Assembly: GCA_017744805.1 (NCBI GenBank)
Contig: JAGIAP010000004.1
Location: 1-42,050 of the forward strand
DNA: 42,050 bases
Direction of reading: 5' to 3'
Source: Chitinophagaceae bacterium
GTDB lineage: Bacteria > Bacteroidota > Bacteroidia > Chitinophagales > Chitinophagaceae
This document shows, one piece after another, positions 1 to 42,050 of the stretch; the stretch's first letter is position 1, and each line of letters begins with the position of its first letter. The notes beneath the pieces were generated by a model. That model was not told the DNA's origin, ran no database searches, and was given only the letters and a program-made list of their open reading frames with translations. A program made the translations under genes and the position numbers.

Positions 1-110
1 TGACGGGCCTTCCGGCACAAATATAACTGGGTTTCCGATGGGCAAAACTAAATTTTGAAGTCTTGCCGATTGGTGACAATTTTACGATCTACTAAATAAG
101 GTACTCTACA

Positions 111-911
111 ATGGCCCGAGTAATTGGAGTTGCAAATCAAAAAGGGGGAGTTGGAAAAACCACTTCTGCCATCAATCTGGCCGCCAGCCTGGCGGTGCTC
201 GAATTCAGAACACTGCTGGTGGATGCGGATCCGCAGGCGAACAGCACCACCGGCGTGGGCTTCGATCTGCACAATATCCAGCAGAGCCTGTACGATTGCA
301 TGGTGAATGGTACGGCCGCCAAAGACGTGGTGCTGAAGTCCGAGATCCCCAACCTGGATGTGATCCCCTCCCATATCGACCTGGTAGGTGCCGAGATCGA
401 AATGATCAATTACCCCAACCGCGAAAGTGTGCTCAAGGGCATCCTGGAACCGGTAAAAACAGAGTACGATTTCATTATCATAGATTGTTCCCCTTCACTG
501 GGCCTGATCACCGTGAATGCCCTGGTGGCAGCCGACAGTGTGATCGTTCCCGTGCAAACGGAGTTCTTCGCCCTTGAAGGTTTGGGCAAATTGCTCAATA
601 CCATCAAGATCGTTCAGAGCCGCCTCAATACCGCCCTGGTGATCGAAGGCATCCTGATGACCATGTACGATGGCCGTCTCCGCCTCTGCAACCAGGTGGT
701 GAACGAAGTACGCAAACATTTTGATGAAATGGTGTTCAATACCATCATCCACCGTAACACCCGTATCAGCGAGGCACCCAGCGTGGGCAAGCCCGTGATC
801 CTCTACGACGGACAGAGCAAGGGAGCCATCAATTACCTGAACCTTGCCAAGGAGATCCTGCAGAAGAACAATATGACCAAGATCAGGCAGGAAGAAAGGA
901 TCCTCGAGTAA
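111..911 (+). CDS. parA: ParA-family chromosome partitioning ATPase (Soj)
   Basis: This 266-residue protein is a deviant-Walker ATPase that moves or positions chromosomal origin regions together with ParB. The N-terminus carries the P-loop KGGVGKTT at about residues 11-18, with the signature lysine of the ParA/MinD class. [12 protein letters not shown] follows as the A' motif, and [12 protein letters not shown] near residue 120 is the Walker B. The length is usual for chromosomal Soj proteins, and there is no N-terminal helix-turn-helix as in plasmid ParA. The ATG at 111 gives the canonical [13 protein letters not shown] start. parB begins 43 bases downstream, so the two are probably one transcript. 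Function is family knowledge and the match is very strong. The 110 bases upstream hold only near-matches to the Bacteroidota promoter consensus. Confidence 0.97.
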
Positions 912-954
912 GGGAGCAAGCACATCTAACCACCATCAGTAAACGAATAGGTTC

Positions 955-1878
955 ATGAGCAAAGAAAAAAAGGAAAATAACAAGGAATTGTTAGGCAAGG
1001 GCATCAGATCCCTTTTGCAAAGCATTGACTCAGATCTGAAGACCGGTACCGGTCAGTTGAAGGGCTCTGTTGTGGAAGCAGTCACTACCATGCAAAGGAT
1101 CGCGGTTGCGGACATCGAGCCCAACCCCAAGCAGCCCCGCCGTGATTTTGACGAGACCGCGCTCAATGAACTGGCAGCATCCATCAAACTGCACGACCTG
1201 GTACAGCCCATCACCGTTTCCGGCCTTCCCGGCGGAAAGTACCGCCTCATCTCCGGTGAGCGCAGGTGGAGGGCATCCAAACTGGCAGGTCTGAAAGATG
1301 TACCCGCTTATATCCGTCAGGCCAACGACCAGGAACTGCTGGAGCTGGCCCTGTTGGAAAACCTGCAACGGGAAGACCTCAACGCCATGGAAATTGCGCT
1401 GAGCTATAAACGTATGATGGAAGAGCTCAATCATACCCAGGAGCAGGTAGCTGAAAGGATGGGAAAAGAAAGAAGTACAGTAGCCAACTATATCCGCCTG
1501 CTGAAACTGCCCCCTGATATCCAGGTGGCTGTTCGCACAAACGTGATCAGCATGGGCCATGCCCGCGCACTGATCAATGTGGACACGGTGGAAACACAGC
1601 TTTTCATCTTCAACGAGATCAAAAAAGAAGGCCTTTCCGTGCGCCAGACCGAAGAGCTGGTACGTAAAATGTACAAAGGCAATCAGCCTGTTAAATCTTC
1701 GGTAAAAGCCAGTCTCCCACCGGCTTATAAGAAAATTGAAGATAATTTAGCGTCGCATTTCAGCACCAAGGTAAAGCTCAATCATAGCAAGAAAGGGAAT
1801 GGAATGATCTCCATCGAGTATTATTCCATCCAGGACCTGAACAAGATCCTGGACCAGATTGGTGTTACTGCAAACTAA
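955..1878 (+). CDS. parB: ParB/Spo0J-family partition protein
   Basis: This 307-residue ParB is the DNA-binding CTPase clamp that loads at parS sites and stimulates ParA. The N-terminal ParB domain (about residues 45-140) shows PNPKQPRR, the nucleotide-pocket motif GERRWRA and ENLQREDLN. A helix-turn-helix (TQEQVAERMGKERSTVANYI, about residues 161-180) recognises parS. The C-terminal quarter should be the dimerisation domain. It sits directly behind parA with a 43-base gap. No parS-like palindrome was found by eye within the window, although parS sites normally lie near such loci. The reading frame of the next gene can be extended back into the parB end, but the start preferred for that gene lies outside parB. 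Confidence 0.96.
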   Translation: MSKEKKENNKELLGKGIRSLLQSIDSDLKTGTGQLKGSVVEAVTTMQRIAVADIEPNPKQPRRDFDETALNELAASIKLHDLVQPITVSGLPGGKYRLISGERRWRASKLAGLKDVPAYIRQANDQELLELALLENLQREDLNAMEIALSYKRMMEELNHTQEQVAERMGKERSTVANYIRLLKLPPDIQVAVRTNVISMGHARALINVDTVETQLFIFNEIKKEGLSVRQTEELVRKMYKGNQPVKSSVKASLPPAYKKIEDNLASHFSTKVKLNHSKKGNGMISIEYYSIQDLNKILDQIGVTAN

Positions 1879-1888
1879 GTTGGTTTCA

Positions 1889-2656
1889 ATGGCACGTTTT
1901 CTTCCTGCAATCATTTTGATATTGATGAGCCCGGCTTTTGCGCAGGCGAAACTGGCATATCCCGTGTTGCCCCTGGAGAATATGGGCACCCTGCCGCATA
2001 TTCACCATATTACATGGCATGAAACAGAAGAACCAGGTATGGTGTTTTACAACGATACCGTTCCCGTGGTGAAAGAGCTACGTGTTGACTCATCCAGGAT
2101 CATTGCCGATTCCATTGTTCCGGTCAAAAAGGATACCTCAGCAAAAAAGAAACATACGCCCCGCGGAGCGGCCATCCGTTCCGCCATCATCCCCGGATGG
2201 GGCCAGGCATACAATAAGAAATACTGGAAAGTGCCCATCGCCTGGGCCGCAGTAGGTATACCGGCAGGCTTGTTCGTGTATAACAAAAAATGGTATGACC
2301 GTACCCGTTATGCGCTGGCCGTAGTATCCAACAATAGTCAGAACAATCCAGACAGCATGAGCAAGGTGCACGACCAACTGAAACCGCTGGTGGCGCGTGG
2401 CCAAACTACTTCACTGTTGAACTACAGGAATGAATTCAGGAAGAATATGGATTACTCCATTCTCTTTGGTCTCCTGCTCTGGGGATTGAATGTGGTGGAT
2501 GCCACCGTAGATGCCCACCTGAGGGATTTCGATGTCAGCGACGATCTCTCCCTTCGTGTATCACCGGCAGTATTGCCCGGAAATGTGCCCGGTGTGAGTT
2601 TTGTATTCACCATCGGTAAGAATAATCGCGCAAAAACTCTACCTTCGCTGCGCTAA
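1889..2656 (+). CDS. DUF5683-family membrane protein
   Basis: This is a roughly 255-residue envelope protein of the DUF5683 family, which regularly follows parB in Bacteroidota. The chosen ATG at 1889 gives a clean signal peptide (MARFLPAIILILMSPAFAQA). An earlier in-frame start at 1859 would overlap parB and add only ten poor residues. A linker rich in charged residues is followed by the family core PRGAAIRSAIIPGWGQAYN (about residues 96-114) and a hydrophobic helix AWAAVGIPAGLFVY. A further hydrophobic segment, ILFGLLLWGLNVVDA, comes near the end. The molecular function is unknown. Its place between parB and dapB is the conserved order, where a signal peptidase gene often follows dapB; here none does. 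Confidence 0.85.
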   Translation: MARFLPAIILILMSPAFAQAKLAYPVLPLENMGTLPHIHHITWHETEEPGMVFYNDTVPVVKELRVDSSRIIADSIVPVKKDTSAKKKHTPRGAAIRSAIIPGWGQAYNKKYWKVPIAWAAVGIPAGLFVYNKKWYDRTRYALAVVSNNSQNNPDSMSKVHDQLKPLVARGQTTSLLNYRNEFRKNMDYSILFGLLLWGLNVVDATVDAHLRDFDVSDDLSLRVSPAVLPGNVPGVSFVFTIGKNNRAKTLPSLR

Positions 2657-2676
2657 AAAATTCAGCGCTCAAACTT

Positions 2677-3393
2677 ATGAAGATCGCACTTATCGGTTAC
2701 GGTAAAATGGGACAGGCTATTGAAGCCATCGCTTTGCAACGCGGACATGAAGTGGTGTTGAAGATCTCTATCGATAATGTAGAGGACAATACCATCGACA
2801 ATATCCGTAAAGCAGATGTTGCCATCGAATTCACCGGGCCTGAAAGCGCCTTCGGCAATATCACCCGTTGCATCGATGCAGGAGTGCCCGTGGTAAGCGG
2901 ATCTACGGGTTGGCTGGAGAAATACGAAGAAGCGAAGGCATACTGCACCAGGCATAATGGTTCTCTTCTTTATGCCAGCAATTTCAGTGTAGGCGTGAAT
3001 ATTTTCTTTGCTCTCAATAAAAAACTCGCGTCCCTGATGACATCACATCCCGAATATGATGTTCAGATGACGGAGGTGCACCATACCCAAAAGAAAGATG
3101 CTCCCAGTGGAACGGCCATCACACTGGCAGAACAGATCCTTGATGCCAACGGCAGGAAATCGAAGTGGGTGAACCACTCCAGTGAACTGACCAATGAACT
3201 GGTGATCCTCAGTGAACGCGTGGATCCCGCCCCCGGAACACATATCGTTACTTATTCATCAGCCATCGATGATATCGAGATCAAACATACGGCGCATAAC
3301 CGTCAGGGCTTTGCCACCGGCGCTGTACTGGCCGCCGAGTTCCTGCATACCAGGAAAGGGGTCTTCTCGATGAGTGATGTGCTGGGAATTTGA
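2677..3393 (+). CDS. dapB: 4-hydroxy-tetrahydrodipicolinate reductase
   Basis: DapB reduces 4-hydroxy-tetrahydrodipicolinate with NAD(P)H on the way to diaminopimelate, which serves lysine and peptidoglycan synthesis. The N-terminal Rossmann motif IGYGKMGQAIE is at residues 5-15. The nucleotide-site SGSTGW follows, and the catalytic region EVHHTQKKDAPSGTA lies near residues 134-148, with the general-acid His and the substrate-binding Lys both present. At 238 residues it is shorter than the roughly 270-residue E. coli enzyme but typical of Bacteroidota. It starts 20 bases after the DUF5683 gene and probably belongs to the parA-parB transcript. Confidence 0.96.
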   Translation: MKIALIGYGKMGQAIEAIALQRGHEVVLKISIDNVEDNTIDNIRKADVAIEFTGPESAFGNITRCIDAGVPVVSGSTGWLEKYEEAKAYCTRHNGSLLYASNFSVGVNIFFALNKKLASLMTSHPEYDVQMTEVHHTQKKDAPSGTAITLAEQILDANGRKSKWVNHSSELTNELVILSERVDPAPGTHIVTYSSAIDDIEIKHTAHNRQGFATGAVLAAEFLHTRKGVFSMSDVLGI

Positions 3394-3570
3394 TCCATAG
3401 TCCATTCCCCAACCCAACCGGTCATACGTTCAAGCTACCATCTTAACTGACAGCAAAACCAATACAGCTACCTCATGCGGTGTATGTACCGTAAGGGGAG
3501 GCAACGATTGGCTGTCATGCATCGTCTTCAAGGCAAGGCGGTCCCATTGATCAATTAACCCAACAATGTT

Positions 3571-3798
3571 ATGAAAAAGAACATGGAGGTGAAGCGTACT
3601 CCGGCTGTACAATTAACAAGCCGGGAACTGGAAATATTGAAGCTGATCGAAAAAGAATACAGCAACAAAAAGATCGCGGAAACCCTGTTCATCAGTGAAA
3701 GAACAGTAGAGACCCACCGGAAGAATATCTTCCGGAAAACCCAAACAGGCAGTGTGATAGGATTGATCAAATATGCCTACGAGCATAAATTGGTCTGA
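3571..3798 (+). CDS. Stand-alone LuxR/NarL-type HTH DNA-binding protein
   Basis: This 75-residue protein consists almost entirely of a LuxR-type helix-turn-helix (LTSRELEILKLIEKEYSNKK, then ISERTVETHRKNIF). It resembles the C-terminal output domain of NarL/FixJ response regulators. No receiver domain is attached: the frame upstream closes with a stop at 3556-3558, and the 177 bases between dapB and this gene show no phospho-acceptor motif. It is either a free-standing GerE-like regulator or what remains of a response regulator. The reading frame ends 56 bases before the Rrf2 start, so the two regulators could share a transcript. Target genes are unknown. Confidence 0.85.
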   Translation: MKKNMEVKRTPAVQLTSRELEILKLIEKEYSNKKIAETLFISERTVETHRKNIFRKTQTGSVIGLIKYAYEHKLV

Positions 3799-3853
3799 AG
3801 CCACCCCATTCAGAAAAATTATTCTATCTTTCTCGCCTCGAAATCAAACCCAA

Positions 3854-4264
3854 ATGTTATCGAAGAAAGCTCAATATGCTTTTAAAGCATTGATGTACAT
3901 GGCTGAAAGAAAAGACAACCAGCCGGTACTCATAGCCGAAATAGCTAAAAAGAAGAAAATCCCGCTGAAGTTCCTGGAAAACATCCTGCTTGAACTGAAG
4001 AAGGCGGAGATCCTGGACAGTAAGAAAGGAAAGGGAGGCGGATATTTTTTCAAAGTGGCGCCCAAAGACATTTCCATGGCCAAGGTGATGCGCCTGATAG
4101 ACGGCCCCATTGCCATGCTACCCTGTGTGAGCCTTTATTTTTATGAGCGCTGCAAGAACTGCGACGAGAAGCAATGCGGCCTTCATGATATGATGATCAC
4201 GGTCAGGGATGCCACCCTCAAGATACTGGAGAAGAAGTCTGTAGCCGATATTTCCAAGCAATAA
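3854..4264 (+). CDS. Rrf2-family transcriptional regulator, possible Fe-S sensor
   Basis: This 136-residue winged-helix protein belongs to the Rrf2 family (IscR, NsrR, CymR). The start at 3854 gives the usual MLSKKAQYAFKALMYMA. An upstream in-frame start at 3773 would add 27 residues overlapping the LuxR-type gene. The DNA-binding wing GKGGGYFF is at about residues 59-66. Near the dimer helix are Cys91, Cys100, Cys103, Cys108 and His111. The last pair (C-G-L-H) matches the spacing of the IscR Cys104/His107 ligands, but the other spacings differ from IscR (C-x5-C-x5-C). A redox or iron-sulfur sensing role is therefore inferred, not shown. ahcY follows after 96 bases with its own promoter-like element. 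Confidence 0.88.
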   Translation: MLSKKAQYAFKALMYMAERKDNQPVLIAEIAKKKKIPLKFLENILLELKKAEILDSKKGKGGGYFFKVAPKDISMAKVMRLIDGPIAMLPCVSLYFYERCKNCDEKQCGLHDMMITVRDATLKILEKKSVADISKQ

Positions 4265-4304
4265 TGTCTGCCGGTTGTAATTAAACTGCACACCGGCACA
4301 GATG

Positions 4305-4338
4305 TTGCAGATTCTGTCCATCCTTTTTCCTAATTTTG
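4305..4338 (+). promoter_or_regulatory. Bacteroidota-type promoter upstream of ahcY
   Basis: TTG at 4305-4307 and TAATTTTG at 4331-4338 (consensus TAnnTTTG) are separated by 23 bases, and the element ends 22 bases before the ahcY ATG. This matches the -33/-7 layout known for the primary sigma factor of Bacteroidota. The start site has not been mapped. Confidence 0.55.
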
Positions 4339-4360
4339 CGCACGAAATCAAACCATTTAT

Positions 4361-5689
4361 ATGTCAACAATTTCAAAGTCATCCATTGACTTTTCCTTAC
4401 CGTATAAAGTGAAGGACATCAGCTTAGCTGAGTGGGGCCGCAAAGAGATCCGTCTCGCAGAAGCAGAAATGCCCGGTCTTATGTCTCTCAGAAAAGAATA
4501 TGGCGCCAGCCAGCCGCTGAAAGGTGCCCGTGTTGCAGGTTGCCTGCACATGACCATCCAGACAGCCGTGCTGATCGAAACACTTACCGCCCTTGGCGCT
4601 GAAGTGAAATGGAGCTCCTGCAATATCTTCTCTACACAGGACCATGCCGCTGCCGCCATCGCTTCTGCCGGTATCGGAGTGTTTGCCTGGAAAGGTCAGA
4701 CACAGGAAGAAGCTGACTGGTGTATCGAACAGACCCTGTTCTTCGGTGGCGCCGACCGCCCCCTGAACATGATCCTGGACGATGGTGGTGACCTCACCAA
4801 TATCGTGTTCGACAAATACCCTGAGCTGGTTCAACATATCAAAGGACTGAGTGAAGAAACCACTACCGGTGTTCACCGTCTCTACGAAAGAATGGCAAAA
4901 GGCACCTTGCCCATCCCTGCCATCAATGTGAACGACTCTGTTACCAAATCCAAATTCGACAACAAATACGGCTGTAAAGAAAGCCTGGTGGACTCTATCC
5001 GCCGCGCTACCGATATCATGCTGGCCGGTAAGATCGCCGTTGTAGGTGGTTATGGCGACGTAGGTAAAGGCTCTGCTGCTTCCCTGGCAGGTGCCGGTTG
5101 CCGCGTGATCGTGACCGAGATCGATCCTATCTGCGCCCTTCAGGCCGCTATGGACGGATTTGAAGTGAAAAAGATGATCGACGCCGTGAAAGAAGCTGAT
5201 ATCGTTGTTACTGCTTCCGGTTGCCGCGACCTGATCACTGAAAAGCATTTCCGTAACATGAAGGATAAAGCCATCGTTTGTAATATCGGCCACTTCGATA
5301 TCGAGATCGATATCGCATGGCTCAATAACAACTATGGCCATACCAAAGACACCATCAAGCCACAGGTTGACCTTTACAATATCGAAGGTAAAGACGTGAT
5401 CATCCTGGCTGAAGGCCGCCTCGTGAACCTGGGTTGCGCTACTGGTCACCCCAGCTTTGTAATGAGTAATTCCTTCACCAATCAGACACTGGCTCAGTTG
5501 GAACTGTGGACAAACCACGGCGCTTACGAGAACAAAGTGTATGTGTTACCCAAACATCTGGATGAGAAGGTAGCCCGCCTCCACCTCGGAAAGATCGGTG
5601 TGGAACTGGACGAGCTCAGCACAGAACAAGCTGAATACCTGGGCATTCCAAAAGAAGGTCCATTCAAGCCGGAGCATTACAGGTACTAA
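4361..5689 (+). CDS. ahcY: Adenosylhomocysteinase (S-adenosylhomocysteine hydrolase)
   Basis: AhcY splits S-adenosylhomocysteine into adenosine and homocysteine and so relieves product inhibition of methyltransferases. The 442-residue length is that of bacterial enzymes. Substrate-domain motifs include [13 protein letters not shown] (about residues 62-74) and the aspartate-rich DDGGDLT. The NAD-binding Rossmann motif [16 protein letters not shown] sits near residues 226-241. The C-terminal tail PFKPEHYRY contains the conserved Lys and Tyr that complete the neighbouring subunit's cofactor site. The gene has its own promoter-like element and terminator and appears monocistronic. No SAH-riboswitch-like fold was evident in the short leader. 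Confidence 0.98.
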
Positions 5690-5711
5690 AAAGCTATCAC
5701 GCTCAATATAC

Positions 5712-5741
5712 AAGCCCGGCCCAAGCGCCGGGCTTTTTTTT
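5712..5741 (+). terminator. Rho-independent terminator of ahcY
   Basis: A perfect 9-bp stem (AAGCCCGGC at 5712-5720 with GCCGGGCTT at 5727-5735) has a 6-base loop and runs into eight T residues at 5734-5741. It stands 22 bases after the ahcY stop codon. Confidence 0.9.
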
Positions 5742-5847
5742 GTTATCCACCATCGTCCCCGGAATTCCCGAAAACCCTTATCTTGCAAGCCTATCCCTTA
5801 TCCAGATAAATTCTAACCCGCTCCCCTTTTAACCGGAATCGACCCAC

Positions 5848-5868
5848 TTGTTCAATTTTTTGGAACAA
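5848..5868. promoter_or_regulatory. Short inverted repeat upstream of the 5932 gene
   Basis: TTGTTC (5848-5853) and GAACAA (5863-5868) form a 6-bp dyad with a 9-base spacer in an AT-rich stretch 64 bases before the next gene. It could be an operator half-site pair or chance. No factor can be assigned. Confidence 0.25.
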
Positions 5869-5931
5869 TTATATCTCCTATGCTATTTGTAGCACAGGAA
5901 TTGATAGTAAAGCAATTATTAATAACCATAT

Positions 5932-6219
5932 ATGCGCATTCATTTTGTAAAGAATATTCAGTTCACCAAACTGCTGAAGGCCGAAGGCCGTCTGAGAGAA
6001 TTCAATTTCCGTAAACTCGGAGGGCAGCAGGAAGGGATATTCACTGTAGATGTTGTAGATGACAGAGGTAACAGGATCCTTTTCAAAATGCAGAAGGAAG
6101 ACAGCAACTGGAAGATCATGGAACAGCCTCTTCCACGCTGGATCTGGGACAATGAAAAGCGCCTGCACGACCTGATCGAGGATGAACTGCAGAACCCGAC
6201 CGCTTCTCATTTCAGCTAA
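5932..6219 (+). CDS. Small conserved-looking protein of unknown function
   Basis: This 95-residue protein was not recognised as any family. It has no signal peptide or membrane segment and is rich in charged residues. The order of short beta-like stretches (REFNFRKLGG, GIFTVDVVDDRGNRILFKM) and a C-terminal amphipathic helix (NEKRLHDLIEDELQN) suggests a small alpha/beta cytoplasmic protein. Codon use looks like that of its neighbours, and no gene overlaps it on the other strand. The next gene starts 29 bases downstream on the same strand, so the two may be co-transcribed. The function is unknown. Confidence 0.7.
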   Translation: MRIHFVKNIQFTKLLKAEGRLREFNFRKLGGQQEGIFTVDVVDDRGNRILFKMQKEDSNWKIMEQPLPRWIWDNEKRLHDLIEDELQNPTASHFS

Positions 6220-6248
6220 AAACCGGTAAGTTTACGCCATAATCTTTT

Positions 6249-6758
6249 ATGGTCCAATTTACTGCTACCATACAGAAGTTTGATGAAATGGGCGAGAAAA
6301 CAGGCTGGAGCTATATCAGCATCCCTGCCACTATCGCCCAAAAACTTTCTCCCGGCAATAAGAAATCTTTCCGCGTAAAAGGCAAGCTCGACAACTACTC
6401 CTTCAAAGGCGTTTCACTGCTACCCATGGGCGGTGGCGATTTCATCATGGCCCTCAAGGCCGATGTCCGGAAGGCCATTGGCAAACAGAAAGGCGCCAAA
6501 CTGGAGGTGCAACTGGTGCTGGACAAAGTCCCGTACAAGATCAACCAGGAGCTACTGGATTGCCTGGCCGATGAGCCCCAGGCACTGCAACATTTCAATA
6601 CCATGCCTCCCTCCCACCAGGCTTACTGGAGCAAATGGATCGAAAGTGCTAAAACAGAAGGCACGAGAACTAAACGCATCACGCAGTCCGTGATAGCACT
6701 GGCCAAAAAATTCGATTATGGCCAGATGATCAGGAGTTTGAAAAAAGAGAATAATTAG
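6249..6758 (+). CDS. DUF1905 / YdeI-OmpD-associated domain protein
   Basis: The first half of this 169-residue protein (about residues 1-90) matches the DUF1905 pattern: a beta-rich start with GWSYISIP, a KSFRVKGKLDNYSF stretch and GDFIMALKADVRKAIG. The second half carries the YdeI/OmpD-associated pattern, with FNTMPPSHQAYWSKWIESAK followed by a basic helix. Proteins with this second domain are often annotated as bacteriocin-protection or YdeI proteins, but the biochemical role is unproven. No signal peptide is present, so it should be cytoplasmic. Its stop is followed by a hairpin shared with the convergent thioredoxin-fold gene. Confidence 0.8.
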   Translation: MVQFTATIQKFDEMGEKTGWSYISIPATIAQKLSPGNKKSFRVKGKLDNYSFKGVSLLPMGGGDFIMALKADVRKAIGKQKGAKLEVQLVLDKVPYKINQELLDCLADEPQALQHFNTMPPSHQAYWSKWIESAKTEGTRTKRITQSVIALAKKFDYGQMIRSLKKENN

Positions 6759-6773
6759 AGTGTTGCCCAATAA

Positions 6774-6801
6774 AAAGGGCTGCGCAACAGCACAACCCTT
6801 T
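6774..6801 (-). terminator. Hairpin terminator between convergent genes
   Basis: AAAGGG (6774-6779) pairs with CCCTTT (6796-6801), with partial pairing inside the loop. On the minus strand the stem is followed by a short T-rich run, so it most likely ends the thioredoxin-fold transcript and may also serve the plus-strand gene. Confidence 0.5.
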
Positions 6802-6820
6802 CAAATTCCTTTTCGTCTTT

Positions 6821-7378
6821 CTAATGAGCGGCACTATCATTTTTCCTGAACCTGTCGGCAATCGCTTTCAATTCGCTCTCTTTCAATGAAGATGTTTTTT
6901 TCAGTACCTGAACAAAATAATCCACTTCTTCCTGGGTAGCAGGGCAACCCACATTGGAACCGGGATCATCAGCCACACCATCTTTTTTCTTTCTTGAATT
7001 GGCGATCAGGTTACCCTGTGGATCCAGTACCAGCCAGAAGGGAATTCCCTGGTCTGCTCCATTGTATTTCTGGAGCAGTTCTTTGGCGCCGGGATTTTCC
7101 AGATGCTTTTTGGCTTCAGGCTCATTGACGACGAGATGCTCGATCACATAGTTCTTGTCGAAGAATGCTTTCACAGATTTGTCGCTCATGGCGGTGTCCA
7201 TTTTATGGCACCATCCACACCAACTGGCGTGAAAGATCACGAATACGTTCTTCTTCTCTTTGGCAGCAGTTTTGTACGCTGCATTGAGGATGTCGGATGC
7301 AGGTTTTGCAGACTGGGCATTTGCAATGAACCCCGCAACTGTCATGGCTAATACGAGTGATAAAAAGCGCAGTTTCAT
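6821..7378 (-). CDS. Secreted thioredoxin-fold protein with CGWC motif
   Basis: This 185-residue protein is exported by a signal peptide (MKLRFLSLVLAMTVAGFIANA). It carries a thioredoxin-like domain with the redox motif HASWCGWCHKMD at about residues 49-60. A Gly-Ile-Pro-Phe segment (QGIPFWLVLDPQG) supplies the cis-proline. It resembles the thioredoxin_7/DUF255-like proteins used as periplasmic reductases. The start at 7378 was chosen because it begins the signal peptide; the open frame runs 24 codons further upstream without leader-like sequence. A role in disulfide reduction or in delivering reductant in the periplasm is inferred from the family. Confidence 0.88.
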   Translation of the reverse strand: MKLRFLSLVLAMTVAGFIANAQSAKPASDILNAAYKTAAKEKKNVFVIFHASWCGWCHKMDTAMSDKSVKAFFDKNYVIEHLVVNEPEAKKHLENPGAKELLQKYNGADQGIPFWLVLDPQGNLIANSRKKKDGVADDPGSNVGCPATQEEVDYFVQVLKKTSSLKESELKAIADRFRKNDSAAH

Positions 7379-7462
7379 GGTGTAAAAAATGTTAGGCACT
7401 AAAAGTAAATAAATTAACTTAAATTGAATGAACAGCCTGATTTTCCACACTCTGTTAATATG

Positions 7463-7499
7463 TAAATTTGTATAGAACCTATTCTAAAGATTAGATTTG
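7463..7499 (+). promoter_or_regulatory. Two Bacteroidota-type -7 elements upstream of phoH
   Basis: TAAATTTG at 7463-7470 and TAGATTTG at 7492-7499 both fit TAnnTTTG. The second has a TTG (7468-7470) at a spacing of 21 bases, which makes it the stronger candidate. It would give a leader of about 40 bases before the phoH start. Confidence 0.5.
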
Positions 7500-7543
7500 G
7501 AATAGATGGATGGAGTTGGTGAGTATCGCAAGGTACCACTATT

Positions 7544-8584
7544 GTGAACTTAAACCTGACGCGCTTGACAGACACAATTATCAACCTTGAAACCGTTAAC
7601 CCTATCGAGTTCTTCGGAGTTAACAACGGCAAATTAGACATCCTCAAGAAAAAATTCCCCCTCTTAAAAATCCTCTCGAGGGGAACTCAATTAAAACTAA
7701 GCGGCTCTCCGGAGCAAGTGGGAAGTGCGAAAGAAAAGATTGAACTGATTGTTCAGTATTTAGAACGCAATGGCCACATGAGCGAAAATTATTTTGAACA
7801 GGTATTGGGCGGCGATGACGCTGAAACGGTAGATCATTTCATTGATCGCAACCCGAATGATGTGCTCGTATTCGGCCCCAATGGCAAAACAGTTCGTGCC
7901 AGAACGGCCAACCAGAAAAAACTGGTGCAACAGGCCGAACGTAACGATATCGTTTTCGCCATCGGCCCTGCCGGTACCGGTAAAACCTATACCGCTGTTG
8001 CCATGGCGGTAAGGGCACTCAAGAACAAACAGGTGAAGAAGATCATCCTCACCAGGCCTGCGGTGGAAGCAGGCGAAAGCCTGGGTTTCCTGCCCGGCGA
8101 CCTGAAAGAGAAGATCGATCCGTACCTGCGCCCGCTGTACGATGCACTGGATGATATGATCCCCGCAGATAAACTCGGCTATTATATGAGCACCCGCGTG
8201 ATCGAGATCGCGCCCCTGGCTTATATGCGCGGCCGTACTCTGGATCATGCCTTCATCATCCTGGATGAGGCGCAGAACGCTACCGATCTGCAACTGAAGA
8301 TGTTCCTCACCCGTATCGGCGCCAATGCAAAGGCCATCATCACAGGGGATATGACCCAGGTAGACCTTCCCAAGAACCAGCGGAGCGGCCTCGAAAAAGC
8401 CGTCCGTATCCTGAAGAATATCGATGGGATCGGTCATATCGAGCTGGATGAGGAAGACGTGGTGCGCCACCGCCTGGTGAAAGCCATTATCAAGGCCTAT
8501 AATCATGAATCGGAGCAAAACCCCGAACAGGCAACCAATTGGCGCCAACAACGGCACCGGCTGGACGATAAGAATCTCGACTAA
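7544..8584 (+). CDS. phoH: PhoH-family ATPase
   Basis: This is a 346-residue PhoH-like P-loop ATPase, a family linked to RNA metabolism and phosphate or stress responses. An N-terminal KH-like region (about residues 30-80) precedes the Walker A GPAGTGKT (about residues 143-150). The family motif LTRPAVEAGESLGFLPGD follows, then Walker B FIILDEAQNA (about residues 237-246) and the sensor region ITGDMTQVDLP. No ATG is available before residue 79, so translation must begin at a GTG (7544) or at the TTG (7565). The TTG would give a start (TDTIINLETVNPIEFFG) of the kind usual in relatives. No clear Shine-Dalgarno precedes either. A strong terminator follows. Confidence 0.93.
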   Translation: MNLNLTRLTDTIINLETVNPIEFFGVNNGKLDILKKKFPLLKILSRGTQLKLSGSPEQVGSAKEKIELIVQYLERNGHMSENYFEQVLGGDDAETVDHFIDRNPNDVLVFGPNGKTVRARTANQKKLVQQAERNDIVFAIGPAGTGKTYTAVAMAVRALKNKQVKKIILTRPAVEAGESLGFLPGDLKEKIDPYLRPLYDALDDMIPADKLGYYMSTRVIEIAPLAYMRGRTLDHAFIILDEAQNATDLQLKMFLTRIGANAKAIITGDMTQVDLPKNQRSGLEKAVRILKNIDGIGHIELDEEDVVRHRLVKAIIKAYNHESEQNPEQATNWRQQRHRLDDKNLD

Positions 8585-8607
8585 CCCATTGGGCTCAACC
8601 CATATTT

Positions 8608-8649
8608 GCCCGCAGAAAGGCCTTCCAACCTCCGTCTGCGGGCTTTTTT
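8608..8649 (+). terminator. Rho-independent terminator of phoH
   Basis: GCCCGCAGA (8608-8616) pairs perfectly with TCTGCGGGC (8635-8643) and is followed by six T residues. It begins 24 bases after the phoH stop codon. Confidence 0.9.
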
Positions 8650-8682
8650 ATGCGCCTTTTTCCGCTATTCAGCTACAACCGT

Positions 8683-8690
8683 TACTTTTG
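8683..8690 (+). promoter_or_regulatory. -7 element abutting a lipoprotein start codon
   Basis: TACTTTTG (8683-8690) fits TAnnTTTG and ends only six bases before the ATG at 8697. If used, transcription would start at or next to the start codon. No good TTG -33 element is seen. Confidence 0.45.
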
Positions 8691-8696
8691 TACATT

Positions 8697-9110
8697 ATGA
8701 TGAAATATCTTCTATTACCAGTACTGGCATTCATTGCCTGGAGCTGTAATAACCAACAGGATAGCTATACAAAAGCTACAGACGCCCAGGATGCAGGCCG
8801 GGAGTTCATCCGGGCCTCGCTGGACGGAGACCTCAAAAAGGCAAAATTCTATATGCTGAAGGACTCCGCCAACCTGGATCTCCTGGAAACCTGGAAGAAA
8901 AAGCATTATGATAAACGCAGCTCTGAAGAGCGCCGCCAGTACCGCGAAGCGCAGATCAGGCCCGTTTCCATTCAACCCGTCAACGATTCACTGGTGAATT
9001 ATATCTATACCAATAGTTTCAAGGAAAAAGACACTACCGTTCTTTCCGTTGTGAAAGTAGGTGATGAATGGCTCGTTGATTTCAAACAGGTACATAGCTG
9101 GAAACATTGA
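8697..9110 (+). CDS. Small lipoprotein, DUF4878-like
   Basis: This 137-residue protein has a lipoprotein signal peptide ending in a lipobox (FIAWSC, Cys at about residue 20). A mature domain with an NTF2-like pattern follows. Residues DAGREFIRASLDGDLKKAKF form the first helix, and the C-terminal strands include LSVVKVGDEWLVDFKQ. This is the layout of DUF4878-type lipoproteins, whose role is unknown. Two adjacent ATG codons (8697 and 8700) are possible starts. The frame can be extended back into phoH, but the lipoprotein signal fixes the start here. It is probably transcribed alone from the element just upstream. Confidence 0.82.
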   Translation: MMKYLLLPVLAFIAWSCNNQQDSYTKATDAQDAGREFIRASLDGDLKKAKFYMLKDSANLDLLETWKKKHYDKRSSEERRQYREAQIRPVSIQPVNDSLVNYIYTNSFKEKDTTVLSVVKVGDEWLVDFKQVHSWKH

Positions 9111-9304
9111 GCCGTTCTCAGGATTGCCTTACCTAAACCTCATCAGTTCCTGATCACCGGCCCCTGCGGTGATATCGCCACTCTATCTGCGCTTGCATAT
9201 GAAAAAGATCCAGCCGGTATCCGGACGGAATGTTTTTGCTTAAAGCCAATCAAGCTGCCTGGCAGCCCGTATTTATAAACTGAAGAAGATAACCAAGAAG
9301 TAGT

Positions 9305-9847
9305 ATGTTAACTGTTTCCCATCCATGGCATGGCGTCCCTTATGGCGACAATGCCCCACGTGTAGTAAATGCTGTGATCGAGATCCCGCAAGGCTCCCGG
9401 GCCAAATACGAGATCGATAAAGAAAGCGGTCTGCTAAAGCTGGACCGTGTGATCTATTCCTCTTTCTATTATCCCTGCAACTACGGATTCATTCCGCAGA
9501 CATATGGAGACGATAAGGATCCCCTGGACATCCTCGTGATCACTTCCCTGCCCGTTCAGGCGCTCTGTATCATGGAAGCCAAAGTGGTAGGCGTTATGCA
9601 GATGATCGATAATGGTGATGGCGACGATAAGATCATTGCCGTTGCTGCCAACGATCCCGGCGTGAACCATTACAACAATATGGAAGAATTGCCCCCTCAC
9701 TTCTTCAGTGAGCTGCGCCATTTCTTCGAAGAATACAAAAGACTGGAAAACAAAAAAGTGATCGTAGAGGAATTTGGCGACAAGACCACTGCCCTCAAAG
9801 TGATCCAGGATGCCGTCAATTCTTACAAAGAACATTTTCGCAAATAG
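9305..9847 (+). CDS. ppa: Inorganic pyrophosphatase (family I)
   Basis: This soluble family I pyrophosphatase hydrolyses the pyrophosphate released by biosynthesis. The protein is 180 residues long. Active-site motifs are [13 protein letters not shown] near residues 27-39, the substrate-binding [16 protein letters not shown] segment, and the metal-binding [11 protein letters not shown] (about residues 68-78) with its cluster of aspartates. The C-terminal [11 protein letters not shown] is typical. The 194 bases between the preceding lipoprotein and ppa hold no recognised promoter or RNA element. It stands alone, followed by the TauE-like gene after 46 bases. Confidence 0.97.
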
Positions 9848-9893
9848 CCATCGATGCGCTAACTTTCATTGATTGAACTTACAAACTCGCGAT

Positions 9894-10310
9894 ATGGCAA
9901 CCCAGGAAATCATCACCCTGGCGGTGATAGGACTGGCTGCCGGTATTCTCAGCGGATTGATAGGTGTGGGAGGAGGCGTGATAATGGTACCGGCGCTGGC
10001 ATTCTTCATGCATTATTCACAGCACCAGGCTCAGGGCACCTCATTGGGTGTGCTGACCCTGCCTGTGGCGGCGCTGGCTTTTTATACCTACTACACGGAG
10101 TGCCGGAAAATGGGCACTCCCATCGATATCAAAGTGGTGCTGATGCTGGCCGCAGGGTTCGCCATCGGCGGATTGATCGGCAGCAACCTGGCCGTGAAGA
10201 TCGACAAGGAAGCACTGAAGAAGATCTTCGGCATCATTATGCTCTATACCGCTTTCAAACTATTCGGATGGGATCTCCTGATCATCCGATGGATAAAAGC
10301 CCTTTTTTAG
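9894..10310 (+). CDS. Half-size TauE/SafE-family permease
   Basis: This 138-residue membrane protein contains one TauE/SafE repeat: LAVIGLAAGILSGLIGVGGG, a family hallmark, then VPALAFFMHYSQHQAQGTSL and two further hydrophobic helices. Full-length family members have two such repeats (about 250 residues, around eight helices). This one has about four helices and would need to form a dimer. The ATG at 9894 is preferred over a TTG at 9873. It is probably a small anion or organosulfur exporter, but the substrate is not known. Its end overlaps the convergent NlpC/P60 gene by four bases. Confidence 0.85.
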   Translation: MATQEIITLAVIGLAAGILSGLIGVGGGVIMVPALAFFMHYSQHQAQGTSLGVLTLPVAALAFYTYYTECRKMGTPIDIKVVLMLAAGFAIGGLIGSNLAVKIDKEALKKIFGIIMLYTAFKLFGWDLLIIRWIKALF

Positions 10311-11086
10311 TTCTTTTCGAAATACCTTCTCACCATCCTCAGCTTATGCGTGCGCATACCCGTTTCCGTTTGAATGATGCCGGCATTATCGATCTTGTCT
10401 ATCCGCACCTTCCCTGAAGCATGGATCACCTGCTGCGTATCCAGCATAATGCCCACATGCGTGATCCGCCCCTCATCATTGTCGAAGAATGCCAGGTCAC
10501 CACATTTGGCTTCCTGCAGGAAACCGATCGGTTCTCCCTGTGTAGCCTGCAGGTAGGCATCGCGAAGCAATTTGTAATTGAAGAAGCGAAAAACAGACTG
10601 CGTGAGCCCGGAACAATCGATCCCGAAAACAGAGCGCCCACCCCATAGATAGGGCGTATTCAAATAACGCATGGCCCTCGCCGTTATAGTATCTGCTGAA
10701 ACCTGCGCCGCGCCTGAATGCCAGGGACTGGCCAACTGATACCTTATCTTGTAATTTCCCAGTTGCAACTCCTCTCCCGCCGGCGCTATTACCGCTGCCC
10801 CCATGGGCACATGCGCTTCGCCCCCATTGATCAGCACACGGTCCGTGAAATCACCCACCAGCACCTTGCTTTGCTGATCTCCCGGAAGATCCGCCAGCAA
10901 CTCCACCTGACTGCGCTGACACCAGCCTTCATAATCATCATAGAGGGTCTTCACCCTGATGAAATCCTTGCTCTCCTCCATCACCAGACCACACTCTCCC
11001 AGCAATAACTGGCTCACCATCTCACTGCGGTGACTATCGGTTGCACGAAGAGGTGATACCGGAACTGTACAGACTGCATAAAGCAT
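10307..11086 (-). CDS. NlpC/P60-family cell-wall peptidase (C40)
   Basis: This 259-residue cysteine peptidase of the NlpC/P60 family probably cuts gamma-D-glutamyl-diaminopimelate links in peptidoglycan peptides. The N-terminal half (about residues 20-140) has the beta-rich, SH3-like look found in YkfC-type enzymes. The C-terminal catalytic domain shows TPYLWGGRSVFGIDCSGLTQ (about residues 150-169), containing the nucleophilic Cys. It is followed by GDLAFFDNDEGRITHVGIML with the catalytic His, and then IHASGKVRID. A clear signal peptide is not obvious; the first 15 residues are only mildly hydrophobic. The 3' end overlaps the TauE-like gene. Confidence 0.92.
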   Translation of the reverse strand: MLYAVCTVPVSPLRATDSHRSEMVSQLLLGECGLVMEESKDFIRVKTLYDDYEGWCQRSQVELLADLPGDQQSKVLVGDFTDRVLINGGEAHVPMGAAVIAPAGEELQLGNYKIRYQLASPWHSGAAQVSADTITARAMRYLNTPYLWGGRSVFGIDCSGLTQSVFRFFNYKLLRDAYLQATQGEPIGFLQEAKCGDLAFFDNDEGRITHVGIMLDTQQVIHASGKVRIDKIDNAGIIQTETGMRTHKLRMVRRYFEKN

Positions 11087-11197
11087 ATACCGTATTTTCT
11101 ACTAAGCTAATGAAATAAAGAACCCCTTGATCCCGTTTCAGTTGTGAATTTTTCCCGCCACTGCATCATATCAGGGAAAATAGCTAATTTTCGGCCG

Positions 11198-11767
11198 GTG
11201 AATCAGGATCAATATGCACATATAACAGACCAGGAATTACTCGGTAAATATTATGCCGAGCGGAACAACTATTGGCTGGGACTGCTTCTCCAGAGATACA
11301 CCATGCTCCTCTTCGGTGTTTGCATGAAGTACCTCAAGAACGAAGAGGAAGCCCGCGATGGTGTGCAGCAGGTATTCCTCAAAGTGATACAGGAATTACC
11401 AAAATACAAGGTGGATTACTTCAAATCCTGGCTCTATATGGTTGCCAAGAACTATTGCCTCATGAAACTGAGGTCGAAGAACGGCAAAACCACCGAGATC
11501 AAAGAGACCATGGTGGCCACTCCCGCAGAGGATAGCAGCATGCAGGGGCACCTGGAAAAAGACCGCCAACTGGAACTGATGACCGAATCATTGGAGGAAC
11601 TGAGCAAAGAGCAAAAACTCTGCGTAACTTTGTTCTATCTCGATAAAAAGAGCTACCAGGAAATTGCCGACCAAACAGGCTTTTCCATGATGCAGGTGAA
11701 AAGCTATATCCAGAACGGAAAACGCAACCTGAAAATAACCATGGAAAGAAAACTGAAACAATCCTGA
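11198..11767 (+). CDS. ECF-type RNA polymerase sigma factor
   Basis: This sigma-70 family protein of the extracytoplasmic-function class has region 2 (MKYLKNEEEARDGVQQVFLK, then YFKSWLYMVAKNYCLMKLR) and region 4 (LSKEQKLCVTLFYLDKKSYQ and a helix-turn-helix ending MMQVKSYIQNGKRNL). Starts at GTG 11144 or GTG 11198 are both possible. The second is preferred because relatives begin close to the ITDQELL segment. A near-consensus -7 element, TAATTTTC at 11185-11192, ends five bases upstream of it. The next gene, 20 bases downstream, encodes a single-pass membrane protein that probably controls it. Confidence 0.9.
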   Translation: MNQDQYAHITDQELLGKYYAERNNYWLGLLLQRYTMLLFGVCMKYLKNEEEARDGVQQVFLKVIQELPKYKVDYFKSWLYMVAKNYCLMKLRSKNGKTTEIKETMVATPAEDSSMQGHLEKDRQLELMTESLEELSKEQKLCVTLFYLDKKSYQEIADQTGFSMMQVKSYIQNGKRNLKITMERKLKQS

Positions 11768-11787
11768 TGCCGGCATAACCGAATACA

Positions 11788-12153
11788 ATGAACCGCGATC
11801 TGTTGAACATATTATCGAACTCTAACAAGGACATCGACAATCAAAAGTTGATGGACTATCTCAGTGGCAAGCTGTCTGAGCAAGACAAGCATGAGGTGGA
11901 AGCCTGGATGCTGGAGAACGATTTCGAGAACGAGGCCATGGAAGGCCTGCTGCAGGTGAGCGGAAAACAGAAAAAGATCGACAATTACGTTGACCAACTC
12001 AACAAAGACCTCAATCAATACATTCAGAAAAAGAAGAACCAGCGGCAAAAGAGAAAGATCCAGGAAGCACCCTGGGTGTATATCGCCATCGTGCTGATCC
12101 TGATGCTGGTGATCATCGGTTATGTGGTGATCAAAAAATTACAGGCCCACTAA
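11788..12153 (+). CDS. Single-pass membrane protein, putative anti-sigma factor
   Basis: This 121-residue protein has a cytoplasmic, highly charged N-terminal region (about residues 1-93) and one C-terminal membrane helix (WVYIAIVLILMLVIIGYVVI). Residues MDYLSGKLSEQDKHEVEAWM resemble the N-terminal helical segment of Bacteroidota anti-sigma factors. It lacks the zinc-binding His/Cys motif and has no periplasmic domain, so any signal would have to come through a partner. It lies 20 bases behind the sigma factor gene, which is the main ground for the call. It overlaps the convergent deaminase gene by four bases. Confidence 0.7.
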   Translation: MNRDLLNILSNSNKDIDNQKLMDYLSGKLSEQDKHEVEAWMLENDFENEAMEGLLQVSGKQKKIDNYVDQLNKDLNQYIQKKKNQRQKRKIQEAPWVYIAIVLILMLVIIGYVVIKKLQAH

Positions 12154-12626
12154 TACTTCACTCTCCCCGGCAACCGGCCATATTCTTCAAATAATTTCAC
12201 CGCCTCCGTTCTGCCAAATTCCTCCATCATGATCTGCCTCTCCGAAAAGGGCAATAGGATCTCTTTATAGATGAATGAATCGTCGAAGCCCGCCTGTTGT
12301 GCATCTTCGCGATTGGCAGCAAAGAATACCCGCTTAGGCCTGGCCCAATAGATGGCGCCCAGGCACATGGGGCAAGGCTCGCAGCTCGTATACACTTCGC
12401 AACCCTCCAACTGGAAACTGCCCAGGTTCCTGCAAGCCTCACGGATGGCCATTATTTCCGCATGAGCGGTAGGGTCATTATTACCGACCACGGAATTGCA
12501 GCCCCTGCCAATGATCTCCTCCCCCCTCACGATCACACAGCCGAATGGCCCGCCCTTGCCCTCCAACATTCCTTGTCTCGCCAGTTCGATGGCCGCCTGC
12601 ATGAATTGCTGTTCTCTGGTTCCCAT
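12150..12626 (-). CDS. Nucleoside/guanine deaminase, cytidine-deaminase fold
   Basis: This 158-residue zinc-dependent deaminase has the signature TAHAEIMAI (about residues 53-61), with the metal His and catalytic Glu, and CEPCPMCLGAIYWA (about residues 81-94), with the two zinc cysteines. The C-terminal region (FIYKEILLPFSERQIMM) and the NDPTAHAE context resemble bacterial guanine deaminases of the GuaD type more than the tRNA adenosine deaminase TadA. The likely reaction is guanine to xanthine. A TAAATTTG promoter element on the minus strand at 12643-12650 lies just upstream of the start. Confidence 0.88.
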   Translation of the reverse strand: MGTREQQFMQAAIELARQGMLEGKGGPFGCVIVRGEEIIGRGCNSVVGNNDPTAHAEIMAIREACRNLGSFQLEGCEVYTSCEPCPMCLGAIYWARPKRVFFAANREDAQQAGFDDSFIYKEILLPFSERQIMMEEFGRTEAVKLFEEYGRLPGRVKY

Positions 12627-12642
12627 ACCTGTATCGTTTTCT

Positions 12643-12650
12643 CAAATTTA
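12643..12650 (-). promoter_or_regulatory. -7 element upstream of the deaminase gene
   Basis: On the minus strand the sequence reads TAAATTTG, an exact TAnnTTTG match, 16 bases before the ATG at 12626. No TTG at the usual spacing was found, so support is moderate. Confidence 0.4.
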
Positions 12651-12760
12651 CAAAATCACCCCATCACCGGTACCGTTCCCATACCCACATAGCCGTTAAC
12701 AAACGCCTTGCACCATTATTGCTATGAATTTTTATCTTGTACCCCTATTAACTGTACATC

Positions 12761-14581
12761 ATGAAAAAATCGTTCTCCTTATTCTTTTTCCTGCTGGTAC
12801 TCGTTTACGCACAGGCTCAAAAGATCAGCTACAAGGTATCCTTCCCCAATATCACGCACCACGAAGCACAGATCAGTGTTACCGCTTCCGGCCTCGGCAC
12901 CAAAACCAAAACGGCCATCTTCCGCATGAGCCGCTCCTCGCCCGGCCGCTATGCCACCCACGAATTCGGGAAGAATGTATACGATGTGAAAGCATTCGAC
13001 AAGAACAATAAGCCCCTCGCCGTTACCCGTATCGATGGCGATGTATACGAAGTGAAGAACCAGGGCGGCCATATCAGGCTGGAGTATACGCTGTATGCCA
13101 ATTACCCCGATGGCACTTATGCCGGCATCGATCCCACCGGCATCATGCTCAATATGCCTGCTTCCTTCATGTGGATCAAAGGATATGATAAGGCGCCCAT
13201 CGATATCAAATTCGATATCCCTGCCGACAAGGGCTGGACCATCGCCACACAACTCAAGCCCACCAATGATCCCACAGCTTTCACCGCTCCGGGCCTTCAG
13301 TATTTCATGGACAGTCCAACCAAGATCGGCAACCTGACCTGGAAAGAATGGACGCTCAACAACCCCAACGGAAAAACATATCAATTCCGACTGGCCTTTG
13401 AAGGTCAAAGTTCCGACAGCCTGCTCACCGTTTTCGCCGGTAAGGTGAAGCGCATCACGGAAGAGGCGCAGGCCGTGTACGGAGAACTGCCCGAATACGA
13501 TTTCGGCACCTATACTTTCATCGCCAGCATCAATCCCTGGGTAGAAGGGGATGGTATGGAACATCGCAATTCCACCGTGATCAATATTCCCCAGGAATTC
13601 GATGGCAGCAATGATCTGCTGGGTGTATTCGCCCATGAGTTCTTTCACTGCTGGAACGTGGAGCGTATCCGCCCAAAGACCCTGGAGCCTTTCAATTTCG
13701 AGAAAAGCAATATGAGCAATGAGCTCTGGTTTGCCGAAGGCTTCACTCAATATTATGGCGGCCTGCTCTGCGAGAGGGCCGGTGTACGTACAGAAGATGC
13801 CGCCCTCGAAAATTTCTCAGGCCTCATCAATACCAAGGTCAATTCCCAGGGTGCCAGGCGCTATTCGCCGGTAGAAGTGAGTCGTAATGCGATCTTCGTC
13901 GATGCGGGCGTAGCCATCGACAGAAGCAATTACGTGAATATGTACAGCTCTTACTATCCATACGGAGGTGCTATCGCGCTGGCCCTCGACCTCGAACTGC
14001 GTAGTCAATTCAAGAACCTGAGCCTCGACAACTATATGAGCGCCGTATGGAAGAAATTCGGTAAAACAGAGATCCCCTACAATGTGGACGGCCTGAGAGA
14101 GGTGCTTGCCCAACTCACGAACGACAAGAGTTTTGCCACTAGCTTCTTCTCCAAATACATCAACGGCCACGAGCCCCTCGATTATAACTCGTTACTGGAA
14201 AAGGCCGGACTACAACTCAGGAAAGCCAATGAAGGCAAGGCCTGGGTAGGCAATGTACAATTCAATGATGGCGAGCATTCGCTGACCATTGCTTCCAATA
14301 CCGTCATCGGCACGCCACTCTATAATGCCGGTCTCGATGTGGACGACGAGATCATCTCTCTGAATGACAAGCCTCTCAGAAAAAAAACCGACCTCACAGA
14401 GCTCCTGAAACAGCATAAGCCCGGCGACAAGCTCGACATCGAGTACGATCACCGTGGCAACAAGACCAGCACTAAGATCGTCCTTGGCGAGAATCCAGCC
14501 TTCACGATCCTGCCGGTTCAGAAAGCTGATCCCGGTGCCCTTGAGTTTAGAAAAAAATGGCTGGGAGCGAAGCGTGGATAA
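12761..14581 (+). CDS. M61-family metallopeptidase with C-terminal PDZ domain
   Basis: This 606-residue exported peptidase of the M61 (glycyl aminopeptidase-like) family starts with a signal peptide (MKKSFSLFFFLLVLVYAQAQ). A beta-rich N-terminal domain (about residues 25-180) precedes the catalytic zinc motif HEFFHCW near residues 291-297. The third zinc ligand is in LWFAEGFTQYYGG (about residues 322-334). A PDZ domain near residues 500-590 (GTPLYNAGLDVDDEIISLND) probably regulates or docks substrates. It should act in the periplasm or at the outer membrane. The stop codon lies nine bases before the first palindromic element, and a strong terminator follows only after that element. Confidence 0.94.
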   Translation: MKKSFSLFFFLLVLVYAQAQKISYKVSFPNITHHEAQISVTASGLGTKTKTAIFRMSRSSPGRYATHEFGKNVYDVKAFDKNNKPLAVTRIDGDVYEVKNQGGHIRLEYTLYANYPDGTYAGIDPTGIMLNMPASFMWIKGYDKAPIDIKFDIPADKGWTIATQLKPTNDPTAFTAPGLQYFMDSPTKIGNLTWKEWTLNNPNGKTYQFRLAFEGQSSDSLLTVFAGKVKRITEEAQAVYGELPEYDFGTYTFIASINPWVEGDGMEHRNSTVINIPQEFDGSNDLLGVFAHEFFHCWNVERIRPKTLEPFNFEKSNMSNELWFAEGFTQYYGGLLCERAGVRTEDAALENFSGLINTKVNSQGARRYSPVEVSRNAIFVDAGVAIDRSNYVNMYSSYYPYGGAIALALDLELRSQFKNLSLDNYMSAVWKKFGKTEIPYNVDGLREVLAQLTNDKSFATSFFSKYINGHEPLDYNSLLEKAGLQLRKANEGKAWVGNVQFNDGEHSLTIASNTVIGTPLYNAGLDVDDEIISLNDKPLRKKTDLTELLKQHKPGDKLDIEYDHRGNKTSTKIVLGENPAFTILPVQKADPGALEFRKKWLGAKRG

Positions 14582-14589
14582 TTATCCGG

Positions 14590-14738
14590 CCGTTGAGGGA
14601 TATACCAAAACGGTCTGGAAAACAAACGAGCGCGGGAGAATAATATTGGGCTTTGGAGGGGAGAGATAAGAGGTTTGGTAATGCTATTGGGCTTTTTCGC
14701 TTATGTTTTCAAGGCCCGTTTGGCATATCCCTCACCGG
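14590..14738 (+). repeat. Palindromic repeat element, copy A
   Basis: This is a 149-bp element with near-perfect inverted ends. GAGGGATATACC.. at 14595 pairs with ..GGCATATCCCTC ending at 14733, and pairing continues inward through GAAAACA (14619-14625) with TGTTTTC (14704-14710). The core carries two direct copies of TATTGGGCTTT (14644-14654 and 14685-14695). Copy B is the same element inverted; the two share a 25-base identical block (14684-14708 here). The outermost bases (CCGTTGAGGG with CCCTCACCGG) also pair apart from one mismatch. It encodes nothing recognisable and is probably a REP-like or MITE-like element. Confidence 0.9.
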
Positions 14739-14752
14739 CCTCTCACCCAAAG

Positions 14753-14792
14753 AAAATGCAGCAGTTCCGGTTAGGCACTGCTGCATTTTTTT
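14753..14792 (+). terminator. Rho-independent terminator downstream of the M61 gene
   Basis: AAAATGCAGCAGT (14753-14765) pairs perfectly with ACTGCTGCATTTT (14777-14789) around an 11-base loop, and the T run continues to 14792. It is the first terminator after the M61 gene but lies 170 bases beyond its stop, with repeat copy A between them. Confidence 0.85.
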
Positions 14793-15160
14793 GCATTTCT
14801 ATTTTCCCATTCACCATTTCTGCCACTAATTTCTATCCACTTTTCTCTTCATCTGCTTATCCATTATTCATCTTTTCCATTTTCTCAAAACTATCAATTG
14901 CATTTACTTCCGCAGTTGCGCCCGTTCCTCCTCCCTCTCTCCCAACACAGGCGAAAGATCAGCGGCACTCACGGCCTTCCTTATGCCCCAAACAATTTGC
15001 CTTTTACAGTACTCCATCTTTTCCTATCACTGATTTCAAAGAGTAGGGAAGCCGTATCCCCCGGTGGAAGTATTGAAATTGAACCCATGCCGACCTTTCC
15101 CCACAATAAAAAAATTTGCCGGATAGCGTTCCAAAAATGATGCACCTCCCGTGTGCCCCT
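14793..15160. other. Gene-free spacer between repeat copies A and B
   Basis: No convincing gene, RNA or promoter was found. The first hundred bases (14793-14888) are strongly pyrimidine-rich on the plus strand, unlike neighbouring coding DNA. Open frames crossing this stretch have low-complexity products rich in Ser, Pro and Phe and begin inside the repeat, so they look accidental. Confidence 0.6.
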
Positions 15161-15306
15161 GTTGCAAAGGGATATGAACAAGGCGCCTGGAAACATAAGC
15201 GAAAAAGCCCAATAGAATTACCCCCCTCATCCTTCCCATCCAAAGCCCAATATTATCCTCCCGCGCTGGTTTGTTTCCCAGCGCCTTGTTCATATCCCTT
15301 TGCAAC
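15161..15306 (-). repeat. Palindromic repeat element, copy B
   Basis: This 146-bp element has the longest intact arms of the four. The first 26 bases from 15161 (GTTGCAAAGGGATATG..) are perfectly complementary to the last 26 ending at 15306, and after two mismatches seven more bases pair (GGAAACA with TGTTTCC). It is inverted relative to copy A. The core holds the same two TATTGGGCTTT copies, seen on the minus strand. Uniquely here, GCGCTGG (15263-15269) can alternatively pair locally with CCAGCGC (15278-15284), so the DNA or RNA could switch between two folds. Confidence 0.92.
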
Positions 15307-15310
15307 CAAC

Positions 15311-15355
15311 AAAAAAATAGCCGGAGTAGTATCCCTACCCCGGCTATCCCAAAAA
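15311..15355 (-). terminator. Bidirectional-looking terminator after the 15366-16421 lipoprotein gene
   Basis: ATAGCCGG (15317-15324) pairs with CCGGCTAT (15340-15347), with an inner GTAG/CTAC pairing. A runs of seven and eight flank it, so on the minus strand it ends in a T run. It lies directly after the stop of the minus-strand lipoprotein gene. Confidence 0.88.
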
Positions 15356-15365
15356 AAATCTATTT

Positions 15366-16421
15366 CTATTGATATTGAATATAGATCGGCTGTGGCTTCA
15401 ACTTCAATACTTCCGCCGGCGTCATGATCCTGCTTCCCTTTTCTCTGAAATCGTTCTTATAGAAAAGTTTGAACCCTGTGAACTGCACTGGTTCAGGGTA
15501 CAGGAAAGAACGGTAAGTGCTGATCTTACGAGCCTGTGCCCCCCACCCGTCCATGTCCATGATGATCTGGGTTTCAGGGCGCAGTTTGATATTCTTATAA
15601 TTCGTCACCATTGGTCTTGTGAACCTATGAACCACCAGCATTTTGGGTGGGATATTATTATCCTTCACCAGTTTGGCGAGGTATTCTGTGGTGAAGTTGA
15701 TATCAGCGGCGTCGAAGGTTCCGATAACGGAGCCGGGTTTCTTTCCTGTTTTCATGGAGAATTCAGGATCGATACCGAGATGTACATGGGGCATTTTCAG
15801 GTATTTCTCCAGGAGGGGAACTTCAGCCTGGAGGTTGCTGAGGCCAACCTGAATATCGATGAATACGAGGGCATTGATCTTTTCTGCCATGGCTAGGATC
15901 TTATCGATCTCTTTGTGAGGCATGCGGGCGCGGTATTTGCCATCGGCACCGGCTGCGCCCTGGGCGGTAACGGCGATATAGTGGAGGGCGGGGATCACTT
16001 CCATGGAAGTATCGGCTGCGTGCCAGTTCTTCACTTCTTCATGGAGTTTGGCGAGCATTTCCTTTTCAGGGAGCTCACCGAGGATGCCCATTTTAGTGGA
16101 ATACAGATTGCCATAGAAGGCGAGTACACGTTTGAAAGGGAGAACGGCTCCGGGAAGCGGGTAATCGGTTTTGACGGGCCATTTACCGGATGAGTCTCCG
16201 TTTGCGTTGTACAGGAGCTTGGCGTCGAAGAGAGCAGTGTCCAAAAATGCGGCGGTTGTGGGTACAGCGGGTGGTTTGGAAGTATCCGTATCGTTCTTGG
16301 TCACCGGGGCTGCCTGCACCTCGGCGGCCACGCCACGGGTACCAGGTTTACAACCATTGAACACGAAAGCTGAGATAAGGGTAACTGCTGCGGCTGCCGG
16401 CAGCCAGGTAGATCTTTTCAT
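15366..16421 (-). CDS. Exported lipoprotein, TIM-barrel-like, function unknown
   Basis: This 351-residue protein has a lipoprotein-type leader (MKRSTWLPAAAAVTLISAFVF, then the lipobox-like FNGC) and a low-complexity linker rich in Ala, Thr and Pro to about residue 60. The rest alternates strands and helices in a pattern suggesting a beta/alpha barrel: VLAFYGNLYS, VIPALHYIAVTAQG, INALVFIDIQVG, VHLGIDPEFSM, KMLVVHRFT and TQIIMDMDGWG. Acidic residues sit at strand ends, as in glycoside hydrolases, but no known family signature was recognised. It is probably anchored in the outer or inner membrane facing the periplasm. Promoter and terminator are its own. Confidence 0.8.
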   Translation of the reverse strand: MKRSTWLPAAAAVTLISAFVFNGCKPGTRGVAAEVQAAPVTKNDTDTSKPPAVPTTAAFLDTALFDAKLLYNANGDSSGKWPVKTDYPLPGAVLPFKRVLAFYGNLYSTKMGILGELPEKEMLAKLHEEVKNWHAADTSMEVIPALHYIAVTAQGAAGADGKYRARMPHKEIDKILAMAEKINALVFIDIQVGLSNLQAEVPLLEKYLKMPHVHLGIDPEFSMKTGKKPGSVIGTFDAADINFTTEYLAKLVKDNNIPPKMLVVHRFTRPMVTNYKNIKLRPETQIIMDMDGWGAQARKISTYRSFLYPEPVQFTGFKLFYKNDFREKGSRIMTPAEVLKLKPQPIYIQYQ

Positions 16422-16527
16422 AAGTTATTGATGTTTTGAAGGCTCGGATCGACGCTGATAATTGTTTAGAGTGATAAAATCAAGTGTGCAAAGATCAGCG
16501 CTAATAATCAAAAAAACGTGCCAGTAT

Positions 16528-16535
16528 CAAAAATA
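16528..16535 (-). promoter_or_regulatory. -7 element upstream of the TIM-barrel-like lipoprotein
   Basis: The minus strand reads TATTTTTG, an exact match to TAnnTTTG, about 107 bases before the ATG at 16421. The sequence around it is AT-rich. A TTG at the usual spacing was not found. Confidence 0.35.
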
Positions 16536-16556
16536 TTTTGCATCTCAATTTTAACT

Positions 16557-16586
16557 TGTGAAGGGAGGCGGATCGGCGTAACTTTA
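16557..16586 (+). promoter_or_regulatory. Probable promoter of the DoxX-family gene
   Basis: TTG at 16557-16559 is followed after 19 bases by TAACTTTA (16579-16586), one mismatch from TAnnTTTG. The gene starts 43 bases later. Confidence 0.35.
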
Positions 16587-16628
16587 TATGGCATAATTCT
16601 TTCAATTGTTCTTTAAAAAATTACTGCC

Positions 16629-17063
16629 ATGGGTACGCTTCAACAAATCCACAACTGGAGCTTAACGCATCACCCGCGCTGGCTGGTAGTCGTTCGGGTG
16701 GCATTGGGATTATGTCTCTTCATCAAAGGGATCTCTTTCATGGTCAATTCCACACAATTGGATCAGCTATTACAGAACAGCAGCCTGGCAGCTTACAATG
16801 ATGCCATTTCCATTTTTGTTACCTGGGCGCATTTGCTGGGTGGGGTGCTGATCATTGTTGGATTGCTCACACGTTGGGCAGTGGCCGTTCAGATCCCCAT
16901 TTTGCTGGGAGCGCTGGTCTTCATTACATCACAACAGGGCATATTTGCGTCAGGCGGGATGTTCCCGCTGACCGTAGTGATCTTCCTGTTGCTGATATTC
17001 TTCCTGGTGGAAGGTGGCGGGCCTATTTCGCTCGACCATTTCTTCAAACACCACCAGGCCTAA
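16629..17063 (+). CDS. DoxX-family membrane protein
   Basis: This is a 144-residue integral membrane protein with four hydrophobic helices. Family-like features are WLVVVRVALGLCLFIKGISF (first helix), FVTWAHLLGGVLIIVGLLTR (second), a short third around IPILLGALVFI and the last helix VVIFLLLIFFLVEGGGPISL. DoxX proteins act in the cytoplasmic membrane, often with redox or sulfur-stress functions, but the role here is unknown. The gene stands alone between two minus-strand genes. Confidence 0.85.
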   Translation: MGTLQQIHNWSLTHHPRWLVVVRVALGLCLFIKGISFMVNSTQLDQLLQNSSLAAYNDAISIFVTWAHLLGGVLIIVGLLTRWAVAVQIPILLGALVFITSQQGIFASGGMFPLTVVIFLLLIFFLVEGGGPISLDHFFKHHQA

Positions 17064-17089
17064 TCTGCAGCTTCCCGGATCTTCCTGGA

Positions 17090-17446
17090 TCATTCTCCCT
17101 CGTACACAACGCCGGAGGTGGGCGTTTCATGTAGTTCCAGCCGCTTCATGGCGGGGATGGAAGGCTTGAGCTGGTCCCAGATCCAAACGGCGATAAGCTC
17201 GCAGGTGGGGTTGGGCAGCCCGGGAATATCATTGAGGCATTTGTGGTCGAGAGTGGCCACAACCGGTTTGATGATCTTTTTCAACACGGCAAAATCCATC
17301 ACCCATCCCAGATGCGGATCGGGCTTGCCTTCGATCCATACACGGAGCCGATAGGTATGGCCATGCATTTCCTTGCATTTATGCCCGTCGGGTACATTGG
17401 GCAGGAAATGGGCAGAATCGAATGTGAACTCTTTGTAGATGAGCAT
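17090..17446 (-). CDS. queD: 6-carboxy-tetrahydropterin synthase (QueD/PTPS family)
   Basis: This 118-residue member of the 6-pyruvoyl-tetrahydropterin synthase family should make 6-carboxy-5,6,7,8-tetrahydropterin in queuosine synthesis. The zinc histidines lie in FDSAHFLPN and in the MHGHTYRLRVWIEG segment. A catalytic Cys sits in the preceding GHKCKEMHGH. LDHKCLND and LHETPTSGVVY supply further active-site residues. The start at 17446 (MLIYKEFTFDSAHF) fits relatives; an upstream ATG would add nine residues. Another queuosine gene, queG, is present 17 kb away. Confidence 0.93.
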   Translation of the reverse strand: MLIYKEFTFDSAHFLPNVPDGHKCKEMHGHTYRLRVWIEGKPDPHLGWVMDFAVLKKIIKPVVATLDHKCLNDIPGLPNPTCELIAVWIWDQLKPSIPAMKRLELHETPTSGVVYEGE

Positions 17447-17470
17447 AGACAGAACGAATAGTATGTAGCG

Positions 17471-17478
17471 CAAAGGTA
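17471..17478 (-). promoter_or_regulatory. -7 element upstream of queD
   Basis: The minus strand reads TACCTTTG, an exact TAnnTTTG match, 24 bases before the queD start at 17446. A TTG at the expected distance was not seen. Confidence 0.4.
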
Positions 17479-17515
17479 CAAAAGATGGCTACCTGTAAAT
17501 CATGATAGTTGTCAG

Positions 17516-17553
17516 TAAAAATCAAAGGGATTGCCGGATGGGCAACCCCTTTG
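17516..17553 (-). terminator. Terminator of the DUF4382 lipoprotein gene
   Basis: CAAAGGGATTGCC (17523-17535) pairs with GGCAACCCCTTTG (17541-17553) apart from one A-C mismatch. On the minus strand the stem leads into an ATTTTTA run. It separates the DUF4382 gene from queD. Confidence 0.75.
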
Positions 17554-17583
17554 CTGATTGACTGAGCTGAGTTCCAAAAATTC

Positions 17584-18468
17584 CTATTTGTGCAATGTGA
17601 TCTTCGGGAGATCGGTCTCTTTTCCTGCCTTTACTTCAATATTGTGGATGGTGGTATCCTGGTAACCATTGGAGGCGTTCACGAAAACTGAATACGTGCC
17701 TTGTTTCAGGCCGCGGGCCCTCCACTCTCCATTATGCCAGGGGATCGCATAAGCCGTGTCTGTAGCATTATAAACGCTGATCACAGGCCATGCATCCTTC
17801 GGTACGATGGTACCTGCTACGGAGCCGGTCGCTTTCACCGTGAAGAGATGGATCACCGGTTTCAGATAGAAAACGCCATCGCGTACGCGGATCACGGAAC
17901 GGGCCACATCGAAATCGAGCCAGAGACGGAAGCGGTCAGGCTGGAATTCATCCCAATCCCCTCCTTTCACGGTGATGATAATGGTGGATGAAGCACCAGG
18001 CCATAGTTTCAGCGGATATTTGGTACTGTCTTTCACCAGGGAATTGTTCTCTCCCAATTCCACTTTGATCAGGCGGATCTTTCCTTTGGGCATGATGCCA
18101 TTGGCCAGCAGGGTATCGGTTCCGTTACGAAGCGAGAGCAGATCGTATACTCCCGGTTTGATATCGAGGGATTGCCAGTTGGTGCAACTGTTCTTTTCAT
18201 CCCAATCATGTCCATGACCGTTACCCTGATCGTCATCGTCATCACCCCTGTTATTTTTTGAGCAGGTGTCTATCAACACTTTTACAGACTTGATGTCTAC
18301 CATAACGTTGTTGAAGAATCCAGGGTCATCGGTGAGATAAAGACTTACTTGCTGGGATCCCGGAGGCAGCGGTTGTTGTTCCGAAGAATCGTTCTTGGAA
18401 CAAGCGTAGAAAACAAGCGTGGTCAATAAGATAACCGCTCCAAAACCATACAGTTTTGACAGTTTCAT
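17584..18468 (-). CDS. DUF4382-domain lipoprotein
   Basis: This 294-residue lipoprotein has a leader MKLSKLYGFGAVILLTTLVF ending at the lipobox Cys (FYAC). The DUF4382 domain (about residues 38-190) begins QVSLYLTDDPGFFNNVMVDI and includes a DLLSLRNGTDTLLANG segment. An acidic/His run (DDDDDQGNGHGHDWD), flanked by two cysteines (CSKNN.. and ..NSCTNW), is inserted in the domain. A C-terminal beta-sandwich like the carboxypeptidase regulatory domain (YSVFVNASNGYQDTTIHNIE) ends the protein. It is attached to the envelope by lipid; the function is unknown. The start at 18468 is set by the lipoprotein leader. A palindrome upstream may be its operator. Confidence 0.86.
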   Translation of the reverse strand: MKLSKLYGFGAVILLTTLVFYACSKNDSSEQQPLPPGSQQVSLYLTDDPGFFNNVMVDIKSVKVLIDTCSKNNRGDDDDDQGNGHGHDWDEKNSCTNWQSLDIKPGVYDLLSLRNGTDTLLANGIMPKGKIRLIKVELGENNSLVKDSTKYPLKLWPGASSTIIITVKGGDWDEFQPDRFRLWLDFDVARSVIRVRDGVFYLKPVIHLFTVKATGSVAGTIVPKDAWPVISVYNATDTAYAIPWHNGEWRARGLKQGTYSVFVNASNGYQDTTIHNIEVKAGKETDLPKITLHK

Positions 18469-18581
18469 ACGTAGTTGTTTTTTATGTAGAATAATGAAGT
18501 TCCAACCATAAAAACCAAATTCTATGCCTGATCCTGTTTTAGTGGAAAACTCACCAGTCGTTAACAAAAAAGTCAAAATCC

Positions 18582-18630
18582 AAATATTAGTCTACTAATT
18601 TGGTGGACTAATATTTTACCACTAATATTG
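18582..18630. promoter_or_regulatory. Palindromic operator-like site between divergent genes
   Basis: AAATATTAGTC (18582-18592) and GACTAATATTT (18606-18616) form a perfect 11-bp inverted repeat with a 13-base spacer. A third half-site, ACTAATATTG, follows at 18621-18630. It lies between the start of the DUF4382 gene and the start of the carboxypeptidase-regulatory-domain gene, 48 bases from the latter. Confidence 0.5.
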
Positions 18631-18663
18631 TGCTGTCATTTATAGGAACATCAATAGATCTGT

Positions 18664-18990
18664 ATGAAACCATTACCCGCATATCAATGGCTGATAGCCG
18701 TTCCGGCATTGATCTTCAGTACTTCTGAGATCTATCCCGGCAAACCGGCCGAGATCAGTGGTCAGATCATCCACAACGAAACAGGCCAGCGCATCGAAAA
18801 TGCGTACATATATATTGTTTCTGGCGAAGAAGAAGGCCTGTCCGACAAGAACGGGCGTTTCACCATCACCACCTGGCAGCAATTGCCCGTAACACTGGTG
18901 ATCGAGCATCCCAGGTACAAGAAGAAACAAGTGCGCACCACCAATGCTTCAGAAAAACAACTGATCAAACTGGAACCGAAGAACCAGTAA
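18664..18990 (+). CDS. Exported carboxypeptidase-regulatory-like domain protein
   Basis: This 108-residue protein is a single CarboxypepD_reg-like beta-sandwich with a short hydrophobic N-terminus (WLIAVPALIFSTSEI) that may be a signal peptide. The domain reads ISGQIIHNETGQRIENAYIY, then GLSDKNGRFTI and LVIEHPRYKKKQ. This is the usual order seen at the front of TonB-dependent receptors, here on its own. A role in surface adhesion or scaffolding is only a guess. The gene is followed after 52 bases by a fatty-acid hydroxylase gene on the same strand. Confidence 0.78.
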   Translation: MKPLPAYQWLIAVPALIFSTSEIYPGKPAEISGQIIHNETGQRIENAYIYIVSGEEEGLSDKNGRFTITTWQQLPVTLVIEHPRYKKKQVRTTNASEKQLIKLEPKNQ

Positions 18991-19042
18991 CCTGAACAGC
19001 CCCAGGATCATTTCCATGCATTAACCAACGACCAGCCATTGT

Positions 19043-20263
19043 ATGAAGTTCAATCTATTGGCATTTGCTGTACCGTTCTTTGTTTTGTTCATGACTATCG
19101 AATTCCTGGTAGCCAGGAAAAAGAAACTGCCTTATTTCAACCTGCATCATTCCGTAGCCAATGTGAGCATCGGTATCGCTGAAAGACTGATGGATGTGTG
19201 GGTGACCGGTGCTTTCTTTTTCTTCTATGATCATATACAAAAGCAGTACGGGCTCTTCGAAATAAGATCAGGGATCCTCACCTGGATATTGTTACTGCTC
19301 TGTACAGATCTCTGCTGGTACTGGTATCACCGGCTGGCGCATGAAGTGAATGTATTCTGGGCCGCGCATGTGGTGCACCACCAGAGCGAGGATTTCAATT
19401 ATACCGTGAGTGCGCGCATCACCGTGTTCCAGGCCTTCATCAGAACAGGGTTCTGGGCCGTACTGCCGCTATTGGGGTTCCCGGCCATGATGATCACCAG
19501 CCTGCTGCTGGTGCATGGGCTCTACCCGTTCTTTATCCATACCCGGCTTATCGGAAAACTGGGCATACTGGAATATATCCTGGTTACACCATCGCATCAC
19601 AGGGTGCATCATGCGAGCAATGAACAATACCTGGATAAGAACTATGGCGATGTATTCATCATATGGGATAAGCTCTTCGGCACTTTTCAGAAAGAAGAAG
19701 ATAATGTGGAGATACAGTACGGGCTTACCAAGCCATTGAACAGTTATAGTTTTCTCTGGCAGCATGTCCATTTCCTGGCAGAGCTCTGGTATGCTGTAAG
19801 AAGAACGGAGGGGCTGTTGAACAAACTGAAACTGGTATTCGGAAAACCAGACCTGGTGGATCCTGCAGCCAGGGAAGAAGTTGAAAAGAAGTTCCGCATC
19901 TTCCATATACAGCAACCGGTTGAATATCGTTTGAACCGGTACGTGGTATGGCAGATCGTACTGAGTATAGCCCTGCTCTTTGTTTTCATTCTCTTTGAAC
20001 ACTACCTGCCGTTGACACAACAAATATTGATATCGTTAGGATTGATATTGACATTGATCAATTGCGGGGCCATCATGGAACAGAAGAAATGGGTGTTCTA
20101 CCTGGAATATCTCCGTTTACTCACGGTCACCATCGGTATCGTCATCGCTTATCCGGCGGGTTGGCTGAGCGTATTATTGCTGATGGCGGCCCTGCTGCTG
20201 ATCAGGTATTCCGAGGCTATCCGTGAATATTATCTCTACTGGGTTTACCAACGCAGGCAATGA
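19043..20263 (+). CDS. Sterol desaturase / fatty acid hydroxylase family protein
   Basis: This 406-residue membrane enzyme of the di-iron hydroxylase superfamily carries three histidine boxes: HRLAHE (about residues 100-105), HVVHH (about 112-116) and HRVHH (about 190-194). The N-terminal half holds several membrane helices and the catalytic core. The C-terminal half adds further hydrophobic helices (VWQIVLSIALLFVFILFEHY, LSVLLLMAALLLI), making it longer than the roughly 250-residue minimal members. It probably introduces a hydroxyl group or double bond into a lipid; the substrate is unknown. A tRNA-like gene begins 18 bases after its stop, so they may be co-transcribed. Confidence 0.9.
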   Translation: MKFNLLAFAVPFFVLFMTIEFLVARKKKLPYFNLHHSVANVSIGIAERLMDVWVTGAFFFFYDHIQKQYGLFEIRSGILTWILLLLCTDLCWYWYHRLAHEVNVFWAAHVVHHQSEDFNYTVSARITVFQAFIRTGFWAVLPLLGFPAMMITSLLLVHGLYPFFIHTRLIGKLGILEYILVTPSHHRVHHASNEQYLDKNYGDVFIIWDKLFGTFQKEEDNVEIQYGLTKPLNSYSFLWQHVHFLAELWYAVRRTEGLLNKLKLVFGKPDLVDPAAREEVEKKFRIFHIQQPVEYRLNRYVVWQIVLSIALLFVFILFEHYLPLTQQILISLGLILTLINCGAIMEQKKWVFYLEYLRLLTVTIGIVIAYPAGWLSVLLLMAALLLIRYSEAIREYYLYWVYQRRQ

Positions 20264-20280
20264 CCCAATCAATGGATACG

Positions 20281-20351
20281 AGTTACGTGGCCGAGAGGCG
20301 AGGCGGAGGTACGCAAGACCTTCTACGGTGGTTCGAATCCACCCGTAACTG
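20281..20351 (+). tRNA. tRNA-Cys-like gene (anticodon GCA), non-canonical
   Basis: A full cloverleaf can be drawn. The acceptor stem is AGTTACG (20281-20287) with CGTAACT (20344-20350). The D arm is GCC/GGC with loop GAGAGGCGA. The anticodon stem is GAGGT/ACCTT with loop ACGCAAG (20311-20317, anticodon GCA at 20313-20315), followed by a 4-base variable loop and the T arm GGTGG-TTCGAAT-CCACC. Position 33 is C instead of the near-universal U, the first pair is A-U, and the discriminator at 20351 is G where cysteine tRNAs use U. CCA is not encoded. It could be a diverged, specialised or decayed tRNA. Confidence 0.65.
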
Positions 20352-20383
20352 CTATTTGCATCGGTTCAATATCATTGAGCCCC

Positions 20384-20407
20384 AGGGCGATGTTTCTACT
20401 TCGCCCT
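20384..20407. other. Hairpin with TGTTTCTAC loop downstream of the tRNA-like gene
   Basis: AGGGCGA (20384-20390) and TCGCCCT (20401-20407) form a perfect 7-bp stem around TGTTTCTACT. No T run follows, so it is not a standard terminator. It resembles the second hairpin at 20483-20508. Confidence 0.5.
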
Positions 20408-20420
20408 CATAAAAAATTGT

Positions 20421-20458
20421 GGCTGCCATAGCCATCTGTATTCAACTCAGTGTTTTTT
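20421..20458 (+). terminator. Weak terminator candidate after the tRNA-like gene
   Basis: TGGCT and AGCCA at about 20420-20434 form a small hairpin, and a run of seven T residues (20452-20458) follows after a further 17 bases. The distance is too large for a typical terminator, so support is low. Confidence 0.2.
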
Positions 20459-20482
20459 TCATATGGCAAGCAATCGTTGATG

Positions 20483-20508
20483 AGAGGCGGTGTTTCCACA
20501 CTGCCTCT
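20483..20508. other. Second hairpin with TGTTTCCAC motif
   Basis: AGAGGC-G-GTGT (20483-20493) pairs with ACAC-T-GCCTCT (20498-20508), including one G-T wobble, around a TTCC loop. The shared TGTTTCyAC motif links it to the hairpin at 20384. It sits in the 355-base gap between the hydroxylase and DUF72 genes. Confidence 0.5.
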
Positions 20509-20618
20509 ATTTCGTCGAATAAGCACGCCAATGAAAGTTTCCGATTATATAGATATGTATCTTTAATAGGTGTTTATGTACAGAAGGGTGGCACAATCTT
20601 TAGAAGAATCCTACGGTT

Positions 20619-21356
20619 ATGGCAACTATAATTCAATGGCGGATCGGCTGTTCCGGCTTTCACTACCGCGAGTGGAAAGATTTGTTCTATCCCCCGGAAA
20701 CACCACAACGCAAATGGTTTGATTACTATTGCACCAGATTCAACACACTGGAACTCAATTACACTTTTTATCGCTTCCCACAGGTAGCACCTCTGGAAAG
20801 CTGGCACGACAAAAGCCCACCCGGTTTCAATTTCTCCATCAAGGCCCCCAGGCTTATCACGCATTTCAAGCAATTCAAGGATGTACGTCCACTGTTGGAC
20901 GATTTCTACAATGTTGCGAAGGAAGGCCTTAAAGATAAGCTGGGTCCCGTTTTGTTCCAGTTTCACCCCAAAACGGTGTACTCGCCCTACCTGCTGGAAG
21001 AGATCTTGTCGCAACTAGACCCGGCAGTGAACAATGTTTTGGAATTCCGGGATATAAGCTGGTGGCGGGAAGATGTGTACCAGGCATTGGCTGCGCAGAA
21101 AGTGGTTTTCTGCGGCATCAGTCATCCGCATCTGCCCAATACACCCATCATCAACGGGCCATTGGCTTATTATCGTTTTCACGGCGTACCGGTACTGTAC
21201 AAAAGTGAATATCCCAACCAGTTCCTGGACGAGGTGAGCGATACCATCCAGGAAGCCGGGCAGGTACGCGAGGCCTACTTGTACCTCAACAATACAGCCA
21301 AGGGGCATGCAATCAAGAACGCATTGTATTTACAGGCAAAACTGATCGATGATTAG
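20619..21356 (+). CDS. DUF72-domain protein
   Basis: This 245-residue protein of the DUF72 (YecE-like) family has a TIM-barrel-type fold. Family features are the start IGCSGFHYREWKDLFYPP, FNTLELNYTFYRFP, NFSIKAPRLITH, LGPVLFQFHP, NVLEFRDISWW and YYRFHG. The C-terminal region (REAYLYLNNTAKGHAIKNAL) matches the usual conserved end with Asn and Gly-His. No enzymatic activity is established for the family. The protein is cytoplasmic, of usual length, and starts at the ATG at 20619. A near-consensus TATCTTTA lies about 60 bases upstream. Confidence 0.92.
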   Translation: MATIIQWRIGCSGFHYREWKDLFYPPETPQRKWFDYYCTRFNTLELNYTFYRFPQVAPLESWHDKSPPGFNFSIKAPRLITHFKQFKDVRPLLDDFYNVAKEGLKDKLGPVLFQFHPKTVYSPYLLEEILSQLDPAVNNVLEFRDISWWREDVYQALAAQKVVFCGISHPHLPNTPIINGPLAYYRFHGVPVLYKSEYPNQFLDEVSDTIQEAGQVREAYLYLNNTAKGHAIKNALYLQAKLIDD

Positions 21357-21383
21357 ATTTCTACGCTAAAACATTCAAGGCTG

Positions 21384-23318
21384 TCAATTTACGATAATGA
21401 TCTCAGGTCTTTTGATGATCTGGGTATTGTATTTGAATTTGATATTGGTATTGAAGTCTACCCGCCAATGTGATCCATAGTAATTGGCGCGGGGGAAATA
21501 ATGTGCTTTCAGCTCAAGTGTTCCGAAGATAAGGCTTTCGTTCCTTGCTCTCAAACCCGCGCCAATGCTCTGATACAGGTCGCTCTGCTTGATGCTTTCA
21601 TAAGGAGGCGTCAGCAGGGTGAAACTGGCAAATGCAAAGGGCGCGAACCGGAAATTGACGAAGGACCAGGGACTGAAGAATACAGATTCAGCTTTCACAG
21701 TGGCGCGCATATCACCGGCGATCTTACGGCCATTATGCAATTCCGGGATACCGAATGGACTTTCCAGGAAGAGGTCTTCATTCAACAGCTTATTCACCTG
21801 ACCGGTGATACCAACGTTGAAGAATGAACGCTGTTTCCATTTAGGCCCCATGGTACGAAGCCTGCTGAAGAAATCCAGATTGCCAAGCACATCCAGATCC
21901 TGTAATTTATCTTTGTTCCAGTAACCACCTGTCCTGAAGGTGAAGTTGAGATAGCTTTCCTTTTCAGTAAAATAATTGCGGGAAATATCGATCCCCATAT
22001 ACGGCCTTTCCAGTCCGTTTTTCTTGGTCCAGCCGGCTGTAACGGAGATATCCATGCCTTCCGGAACGTCCTCCGATCTGCCGAAGCCATAGATATAGCG
22101 GGTCTTATAGAAGTTCTGTCCAAACAGGGAGAGCGACCCCAACACCCCATACATATCGGCGTATTGGGCATCATATTGCGTTTTGAATTTGTCCGGGATC
22201 AGTTCAAATCTTTTCTTCAGCACACGCACACCAAGGATGGTACGGATACGGTCGTCCTCATTCTTTAGTTTTATCAGTTTGAAGGCGCCGGTATTCCATC
22301 CCAGCCATGCATCATAGTTGTAATATTTATACTGGAAATCGCTTTTGTAAAGGGAGTCGGTGATATACTGGTTGTCGGTTGCATGCCAGGCAAGTTCCGT
22401 AGCGTAAGTGAACTTCGTATATTGGTTAACGAGAGGCCGGACGAAGCGGGTATAAAAAGTGGTCTCTTCATCGCGGCCGCTGTTCATCCCGTCCTGAAAG
22501 TTCTTATAACCGGCATAACCATCGATGAAGGAACCGGCGATATTACGTTTAATATATTCCCATCCATATCCTACCCTGTCAACCCGCCTGGTATCGTAGA
22601 GAACGGAGCCCAGTATCCGGTCGCCCCATCCGCCAAGGTTATCTTCTTTGGCACTCACATCAAAGCTTTGCTGATTGCGGAGATGGAGCGCGCCACCGAT
22701 ACTGAGTACGTCCTTGGTGAGCACGATCACATCCACAGAATCATAGCTGTTCTCTGCCGGTTCAATAATAATGCGGGCATCCTGGAGATAGGGTTGGTCG
22801 CGCAGATGCCTTTCATTATCTGCCATCAGGTAAGGCTCTACTTTGTCGCCCTTCCCGAAGAAGAGGTTATTGCGGATCACATATCCCCGGGTTTTATGGT
22901 GGAAGCCATTGGCCAGGTGGGTGAGCCAGTTCTTATACACTTTATTGGTATCGGTGATGGCGGTACCGAAATCCAGTCCTTTTACCGTAACGCTCCTGAT
23001 CACCCGGTCTTGGTAGATACTGAAAACAAGGTCGTTTCGGATAGGCGTAAGCGCAGCGATATTCTCCCGGAGGGTATCACGGAGCAGGTTACGCGCCAAT
23101 TTGCCGATCAATCCCTTTCTTTTGAGGATAAAACTATCGATCCCCCTGCCCGGGACGGGAACAGTATCATGTTTTCTGACTTTTATTTCTTTGGGGGAAG
23201 AAGAAGCAGGCCTACCGGGGTTTTTCTCACCGGATTGGGCATGGGTGAACGAGGGGAGTCCAACCAGTAAGATGCCGGTACAGAAAAAAAGGGTGATCAG
23301 ATAGTAGCTTCTCCGCAT
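21384..23318 (-). CDS. Omp85-like outer membrane beta-barrel protein
   Basis: This 644-residue exported protein has a signal peptide (MRRSYYLITLFFCTGILLVG) and a basic, low-complexity linker. A POTRA-like segment around residues 95-195 includes VIRSVTVKGLDFGTAI, FFGKGDKVEPYLMADNERHL and DSVDVIVLTKDV. A predicted beta-barrel fills the rest, with alternating aromatic strands such as FTYATELAWHATDN and LNFTFRTGGYWNKD. The layout resembles BamA/TamA-type or ShlB-type proteins with few POTRA domains. The C-terminus (RPEIIIVN) lacks a terminal aromatic residue. It probably inserts or exports outer membrane or surface proteins. The ATG at 23318 was chosen; the frame extends only to a TTG three codons upstream. 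Confidence 0.78.
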   Translation of the reverse strand: MRRSYYLITLFFCTGILLVGLPSFTHAQSGEKNPGRPASSSPKEIKVRKHDTVPVPGRGIDSFILKRKGLIGKLARNLLRDTLRENIAALTPIRNDLVFSIYQDRVIRSVTVKGLDFGTAITDTNKVYKNWLTHLANGFHHKTRGYVIRNNLFFGKGDKVEPYLMADNERHLRDQPYLQDARIIIEPAENSYDSVDVIVLTKDVLSIGGALHLRNQQSFDVSAKEDNLGGWGDRILGSVLYDTRRVDRVGYGWEYIKRNIAGSFIDGYAGYKNFQDGMNSGRDEETTFYTRFVRPLVNQYTKFTYATELAWHATDNQYITDSLYKSDFQYKYYNYDAWLGWNTGAFKLIKLKNEDDRIRTILGVRVLKKRFELIPDKFKTQYDAQYADMYGVLGSLSLFGQNFYKTRYIYGFGRSEDVPEGMDISVTAGWTKKNGLERPYMGIDISRNYFTEKESYLNFTFRTGGYWNKDKLQDLDVLGNLDFFSRLRTMGPKWKQRSFFNVGITGQVNKLLNEDLFLESPFGIPELHNGRKIAGDMRATVKAESVFFSPWSFVNFRFAPFAFASFTLLTPPYESIKQSDLYQSIGAGLRARNESLIFGTLELKAHYFPRANYYGSHWRVDFNTNIKFKYNTQIIKRPEIIIVN

Positions 23319-23383
23319 GTTCAGCAAAATAAGGGAAAGGGGGGATTGTTAGGACCTCATTAACAAAGACTTTATTTTTTTTC

Positions 23384-23527
23384 GCAAAGGGGTATGAACG
23401 GCGGTTGCCGAAACGAACCCAGGCATTTGGAAGGATATGGGGCTTTGGGCGGGTTAGATAGGGGATTGGTAATTCTATTCTGCTGCTTCGCTTACGTTTC
23501 GAAGACCGCCTCTTCATATCCCTTAGC
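23384..23527 (+). repeat. Palindromic repeat element, copy C
   Basis: This 144-bp element is in the same orientation as copy A and is the most diverged copy. The left arm GCAAAGGGGTATGAA (from 23384) pairs with ..TTCATATCCCTTAGC (ending 23527), with a one-base bulge. Further inward CGAAACG pairs with CGTTTCG. In copies A and B that stem reads AAACA with TGTTT, so both partners changed together. The core has GGGCTTTGGGCGGG and the TATTCTGCTGCTTCGCTTACG counterpart of the second direct repeat. An outer 9-bp dyad, GACCTCATT (23353-23361) with AATGAGGTC (23552-23560), frames the whole element. Confidence 0.85.
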
Positions 23528-23921
23528 TCCCTCTCCCCGATAAGGTTGGTCAATGAGGTCTACACAATGGGAGGAGGAAGATGGGGCACAACTTTATAAA
23601 ACCTGATAATTAGCAAGTCCATTGTAACTGATATGCAAGATCGCGGCCAGCGACCAGCACCCATTTACATCAAAGCCGAAAAAGGACATTAACTCTCATC
23701 AACAAATACAGGAAAACTGAATAAGAGGAAATAGAGATAAATAGAAAATGAGGAAAGTGAAAAGAATAATGAATACGAAGGAACAGCCCTGAGGAGCACT
23801 AAAACACCTGAAGAACCTCAGAAAATAATGAACCATACAAAAGAAAATACAAGGCCAAAAGAATGCATCCATCAAAAAACAAAATTGCCATTACAGCCAA
23901 TGATGCCTCCTCAGCGTGACA
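23528..23921. other. Gene-free spacer between repeat copies C and D
   Basis: No gene, RNA or promoter was recognised. A stretch of about 75 bases (23710-23786) is strongly purine-rich on the plus strand, with runs such as GAAAAGAATAATGAATA. The spacer between copies A and B is purine-rich on the opposite strand. The two spacers do not align convincingly by eye. Confidence 0.6.
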
Positions 23922-24074
23922 GGGCCGTTGCGGGATATGCCGGAAGGGCCTTGGAAACATAAGCGAAAAAGCCCGGATTTGCACTACAGTCCGATCTCAC
24001 CATTCCACAGCTCAAAATATATTCTCCCGCGGTGGTTTGTTTCCTCAGCCCGCCCAGCATATCCCGCACGGCCC
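23922..24074 (-). repeat. Palindromic repeat element, copy D
   Basis: This 153-bp element is inverted relative to copy C. GGGCCGTTGCGGGATATGC (from 23922) pairs with ..GCATATCCCGCACGGCCC (ending 24074) with one bulged base. The inner stem GGAAACA pairs with TGTTTCC. On the minus strand the conserved block GGGCTTTTTCGCTTATGTTTCC is intact, while the first TATTGGGCTTT copy has decayed to TATTTTGAGCTGTGG. It lies just downstream of the terminator of the DsbA-like gene. Confidence 0.88.
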
Positions 24075-24112
24075 GCAATCCCCCAAAAGCCCAACAACGG
24101 CCAGGCAATAGG

Positions 24113-24141
24113 CAAAAAGCCTGATCCATACTGATCAGGCT
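24113..24141 (-). terminator. Terminator of the DsbA-like gene
   Basis: AGCCTGATC (24118-24126) pairs perfectly with GATCAGGCT (24133-24141) around a 6-base loop. On the minus strand the stem runs into TTTTTGCC. The stop codon of the gene (24135-24137) lies inside the stem. Confidence 0.85.
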
Positions 24142-24710
24142 CTTTGTTTTACCGGTGATTTCTTTTTGCAACTCGCCAGCGCGTCATCGATGGCTTTGGT
24201 GAGCCCGGGCAAACTCAGTTTCCCCGTGTAAGCTTCGTTATTGATGAAAAAGGCAGGGATATCCCTGATGCCTTTATCGAGGCCTTCGAGAAGATCATTC
24301 CTGACCGTCCAGCCATAGAGGGAATCCACCAACTTAGGCAGGAAGTTCTTGTCCATAGCGCCGGCTTCGCGGGCATATTCCCGTAAGCTGATGCTACCCA
24401 GTTGGGTACGGTGGGCAAAGAGCAGGTTATGCATTTCCCAGAACTTTCCTTCCTGCGCCGCGCCGACACTGGCTTCTGCAGCCTTCTGTGCCCGCTGGTG
24501 CACCTGCGTGAGAGGAAAGTGGCGGAAATTGAACTTCACCCGGCCCTCATACGTTTCAAGGATCTTCTTGACGATCTCATGCGCTTTGGCGCAGGCTTCA
24601 CTCTCATAGTCGCCGAATTCCACCAGGGATACAGGCGCATCGGAAGCGCCCACCCAGATATCTTTGGGCGGCTTGATCTCGATCAATTTAGGTTTGTTAT
24701 TTGTTGCCAT
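24135..24710 (-). CDS. DsbA-like thioredoxin-fold protein with a single active-site cysteine
   Basis: This 191-residue protein has the DsbA/thioredoxin_4 layout. VSLVEFGDYESEACAKAH (residues about 27-44) is in the active-site position, a long helical insert follows (QRAQKAAEASVGAAQEGKFW), and DIPAFFINNEAYTG supplies the cis-proline segment. Where relatives have C-P-Y-C, this protein reads S-E-A-C, so only Cys40 remains. It has no signal peptide and should be cytoplasmic. The start at 24710 (MATNNKPKLIEIKP) was chosen; GGAG lies about 11 bases upstream. It may act as a monothiol reductase or isomerase, or have a non-redox role. Confidence 0.86.
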   Translation of the reverse strand: MATNNKPKLIEIKPPKDIWVGASDAPVSLVEFGDYESEACAKAHEIVKKILETYEGRVKFNFRHFPLTQVHQRAQKAAEASVGAAQEGKFWEMHNLLFAHRTQLGSISLREYAREAGAMDKNFLPKLVDSLYGWTVRNDLLEGLDKGIRDIPAFFINNEAYTGKLSLPGLTKAIDDALASCKKKSPVKQRA

Positions 24711-24819
24711 AGTATTTTTTTCTCCTTTTTTTAACATCTCACAGGATCGGCAACAGTTGGTTTGGTGTGCTTGAATTATAACATTTATTAAGATGATGTT
24801 GTTCGTGGAGGCGTTGCAT

Positions 24820-24860
24820 AAAAAACGCAATGTCACCCCGCAACGGCGGGATGACATTGC
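24820..24860 (-). terminator. Terminator of clpB
   Basis: GCAATGTCA (24827-24835) pairs with TGACATTGC (24852-24860), with further CCCCGC/GCGGG pairing within, forming a long GC-rich stem. On the minus strand it is followed by GTTTTTTA. It lies 21 bases after the clpB stop. Confidence 0.88.
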
Positions 24861-24880
24861 AGTTCAGCACCTAAGCTTTA

Positions 24881-27526
24881 TTATTTGGAAGCCGCTTTTT
24901 CTTTTTTATCGTCAGCCGGCTTTGCATTGGTTTCATTCCTGAATACCACTACCCCATCGAACACATCCACCAGCACGGGGTGGGCCTTATCGATATCGCC
25001 GGCCAGGATCTTACGGCTCAACTGGTTCACGATCTCTTTCTGGATCAGCCTTTTCAGTGGCCTTGCCCCAAACTGGGGATCGAAACCGTTCTCAGCCAGG
25101 TAATCGACGGCGTACTCACTGAACTGAAGATTGATGCCATTCTGGGCCACCAGCCGCTTCAGGTTGTTGAGCTGGATATTGATGATGCCCCTGATCTCCT
25201 TCTTCAGCAGTGGCTGGAACATGATGATCTCATCCACGCGATTCAGGAATTCAGGACGAATGGTCTGTCTCAACAGGTTCATCACTTCATTCTTCGCCTT
25301 CTCCGTAGCTTCATCACGATTTCGCTCAGTCACATCCTCGAAAGCTTCCTGGATCAGGTTGGAGCCGATATTGCTGGTCATGATGATGATCGTATTCTTG
25401 AAATTCACCACACGGCCCTTGTTATCGGTAAGCCTTCCATCATCCAATACCTGGAGGAGTACATTCCACACATCCGGGTGGGCTTTCTCAATCTCATCCA
25501 ACAGCACTACACTGTAAGGCTTGCGACGTACTGCTTCGGTAAGCTGACCACCTTCATCGTATCCCACATAGCCCGGAGGCGCACCTACCAGCCTGGAAAC
25601 GGAATGTTTTTCCTGGTACTCGCTCATATCGATGCGGGTCATCATGCTTTCATCATCGAAAAGGAATTCCGCCAGGGCTTTTGCCAACTCCGTTTTACCC
25701 ACACCGGTAGTGCCGAGGAAAATGAAGGAACCGATCGGTTTCTTCGGATCCTGCAATCCGGCGCGACTCCTGCGGATAGCGTCTGCAACGGCCACAATGG
25801 CTTCATCCTGACCAACCACCCGCTGATGGAGATGGTCTTCAAGCTGAAGGAGCTTTTCCTTCTCGCTTTGCAACATGCGGGTTACAGGGATACCAGTGGC
25901 CTTGGCCACATTCTCTGCAATATCTTCCGCATCCACTTCTTCTTTCAACATCCTCTTTTCATTGATGCGGGCAAGCTCTTCAGTATATGTATTGATGGTT
26001 TGTTCCTGTTCTTTTATTTTGCCATAGCGGATCTCAGCCACTTTTCCATAATCGCCGTTCCTTTCTGCACGTTCTGCTTCCTGTTTCAAGGATTCGATAC
26101 TGGCCTTGGCGCTCTGCACTTTTTCCACGATCTCTTTTTCTTCTTTCCACTTGGCACGAAGGGTATCCCGCTCCACACTGAAATTGGCGATCTCCGTGTT
26201 CAGCTCTTTCAGTTTCTCTTCATCGTTCTCCCGTTTGATGGCCTCACGCTCGATCTCCAACTGGCGGATCTGACGCTCCATACGGTCCAGCTCTTCGGGC
26301 ATACTGTTCATTTCAAGGCGAAGCTTGGCGGCACTTTCATCGATCAGGTCAATAGCCTTGTCTGGCAGGAACCTGTCGGTGATATACCGATGCGATAATT
26401 CAACCGCAGCAATGATGGCTTCATCCTTGATACGTACATGGTGATAGGTCTCATACCTGTCCTTCAATCCACGAAGGATGGAGATGGTATCTTCCACGGT
26501 CGGTTCTTCGATCATCACTTTCTGGAAGCGGCGTTCGAGGGCTTTATCCTTTTCGAAGAATTTCTGGTACTCGTTGAGCGTAGTGGCTCCAATGGCCCTG
26601 AGCTCACCTCTTGCCAGCGCGGGTTTGAGGATATTGGCCGCGTCCATCGCGCCTTCACCTCCTCCAGCTCCTACCAGGGTATGGATCTCATCGATGAAGA
26701 GGATGATCTCGCCATCACTGCTGGTCACTTCTTTGATAACGCCTTTCAATCTTTCTTCAAATTCTCCTTTGTATTTGGCGCCCGCGATGAGTTGCCCCAT
26801 ATCGAGGGCATAGATGATCTTTGACTGCAGGTTCTCGGGCACATCACCATTGATGATACGGTGTGCGAGCCCTTCCACGATGGCTGTTTTACCAACACCG
26901 GGCTCACCAACGAGGATCGGGTTGTTCTTGCTCCGGCGACTGAGGATATGCAATGTTCTGCGGATCTCTTCATCACGTCCGATCACCGGATCGAGCTTGC
27001 CGGCGCGGGCCAGCTCATTGAGGTTCTTCGCATATTTGTTGAGTGCGTTGAATTGTGTTTCCTGCGTCTGGCTCTTGATGGTATCACCTTTACGCAGGTC
27101 CTTGATGGCCGCTACCAGGCCTTTTTCTGTGAGGCCGGCATCTTTCAATAATTTGGCGGCATTATCGCTGCCTTGCAGGATGGCCAGGAGCAGGTGCTCC
27201 ACGCTCACGAATTCATCGCCGAACTGCTTGAGAACGGCACCAGCACGCAACACGGCATTGTTGGCATCACGGCCGATCATTTGAGCGGGCGTAACACCGC
27301 CGGACGCTTTGGGTAAACGGTCGATGCTTTCCTGGAGCTTGGTGTCCAGCACATTCACCGTCACATTGTTCTTTTTGAGCAGGTAATCTACGGGAGAATC
27401 TTCCTGATCGAGCAGGCTCTTGAGCAAGTGCTCAGTTTCAATATTCACACTATTATTATTGAAAGCGATCTGTTGCGCCTGCGCGATCGCTTCCTGTGCT
27501 TTGATTGTAAAATTGTTCAGATTCAT
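24881..27526 (-). CDS. clpB: ATP-dependent disaggregase ClpB
   Basis: ClpB is a hexameric AAA+ chaperone that works with DnaK to pull apart aggregated proteins. The 881-residue protein shows the N-terminal Clp repeats ([14 protein letters not shown] onward). The first ATPase module has [15 protein letters not shown] near residues 202-216 and [14 protein letters not shown] coiled-coil middle domain spans about residues 400-530, with many Glu/Lys/Arg repeats. The second ATPase has [15 protein letters not shown] near residues 600-614. The ATG at 27526 begins MNLNNF, and an unusually clear AGGAGG (27533-27538 on the minus strand) sits six bases upstream, supporting this start over one 14 codons earlier. 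No CIRCE or sigma-32-like site was seen. Confidence 0.98.
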
Positions 27527-27620
27527 ATTTTCCCTCCTTTTACGTTGTCTGAAACTTGTGCGTTTCAAATAACTTTATTATTGTTACAAACGATACACCA
27601 AGGCCCTAAAACCCGCAGAT

Positions 27621-28661
27621 ATGTCATTAAAAATCAATAGAATCTGTCTCATATGCAGTCTAACTGCATTTTCACTGCTAATGTTGCAGTCTGCCTTCGC
27701 CCAGGATACAGCAGCTATCAGTGCTTACCTTACCAAAAATCAGAAAGCCATCGGCAAAGCAGTGGCCATGGTCTGGAAAGATGGTAAGGTCGTTTATCAA
27801 AAACAGCTCAACCAGGACTTCACAGCAAAATCACAGGCGCCTATCGCGGCCTCCACACAGTGGCTGACGGCGGCGGTTGTTCTAAGTTTTGTGGAAGAGG
27901 GTAAAATATCGCTGGATGATCCGGTAGGTAAATATATCCCCGTTTTCAACTCTTACATGAAGAGCTATCTCACGGTCCGTCAGTGCCTGATGCACTCTAC
28001 CGGATTTGAGCGCGACAAGGGGTTGGGTACAAAGGTAGGATTTGGCCGCAAATACCAAACCCTGGAAGACCTGGTAAAATCCCTGGCCGCCAAAGAAATT
28101 GTGGGCAATGCGGGAGAGCATTATTTCTACGGGGCGTACGGCCCGGCCATTGCCGCCCGTGTGGTGGAAGTGGTGGGCAAGAAAGCTTTCGAGCGCCTGG
28201 CCATGGAACGCATCTTCCGAAACTGTAAGATGCGCGCTACCAATTTCGGACTGGATGGCAATAGCCCCAATCCCGGGTTCGGCGCTCAGTCTACCGCCAA
28301 CGACTACCTGAACTTTTTGGTGATGTTGCTGAATGGAGGAACATTTGAAGGAAAGAAGATATTGAGTGAAGCATCTGTAAAGGAATTGTTGCGGCCGCAG
28401 CTTCCCAATATCCCTGTAAAATATCAACCGGAAGCACTTGCAGGCTTCGATATCGCGCTGGGCAATTATGTGCAGGAGAAAGATGGATCAGGCAACGATA
28501 AAGTGGTCTGCAGCCCTTCGCTGGCAGGCACCTGGCCATGGATAGATCTCAGCAAGAAATATGCAGCCATCCTGTTTGTGAGCGATGTGAAGAATGAAGA
28601 GAAGAGAGACCTTGCACTCAAGTTCCAGGCAAAAGTGGATGAAGCGATCGGTAGCAATTAA
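27621..28661 (+). CDS. Serine-hydrolase-fold (class C beta-lactamase-like) protein, degenerate active site
   Basis: This 346-residue exported protein (signal peptide MSLKINRICLICSLTAFSLL..) has the fold of class C beta-lactamases and esterases. In relatives the catalytic S-x-x-K sits in a P-I-A-S-x-T-K-W-L-T-A context. Here it reads PIAASTQWLTA (about residues 74-84), so both the nucleophilic Ser and the Lys are replaced (A and Q). Other family landmarks remain: LSFVEEGKISLDDPVGKYIP, LMHSTGF and a YGAYGPAIAARVVE segment with the second tyrosine motif. It is probably a non-catalytic binding or scaffold relative. It is convergent with the T9SS-type gene and shares its terminator. Confidence 0.85.
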   Translation: MSLKINRICLICSLTAFSLLMLQSAFAQDTAAISAYLTKNQKAIGKAVAMVWKDGKVVYQKQLNQDFTAKSQAPIAASTQWLTAAVVLSFVEEGKISLDDPVGKYIPVFNSYMKSYLTVRQCLMHSTGFERDKGLGTKVGFGRKYQTLEDLVKSLAAKEIVGNAGEHYFYGAYGPAIAARVVEVVGKKAFERLAMERIFRNCKMRATNFGLDGNSPNPGFGAQSTANDYLNFLVMLLNGGTFEGKKILSEASVKELLRPQLPNIPVKYQPEALAGFDIALGNYVQEKDGSGNDKVVCSPSLAGTWPWIDLSKKYAAILFVSDVKNEEKRDLALKFQAKVDEAIGSN

Positions 28662-28680
28662 GAATTGAAAGTATCCTGAT

Positions 28681-28719
28681 AATCAAAAAGCCACCTCAAT
28701 GGAAGGTGGCTTTTTGATT
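28681..28719. terminator. Bidirectional terminator between convergent genes
   Basis: AATCAAAAAGCCACCT (28681-28696) and AGGTGGCTTTTTGATT (28704-28719) form a perfect 16-bp stem with a 7-base loop. The symmetric A and T runs allow termination in both directions, for the plus-strand hydrolase-fold gene and the minus-strand large secreted protein. Confidence 0.92.
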
Positions 28720-28720
28720 A

Positions 28721-31700
28721 TTACCTGACCAGCATCATATTTCCTTTTTGTGTTTGCAATGGCTCGCCCTGGAACTTATAATTGCAGATGTATACGAACG
28801 AGCCTGCTGGCTGTTGTATGCCTCCTATGGAACCATCCCAACCCTGTTTGGGATTATTCGTATTCCAGATCTTTTGTCCCCATCTATTGAATAATGACAG
28901 TTCGAATGTTTCTATGGGGCCATGCACAATAGCCCTGAAAACGTCATTGTTAGAATCCTGGTTGGGCGTGAACCCGCTGGGAATGAATACACCTTTCAGA
29001 CAATCTTTCGGAGAGATCAGGATCTGATCAGTTCCCCTACAATTGTTATGGTCAGTCACTTCCAATGAATAGATACCTGCTTTCTTTATTTCCAATGTAT
29101 TGGTTCTGTCGCCCGTGCTCCAATGATAAGCGTCATATTGTTTCAGGGGCCTGATCAGCAGGCGATCAAAGCCACATATCACCGTATCATTGGGAAGGAA
29201 TTTTTCGGGTAGTGGAAGTATCTTGTCAATTTCAACGGACGCATTGCCCACGCAATTGTTGGCATCCCTGACCTCTACCTGGTAGATGCCGGTTCCCGTA
29301 GCCGTGAAAGTCCTGTTGGAAGATCCGTCCTGCCAGAGATAGGAATTGAATTTACCGGGATCGAGAATACGGGAATCGTCTTTACAAAGCGATCTGTCGG
29401 GATCCAATACCGGTTGAGGAAGCGGGTAAAGCAAGGGGACCCGTACAGTATCGTAAGAAGCGCAACCATTGGCACTGGTGGCAATCACAGAGTATTCTCC
29501 CACTCTATCAACAGTGATCTTTTCAGTAGCGGCGCCGGTATTCCAGAGATAGGAAGCAAATCCGCTACCAGCCGCAAACTCCCAGGTATCGCCGGTACAG
29601 AATGACCTGTCCGGGCCCAGCAGTACGGCGGGCGAGTGCAATACCTTTACAGCAACCGTGTCATACGCAAAACAGCCCGGCATCTGTTCCGCTTTCAGTA
29701 TATAGCTGGTGTCTTTATCAGGTTGTATGGTCACTACCGGGTTGGAGAGATGGCTGATATGATAATCGGTGAGCCAGGAATAATTGAGATAACCCGCAGG
29801 CGCAGTAAGTACGAGGGTTTCATCATTGCATTTCTGCAGATCGGCTCCCAGGTTGATGCTGATATTGGCCGGCGTAACATACAAGGTATCGCTGAACACA
29901 TTTTCGCAGGCATCTTCCGTTTCCACCCAGTACTTACCAGGATCAGTAACCGAAAATACAGGATCAGCGCTTCCATCCTGCCAATTGTACCTGTTGAACC
30001 CGGTCCCTGCCTGTAGTTGGATATAGGTATCCTTACAGATGATGGTATCATTGCCCAGGTTGAGGCTAAGGGCGCTGGAAGTGGCTTTGACCAGGATAGA
30101 GTCCTTCGATGGCGAACAGGCGAACGGCAACTCTGCCTTGATCCAGAACTCTCCCAATGAAGAAAATCTGAGGGTCACTTCATCATTGGTCTGCGCCACA
30201 ATTGTAGCGCCCTGGGGCAATTCCCATTTCACTGGCTGGGTGCAGGTGCTATTCTTTACAATGGAATAGGTATAAGGTTTGGTGATATTGCACATTTCAT
30301 CCTTCCCATCCATTTTCAGGAAACTGCAGGAATCAACAAACTCAGTGGGGCAAACATATCTTACCTGCCCGTAAGTGGTGAACAATTGGATCACGCTATC
30401 TACGGCCTGGATGGGCATTTGCTGTTCCTGTTCCCAGTTGAGCGGTTGGCCCACAGTGGGAGTTTGCACTATGTTGACATTGTGATCATAGTTACCACAA
30501 TCCCATTGCGCCGCTCCCCACTCTTCTATTCTCTTGAACATCATTTTATATCCAAATGAAGTGAAATAGGGAACCGTCATGCCTATTTCATCACCCAGCA
30601 TTGCCAGGGAATTGTTCTTTCCGACATCGATAAAAAAATACCTTCCTTTTGCATAGGCTCCATAGTCTTTGGCCCAAACCTGTTGGAGGTCATTATCCAG
30701 GCGGATGCCGATAGAATGGAAAGCATAATAAGGTTGTAATTGCAGAGGCTCGGTAATGGTATTCAGCACATAGAGATCACCGGCAGGAGTGGCTTTGATG
30801 CCGGTATAATCAAAAGAGCCACCAACCGGCAAGCCTAGCGTGACTGACCTGGTCATTTGGCCGTTCACGTCCATTTCGTGTACGGAGCTGAAACCGTTAG
30901 GCACACCGGTTCCCCCATTGGATTGTACAATGATATCCGGGCCGCGCAGAATGATATTCCTGATCCAGACATCGTTCCCATTGATCGAATATTTTTTTGA
31001 CCAGATGATATTCCCGTTGGCATCATCCAGCCTCATCACAAATCCTGAATACACAGTGGTGGCAGAGCCTCCGCCGGTTTGTGCTGCAGTGCCGCCGATA
31101 TACAATTCATTGGCTCTCTGAACAGCGTCGCTGAAGCTGTACCAGTTCCATCCACCGGGATAGAGCGGGTCTTTGGAGAACATTTTGTTCCAGCGCACAT
31201 TCCCATTGGCATCCAGCCTTATCACCAATACACCTTTATCCTGGAAGCTTCCCAGCAATATCATCCCACCATCATCGGTGGCCACTACTTTACTGGCAAA
31301 GAATGGATCGCCAAAGATCTTGTATTTCTTTGACCAGAGCTGGTTTCCGTTCTGGTCTATCTTCATCAGGTAAGGTTGGTTTCGCTCAACGGCAAAAACC
31401 GCGAAATTATCATCACGCGTCTGCGTTATACCGGAGATATCGGAAGTATAGGTAGGATCATTGTACCGGGTCCAGAGCACACAGCCATCATCATTGACCC
31501 GCATCAGCAAACCCTGCTTTGGTTTGTTATTGATCCTGCCATAGAAATCACTAAAACCTCCCAGCAGGAAACCACCTCCCCTCACGGCGATCAATGCTCT
31601 TGCATGGTCATCAGCATTGGGCAAACCATAATAGGCTTTCATATTGTCCCTGTTGGCCGGTTGCTCGCCCGGTACAAAGAACCAGGTGCGGAATGTATCC

Positions 31701-32176
31701 GTACAGTTCCCATTCACAGCCACCAGTTTGATCTCAGACAAACCCACATAGCCATTCAACTGAAAAGTATTACCAGAGGAATAATAGAATCCATTCTGGT
31801 ACCATTTCAACTCCGTTGCATTGGTACTGGTGCTGGTGAGTAAGATACTGGTGTTGTTCCTGATCACCAGGTCTTTATCCGGTGTAAAGCTGGCTTTCAC
31901 ATTACAGGGGATGGAATTCACCACCACAGGCCGCTTTGCGCTGGCCGGAGGCTCGGGTCTGTACATGGCAGCGTTGATGGAATCCCAAATGTAGCGATCG
32001 AGGATGGGTTTGGCGCGAAGCTCGATGGGATCATACATCCTCAGTACGCCATTCTCACGAACAAAAACTTTTCCATCCGAATGAACGGTATCTGGCCTTT
32101 GCCCCAGCGAGCACAATGGGCTTGCTACAACAATCAATAACAGCAGCCGTCTGAAACAGGCAATACGCTTTCTCAA
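28721..32176 (-). CDS. Large secreted protein with gliding-motility/T9SS C-terminal domain
   Basis: This 1151-residue protein starts at a TTG and has a signal peptide (ACFRRLLLLIVVASPLCSLG). The first half has repeated blade-like segments (LIAVRGGGFLLGGFSDFYG, LMKIDQNGNQLWSKKY, VIRLDANGNVRWNKMF), suggesting a beta-propeller. The second half has several Ig/PKD-like repeats with the pattern LGNDTIICKDTYIQLQAG.. YNWQDGS (about residues 700-1050). The end (VFIPSGFTPNQDSNNDVFRA, LFNRWGQKIWNT, AGSFVYICNYKFQG) is the CHU-type gliding-motility-associated C-terminal domain, a type IX secretion signal. It is probably surface-attached or released, with an adhesive or substrate-binding role. Confidence 0.93.
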   Translation of the reverse strand: MRKRIACFRRLLLLIVVASPLCSLGQRPDTVHSDGKVFVRENGVLRMYDPIELRAKPILDRYIWDSINAAMYRPEPPASAKRPVVVNSIPCNVKASFTPDKDLVIRNNTSILLTSTSTNATELKWYQNGFYYSSGNTFQLNGYVGLSEIKLVAVNGNCTDTFRTWFFVPGEQPANRDNMKAYYGLPNADDHARALIAVRGGGFLLGGFSDFYGRINNKPKQGLLMRVNDDGCVLWTRYNDPTYTSDISGITQTRDDNFAVFAVERNQPYLMKIDQNGNQLWSKKYKIFGDPFFASKVVATDDGGMILLGSFQDKGVLVIRLDANGNVRWNKMFSKDPLYPGGWNWYSFSDAVQRANELYIGGTAAQTGGGSATTVYSGFVMRLDDANGNIIWSKKYSINGNDVWIRNIILRGPDIIVQSNGGTGVPNGFSSVHEMDVNGQMTRSVTLGLPVGGSFDYTGIKATPAGDLYVLNTITEPLQLQPYYAFHSIGIRLDNDLQQVWAKDYGAYAKGRYFFIDVGKNNSLAMLGDEIGMTVPYFTSFGYKMMFKRIEEWGAAQWDCGNYDHNVNIVQTPTVGQPLNWEQEQQMPIQAVDSVIQLFTTYGQVRYVCPTEFVDSCSFLKMDGKDEMCNITKPYTYSIVKNSTCTQPVKWELPQGATIVAQTNDEVTLRFSSLGEFWIKAELPFACSPSKDSILVKATSSALSLNLGNDTIICKDTYIQLQAGTGFNRYNWQDGSADPVFSVTDPGKYWVETEDACENVFSDTLYVTPANISINLGADLQKCNDETLVLTAPAGYLNYSWLTDYHISHLSNPVVTIQPDKDTSYILKAEQMPGCFAYDTVAVKVLHSPAVLLGPDRSFCTGDTWEFAAGSGFASYLWNTGAATEKITVDRVGEYSVIATSANGCASYDTVRVPLLYPLPQPVLDPDRSLCKDDSRILDPGKFNSYLWQDGSSNRTFTATGTGIYQVEVRDANNCVGNASVEIDKILPLPEKFLPNDTVICGFDRLLIRPLKQYDAYHWSTGDRTNTLEIKKAGIYSLEVTDHNNCRGTDQILISPKDCLKGVFIPSGFTPNQDSNNDVFRAIVHGPIETFELSLFNRWGQKIWNTNNPKQGWDGSIGGIQQPAGSFVYICNYKFQGEPLQTQKGNMMLVR

Positions 32177-32292
32177 ACAAAATGATTTATGAATAAAAAA
32201 GAAAAATGATCCCCGGCTGATTCAGACAGTCCAAATTATCATTTATTTCAGAATTTGGCAAGTTCAGCGAGGGATCGGGCCTTAATCAACCG

Positions 32293-32334
32293 GAAAAACA
32301 AACCGGGAACGGACATAGTAGTCTGTTCCCGGTT
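32293..32334 (-). terminator. Terminator of the DHFR-like gene
   Basis: AACCGGGAAC (32301-32310) pairs perfectly with GTTCCCGGTT (32325-32334), extended inward by a GAC/GTC pairing. On the minus strand the stem is followed by TGTTTTTCC. It lies 20 bases after the gene's stop. Confidence 0.85.
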
Positions 32335-32353
32335 GCACAACTATTTTGGTGAT

Positions 32354-32923
32354 TTATCGTACTGCCTTGAATTGCAATGCAGCTACGCCATTATCATATC
32401 TCTTCATTTCCACCAGTTCCAGTGGCAGCCGCGCCATGTCCGTAGCAAATATGGAGATCCCGCTTCCCAGGATCATGGGATTCACAAATAACCAGTAATC
32501 GTCTATCAGGTTCAACTCCATCAACTCCCGAACGATGCTCGGGCTTCCGATCAACAGGATATCCTTTCCCGGCTGCGATCTCAACTTTTGGATATTCCCT
32601 TCCAGATCTCCCGCTATCACCTGCAGCTTCTTTTCGGCCGACGGCTGCAGGGTTTCGGACACCACCACCTTTTCCACCTTATTGTACCAGGCCGAATGCT
32701 CCCGGTCGTGTTTGGTGGCTTTCGGTTTGTCGGCAGCGTTAGGCCAGTAGGCATCCATCATCTGGTAGGTGACCCGTCCATACAGGGCCGTGTCCGCATT
32801 TTCCGTAAGCTCATGAACAAAATCAAACATGGCTTCATCCACTTTGATCCAGTCCATTTCTCCTGCGGCCCCTGCAGCAAAGCCATCGAGGGAGGTATGC
32901 AATAACAAAACGATCTTTCTCAT
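32354..32923 (-). CDS. Dihydrofolate-reductase-like (RibD C-terminal domain) protein
   Basis: This 189-residue protein belongs to the family of DHFR-like reductases related to the C-terminal domain of RibD and to YyaP-like proteins. Features are the start RKIVLLLHTSLDGFAAG, ADTALYGRVTYQMMDAYW, VVVSETLQPSAEKKL and DILLIGSPSIVRELMELNLI with the nucleotide-binding Gly. VNPMILGSGISIF is near the end. These proteins bind NADPH, but the substrate is usually unknown. The ATG at 32923 is used; the frame reaches a TTG only three codons earlier. The length is typical. It is transcribed on its own, with a strong terminator after it. Confidence 0.9.
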   Translation of the reverse strand: MRKIVLLLHTSLDGFAAGAAGEMDWIKVDEAMFDFVHELTENADTALYGRVTYQMMDAYWPNAADKPKATKHDREHSAWYNKVEKVVVSETLQPSAEKKLQVIAGDLEGNIQKLRSQPGKDILLIGSPSIVRELMELNLIDDYWLFVNPMILGSGISIFATDMARLPLELVEMKRYDNGVAALQFKAVR

Positions 32924-32969
32924 TCTGGTCAATTTTGTACTGCTAAATTAGGAAGAACAGTAACCTCAT

Positions 32970-33022
32970 AAAAGGGGCAACTGCGGCAATTTCCGGGTAA
33001 TTCCGGACGCTGCCGCAGTTGC
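32970..33022 (-). terminator. Terminator of the symporter gene
   Basis: GCAACTGCGGCA (32977-32988) pairs perfectly with TGCCGCAGTTGC (33011-33022), a 12-bp stem with a 22-base loop. On the minus strand it is followed by CCCCTTTTATGA. It lies 21 bases after the stop of the symporter gene. Confidence 0.75.
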
Positions 33023-33042
33023 GTAAAAGATCATGCCGGTGC

Positions 33043-34761
33043 TTACCAGAACCTCACATAGAGGGCGGTGATGAGACCGAAGATCACCAGGATCATGGCC
33101 AGCATTCCAGGCGTAACACGGAACATGCTCTTGTCGTATTGCGTAGCTTTGGGATTGTTCTTGCTACCGGGGTCCAGCAGGGAGATCACGGCCATCAATG
33201 CTACCGAGATGAAGAATACCCAACCCATACTGGTAAGGAAGGGGATCTCGTAGATACCCTTGTTATCAGGGTTGGGGAATGCCGTGTACATCCATGTATC
33301 GTGCCCGAACCACTGAGGCAGGTAACCATTGAAGATCACGCTGAGGATAAAACCGCCAACGATGCCCACCACAGCAGCCAGTGAAGTGGTACGCTTCCAG
33401 AAGAAGCCTAGCAGGAATACGGCGAAGATGCCCGGAGACACAAAACCTGTGTATTTCTGAATGAAGTTGAATCCGCCTTCGCCACCGATATTGAGCCAAT
33501 CGTCCCAGGTGAAAAGAATGGCGATCACCATGGCCAGCAATACGGTCATTCTTCCTACCCATACCAGTTTCTTTTCAGACACACCGGCGCTTACATATTT
33601 CTTATAGATATCGAGCGTGAAGATGGTGGAGATACTGTTTGCCTTACCTGCCAGGGAAGCCACAATGGCGGCAGTGAGCGCAGCCATGGACAAGCCCCTG
33701 AGTCCTTCAGGCAGAAAGCCTAACACTGCCGAATAAGCGTTGTCTGCTTTTACATGTCCTCCCACCGTTACTGCCTGTTGCACATCTGAATGCCCATTCA
33801 CATACAGCACATAGGCCGCGATACCGGGCAGTACCACGATGATGGGCATCATCACTTTCAGGAATGCCGCAAAGATGATACCCTTGCGGGCAGTATTGAG
33901 ATCCGCGCCCAGCGCGCGTTGTGTGATATACTGGTTACAACCCCAGTAGTTGAGGTTGGCCACCCACTGGCCACCCAGCAACATGGCGATGCCGGGTAGA
34001 CTGAGATAGTTCTTCACCTGTGCTTCAGATGAAGTTTGGGTTGGCTTATCGAATATCATATCGAAATGTTCGGGAGCTTTCTGGAAGATCTGGTTGATGC
34101 CTGCTACAAAATCCTTTCCATACCCGAAATGTTCGCTCACTTTGGTCAGGGCCAGGTAAGTGGCCGCCAACCCGCCGATCACCAGGAATACCACCTGGAT
34201 CACATCCGTATAGCCGATCACTTTCATACCTCCTAACGTGATCACCAATGCGAAAATAGCCAGCAGGATCATGATCAGGTGCAGGTTGCCCCCACCGGAT
34301 AAGCTGTTGATAGCCGTGGCACCCAGGTAGAGGATGGAAGTGAGGTTCACGAACACATACAGGAATAACCAGAAGATGGCCATCAGCAAGGCCACATGCT
34401 CGTTATACCGTTGTTTGAGGAATTGCGGCATCGTGAAGATGCGGTTCTTCAGGTAGATGGGCATGAAGAAGACCGCCACAATGATCAGCGAAATGGCCGC
34501 CAGCCATTCATAGGCAGAGATGGCAAGCCCCATCGCAAATCCGCTTCCGCTCATGCCGATGAACTGCTCGGCAGAGATATTGCTCGCGATCATCGAAGCT
34601 CCGATGGCCCACCAGGTAAGGGCCCCTTCTGCAAGGAAAAAACTTTTGGAATCATTTTCTTTCGACTGGCGCCTGCGGTATACCCAGTAGCCATAGCCGG
34701 CAACAATAAAGAAGTAGATGAGGAACACGATAATATCACCGGTCTCGAGTCTATTTTTCAT
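33043..34761 (-). CDS. Sodium:solute symporter (SSS family), sugar-transporter-like
   Basis: This 572-residue integral membrane protein of the SSS family is related to Na+/galactose symporters such as vSGLT. It shows SFFLAEGALTWWAIGASMIA near residues 41-60, SNISAEQFIGMSGSGFAMGL (about 61-80, containing the first sodium-site region) and MPIYLKNRIFTMPQFLKQRY. The pattern is about 14 hydrophobic helices. LGGQWVANLNYWGCNQYITQ and AALTAAIVASLAGKANSIST are typical core segments. Solute specificity cannot be told from sequence, though sugars are likely. Its start is divergent from queG. It has its own terminator. Confidence 0.93.
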   Translation of the reverse strand: MKNRLETGDIIVFLIYFFIVAGYGYWVYRRRQSKENDSKSFFLAEGALTWWAIGASMIASNISAEQFIGMSGSGFAMGLAISAYEWLAAISLIIVAVFFMPIYLKNRIFTMPQFLKQRYNEHVALLMAIFWLFLYVFVNLTSILYLGATAINSLSGGGNLHLIMILLAIFALVITLGGMKVIGYTDVIQVVFLVIGGLAATYLALTKVSEHFGYGKDFVAGINQIFQKAPEHFDMIFDKPTQTSSEAQVKNYLSLPGIAMLLGGQWVANLNYWGCNQYITQRALGADLNTARKGIIFAAFLKVMMPIIVVLPGIAAYVLYVNGHSDVQQAVTVGGHVKADNAYSAVLGFLPEGLRGLSMAALTAAIVASLAGKANSISTIFTLDIYKKYVSAGVSEKKLVWVGRMTVLLAMVIAILFTWDDWLNIGGEGGFNFIQKYTGFVSPGIFAVFLLGFFWKRTTSLAAVVGIVGGFILSVIFNGYLPQWFGHDTWMYTAFPNPDNKGIYEIPFLTSMGWVFFISVALMAVISLLDPGSKNNPKATQYDKSMFRVTPGMLAMILVIFGLITALYVRFW

Positions 34762-34813
34762 AAAGGCAATTCGTTAAGGAGTGAAGCAACTAAAGTATGA
34801 AAAAGCGGTCGAT

Positions 34814-34841
34814 TTGTGCAAACGATTACATAATATTTTTG
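34814..34841 (+). promoter_or_regulatory. Bacteroidota-type promoter of queG
   Basis: TTG (34814-34816) and TATTTTTG (34834-34841, an exact TAnnTTTG match) are spaced by 17 bases. Transcription from here would give a leader of about 70 bases before the queG start, containing the hairpin at 34854-34892. Confidence 0.5.
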
Positions 34842-34844
34842 TTC

Positions 34845-34917
34845 AGCCCCATTGGCCTTCCGTTAAGCCCTGTGATCATCAGCCGGAAGGCCGTAACTTG
34901 CAGGGGCAAAAAACAGG
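34845..34917 (+). promoter_or_regulatory. Structured leader of queG with possible pseudoknot
   Basis: GGCCTTCCG (34854-34862) pairs perfectly with CGGAAGGCC (34884-34892), leaving a 21-base loop. GCCCC (34846-34850) can pair with GGGGC (34903-34907) outside that hairpin. CCTGT in the loop (34869-34873) is complementary to ACAGG (34913-34917), directly before the ATG. Such a layout could mask the start site. It was not recognised as a known riboswitch class. Confidence 0.35.
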
Positions 34918-35847
34918 ATGAATTCCATAGAAAAACATACCCTCTTCATCAAAACAGCCGCATCCCGGCTGGGCTTCAGCTATTGTGGCATCGCCAAAGC
35001 GGCCCGGCTGGATGAGGATGCCCGCCGGCTGGAAGCCTGGCTCAACCAGGGCATGCAGGGGAATATGAAGTATATGGAAAACCATTTCGATCTCCGGATC
35101 GATCCCGCCCGCCTGGTGCCGGGGGCTCAATCCGTGATCACACTGCTGATGAATTACTATCCTGCCCATACCCAGCAGGCAGCAAATCCCAAAATTTCCA
35201 AATACGCTTACGGGAAAGATTATCATGAAGTGATCCGCGCCAAACTGAACCAGTTGCTGCAACTGATGAACCAGGAGATCGGCCAGGTGACCGGACGGGG
35301 CTTCGTAGATTCAGCGCCTGTGCTGGAAAGAAGTTGGGCACAGAAAAGCGGCCTGGGATGGATAGGGAAGAATGGTAACCTGATCAACAAGCAACAGGGC
35401 TCCTTCTTCTTCATCTCCACGCTCATCGTTGACATACCCCTGCAATACGATGATCCCATGGCAAAGGATTATTGCGGTACCTGCCGCAAATGCATCGACG
35501 CCTGCCCAACAGACGCGATCAATGAAAATAAAGTGGTGGATGGCAGCAAATGCATCTCCTACTTCACCATCGAGCTGAAGGATATGATGATCCCGGAGAA
35601 TATGCAGGGAAAATTCGATAACTGGATGTTCGGATGCGATGCCTGCCAGGACGTATGCCCCTGGAACCGCTTCTCCCAACCTAATACTGAGCCGGAATTC
35701 ACGCCCATACCGGAATTGCTGGAATTCTCCCTGGCGGACTGGCAGGAATTGACTGAAGAGAGCTTCAAGAGGATCTTCCGTCACTCACCATTGAAGCGCG
35801 CCAAATTCGACGGCATCCGCCGCAATCTTCGTTTCCTTCAACAATGA
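34918..35847 (+). CDS. queG: Epoxyqueuosine reductase
   Basis: QueG reduces epoxyqueuosine to queuosine in the wobble position of tRNAs, using cobalamin and two [4Fe-4S] clusters. The 309-residue protein has the N-terminal B12-binding domain and the conserved [20 protein letters not shown] (residues about 128-147), which contains the catalytic Asp region. The two ferredoxin-like cysteine sets are [14 protein letters not shown] near residues 186-199 and [14 protein letters not shown] near 239-252. It lacks the C-terminal HEAT-like repeats found in longer homologues, as do many Bacteroidota enzymes. The gene seems monocistronic. Confidence 0.96.
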
Positions 35848-37491
35848 TCAGTTCCTCTTCAGGAAGAATTTCGCTCCCAATCCAAATGACCAGAGATGCT
35901 GACCACTGGAAAGATCACTGGTGATCAGGTTGCTCAACTGGTATTTGATGCTGGGACCGATCCAGACAGGATGCTGGCTCTTATTGAAGAGCGCCACATT
36001 CACACCTGCCGAGATGCCTGCCTGTATCTTATTGAAATAGTCGTAGTCTTTGTAGTAAACATCGTTGCTACCATCATAGTGAAGGGCATTGGTGGCGATG
36101 AGCCTGGACACAGACAAGCCACCATCCAGGATGATCGGCAATTGCTCTTCCCGCGTCATGCGCCAGTGGATCTTCACCGGGATCTCCAGGAAATGATATT
36201 TATTGGTATAGTCCTGGTACAAGGGCGGCCTTGGATAGCTCGAAGTGAAGAGCGGTCCACCGATCATATAAGCACTACGTCCCTGGTAATAGGCACTCAC
36301 CACCTGATCATAGTTTGAATTGCTGACAGAGATGGAAGACTTCATGAATTGTCCCACCTGCGTCTTCATACTGAAATAGCTGTATTGAGCGCCAATTGAG
36401 ATACTGAAACGTTTGTTGAGCTCTCTCTGAACAAAACCACCCGCAGACCAGGCAACGCCTGATTTGAGGCCGGCTGGTTTGTTCTCGGGTATTTGCGTAA
36501 AACCTGCAGGACCGCCCACAATGCTCTGATTGGGTACAGTAGGGCTGGCATAGGCAAGATCCTCCGGTTCATTGTTCTCCTTGCTGAGCAATTCAAACGG
36601 ACTGCCTTTGGAGATATGTGATGCACCACCTTCCGCTACGATACCGAAGCTCCATTTGGAATGTTTGCCTACAGGCTGTTTCGGCGCTTCCGGTTTTTTC
36701 TTAGTACTGTTCTTCGTTTGCGCCAGCATATGTTCCAGGGAATCAGCAGTTACGGGGATCGATGACCGGGCCTGCGTCATAGCCGATGAATCCACTTCAT
36801 CCGTTTCCGCTTTGAATGGCTTCACTATAACGCCGGGCTCCGTGGTGTTTTGAGCCAGATCCTGATCCTTATCATTACCGGTGGCAATACTGGCATCCGG
36901 TTGTTCTTTTGTTCGATCCGTCGCCACCGTGATCAGTGGCCTGTTATCCTTCTTTTTATTGTTTGTTCTTTTGATATGGGTGGAGGAAACGATACCGGCA
37001 TGATCTTTCGGTTGTGCATCCCTGTGGAACACAGGTGCTTTGGGCGCTGCCACACTGTTTGGCAGGGAGCCGTTACCGGGGTCTGCAACGGGTGCAGCAG
37101 GAGGTATGGATTGCCCTGCACCAGGTTGGGCATTATTATCCGATTGCTCTTTATTGCTGGCAGGTGTTGTTGCACCGGTTACGGGAACATTTTGAGATAC
37201 GCCCTTCCCGTTTTCTCTTTTTTCAGGATTGTTTGTTTGGGATCCCGTGTTATCGTTATGAGTAGAGTTCAGTTCAGAAGCAGTGAATTTGTTATGGGAT
37301 TGGTTTTCAAAAATAAAATAGCCGCCTGCCACCACGCAGAGCAAAAAAAGTGGCAACCAGAGCACCACCCTCCTGCGGCGGCGTTCCTGGCGGATACGTT
37401 TATCCACTTTTGTCCAGACAGCATCGGATGGGCGCAACCTCAGTTGCTCCATTTTATGCTGCACCTGTTTCTCAAAATCATGGTCGGACAT
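35848..37491 (-). CDS. Membrane-anchored protein with C-terminal outer-membrane barrel domain; putative anti-sigma partner
   Basis: This 547-residue protein has three parts. The first is a charged cytoplasmic N-terminus of about 39 residues (MSDHDFEKQVQHKMEQLRLR, then DKRIRQERRRRR). The second is one membrane helix (VVLWLPLFLLCVVAGGYFIF, about residues 42-61), followed by some 200 residues of disordered Asn/Ser/Pro/Lys-rich linker. The third, from about residue 275, is a beta-barrel domain of the outer membrane type (WSFGIVAEGGASHIS, FSISIGAQYSYFSMK, KYHFLEIPVKIHW, SFGLGAKFFL). The gene overlaps the sigma factor gene by 14 bases, suggesting coupled translation and a role as its partner. The combination could span the whole envelope. 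Confidence 0.8.
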   Translation of the reverse strand: MSDHDFEKQVQHKMEQLRLRPSDAVWTKVDKRIRQERRRRRVVLWLPLFLLCVVAGGYFIFENQSHNKFTASELNSTHNDNTGSQTNNPEKRENGKGVSQNVPVTGATTPASNKEQSDNNAQPGAGQSIPPAAPVADPGNGSLPNSVAAPKAPVFHRDAQPKDHAGIVSSTHIKRTNNKKKDNRPLITVATDRTKEQPDASIATGNDKDQDLAQNTTEPGVIVKPFKAETDEVDSSAMTQARSSIPVTADSLEHMLAQTKNSTKKKPEAPKQPVGKHSKWSFGIVAEGGASHISKGSPFELLSKENNEPEDLAYASPTVPNQSIVGGPAGFTQIPENKPAGLKSGVAWSAGGFVQRELNKRFSISIGAQYSYFSMKTQVGQFMKSSISVSNSNYDQVVSAYYQGRSAYMIGGPLFTSSYPRPPLYQDYTNKYHFLEIPVKIHWRMTREEQLPIILDGGLSVSRLIATNALHYDGSNDVYYKDYDYFNKIQAGISAGVNVALFNKSQHPVWIGPSIKYQLSNLITSDLSSGQHLWSFGLGAKFFLKRN

Positions 37492-38041
37492 ACGATTCAG
37501 TTTTTGTTGCTTCCAGGTTGTTTTTTTTAAGCCAGGTTATGAGTAATGCACGGGCACGGGCATATTGAGATCTGGAGGTCCCTTCATTGATGCCCAGGAT
37601 CTTCCCGATCTCCACATGTGAAAATCCTTCCACAGCGTGCATATTGAAAATTGTCTGGTAGCCGGTAGGCAATTGCCGGATCAGCTCAGACAGGTCTTTC
37701 GCATTGAGTTTCACTTCAGGATTATCGTCAGATACCGGGTGCAGGCCCGGATCCGTATAAGCCAGGTCGTGCTGGTACCGGCTATTCTTCTTGAGAAAGT
37801 TAAGCGCCGTATTCACCATGATCCTTCGGATCCATCCGCCCAGCTCTCCTTCGGATTTGAACTGGCCCAGGTGGGTGAACACTTTGATAAATCCCTCTTG
37901 CAGCACATCTTCTGCGTCAGCCATGGACTTGGTATAGCGATAGCATACCCCCAACATACCCTCGGCAAAATGCTCATAGAGTTGTCGCTGGGCATCGGGG
38001 CGGCCCTTCAAACATTCTTTTACCAGCCTGCTATAGTCCAT
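37478..38041 (-). CDS. ECF-type RNA polymerase sigma factor
   Basis: This 187-residue sigma-70 family protein has region 2 (MLGVCYRYTKSMADAEDVLQ, EGFIKVFTHLGQF, WIRRIMVNTALNFLKK) and region 4 (LIRQLPTGYQTIFNMHAVEG with the helix-turn-helix HVEIGKILGINEGTSRSQYA). Lengths and motifs are those of Bacteroidota ECF sigma factors. The stop overlaps the start of the membrane/barrel protein gene by 14 bases. A near-consensus TATACTTG on the minus strand ends a few bases before the start. It is divergent from bioA. Confidence 0.93.
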   Translation of the reverse strand: MDYSRLVKECLKGRPDAQRQLYEHFAEGMLGVCYRYTKSMADAEDVLQEGFIKVFTHLGQFKSEGELGGWIRRIMVNTALNFLKKNSRYQHDLAYTDPGLHPVSDDNPEVKLNAKDLSELIRQLPTGYQTIFNMHAVEGFSHVEIGKILGINEGTSRSQYARARALLITWLKKNNLEATKTESYVRP

Positions 38042-38098
38042 CTTTCAAGTATAACCATGACACAAAACAGGATCCCGCCGTTGCATCTCCCCTCTTTT

Positions 38099-38125
38099 TT
38101 GAGGTGGCCCGAAGGCTTACCTTTG
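38099..38125 (+). promoter_or_regulatory. Promoter element immediately before bioA
   Basis: TTG (38099-38101) and TACCTTTG (38118-38125, exact TAnnTTTG) are spaced by 16 bases. The -7 element ends four bases before the ATG at 38130, so a transcript from it would start at about the first codon. Confidence 0.5.
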
Positions 38126-38129
38126 GAAA

Positions 38130-39401
38130 ATGAACACTGAATCGCTGATAACCAGGGATAAAAAGGTGATATGGCACCCATTTACTCCGCAAAAGTATAT
38201 GGCTGAGCCCATTCCAATTGTTAAAGCTTCCGGAACCCTCCTCCGGGACGCGGATGGACACTCCTATATCGACGCCATCAGTAGCTGGTGGGTCACCTTA
38301 CATGGGCATGCCCATCCCTATATCGCTCAAAAGATCTTCGAACAGGCCAGCACCCTGGAACAGGTGATCTTTGCGGGTTTCACCCATGAGCCCGCCATCC
38401 GCCTGGCAGAAAGGATACTGGAGATCCTTCCCGGCCAGCTTTCCCGGGTCTTCTACTCGGACAATGGCAGCACTTCCACTGAAGTGGCCCTCAAAATGAG
38501 TGTTCAGTACTGGTGGAACAAAGGCGAAGGAGAAAAAAGGAATAAGATACTGGCCTTCAATAATTCCTACCATGGGGACACATTCGGGGCCATGAGCGTG
38601 AGCGATCGCTCCGTTTTCACGATGGCCTTCCACGATAAATTATTCGAAGTGATCTTCCTCGATGCACCGGAATCAGGATCCAAGACTTATGATCTGCCCT
38701 GGGACGAGATCGCCTGTTTCATCTACGAGCCCCTGGTGCAGGGTGCCGGAGGGATGAAAATGTACAATGCCGGAGGACTGGATCAACTGATCGGGCTCTG
38801 CCAGCAACATGAAGTGATCTGCATCGCCGATGAAGTGATGACCGGATTCGGGCGTACCGGGAAGCTTTTTGCTTCCGCCTACCTGCAGCATACACCAGAT
38901 ATCATTTGCCTGTCCAAAGGATTGACCGGTGGAACCATGCCCCTTAGTATCACCGCCTGCTCCGCAAAAGTGTATGAAGCCTTTGTTCAGGACGATCTCC
39001 TGAAAACTTTCTTCCATGGGCACTCTTACACCGCCAACCCCATCGCCTGCGCTGCCGCCCTGGCCAGTCTGGACCTGCTCCTGAAACCCGAATGCCTGCA
39101 TCAGATCGGGAATATCAACCGGCAACATCGTTCATTCATGGATAAACTGCAACAAAGCAGCCATCCCGTTCGTAATGTAAGGGTGTTGGGCACTATCATT
39201 GCTTTCGAGATCGACAGGGGAAAAGATGAATACCTGAACAATATCAGCACCACCATCACAAAAAAAGCGATGGCCCAAAGCGTATATCTTAGACCGTTAG
39301 GAAATACCCTCTACCTGATGCCCCCCTATTGCATCACAGAGGAAGAGCTCGGCAAGGTCTATTCAGTTATCATGGATATCCTGATTGAACTTGCAGGCTG
39401 A
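38130..39401 (+). CDS. bioA: Adenosylmethionine-8-amino-7-oxononanoate aminotransferase
   Basis: BioA transfers the amino group of S-adenosylmethionine to 8-amino-7-oxononanoate (KAPA) in biotin synthesis. The 423-residue class III aminotransferase shows the start IWHPFTPQKYMAEP, the substrate-pocket ISSWWVTLHGHAHPYIA and the cofactor motif SYHGDTFGAMSVSD. Also present are ADEVMTGFGRTGKLFA with the PLP Asp, and LSKGLTGGTMPLS, whose Lys (about residue 272) forms the Schiff base. The double Trp at the start of the pocket and the overall motif set point to BioA, not another class III enzyme. No other bio genes occur in the window. It is divergent from the sigma factor gene. Confidence 0.95.
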   Translation: MNTESLITRDKKVIWHPFTPQKYMAEPIPIVKASGTLLRDADGHSYIDAISSWWVTLHGHAHPYIAQKIFEQASTLEQVIFAGFTHEPAIRLAERILEILPGQLSRVFYSDNGSTSTEVALKMSVQYWWNKGEGEKRNKILAFNNSYHGDTFGAMSVSDRSVFTMAFHDKLFEVIFLDAPESGSKTYDLPWDEIACFIYEPLVQGAGGMKMYNAGGLDQLIGLCQQHEVICIADEVMTGFGRTGKLFASAYLQHTPDIICLSKGLTGGTMPLSITACSAKVYEAFVQDDLLKTFFHGHSYTANPIACAAALASLDLLLKPECLHQIGNINRQHRSFMDKLQQSSHPVRNVRVLGTIIAFEIDRGKDEYLNNISTTITKKAMAQSVYLRPLGNTLYLMPPYCITEEELGKVYSVIMDILIELAG

Positions 39402-39443
39402 TCAAATTTGAATTATTTTAGGACCAGCGCAATCTTTAATGTA

Positions 39444-40061
39444 ATGAGGACAATCGTACAGATAGCCATATCATTCCTGTTCACCGTATCCCTGTTCAGT
39501 TGTGCGGACAAACCCAAGCCTGCCGCTCCTGCTCCCACTATCCCCATTGTGCTGGAAGGCAAGCGCGTGGATGTTTCCAGCCTGTACTCGAGAAATAAGG
39601 AGGATCTCATCGAAAGTCTTTACCAGGAGCTGATCAGCAAGTCCGAAGAATTGAAAGCCCTGGATGCAGAGATCAAAACCCTGGGCAAATTGCAGCAACA
39701 GGCCATGGATAGTTTCCGTCTTTTCAACAATAAGAACCAGTCCTACTACGAGTCTGCCAGGCTTACCGTGAACAATATCAAAGATTCCATTTTCCGTAAA
39801 AAAGTGCAGGCCATCGTTGATGAGAGCCTGAAACAATATAATCACCATACCGGCACACACAGGCAGTTGGATAGCCTGATTTCCAGGAAGAATATTACCA
39901 TCAATGATCTTTACATCTTGTTGAAAGTAGTGAAGACCTTACCCGCCATGCATAATTTCCAGCAGGAAAGGATGCCTGGAACGGGTGCAGCGGCTGATCT
40001 GAACAATCACCTGGATAGCCTGATGGTCCAACTGGATTCCATGACCCAGGTAAAAAAATAA
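39444..40061 (+). CDS. Lipoprotein with helical, coiled-coil-like body
   Basis: This 205-residue protein starts with a lipoprotein leader (MRTIVQIAISFLFTVSLFSC, lipobox Cys at about residue 20) and a Pro/Ala-rich linker. The rest is mostly alpha-helical and rich in Glu, Lys, Leu and Gln (EDLIESLYQELISKSEELKA, AEIKTLGKLQQQAMDSFRLF), with a heptad-like pattern. No enzyme motif was found. The family was not recognised; it may be an envelope tether or spacer. The ATG at 39444 is set by the lipoprotein signal; an upstream start at 39408 would add 12 unlikely residues. A GH18 chitinase gene follows after 78 bases. Confidence 0.75.
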   Translation: MRTIVQIAISFLFTVSLFSCADKPKPAAPAPTIPIVLEGKRVDVSSLYSRNKEDLIESLYQELISKSEELKALDAEIKTLGKLQQQAMDSFRLFNNKNQSYYESARLTVNNIKDSIFRKKVQAIVDESLKQYNHHTGTHRQLDSLISRKNITINDLYILLKVVKTLPAMHNFQQERMPGTGAAADLNNHLDSLMVQLDSMTQVKK

Positions 40062-40139
40062 TTCAGGACCTGAAACTGTTCCCGTACCAGCAGTTACAGA
40101 TCGCCGTTTTCAGGCACCATAATTATACAAACCGATACT

Positions 40140-41237
40140 ATGGTACGTAGCATCCTTATATCTTGCAGCCTTCTCTTCATAGCATTCAATGCGGGCGCCC
40201 AGTCCTCCAGGACGAAGGATCTTGCAGTGATCGCCTACTACACGGGTAACACCACCGAGATAGATGAATACCCTGTAGAAAAACTCACCCATATCATTTT
40301 CAGTTTTTGCTACCTGAAGGACAATAAGCTGGTCACCGGTAACAAAGAGGCCGATGCGCGGATCAGGAAACTGGTATCATTGAAAAAGAAATATCCCGGG
40401 CTGAAAATATTGCTATCACTGGGCGGCTGGGGTGGTTGCAAGGATTGCTCTCCGGTTTTCTCTTCTGTGGAAGGCAGGGAGATCTTCGCCAGTTCCGTGA
40501 AAGAGATGCTGGATTCATTCAAGGCAGATGGCATAGATCTCGATTGGGAATATCCCGCTATCGAAGGTTATCCCGGTCATCCTTACAAACCGGAAGATAG
40601 AAGCAATTTCACTGCACTCATCAAAGCGCTGCGCGATAAATTGGGAAAGAAGAAAGAGATCAGCTTTGCAGCAGGTGGCTTCACCAAATTTCTACAGGAG
40701 TCCATCGAATGGGATAAAGTGATGCCGATGCTGGACAGGGTAAACCTCATGACCTATGACCTCATCAACGGCTACAGCCCTGTAACCGGCCACCACACAG
40801 CCTTGTATTCAACCGGCAAGCAGATCGAATCAACAGACCATGCCGTACGATATCTCGATTCAATGGGTGTACCGCTCAATAAGATGGTGATCGGCACCGC
40901 CTTTTATGCCAGGGTATTTGAAGGGGCAGATTCAGTTTGGAGTGGTGTGAACCGGCCGGCAAAATTCAAAAGCTTTGTTCCCTACAAGCATCTGGAGAAG
41001 GAATATTCAGCGGCCCATGGATTCATTACTCACTGGGATGAACAAGCGCAGGCGCCTTACCGTTACAACCCGGAGAAGAAGCTTTTCGCCACCTACGATG
41101 ATCTGCGGTCCATCCGGCTTAAAACAGAATATGCCATCGGCAAAGGGCTCAATGGCATCATGTTTTGGGAACTGACACTGGACCGTCCCAGTGGCGGCCT
41201 GTTGGATGAGATATACAAAGTAAAAATTACCTATTGA
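40140..41237 (+). CDS. GH18 family glycoside hydrolase (chitinase-like)
   Basis: This 365-residue exported enzyme has a signal peptide (MVRSILISCSLLFIAFNAGA) followed directly by a GH18 catalytic barrel. The first strand reads LAVIAYYTGN. The SxGG motif is in ILLSLGGWGGC (about residues 92-102), and the catalytic DxxDxDxE is in DGIDLDWEYP (about residues 130-139). MTYDLINGY and MFWELTLD are the later barrel signatures. It has no chitin-binding or T9SS domain, so it may act in the periplasm on soluble chitooligosaccharides. The 3' end overlaps the convergent SRPBCC gene by seven bases. There is an imperfect hairpin just upstream (CCTGAAA with TTTCAGG). Confidence 0.94.
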   Translation: MVRSILISCSLLFIAFNAGAQSSRTKDLAVIAYYTGNTTEIDEYPVEKLTHIIFSFCYLKDNKLVTGNKEADARIRKLVSLKKKYPGLKILLSLGGWGGCKDCSPVFSSVEGREIFASSVKEMLDSFKADGIDLDWEYPAIEGYPGHPYKPEDRSNFTALIKALRDKLGKKKEISFAAGGFTKFLQESIEWDKVMPMLDRVNLMTYDLINGYSPVTGHHTALYSTGKQIESTDHAVRYLDSMGVPLNKMVIGTAFYARVFEGADSVWSGVNRPAKFKSFVPYKHLEKEYSAAHGFITHWDEQAQAPYRYNPEKKLFATYDDLRSIRLKTEYAIGKGLNGIMFWELTLDRPSGGLLDEIYKVKITY

Positions 41238-41722
41238 TGCTCCACCTGCTTTTTCAGATTATCCAGTGATCTCTCCATCGGCGGCCCCAATTGCTTGTCA
41301 AAAATAATACTGCCGATCTTTTCCCAGGGATACCAGCGTAGTTGGAAATCGAAATACCATTGAATGGCGGTAACACCATTGAGATTGAAACAGGCCATAC
41401 CGGCATGGATATCCCGGCCACTCTGCTGATGCCAGGTGCTGAGCACGCTATCGGCTTTCACCGCTGTCATTTCTATCTGTACCTGGTCTGAGGAGAAACT
41501 ATTCTCTTCATACTTCACATCCTTGTACTGCGGGTTATCCAGCATCACATTCCAGCTTTTCCAGTTGCGGATATCCTTCAGGTGCGGCATCACGGAATCC
41601 ACGGGTGCATGGATATCGATGGCACGGCTCACACGTACATGCGAAGGGATGAGCAGGCTCAACAAGAAAATAACCAGGAAGATCGCCACAAAACTGATGA
41701 TGGCCAATTTGATCAAACGCAT
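41231..41722 (-). CDS. Membrane-anchored SRPBCC (START-like) domain protein
   Basis: This 163-residue protein starts with an N-terminal membrane helix (LAIISFVAIFLVIFLLSLLI) and continues as a START-like/polyketide-cyclase fold. The fold begins HVRVSRAIDIHAPVDSVMPH, followed by IRNWKSWNVMLDNPQY and a C-terminal helix GPPMERSLDNLKKQVEH. Such domains bind hydrophobic ligands in an internal cavity. The ligand is unknown. It is transcribed towards the chitinase gene, and its 5' end faces the ABC permease gene 19 bases away on the same strand, so it is likely the last gene of that transcript. Confidence 0.85.
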   Translation of the reverse strand: MRLIKLAIISFVAIFLVIFLLSLLIPSHVRVSRAIDIHAPVDSVMPHLKDIRNWKSWNVMLDNPQYKDVKYEENSFSSDQVQIEMTAVKADSVLSTWHQQSGRDIHAGMACFNLNGVTAIQWYFDFQLRWYPWEKIGSIIFDKQLGPPMERSLDNLKKQVEHQ

Positions 41723-41741
41723 AAAAAAACGGATTAAGGGA

Positions 41742-42050
41742 TCACTCCCATTTGAATGTTTTCACGGCCAGTCCATAAGCTACCACGGCCCATCCGAGCA
41801 GGATGGCCAGCTCTCCGCCTACTTCCCAGATATGAGCGCCTTCGAATGAGATCTTTCTCATGGCGTCGTTCATGGCGGTAAGTGGCAGGAATTTCAGGAC
41901 CGGTTGCAAGAAAGCCGGCAGTAAGGTTTTGGGGAAGAAGGTGCCGGACAAAAAGAATTGCGGGAACATGAACAGGTTGGCATATACCGGGATCACATGC
42001 TGGCTCTTCGCCAGGCCACTGATGGTATAACCGAAACCCATGAATACCAC
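41742..42050 (-). CDS. ABC-2 type transporter permease, C-terminal part
   Basis: This is the last 102 residues of a membrane permease that continues beyond the window. Three hydrophobic segments are seen, around MGFGYTISGLAKSQHVIPVY, ANLFMFPQFFLSGTFFPKTL and GELAILLGWAVVAYGLAVKT. The stretch FLSGTFFPKTLLPAFLQPVL with PLTAMNDAMRKI matches the ABC-2 family signature just before the last helix. The ATPase partner is expected outside the window, on the far side. The visible in-frame GTG at the window edge is not the true start. Confidence 0.88.
   Translation of the reverse strand: MVFMGFGYTISGLAKSQHVIPVYANLFMFPQFFLSGTFFPKTLLPAFLQPVLKFLPLTAMNDAMRKISFEGAHIWEVGGELAILLGWAVVAYGLAVKTFKWE

Follow-up and report, generated by a model that had tools for sequence, protein, structure and literature searches.

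We show that the four palindromic elements in the analysed window, a stretch of 42,050 nucleotides of a Chitinophagaceae bacterium, are real members of a dispersed repeat family of unusually large hairpins, which we read as probably REPIN-like DNA elements. The unit of this family is an inverted pair of half-units, a point missed in the earlier note on this DNA. Each half-unit is built from a stem of about 30-35 pairs round a conserved core of ~80 nt (about 79 nt), with the stems spanning about 144-153 nt, and has a motif of the GTGCAGCA type towards the inside of the pair. The window holds two such units:

14588-14740, plus strand: unit 1, left half (copy A), with core 14625-14703 between arms 14588-14624 and 14704-14740
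14741-15160, no strand: spacer of unit 1, without an identified coding gene
14756-14763, plus strand: GTGCWKCA-type motif on the inner side of copy A, reading ATGCAGCA (window sequence; motif statistics from copies of another species, G001)
15138-15145, minus strand: motif on the inner side of copy B, reading TGATGCAC or, as its reverse complement, GTGCATCA (window sequence; motif statistics)
15161-15306, minus strand: unit 1, right half (copy B), with core 15196-15271 between arms 15161-15195 and 15272-15306
23384-23527, plus strand: unit 2, left half (copy C), with core 23416-23494 between arms 23384-23415 and 23495-23527
23528-23921, no strand: spacer of unit 2, without an identified coding gene
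23922-24074, minus strand: unit 2, right half (copy D), with core 23960-24037 between arms 23922-23959 and 24038-24074

The four related palindromes described earlier are confirmed, with stem ends within 2 nt of the positions given at the time, and the paired change from AAACA/TGTTT in A, B and D to AAACG/CGTTT in C was read correctly. Watson-Crick pairs occupy 31/37 aligned stem columns in A, 33/35 in B, 26/33 in C and 31/38 in D. The proposed agreement of the cores holds for A and B, whose inverted blocks are 86% and 94% complementary, while no core match was found between C and D. A model built solely from G001 copies (R3) recovered exactly copies A-D in the window (E 2e-23 to 1.9e-16) and no other match up to E=10, and a second model (R2), for which only copies from a third species (G004), differing in core type, were used, likewise recovered these four places and no others (E 1.5e-4 to 2.8e-3). 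Since models from other species recover exactly them, the four copies are beyond chance. Copy A starts 7 nt past the stop of an M61 peptidase gene (12761-14581, plus strand), and its inner motif is overlapped by an inverted repeat that has a T run behind it (14750-14792). Copy B lies 59 nt past the 3' end of a minus-strand gene without any Pfam family (15366-16421), copy C adjoins the 5' end of an ORF (21384-23327, minus strand) and copy D lies 60 nt past the 3' end of a DsbA/thioredoxin-like gene (24135-24857, minus strand). The statement that the window lacks a transposase stands for the ten ORFs around the elements, none of which carries a transposase domain (Pfam, E<=1e-5), two of the ten being without any Pfam family at this threshold.

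The family comprises about 105 copies in the source genome, 114 and 109 in two species of the same genus and 59, mostly of another core type, in a fourth. The hosts are soil bacteria, in which the hairpins occur mostly as mirror-image pairs between genes. Neither model detected a copy in two further species of the genus (G002 and G005), and 289 of 294 genomes of the taxonomic family gave no match. Copies were thus far seen in the source genus, plus two weak matches in one other genome. The exact type I pattern did not match any of the viral contigs, and a blastn search with copy B gave no match in plasmids and phages. No Rfam family reached its gathering score in the window, and the window together with five other loci gave sub-threshold, chance-level matches only. 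Among the open-licence papers searched we found none that appears to describe these hairpins.

The paired arrangement is strict: neighbouring copies less than 1.2 kb apart are in "+ then -" order in 129 of 129 cases (G000, G001, G003 and G004). In G001 the gap between the halves is 136-909 bp, and paired copies score 89.0 bits (n=76) against 78.8 bits for single ones (n=36), so that by these scores doublets are better conserved than singlets, as expected of a REPIN. Terminal inverted repeats, as looked for in a MITE, are present in the form of the inverted halves with their inner motif. Comparison of 37 spacers gave short matches in 24 of 666 unit pairs and one common motif, in either direction, in 14 spacers. 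Left and right cores are 0.712 identical within a unit and 0.676 between different units (maximum of 300 shuffles, 0.701), and the own partner is the best core match in just 6 of 38 units, suggesting a concerted evolution of the two halves that is real but weak. The core consensus is of type I in three species and mainly of type II in the fourth; the two types were modelled separately because a joint alignment put the 3' stem out of register by one base.

The stem sequences are private to each site, yet self-pairing. Outer stems form on average 21.5 Watson-Crick pairs compared to 3.2 after swapping arms between loci, and in two comparisons of orthologous stems we counted 15 and 63 double changes keeping the pairing, where independent change on the two sides of the stem would predict about 0.5 and 4.9. 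The covariation score is 0.467 versus 0.188 for shuffled alignments (0/500 shuffles as high), with one of five covariation measures, the number of further pair types (35 versus 35.7), not above shuffles. The earlier note had held that the claim of a family would fall if no further copies existed or if pairing was not conserved between copies; both were checked, and with three species each having more than 100 genomic copies, and with covarying stems, the view of a repeat family acting through structure survives.

The sites are old and retained across species. Both flanks were in common with a G001 unit for 37 of 41 units tested, and the species with the other core type shares both flanks with G001 at 21 of 39 units. 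Site identity is lost faster in cores than in stems. We saw no hairpin movement between G001 and G003, and the MITE-like mobility that had been considered is not seen between the compared species, the sites being conserved. Empty sites are present in the outgroup G002 and/or G005 at five of six loci, and are too diverged to place boundaries, leaving insertion boundary and target-site duplication not readable. The units lie between genes; some stand at gene 3' ends, a placement fitting an RNA element, which we count against the REPIN-like explanation proposed below.

A linked RAYT transposase had been named as a partner to look for, and no RAYT-type transposase is tied to the hairpins. One gene of the Y1_Tnp family (PF01797) is present in each of six genomes, including both hairpin-free species. 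The 3.3-kb loci round it contain no family hairpin, in G001 it resides inside an aromatic-synthesis operon, and its motif has Phe for Tyr in the four carriers and G002, and Tyr in G005. We therefore reject RAYT/IS200 as the mobiliser, the gene occurring also in hairpin-free species and without an adjacent hairpin; it may yet be a binder of the hairpins. A reverse transcriptase (PF00078) is present in G000, G002 and G003 and absent from G001, G004 and G005, a distribution that does not track the hairpins, and such a link was rejected as well. Among the 185 ORFs within 700 bp of G001 hairpins we found nine homology groups, all of them small (two to four members); no REPtron-like gene being among them, a repeat-linked gene was likewise rejected.

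Integron attC sites are recognised as folded single strands, have pairing stems of varying sequence with conserved outer boxes, and stand in same-direction arrays. The hairpins described here resemble them in stems that pair while their sequence varies, and differ in having the outer arms as the variable, site-specific part and in occurring as inverted pairs. REPINs are described as two REPs in inverted orientation whose mobility depends on a RAYT (PMC3116915, PMC8049555). By these accounts our family shares with REPINs the high copy number, the extragenic inverted doublets, single copies that appear decayed with structure as the conserved part, and stable numbers over long times (PMC3116915, PMC8049555). 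In contrast to REPINs, the halves are hairpins of ~150 nt instead of short REPs, with the core of about 79 nt within the stem, the spacer in G001 is as long as given above, the arms are private to each site and no RAYT is linked. Known REPs are described as 20-40 bp long with a tag (GTRG or CGTC) at their foot, and GTAG- and CGTC-tagged REP/BIME elements are, like our hairpins, palindromic, placed between convergent and unidirectional genes and often close together in opposite orientation (PMC3733652), whereas no common GTRG or CGTC foot tag was found in 36 inspected copies. In Bacteroidetes, TnpA_REP subclass 2.6 is described as a tnpA_REP gene flanked by atypical structures; our hairpins can be likened to these by description, sharing the phylum and atypical secondary structures with further genomic copies, with the difference that the sole Y1_Tnp-family gene here is without an adjacent hairpin structure (PMC6006769). 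Of the three guesses made earlier REP-like is the best, except that two ~150-nt hairpins in inverted order, and not a single palindrome, make up the unit, and that no RAYT accompanies it.

On a slender balance of probability, we favour a model according to which this is a REPIN-like family of large DNA hairpins with a putative partner protein. The unit would have spread by transposition in the ancestor of the four species of the genus, probably via single-stranded DNA, with hairpin and core being read by one putative protein; by the inverted layout each strand has one hairpin in readable orientation. This protein may still act on the sites, as a result of which the stems would stay paired and the core consensus would shift jointly across the genome. 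Against this model count, besides the missing RAYT link and the placement at gene 3' ends, that hairpins did not move between G001 and G003, that insertion boundaries and target duplications were not readable, that the overall G.T:A.C imbalance is nominally significant (p=0.046) and that one of the five covariation measures does not exceed the shuffles. A more speculative version, which we regard as rather doubtful, is loop homing, in which copies would swap the ~80-nt loop among themselves and the private stem of each site would be retained; in one species type I loops would have been replaced by type II at co-inherited sites, half-unit by half-unit, driven by a putative non-RAYT hairpin-reading enzyme.

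A transcribed 3'-UTR or non-coding RNA hairpin ending, protecting or processing nearby messages, with pairs arising from convergent genes each having one, is unlikely in our view. The covarying stem would suit it, and 18 of 38 G001 pairs lie between convergent ORFs (p=0.002) and 3 of 38 between divergent ones (p=0.007, both versus 25%), the same convergent bias being taken as a sign of transcription for REPs in the cited section (PMC3733652). However, 20 of 38 G001 pairs are not between convergent ORFs and, the halves being in opposite directions in all pairs, a single transcript of any pair carries one sense and one antisense copy. G.T exceeds A.C little or not at all (61 versus 40 in 2625 stem positions, p=0.046, nominal; 18 versus 27 where one side alone had changed, p=0.23), no long-range covariation beyond the stem appears among the 45 best column pairs, by which a fold inside the core is rejected, and no Rfam family reached its gathering score. 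G.T hardly above A.C together with no core covariation would point to DNA rather than folded RNA, and the earlier guess of a structured RNA is disfavoured.

Still less probable is that the hairpins are decayed transposon ends, i.e. long terminal repeats of an extinct element, functionless and with arms paired solely by template switching during replication. The correction of quasi-palindromes is well established, transversions, which would need no wobble step, account for many of the compensated changes (10/15 and 32/63), and the inverted ends, the variable spacers with gaps of 136-909 bp and the common spacer motif, as a possible remnant of the ancestral interior, would be in line with it. 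Yet the arms change more slowly than fourfold sites (94.5% versus 72.4% identity between G001 and G003), so that copying alone is insufficient, the core consensus is retained, and single-sided stem changes (48 and 60 in the two comparisons) occur and persist. We consider it highly improbable that the copies are duplex sites at which a chromosome-organising protein docks, the palindromic arms being secondary: their dispersal along the 7.8-Mb G001 contig, their stable sites and a conserved core without a fold of its own by covariation would agree with this, but a duplex site has no need of site-specific self-complementary arms, and the sites are dispensable, because two species of the genus have none by either model.

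REPINs are, to the knowledge of the authors of the cited section, the only stably kept within-genome sequence population in prokaryotes (PMC8049555). If the REPIN-like reading holds, the hairpins would be a second such population, of different build and with no RAYT linked; we found no description of such hairpins for the phylum. Selection on DNA hairpins can be tested on their private stems, which amount to dozens of independent natural trials, and the concerted evolution of dispersed elements can be tested directly where core type has changed at common sites.

The window holds four imperfect palindromes, located by stem alignment, each with a core of 76-79 nt and with 26 to 33 Watson-Crick pairs per 33 to 38 aligned stem columns.

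14588-14740, + strand, imperfect palindrome, copy A
15161-15306, - strand, imperfect palindrome, copy B
23384-23527, + strand, imperfect palindrome, copy C
23922-24074, - strand, imperfect palindrome, copy D

Two covariance models built without sequence of the home genome G000, i.e. R3 from 30 copies of the same-genus species G001 and R2 from 12 copies of the same-genus species G004 with its other core type, match exactly these four (E 2e-23 to 1.9e-16 and 1.5e-4 to 2.8e-3, respectively) and nothing further in the window up to E=10, bearing out the four related elements described in the earlier note. The genes flanking unit A/B are convergent, and both genes flanking C/D lie on the minus strand. 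The sole tRNA gene found in the window is a tRNA-Cys (gca) at 20281-20352.

Copies outside the window, predicted by the earlier note, are numerous. R1, the first covariance model, made from 36 G000 copies including the window's four, finds at E<=0.01 at least 110 matches in G000 (5.99 Mb, 638 contigs, 88.9% complete; the window is contig C444), 105 of them reaching E<=3e-11 and five being weak or partial; it finds at least 114 in G001 (one 7.8-Mb contig) and at least 109 in a third species, G003. G004 yields at least 10 mostly weak matches with R1 and at least 57 with R2, combined at least 59 distinct places, and neither model matches the same-genus outgroups G002 and G005 among the candidates scored, which number at most 150 per genome in all these searches. 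Under filters stricter than in these per-genome searches, R1 matches 5/294 genomes family-wide, the fifth being G156, which belongs to another genus and has two weak matches, and class-wide G000 alone (1/395); R2 matches 4/294 family-wide. The G156 copies (L083:731-877, L084:1483-1626) are distant singles with a fourth core type and near-perfect stems. An exact pattern matched only Pseudoflavitalea rhizosphaerae KACC 18655 across named genomes (23 stretches); viral contigs, plasmids and phages gave no match, nor did Rfam at gathering score. G004 has mainly type II cores, yet shares sites with type I units of G001. Since R2 matches many type I places in G000 (at least 33 matches at E<=0.01, most being R1 places), the two core types are related. 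Two G004 units (L063, L066) are hybrids that combine a type I half with a type II half, and at the site of one of them G001 carries a type I pair.

The basic unit consists of two inverted copies: neighbouring matches less than 1.2 kb apart are ordered plus then minus in 129/129 cases (G001 38, G000 35, G004 20, G003 36). In G001, 76 of 112 hairpins are paired, with gaps of 136 to 909 bp, and the 36 singles score 78.8 bits vs 89.0 bits for paired halves. A GTGCWKCA-type motif (one mismatch allowed) lies on the inner side of the inner arm in 49/76 paired and 21/36 single halves, vs 9/76 and 5/36 in the mirror stretch on the outer side and 7.5% in shuffled stretches. Spacers are mostly non-coding, a few containing unrelated genes; among 37 compared pairwise in G001, 24/666 unit pairs share a short match, and a motif like TGATGCACTCTTTCCCC, which includes the reverse complement of the inner motif, occurs in either orientation in 14/37 (e.g. 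L121, L156; 0.6 expected from shuffles). By simple ORF calls based on length alone, the 38 G001 pairs comprise 18 with convergent, 17 with tandem and 3 with divergent neighbouring ORFs (convergent p=0.002, divergent p=0.007 vs an assumed 25%). One G003 unit (L178:3010-4450) holds a 363-aa and a 124-aa ORF where the same G001 site (L162:2546-3253) has a 482-bp gap, a gain or loss of cargo inside the unit. Inverted hairpins also surround single ordinary genes, by our own reading encoding an FAD oxidoreductase (L086:1349-3352), a dihydrofolate-reductase-like (L087:1259-2492) and a glyoxalase-like protein (L146:2494-3509).

Stems are private to each site. G001 outer stems average 21.5 Watson-Crick pairs (median 23; 111/112 hairpins anchorable; four with zero pairs under strict scoring), vs 3.2 when arms are swapped between loci. 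Over 13 alignable stem pairs in 147 distinct type I copies the covariation score is 0.467, vs 0.188 for shuffles (0/500 as high) and at most 0.146 when slid; one of five measures, further pair types, does not exceed shuffles (35 vs 35.7). Type II stems covary as well (AAATATG/CATATTT, AAATGTG/CACATTT, AAATCTG/CAGATTT). Pairing is conserved between copies, as the earlier note had claimed: using a pattern-based finder biased toward well-kept copies, G001-G003 orthologous stems (42 hairpins, 3 skipped; 1317 pairs) show 48 single and 21 double changes, 15 of the latter still paired vs about 0.5 expected (10/15 transversions), and G001-G000 stems (23 hairpins, 6 skipped; 683 pairs) show 60 and 70, with 63 still paired vs about 4.9 (32/63 transversions). 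Template switching is a possible means of maintaining this pairing. If the stem worked as RNA, G.U would be expected to be tolerated much better in it than A.C. Outer-stem mismatches in 2625 positions comprise 61 G.T, possibly inflated by an invariant T.G next to the internal loop, and 40 A.C (p=0.046); single-sided changes between orthologs give 18 and 27 (p=0.23), and of the 45 top-ranked covarying column pairs every long-range one is a stem pair. From these observations we read the constraint as acting on DNA, an RNA role being less favoured.

Judged by sequence comparison, hairpin sites are old. Among the 41 of 70 G003 units with sequence (grouped from R1 matches minus three weak ones, plus one from the family-wide R2 search), 37 share both flanks with G001 units, three share one and one shares none; 21/39 G004 units share both flanks and 5/39 one with the 76 G001 units. 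Five of six probed outgroup loci show roughly -110 to +70 bp in G002 and/or G005 vs 481-773 bp in G001, lengths obtained by arithmetic extrapolation to the probe ends and backed by the portion of the alignments inspected; at the sixth (L142) the flanks lie about 2.2 kb apart in both. L139 is rearranged in G002, G004 itself is empty at L123, and two probed loci gave no match for one flank in G002 or G005. Some of the sharing could come from two hits on a preferred site, but one shared site still carries a type I half in G004. No movement was seen among the genomes compared, which counts against our reading of the element.

Cores behave differently from arms. For G001-G003, arm identity is 94.5% between orthologous sites vs 64.0% between loci, and core identity 80.4% vs 69.5%; for G001-G000 the values are 79.8% vs 64.5% and 73.8% vs 69.4%. 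The ortholog identities lean high because strongly diverged hairpins without a match were left out, and the pattern-based finder used here too favours well-kept copies. Arms thus keep site identity and cores nearly none. Unfiltered alignments give 74.1% (arms) and 73.3% (cores) for G001-G000, and near-random 50% and 46% for G001-G004. Coding identity of G001 to G003, G000 and G004 is 91.0%, 83.6% and 75.5%, fourfold-site identity 72.4%, 56.6% and 46.7%. Taking memory as identity above the between-locus level and assuming a fourfold-site floor of 0.30, we estimate that cores lose site memory at about double the rate of fourfold sites. Such loss would follow from exchange between copies, from hypermutation, or from change in step with a reader protein, any of which would suffice; loop exchange between copies is a bolder possible reading.

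The linked RAYT or transposase sought by the earlier note did not emerge. Six genomes carry one Y1_Tnp-family gene each (L211-L216 in G002, G005, G004, G000, G003 and G001, respectively; around 1437-1953; ~142 aa), and nothing ties it to the hairpins. In G001 it lies inside an aromatic-synthesis operon, by our own reading between DAHP synthase/chorismate mutase and 3-dehydroquinate synthase, with no family hairpin within its 3.3-kb locus. The position we take to be catalytic is Phe in the four carriers and G002 and Tyr in G005; the protein looks domesticated. A palindrome with 23-nt arms (ATTTGAAAATTTGAATA.. type), perhaps a candidate regulatory site, is conserved near this operon in four species:

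L213:298-370, ATTTGAAAATTTGAATA-type palindrome
L214:2959-3029, ATTTGAAAATTTGAATA-type palindrome
L215:299-371, ATTTGAAAATTTGAATA-type palindrome
L216:2960-3032, ATTTGAAAATTTGAATA-type palindrome

The doublet as unit, the decayed-looking singles and the intergenic position resemble REPINs and fit a two-ended hairpin element, whereas the family differs from REPINs in having no enzyme tied to it. We rate it as REPIN-like, a variant for which the open-licence literature searched held no apparent description. Most likely, as for REPINs, the element would be read in the form of single-stranded hairpins; through the inverted layout, both strands carry a hairpin that reads in the same direction.
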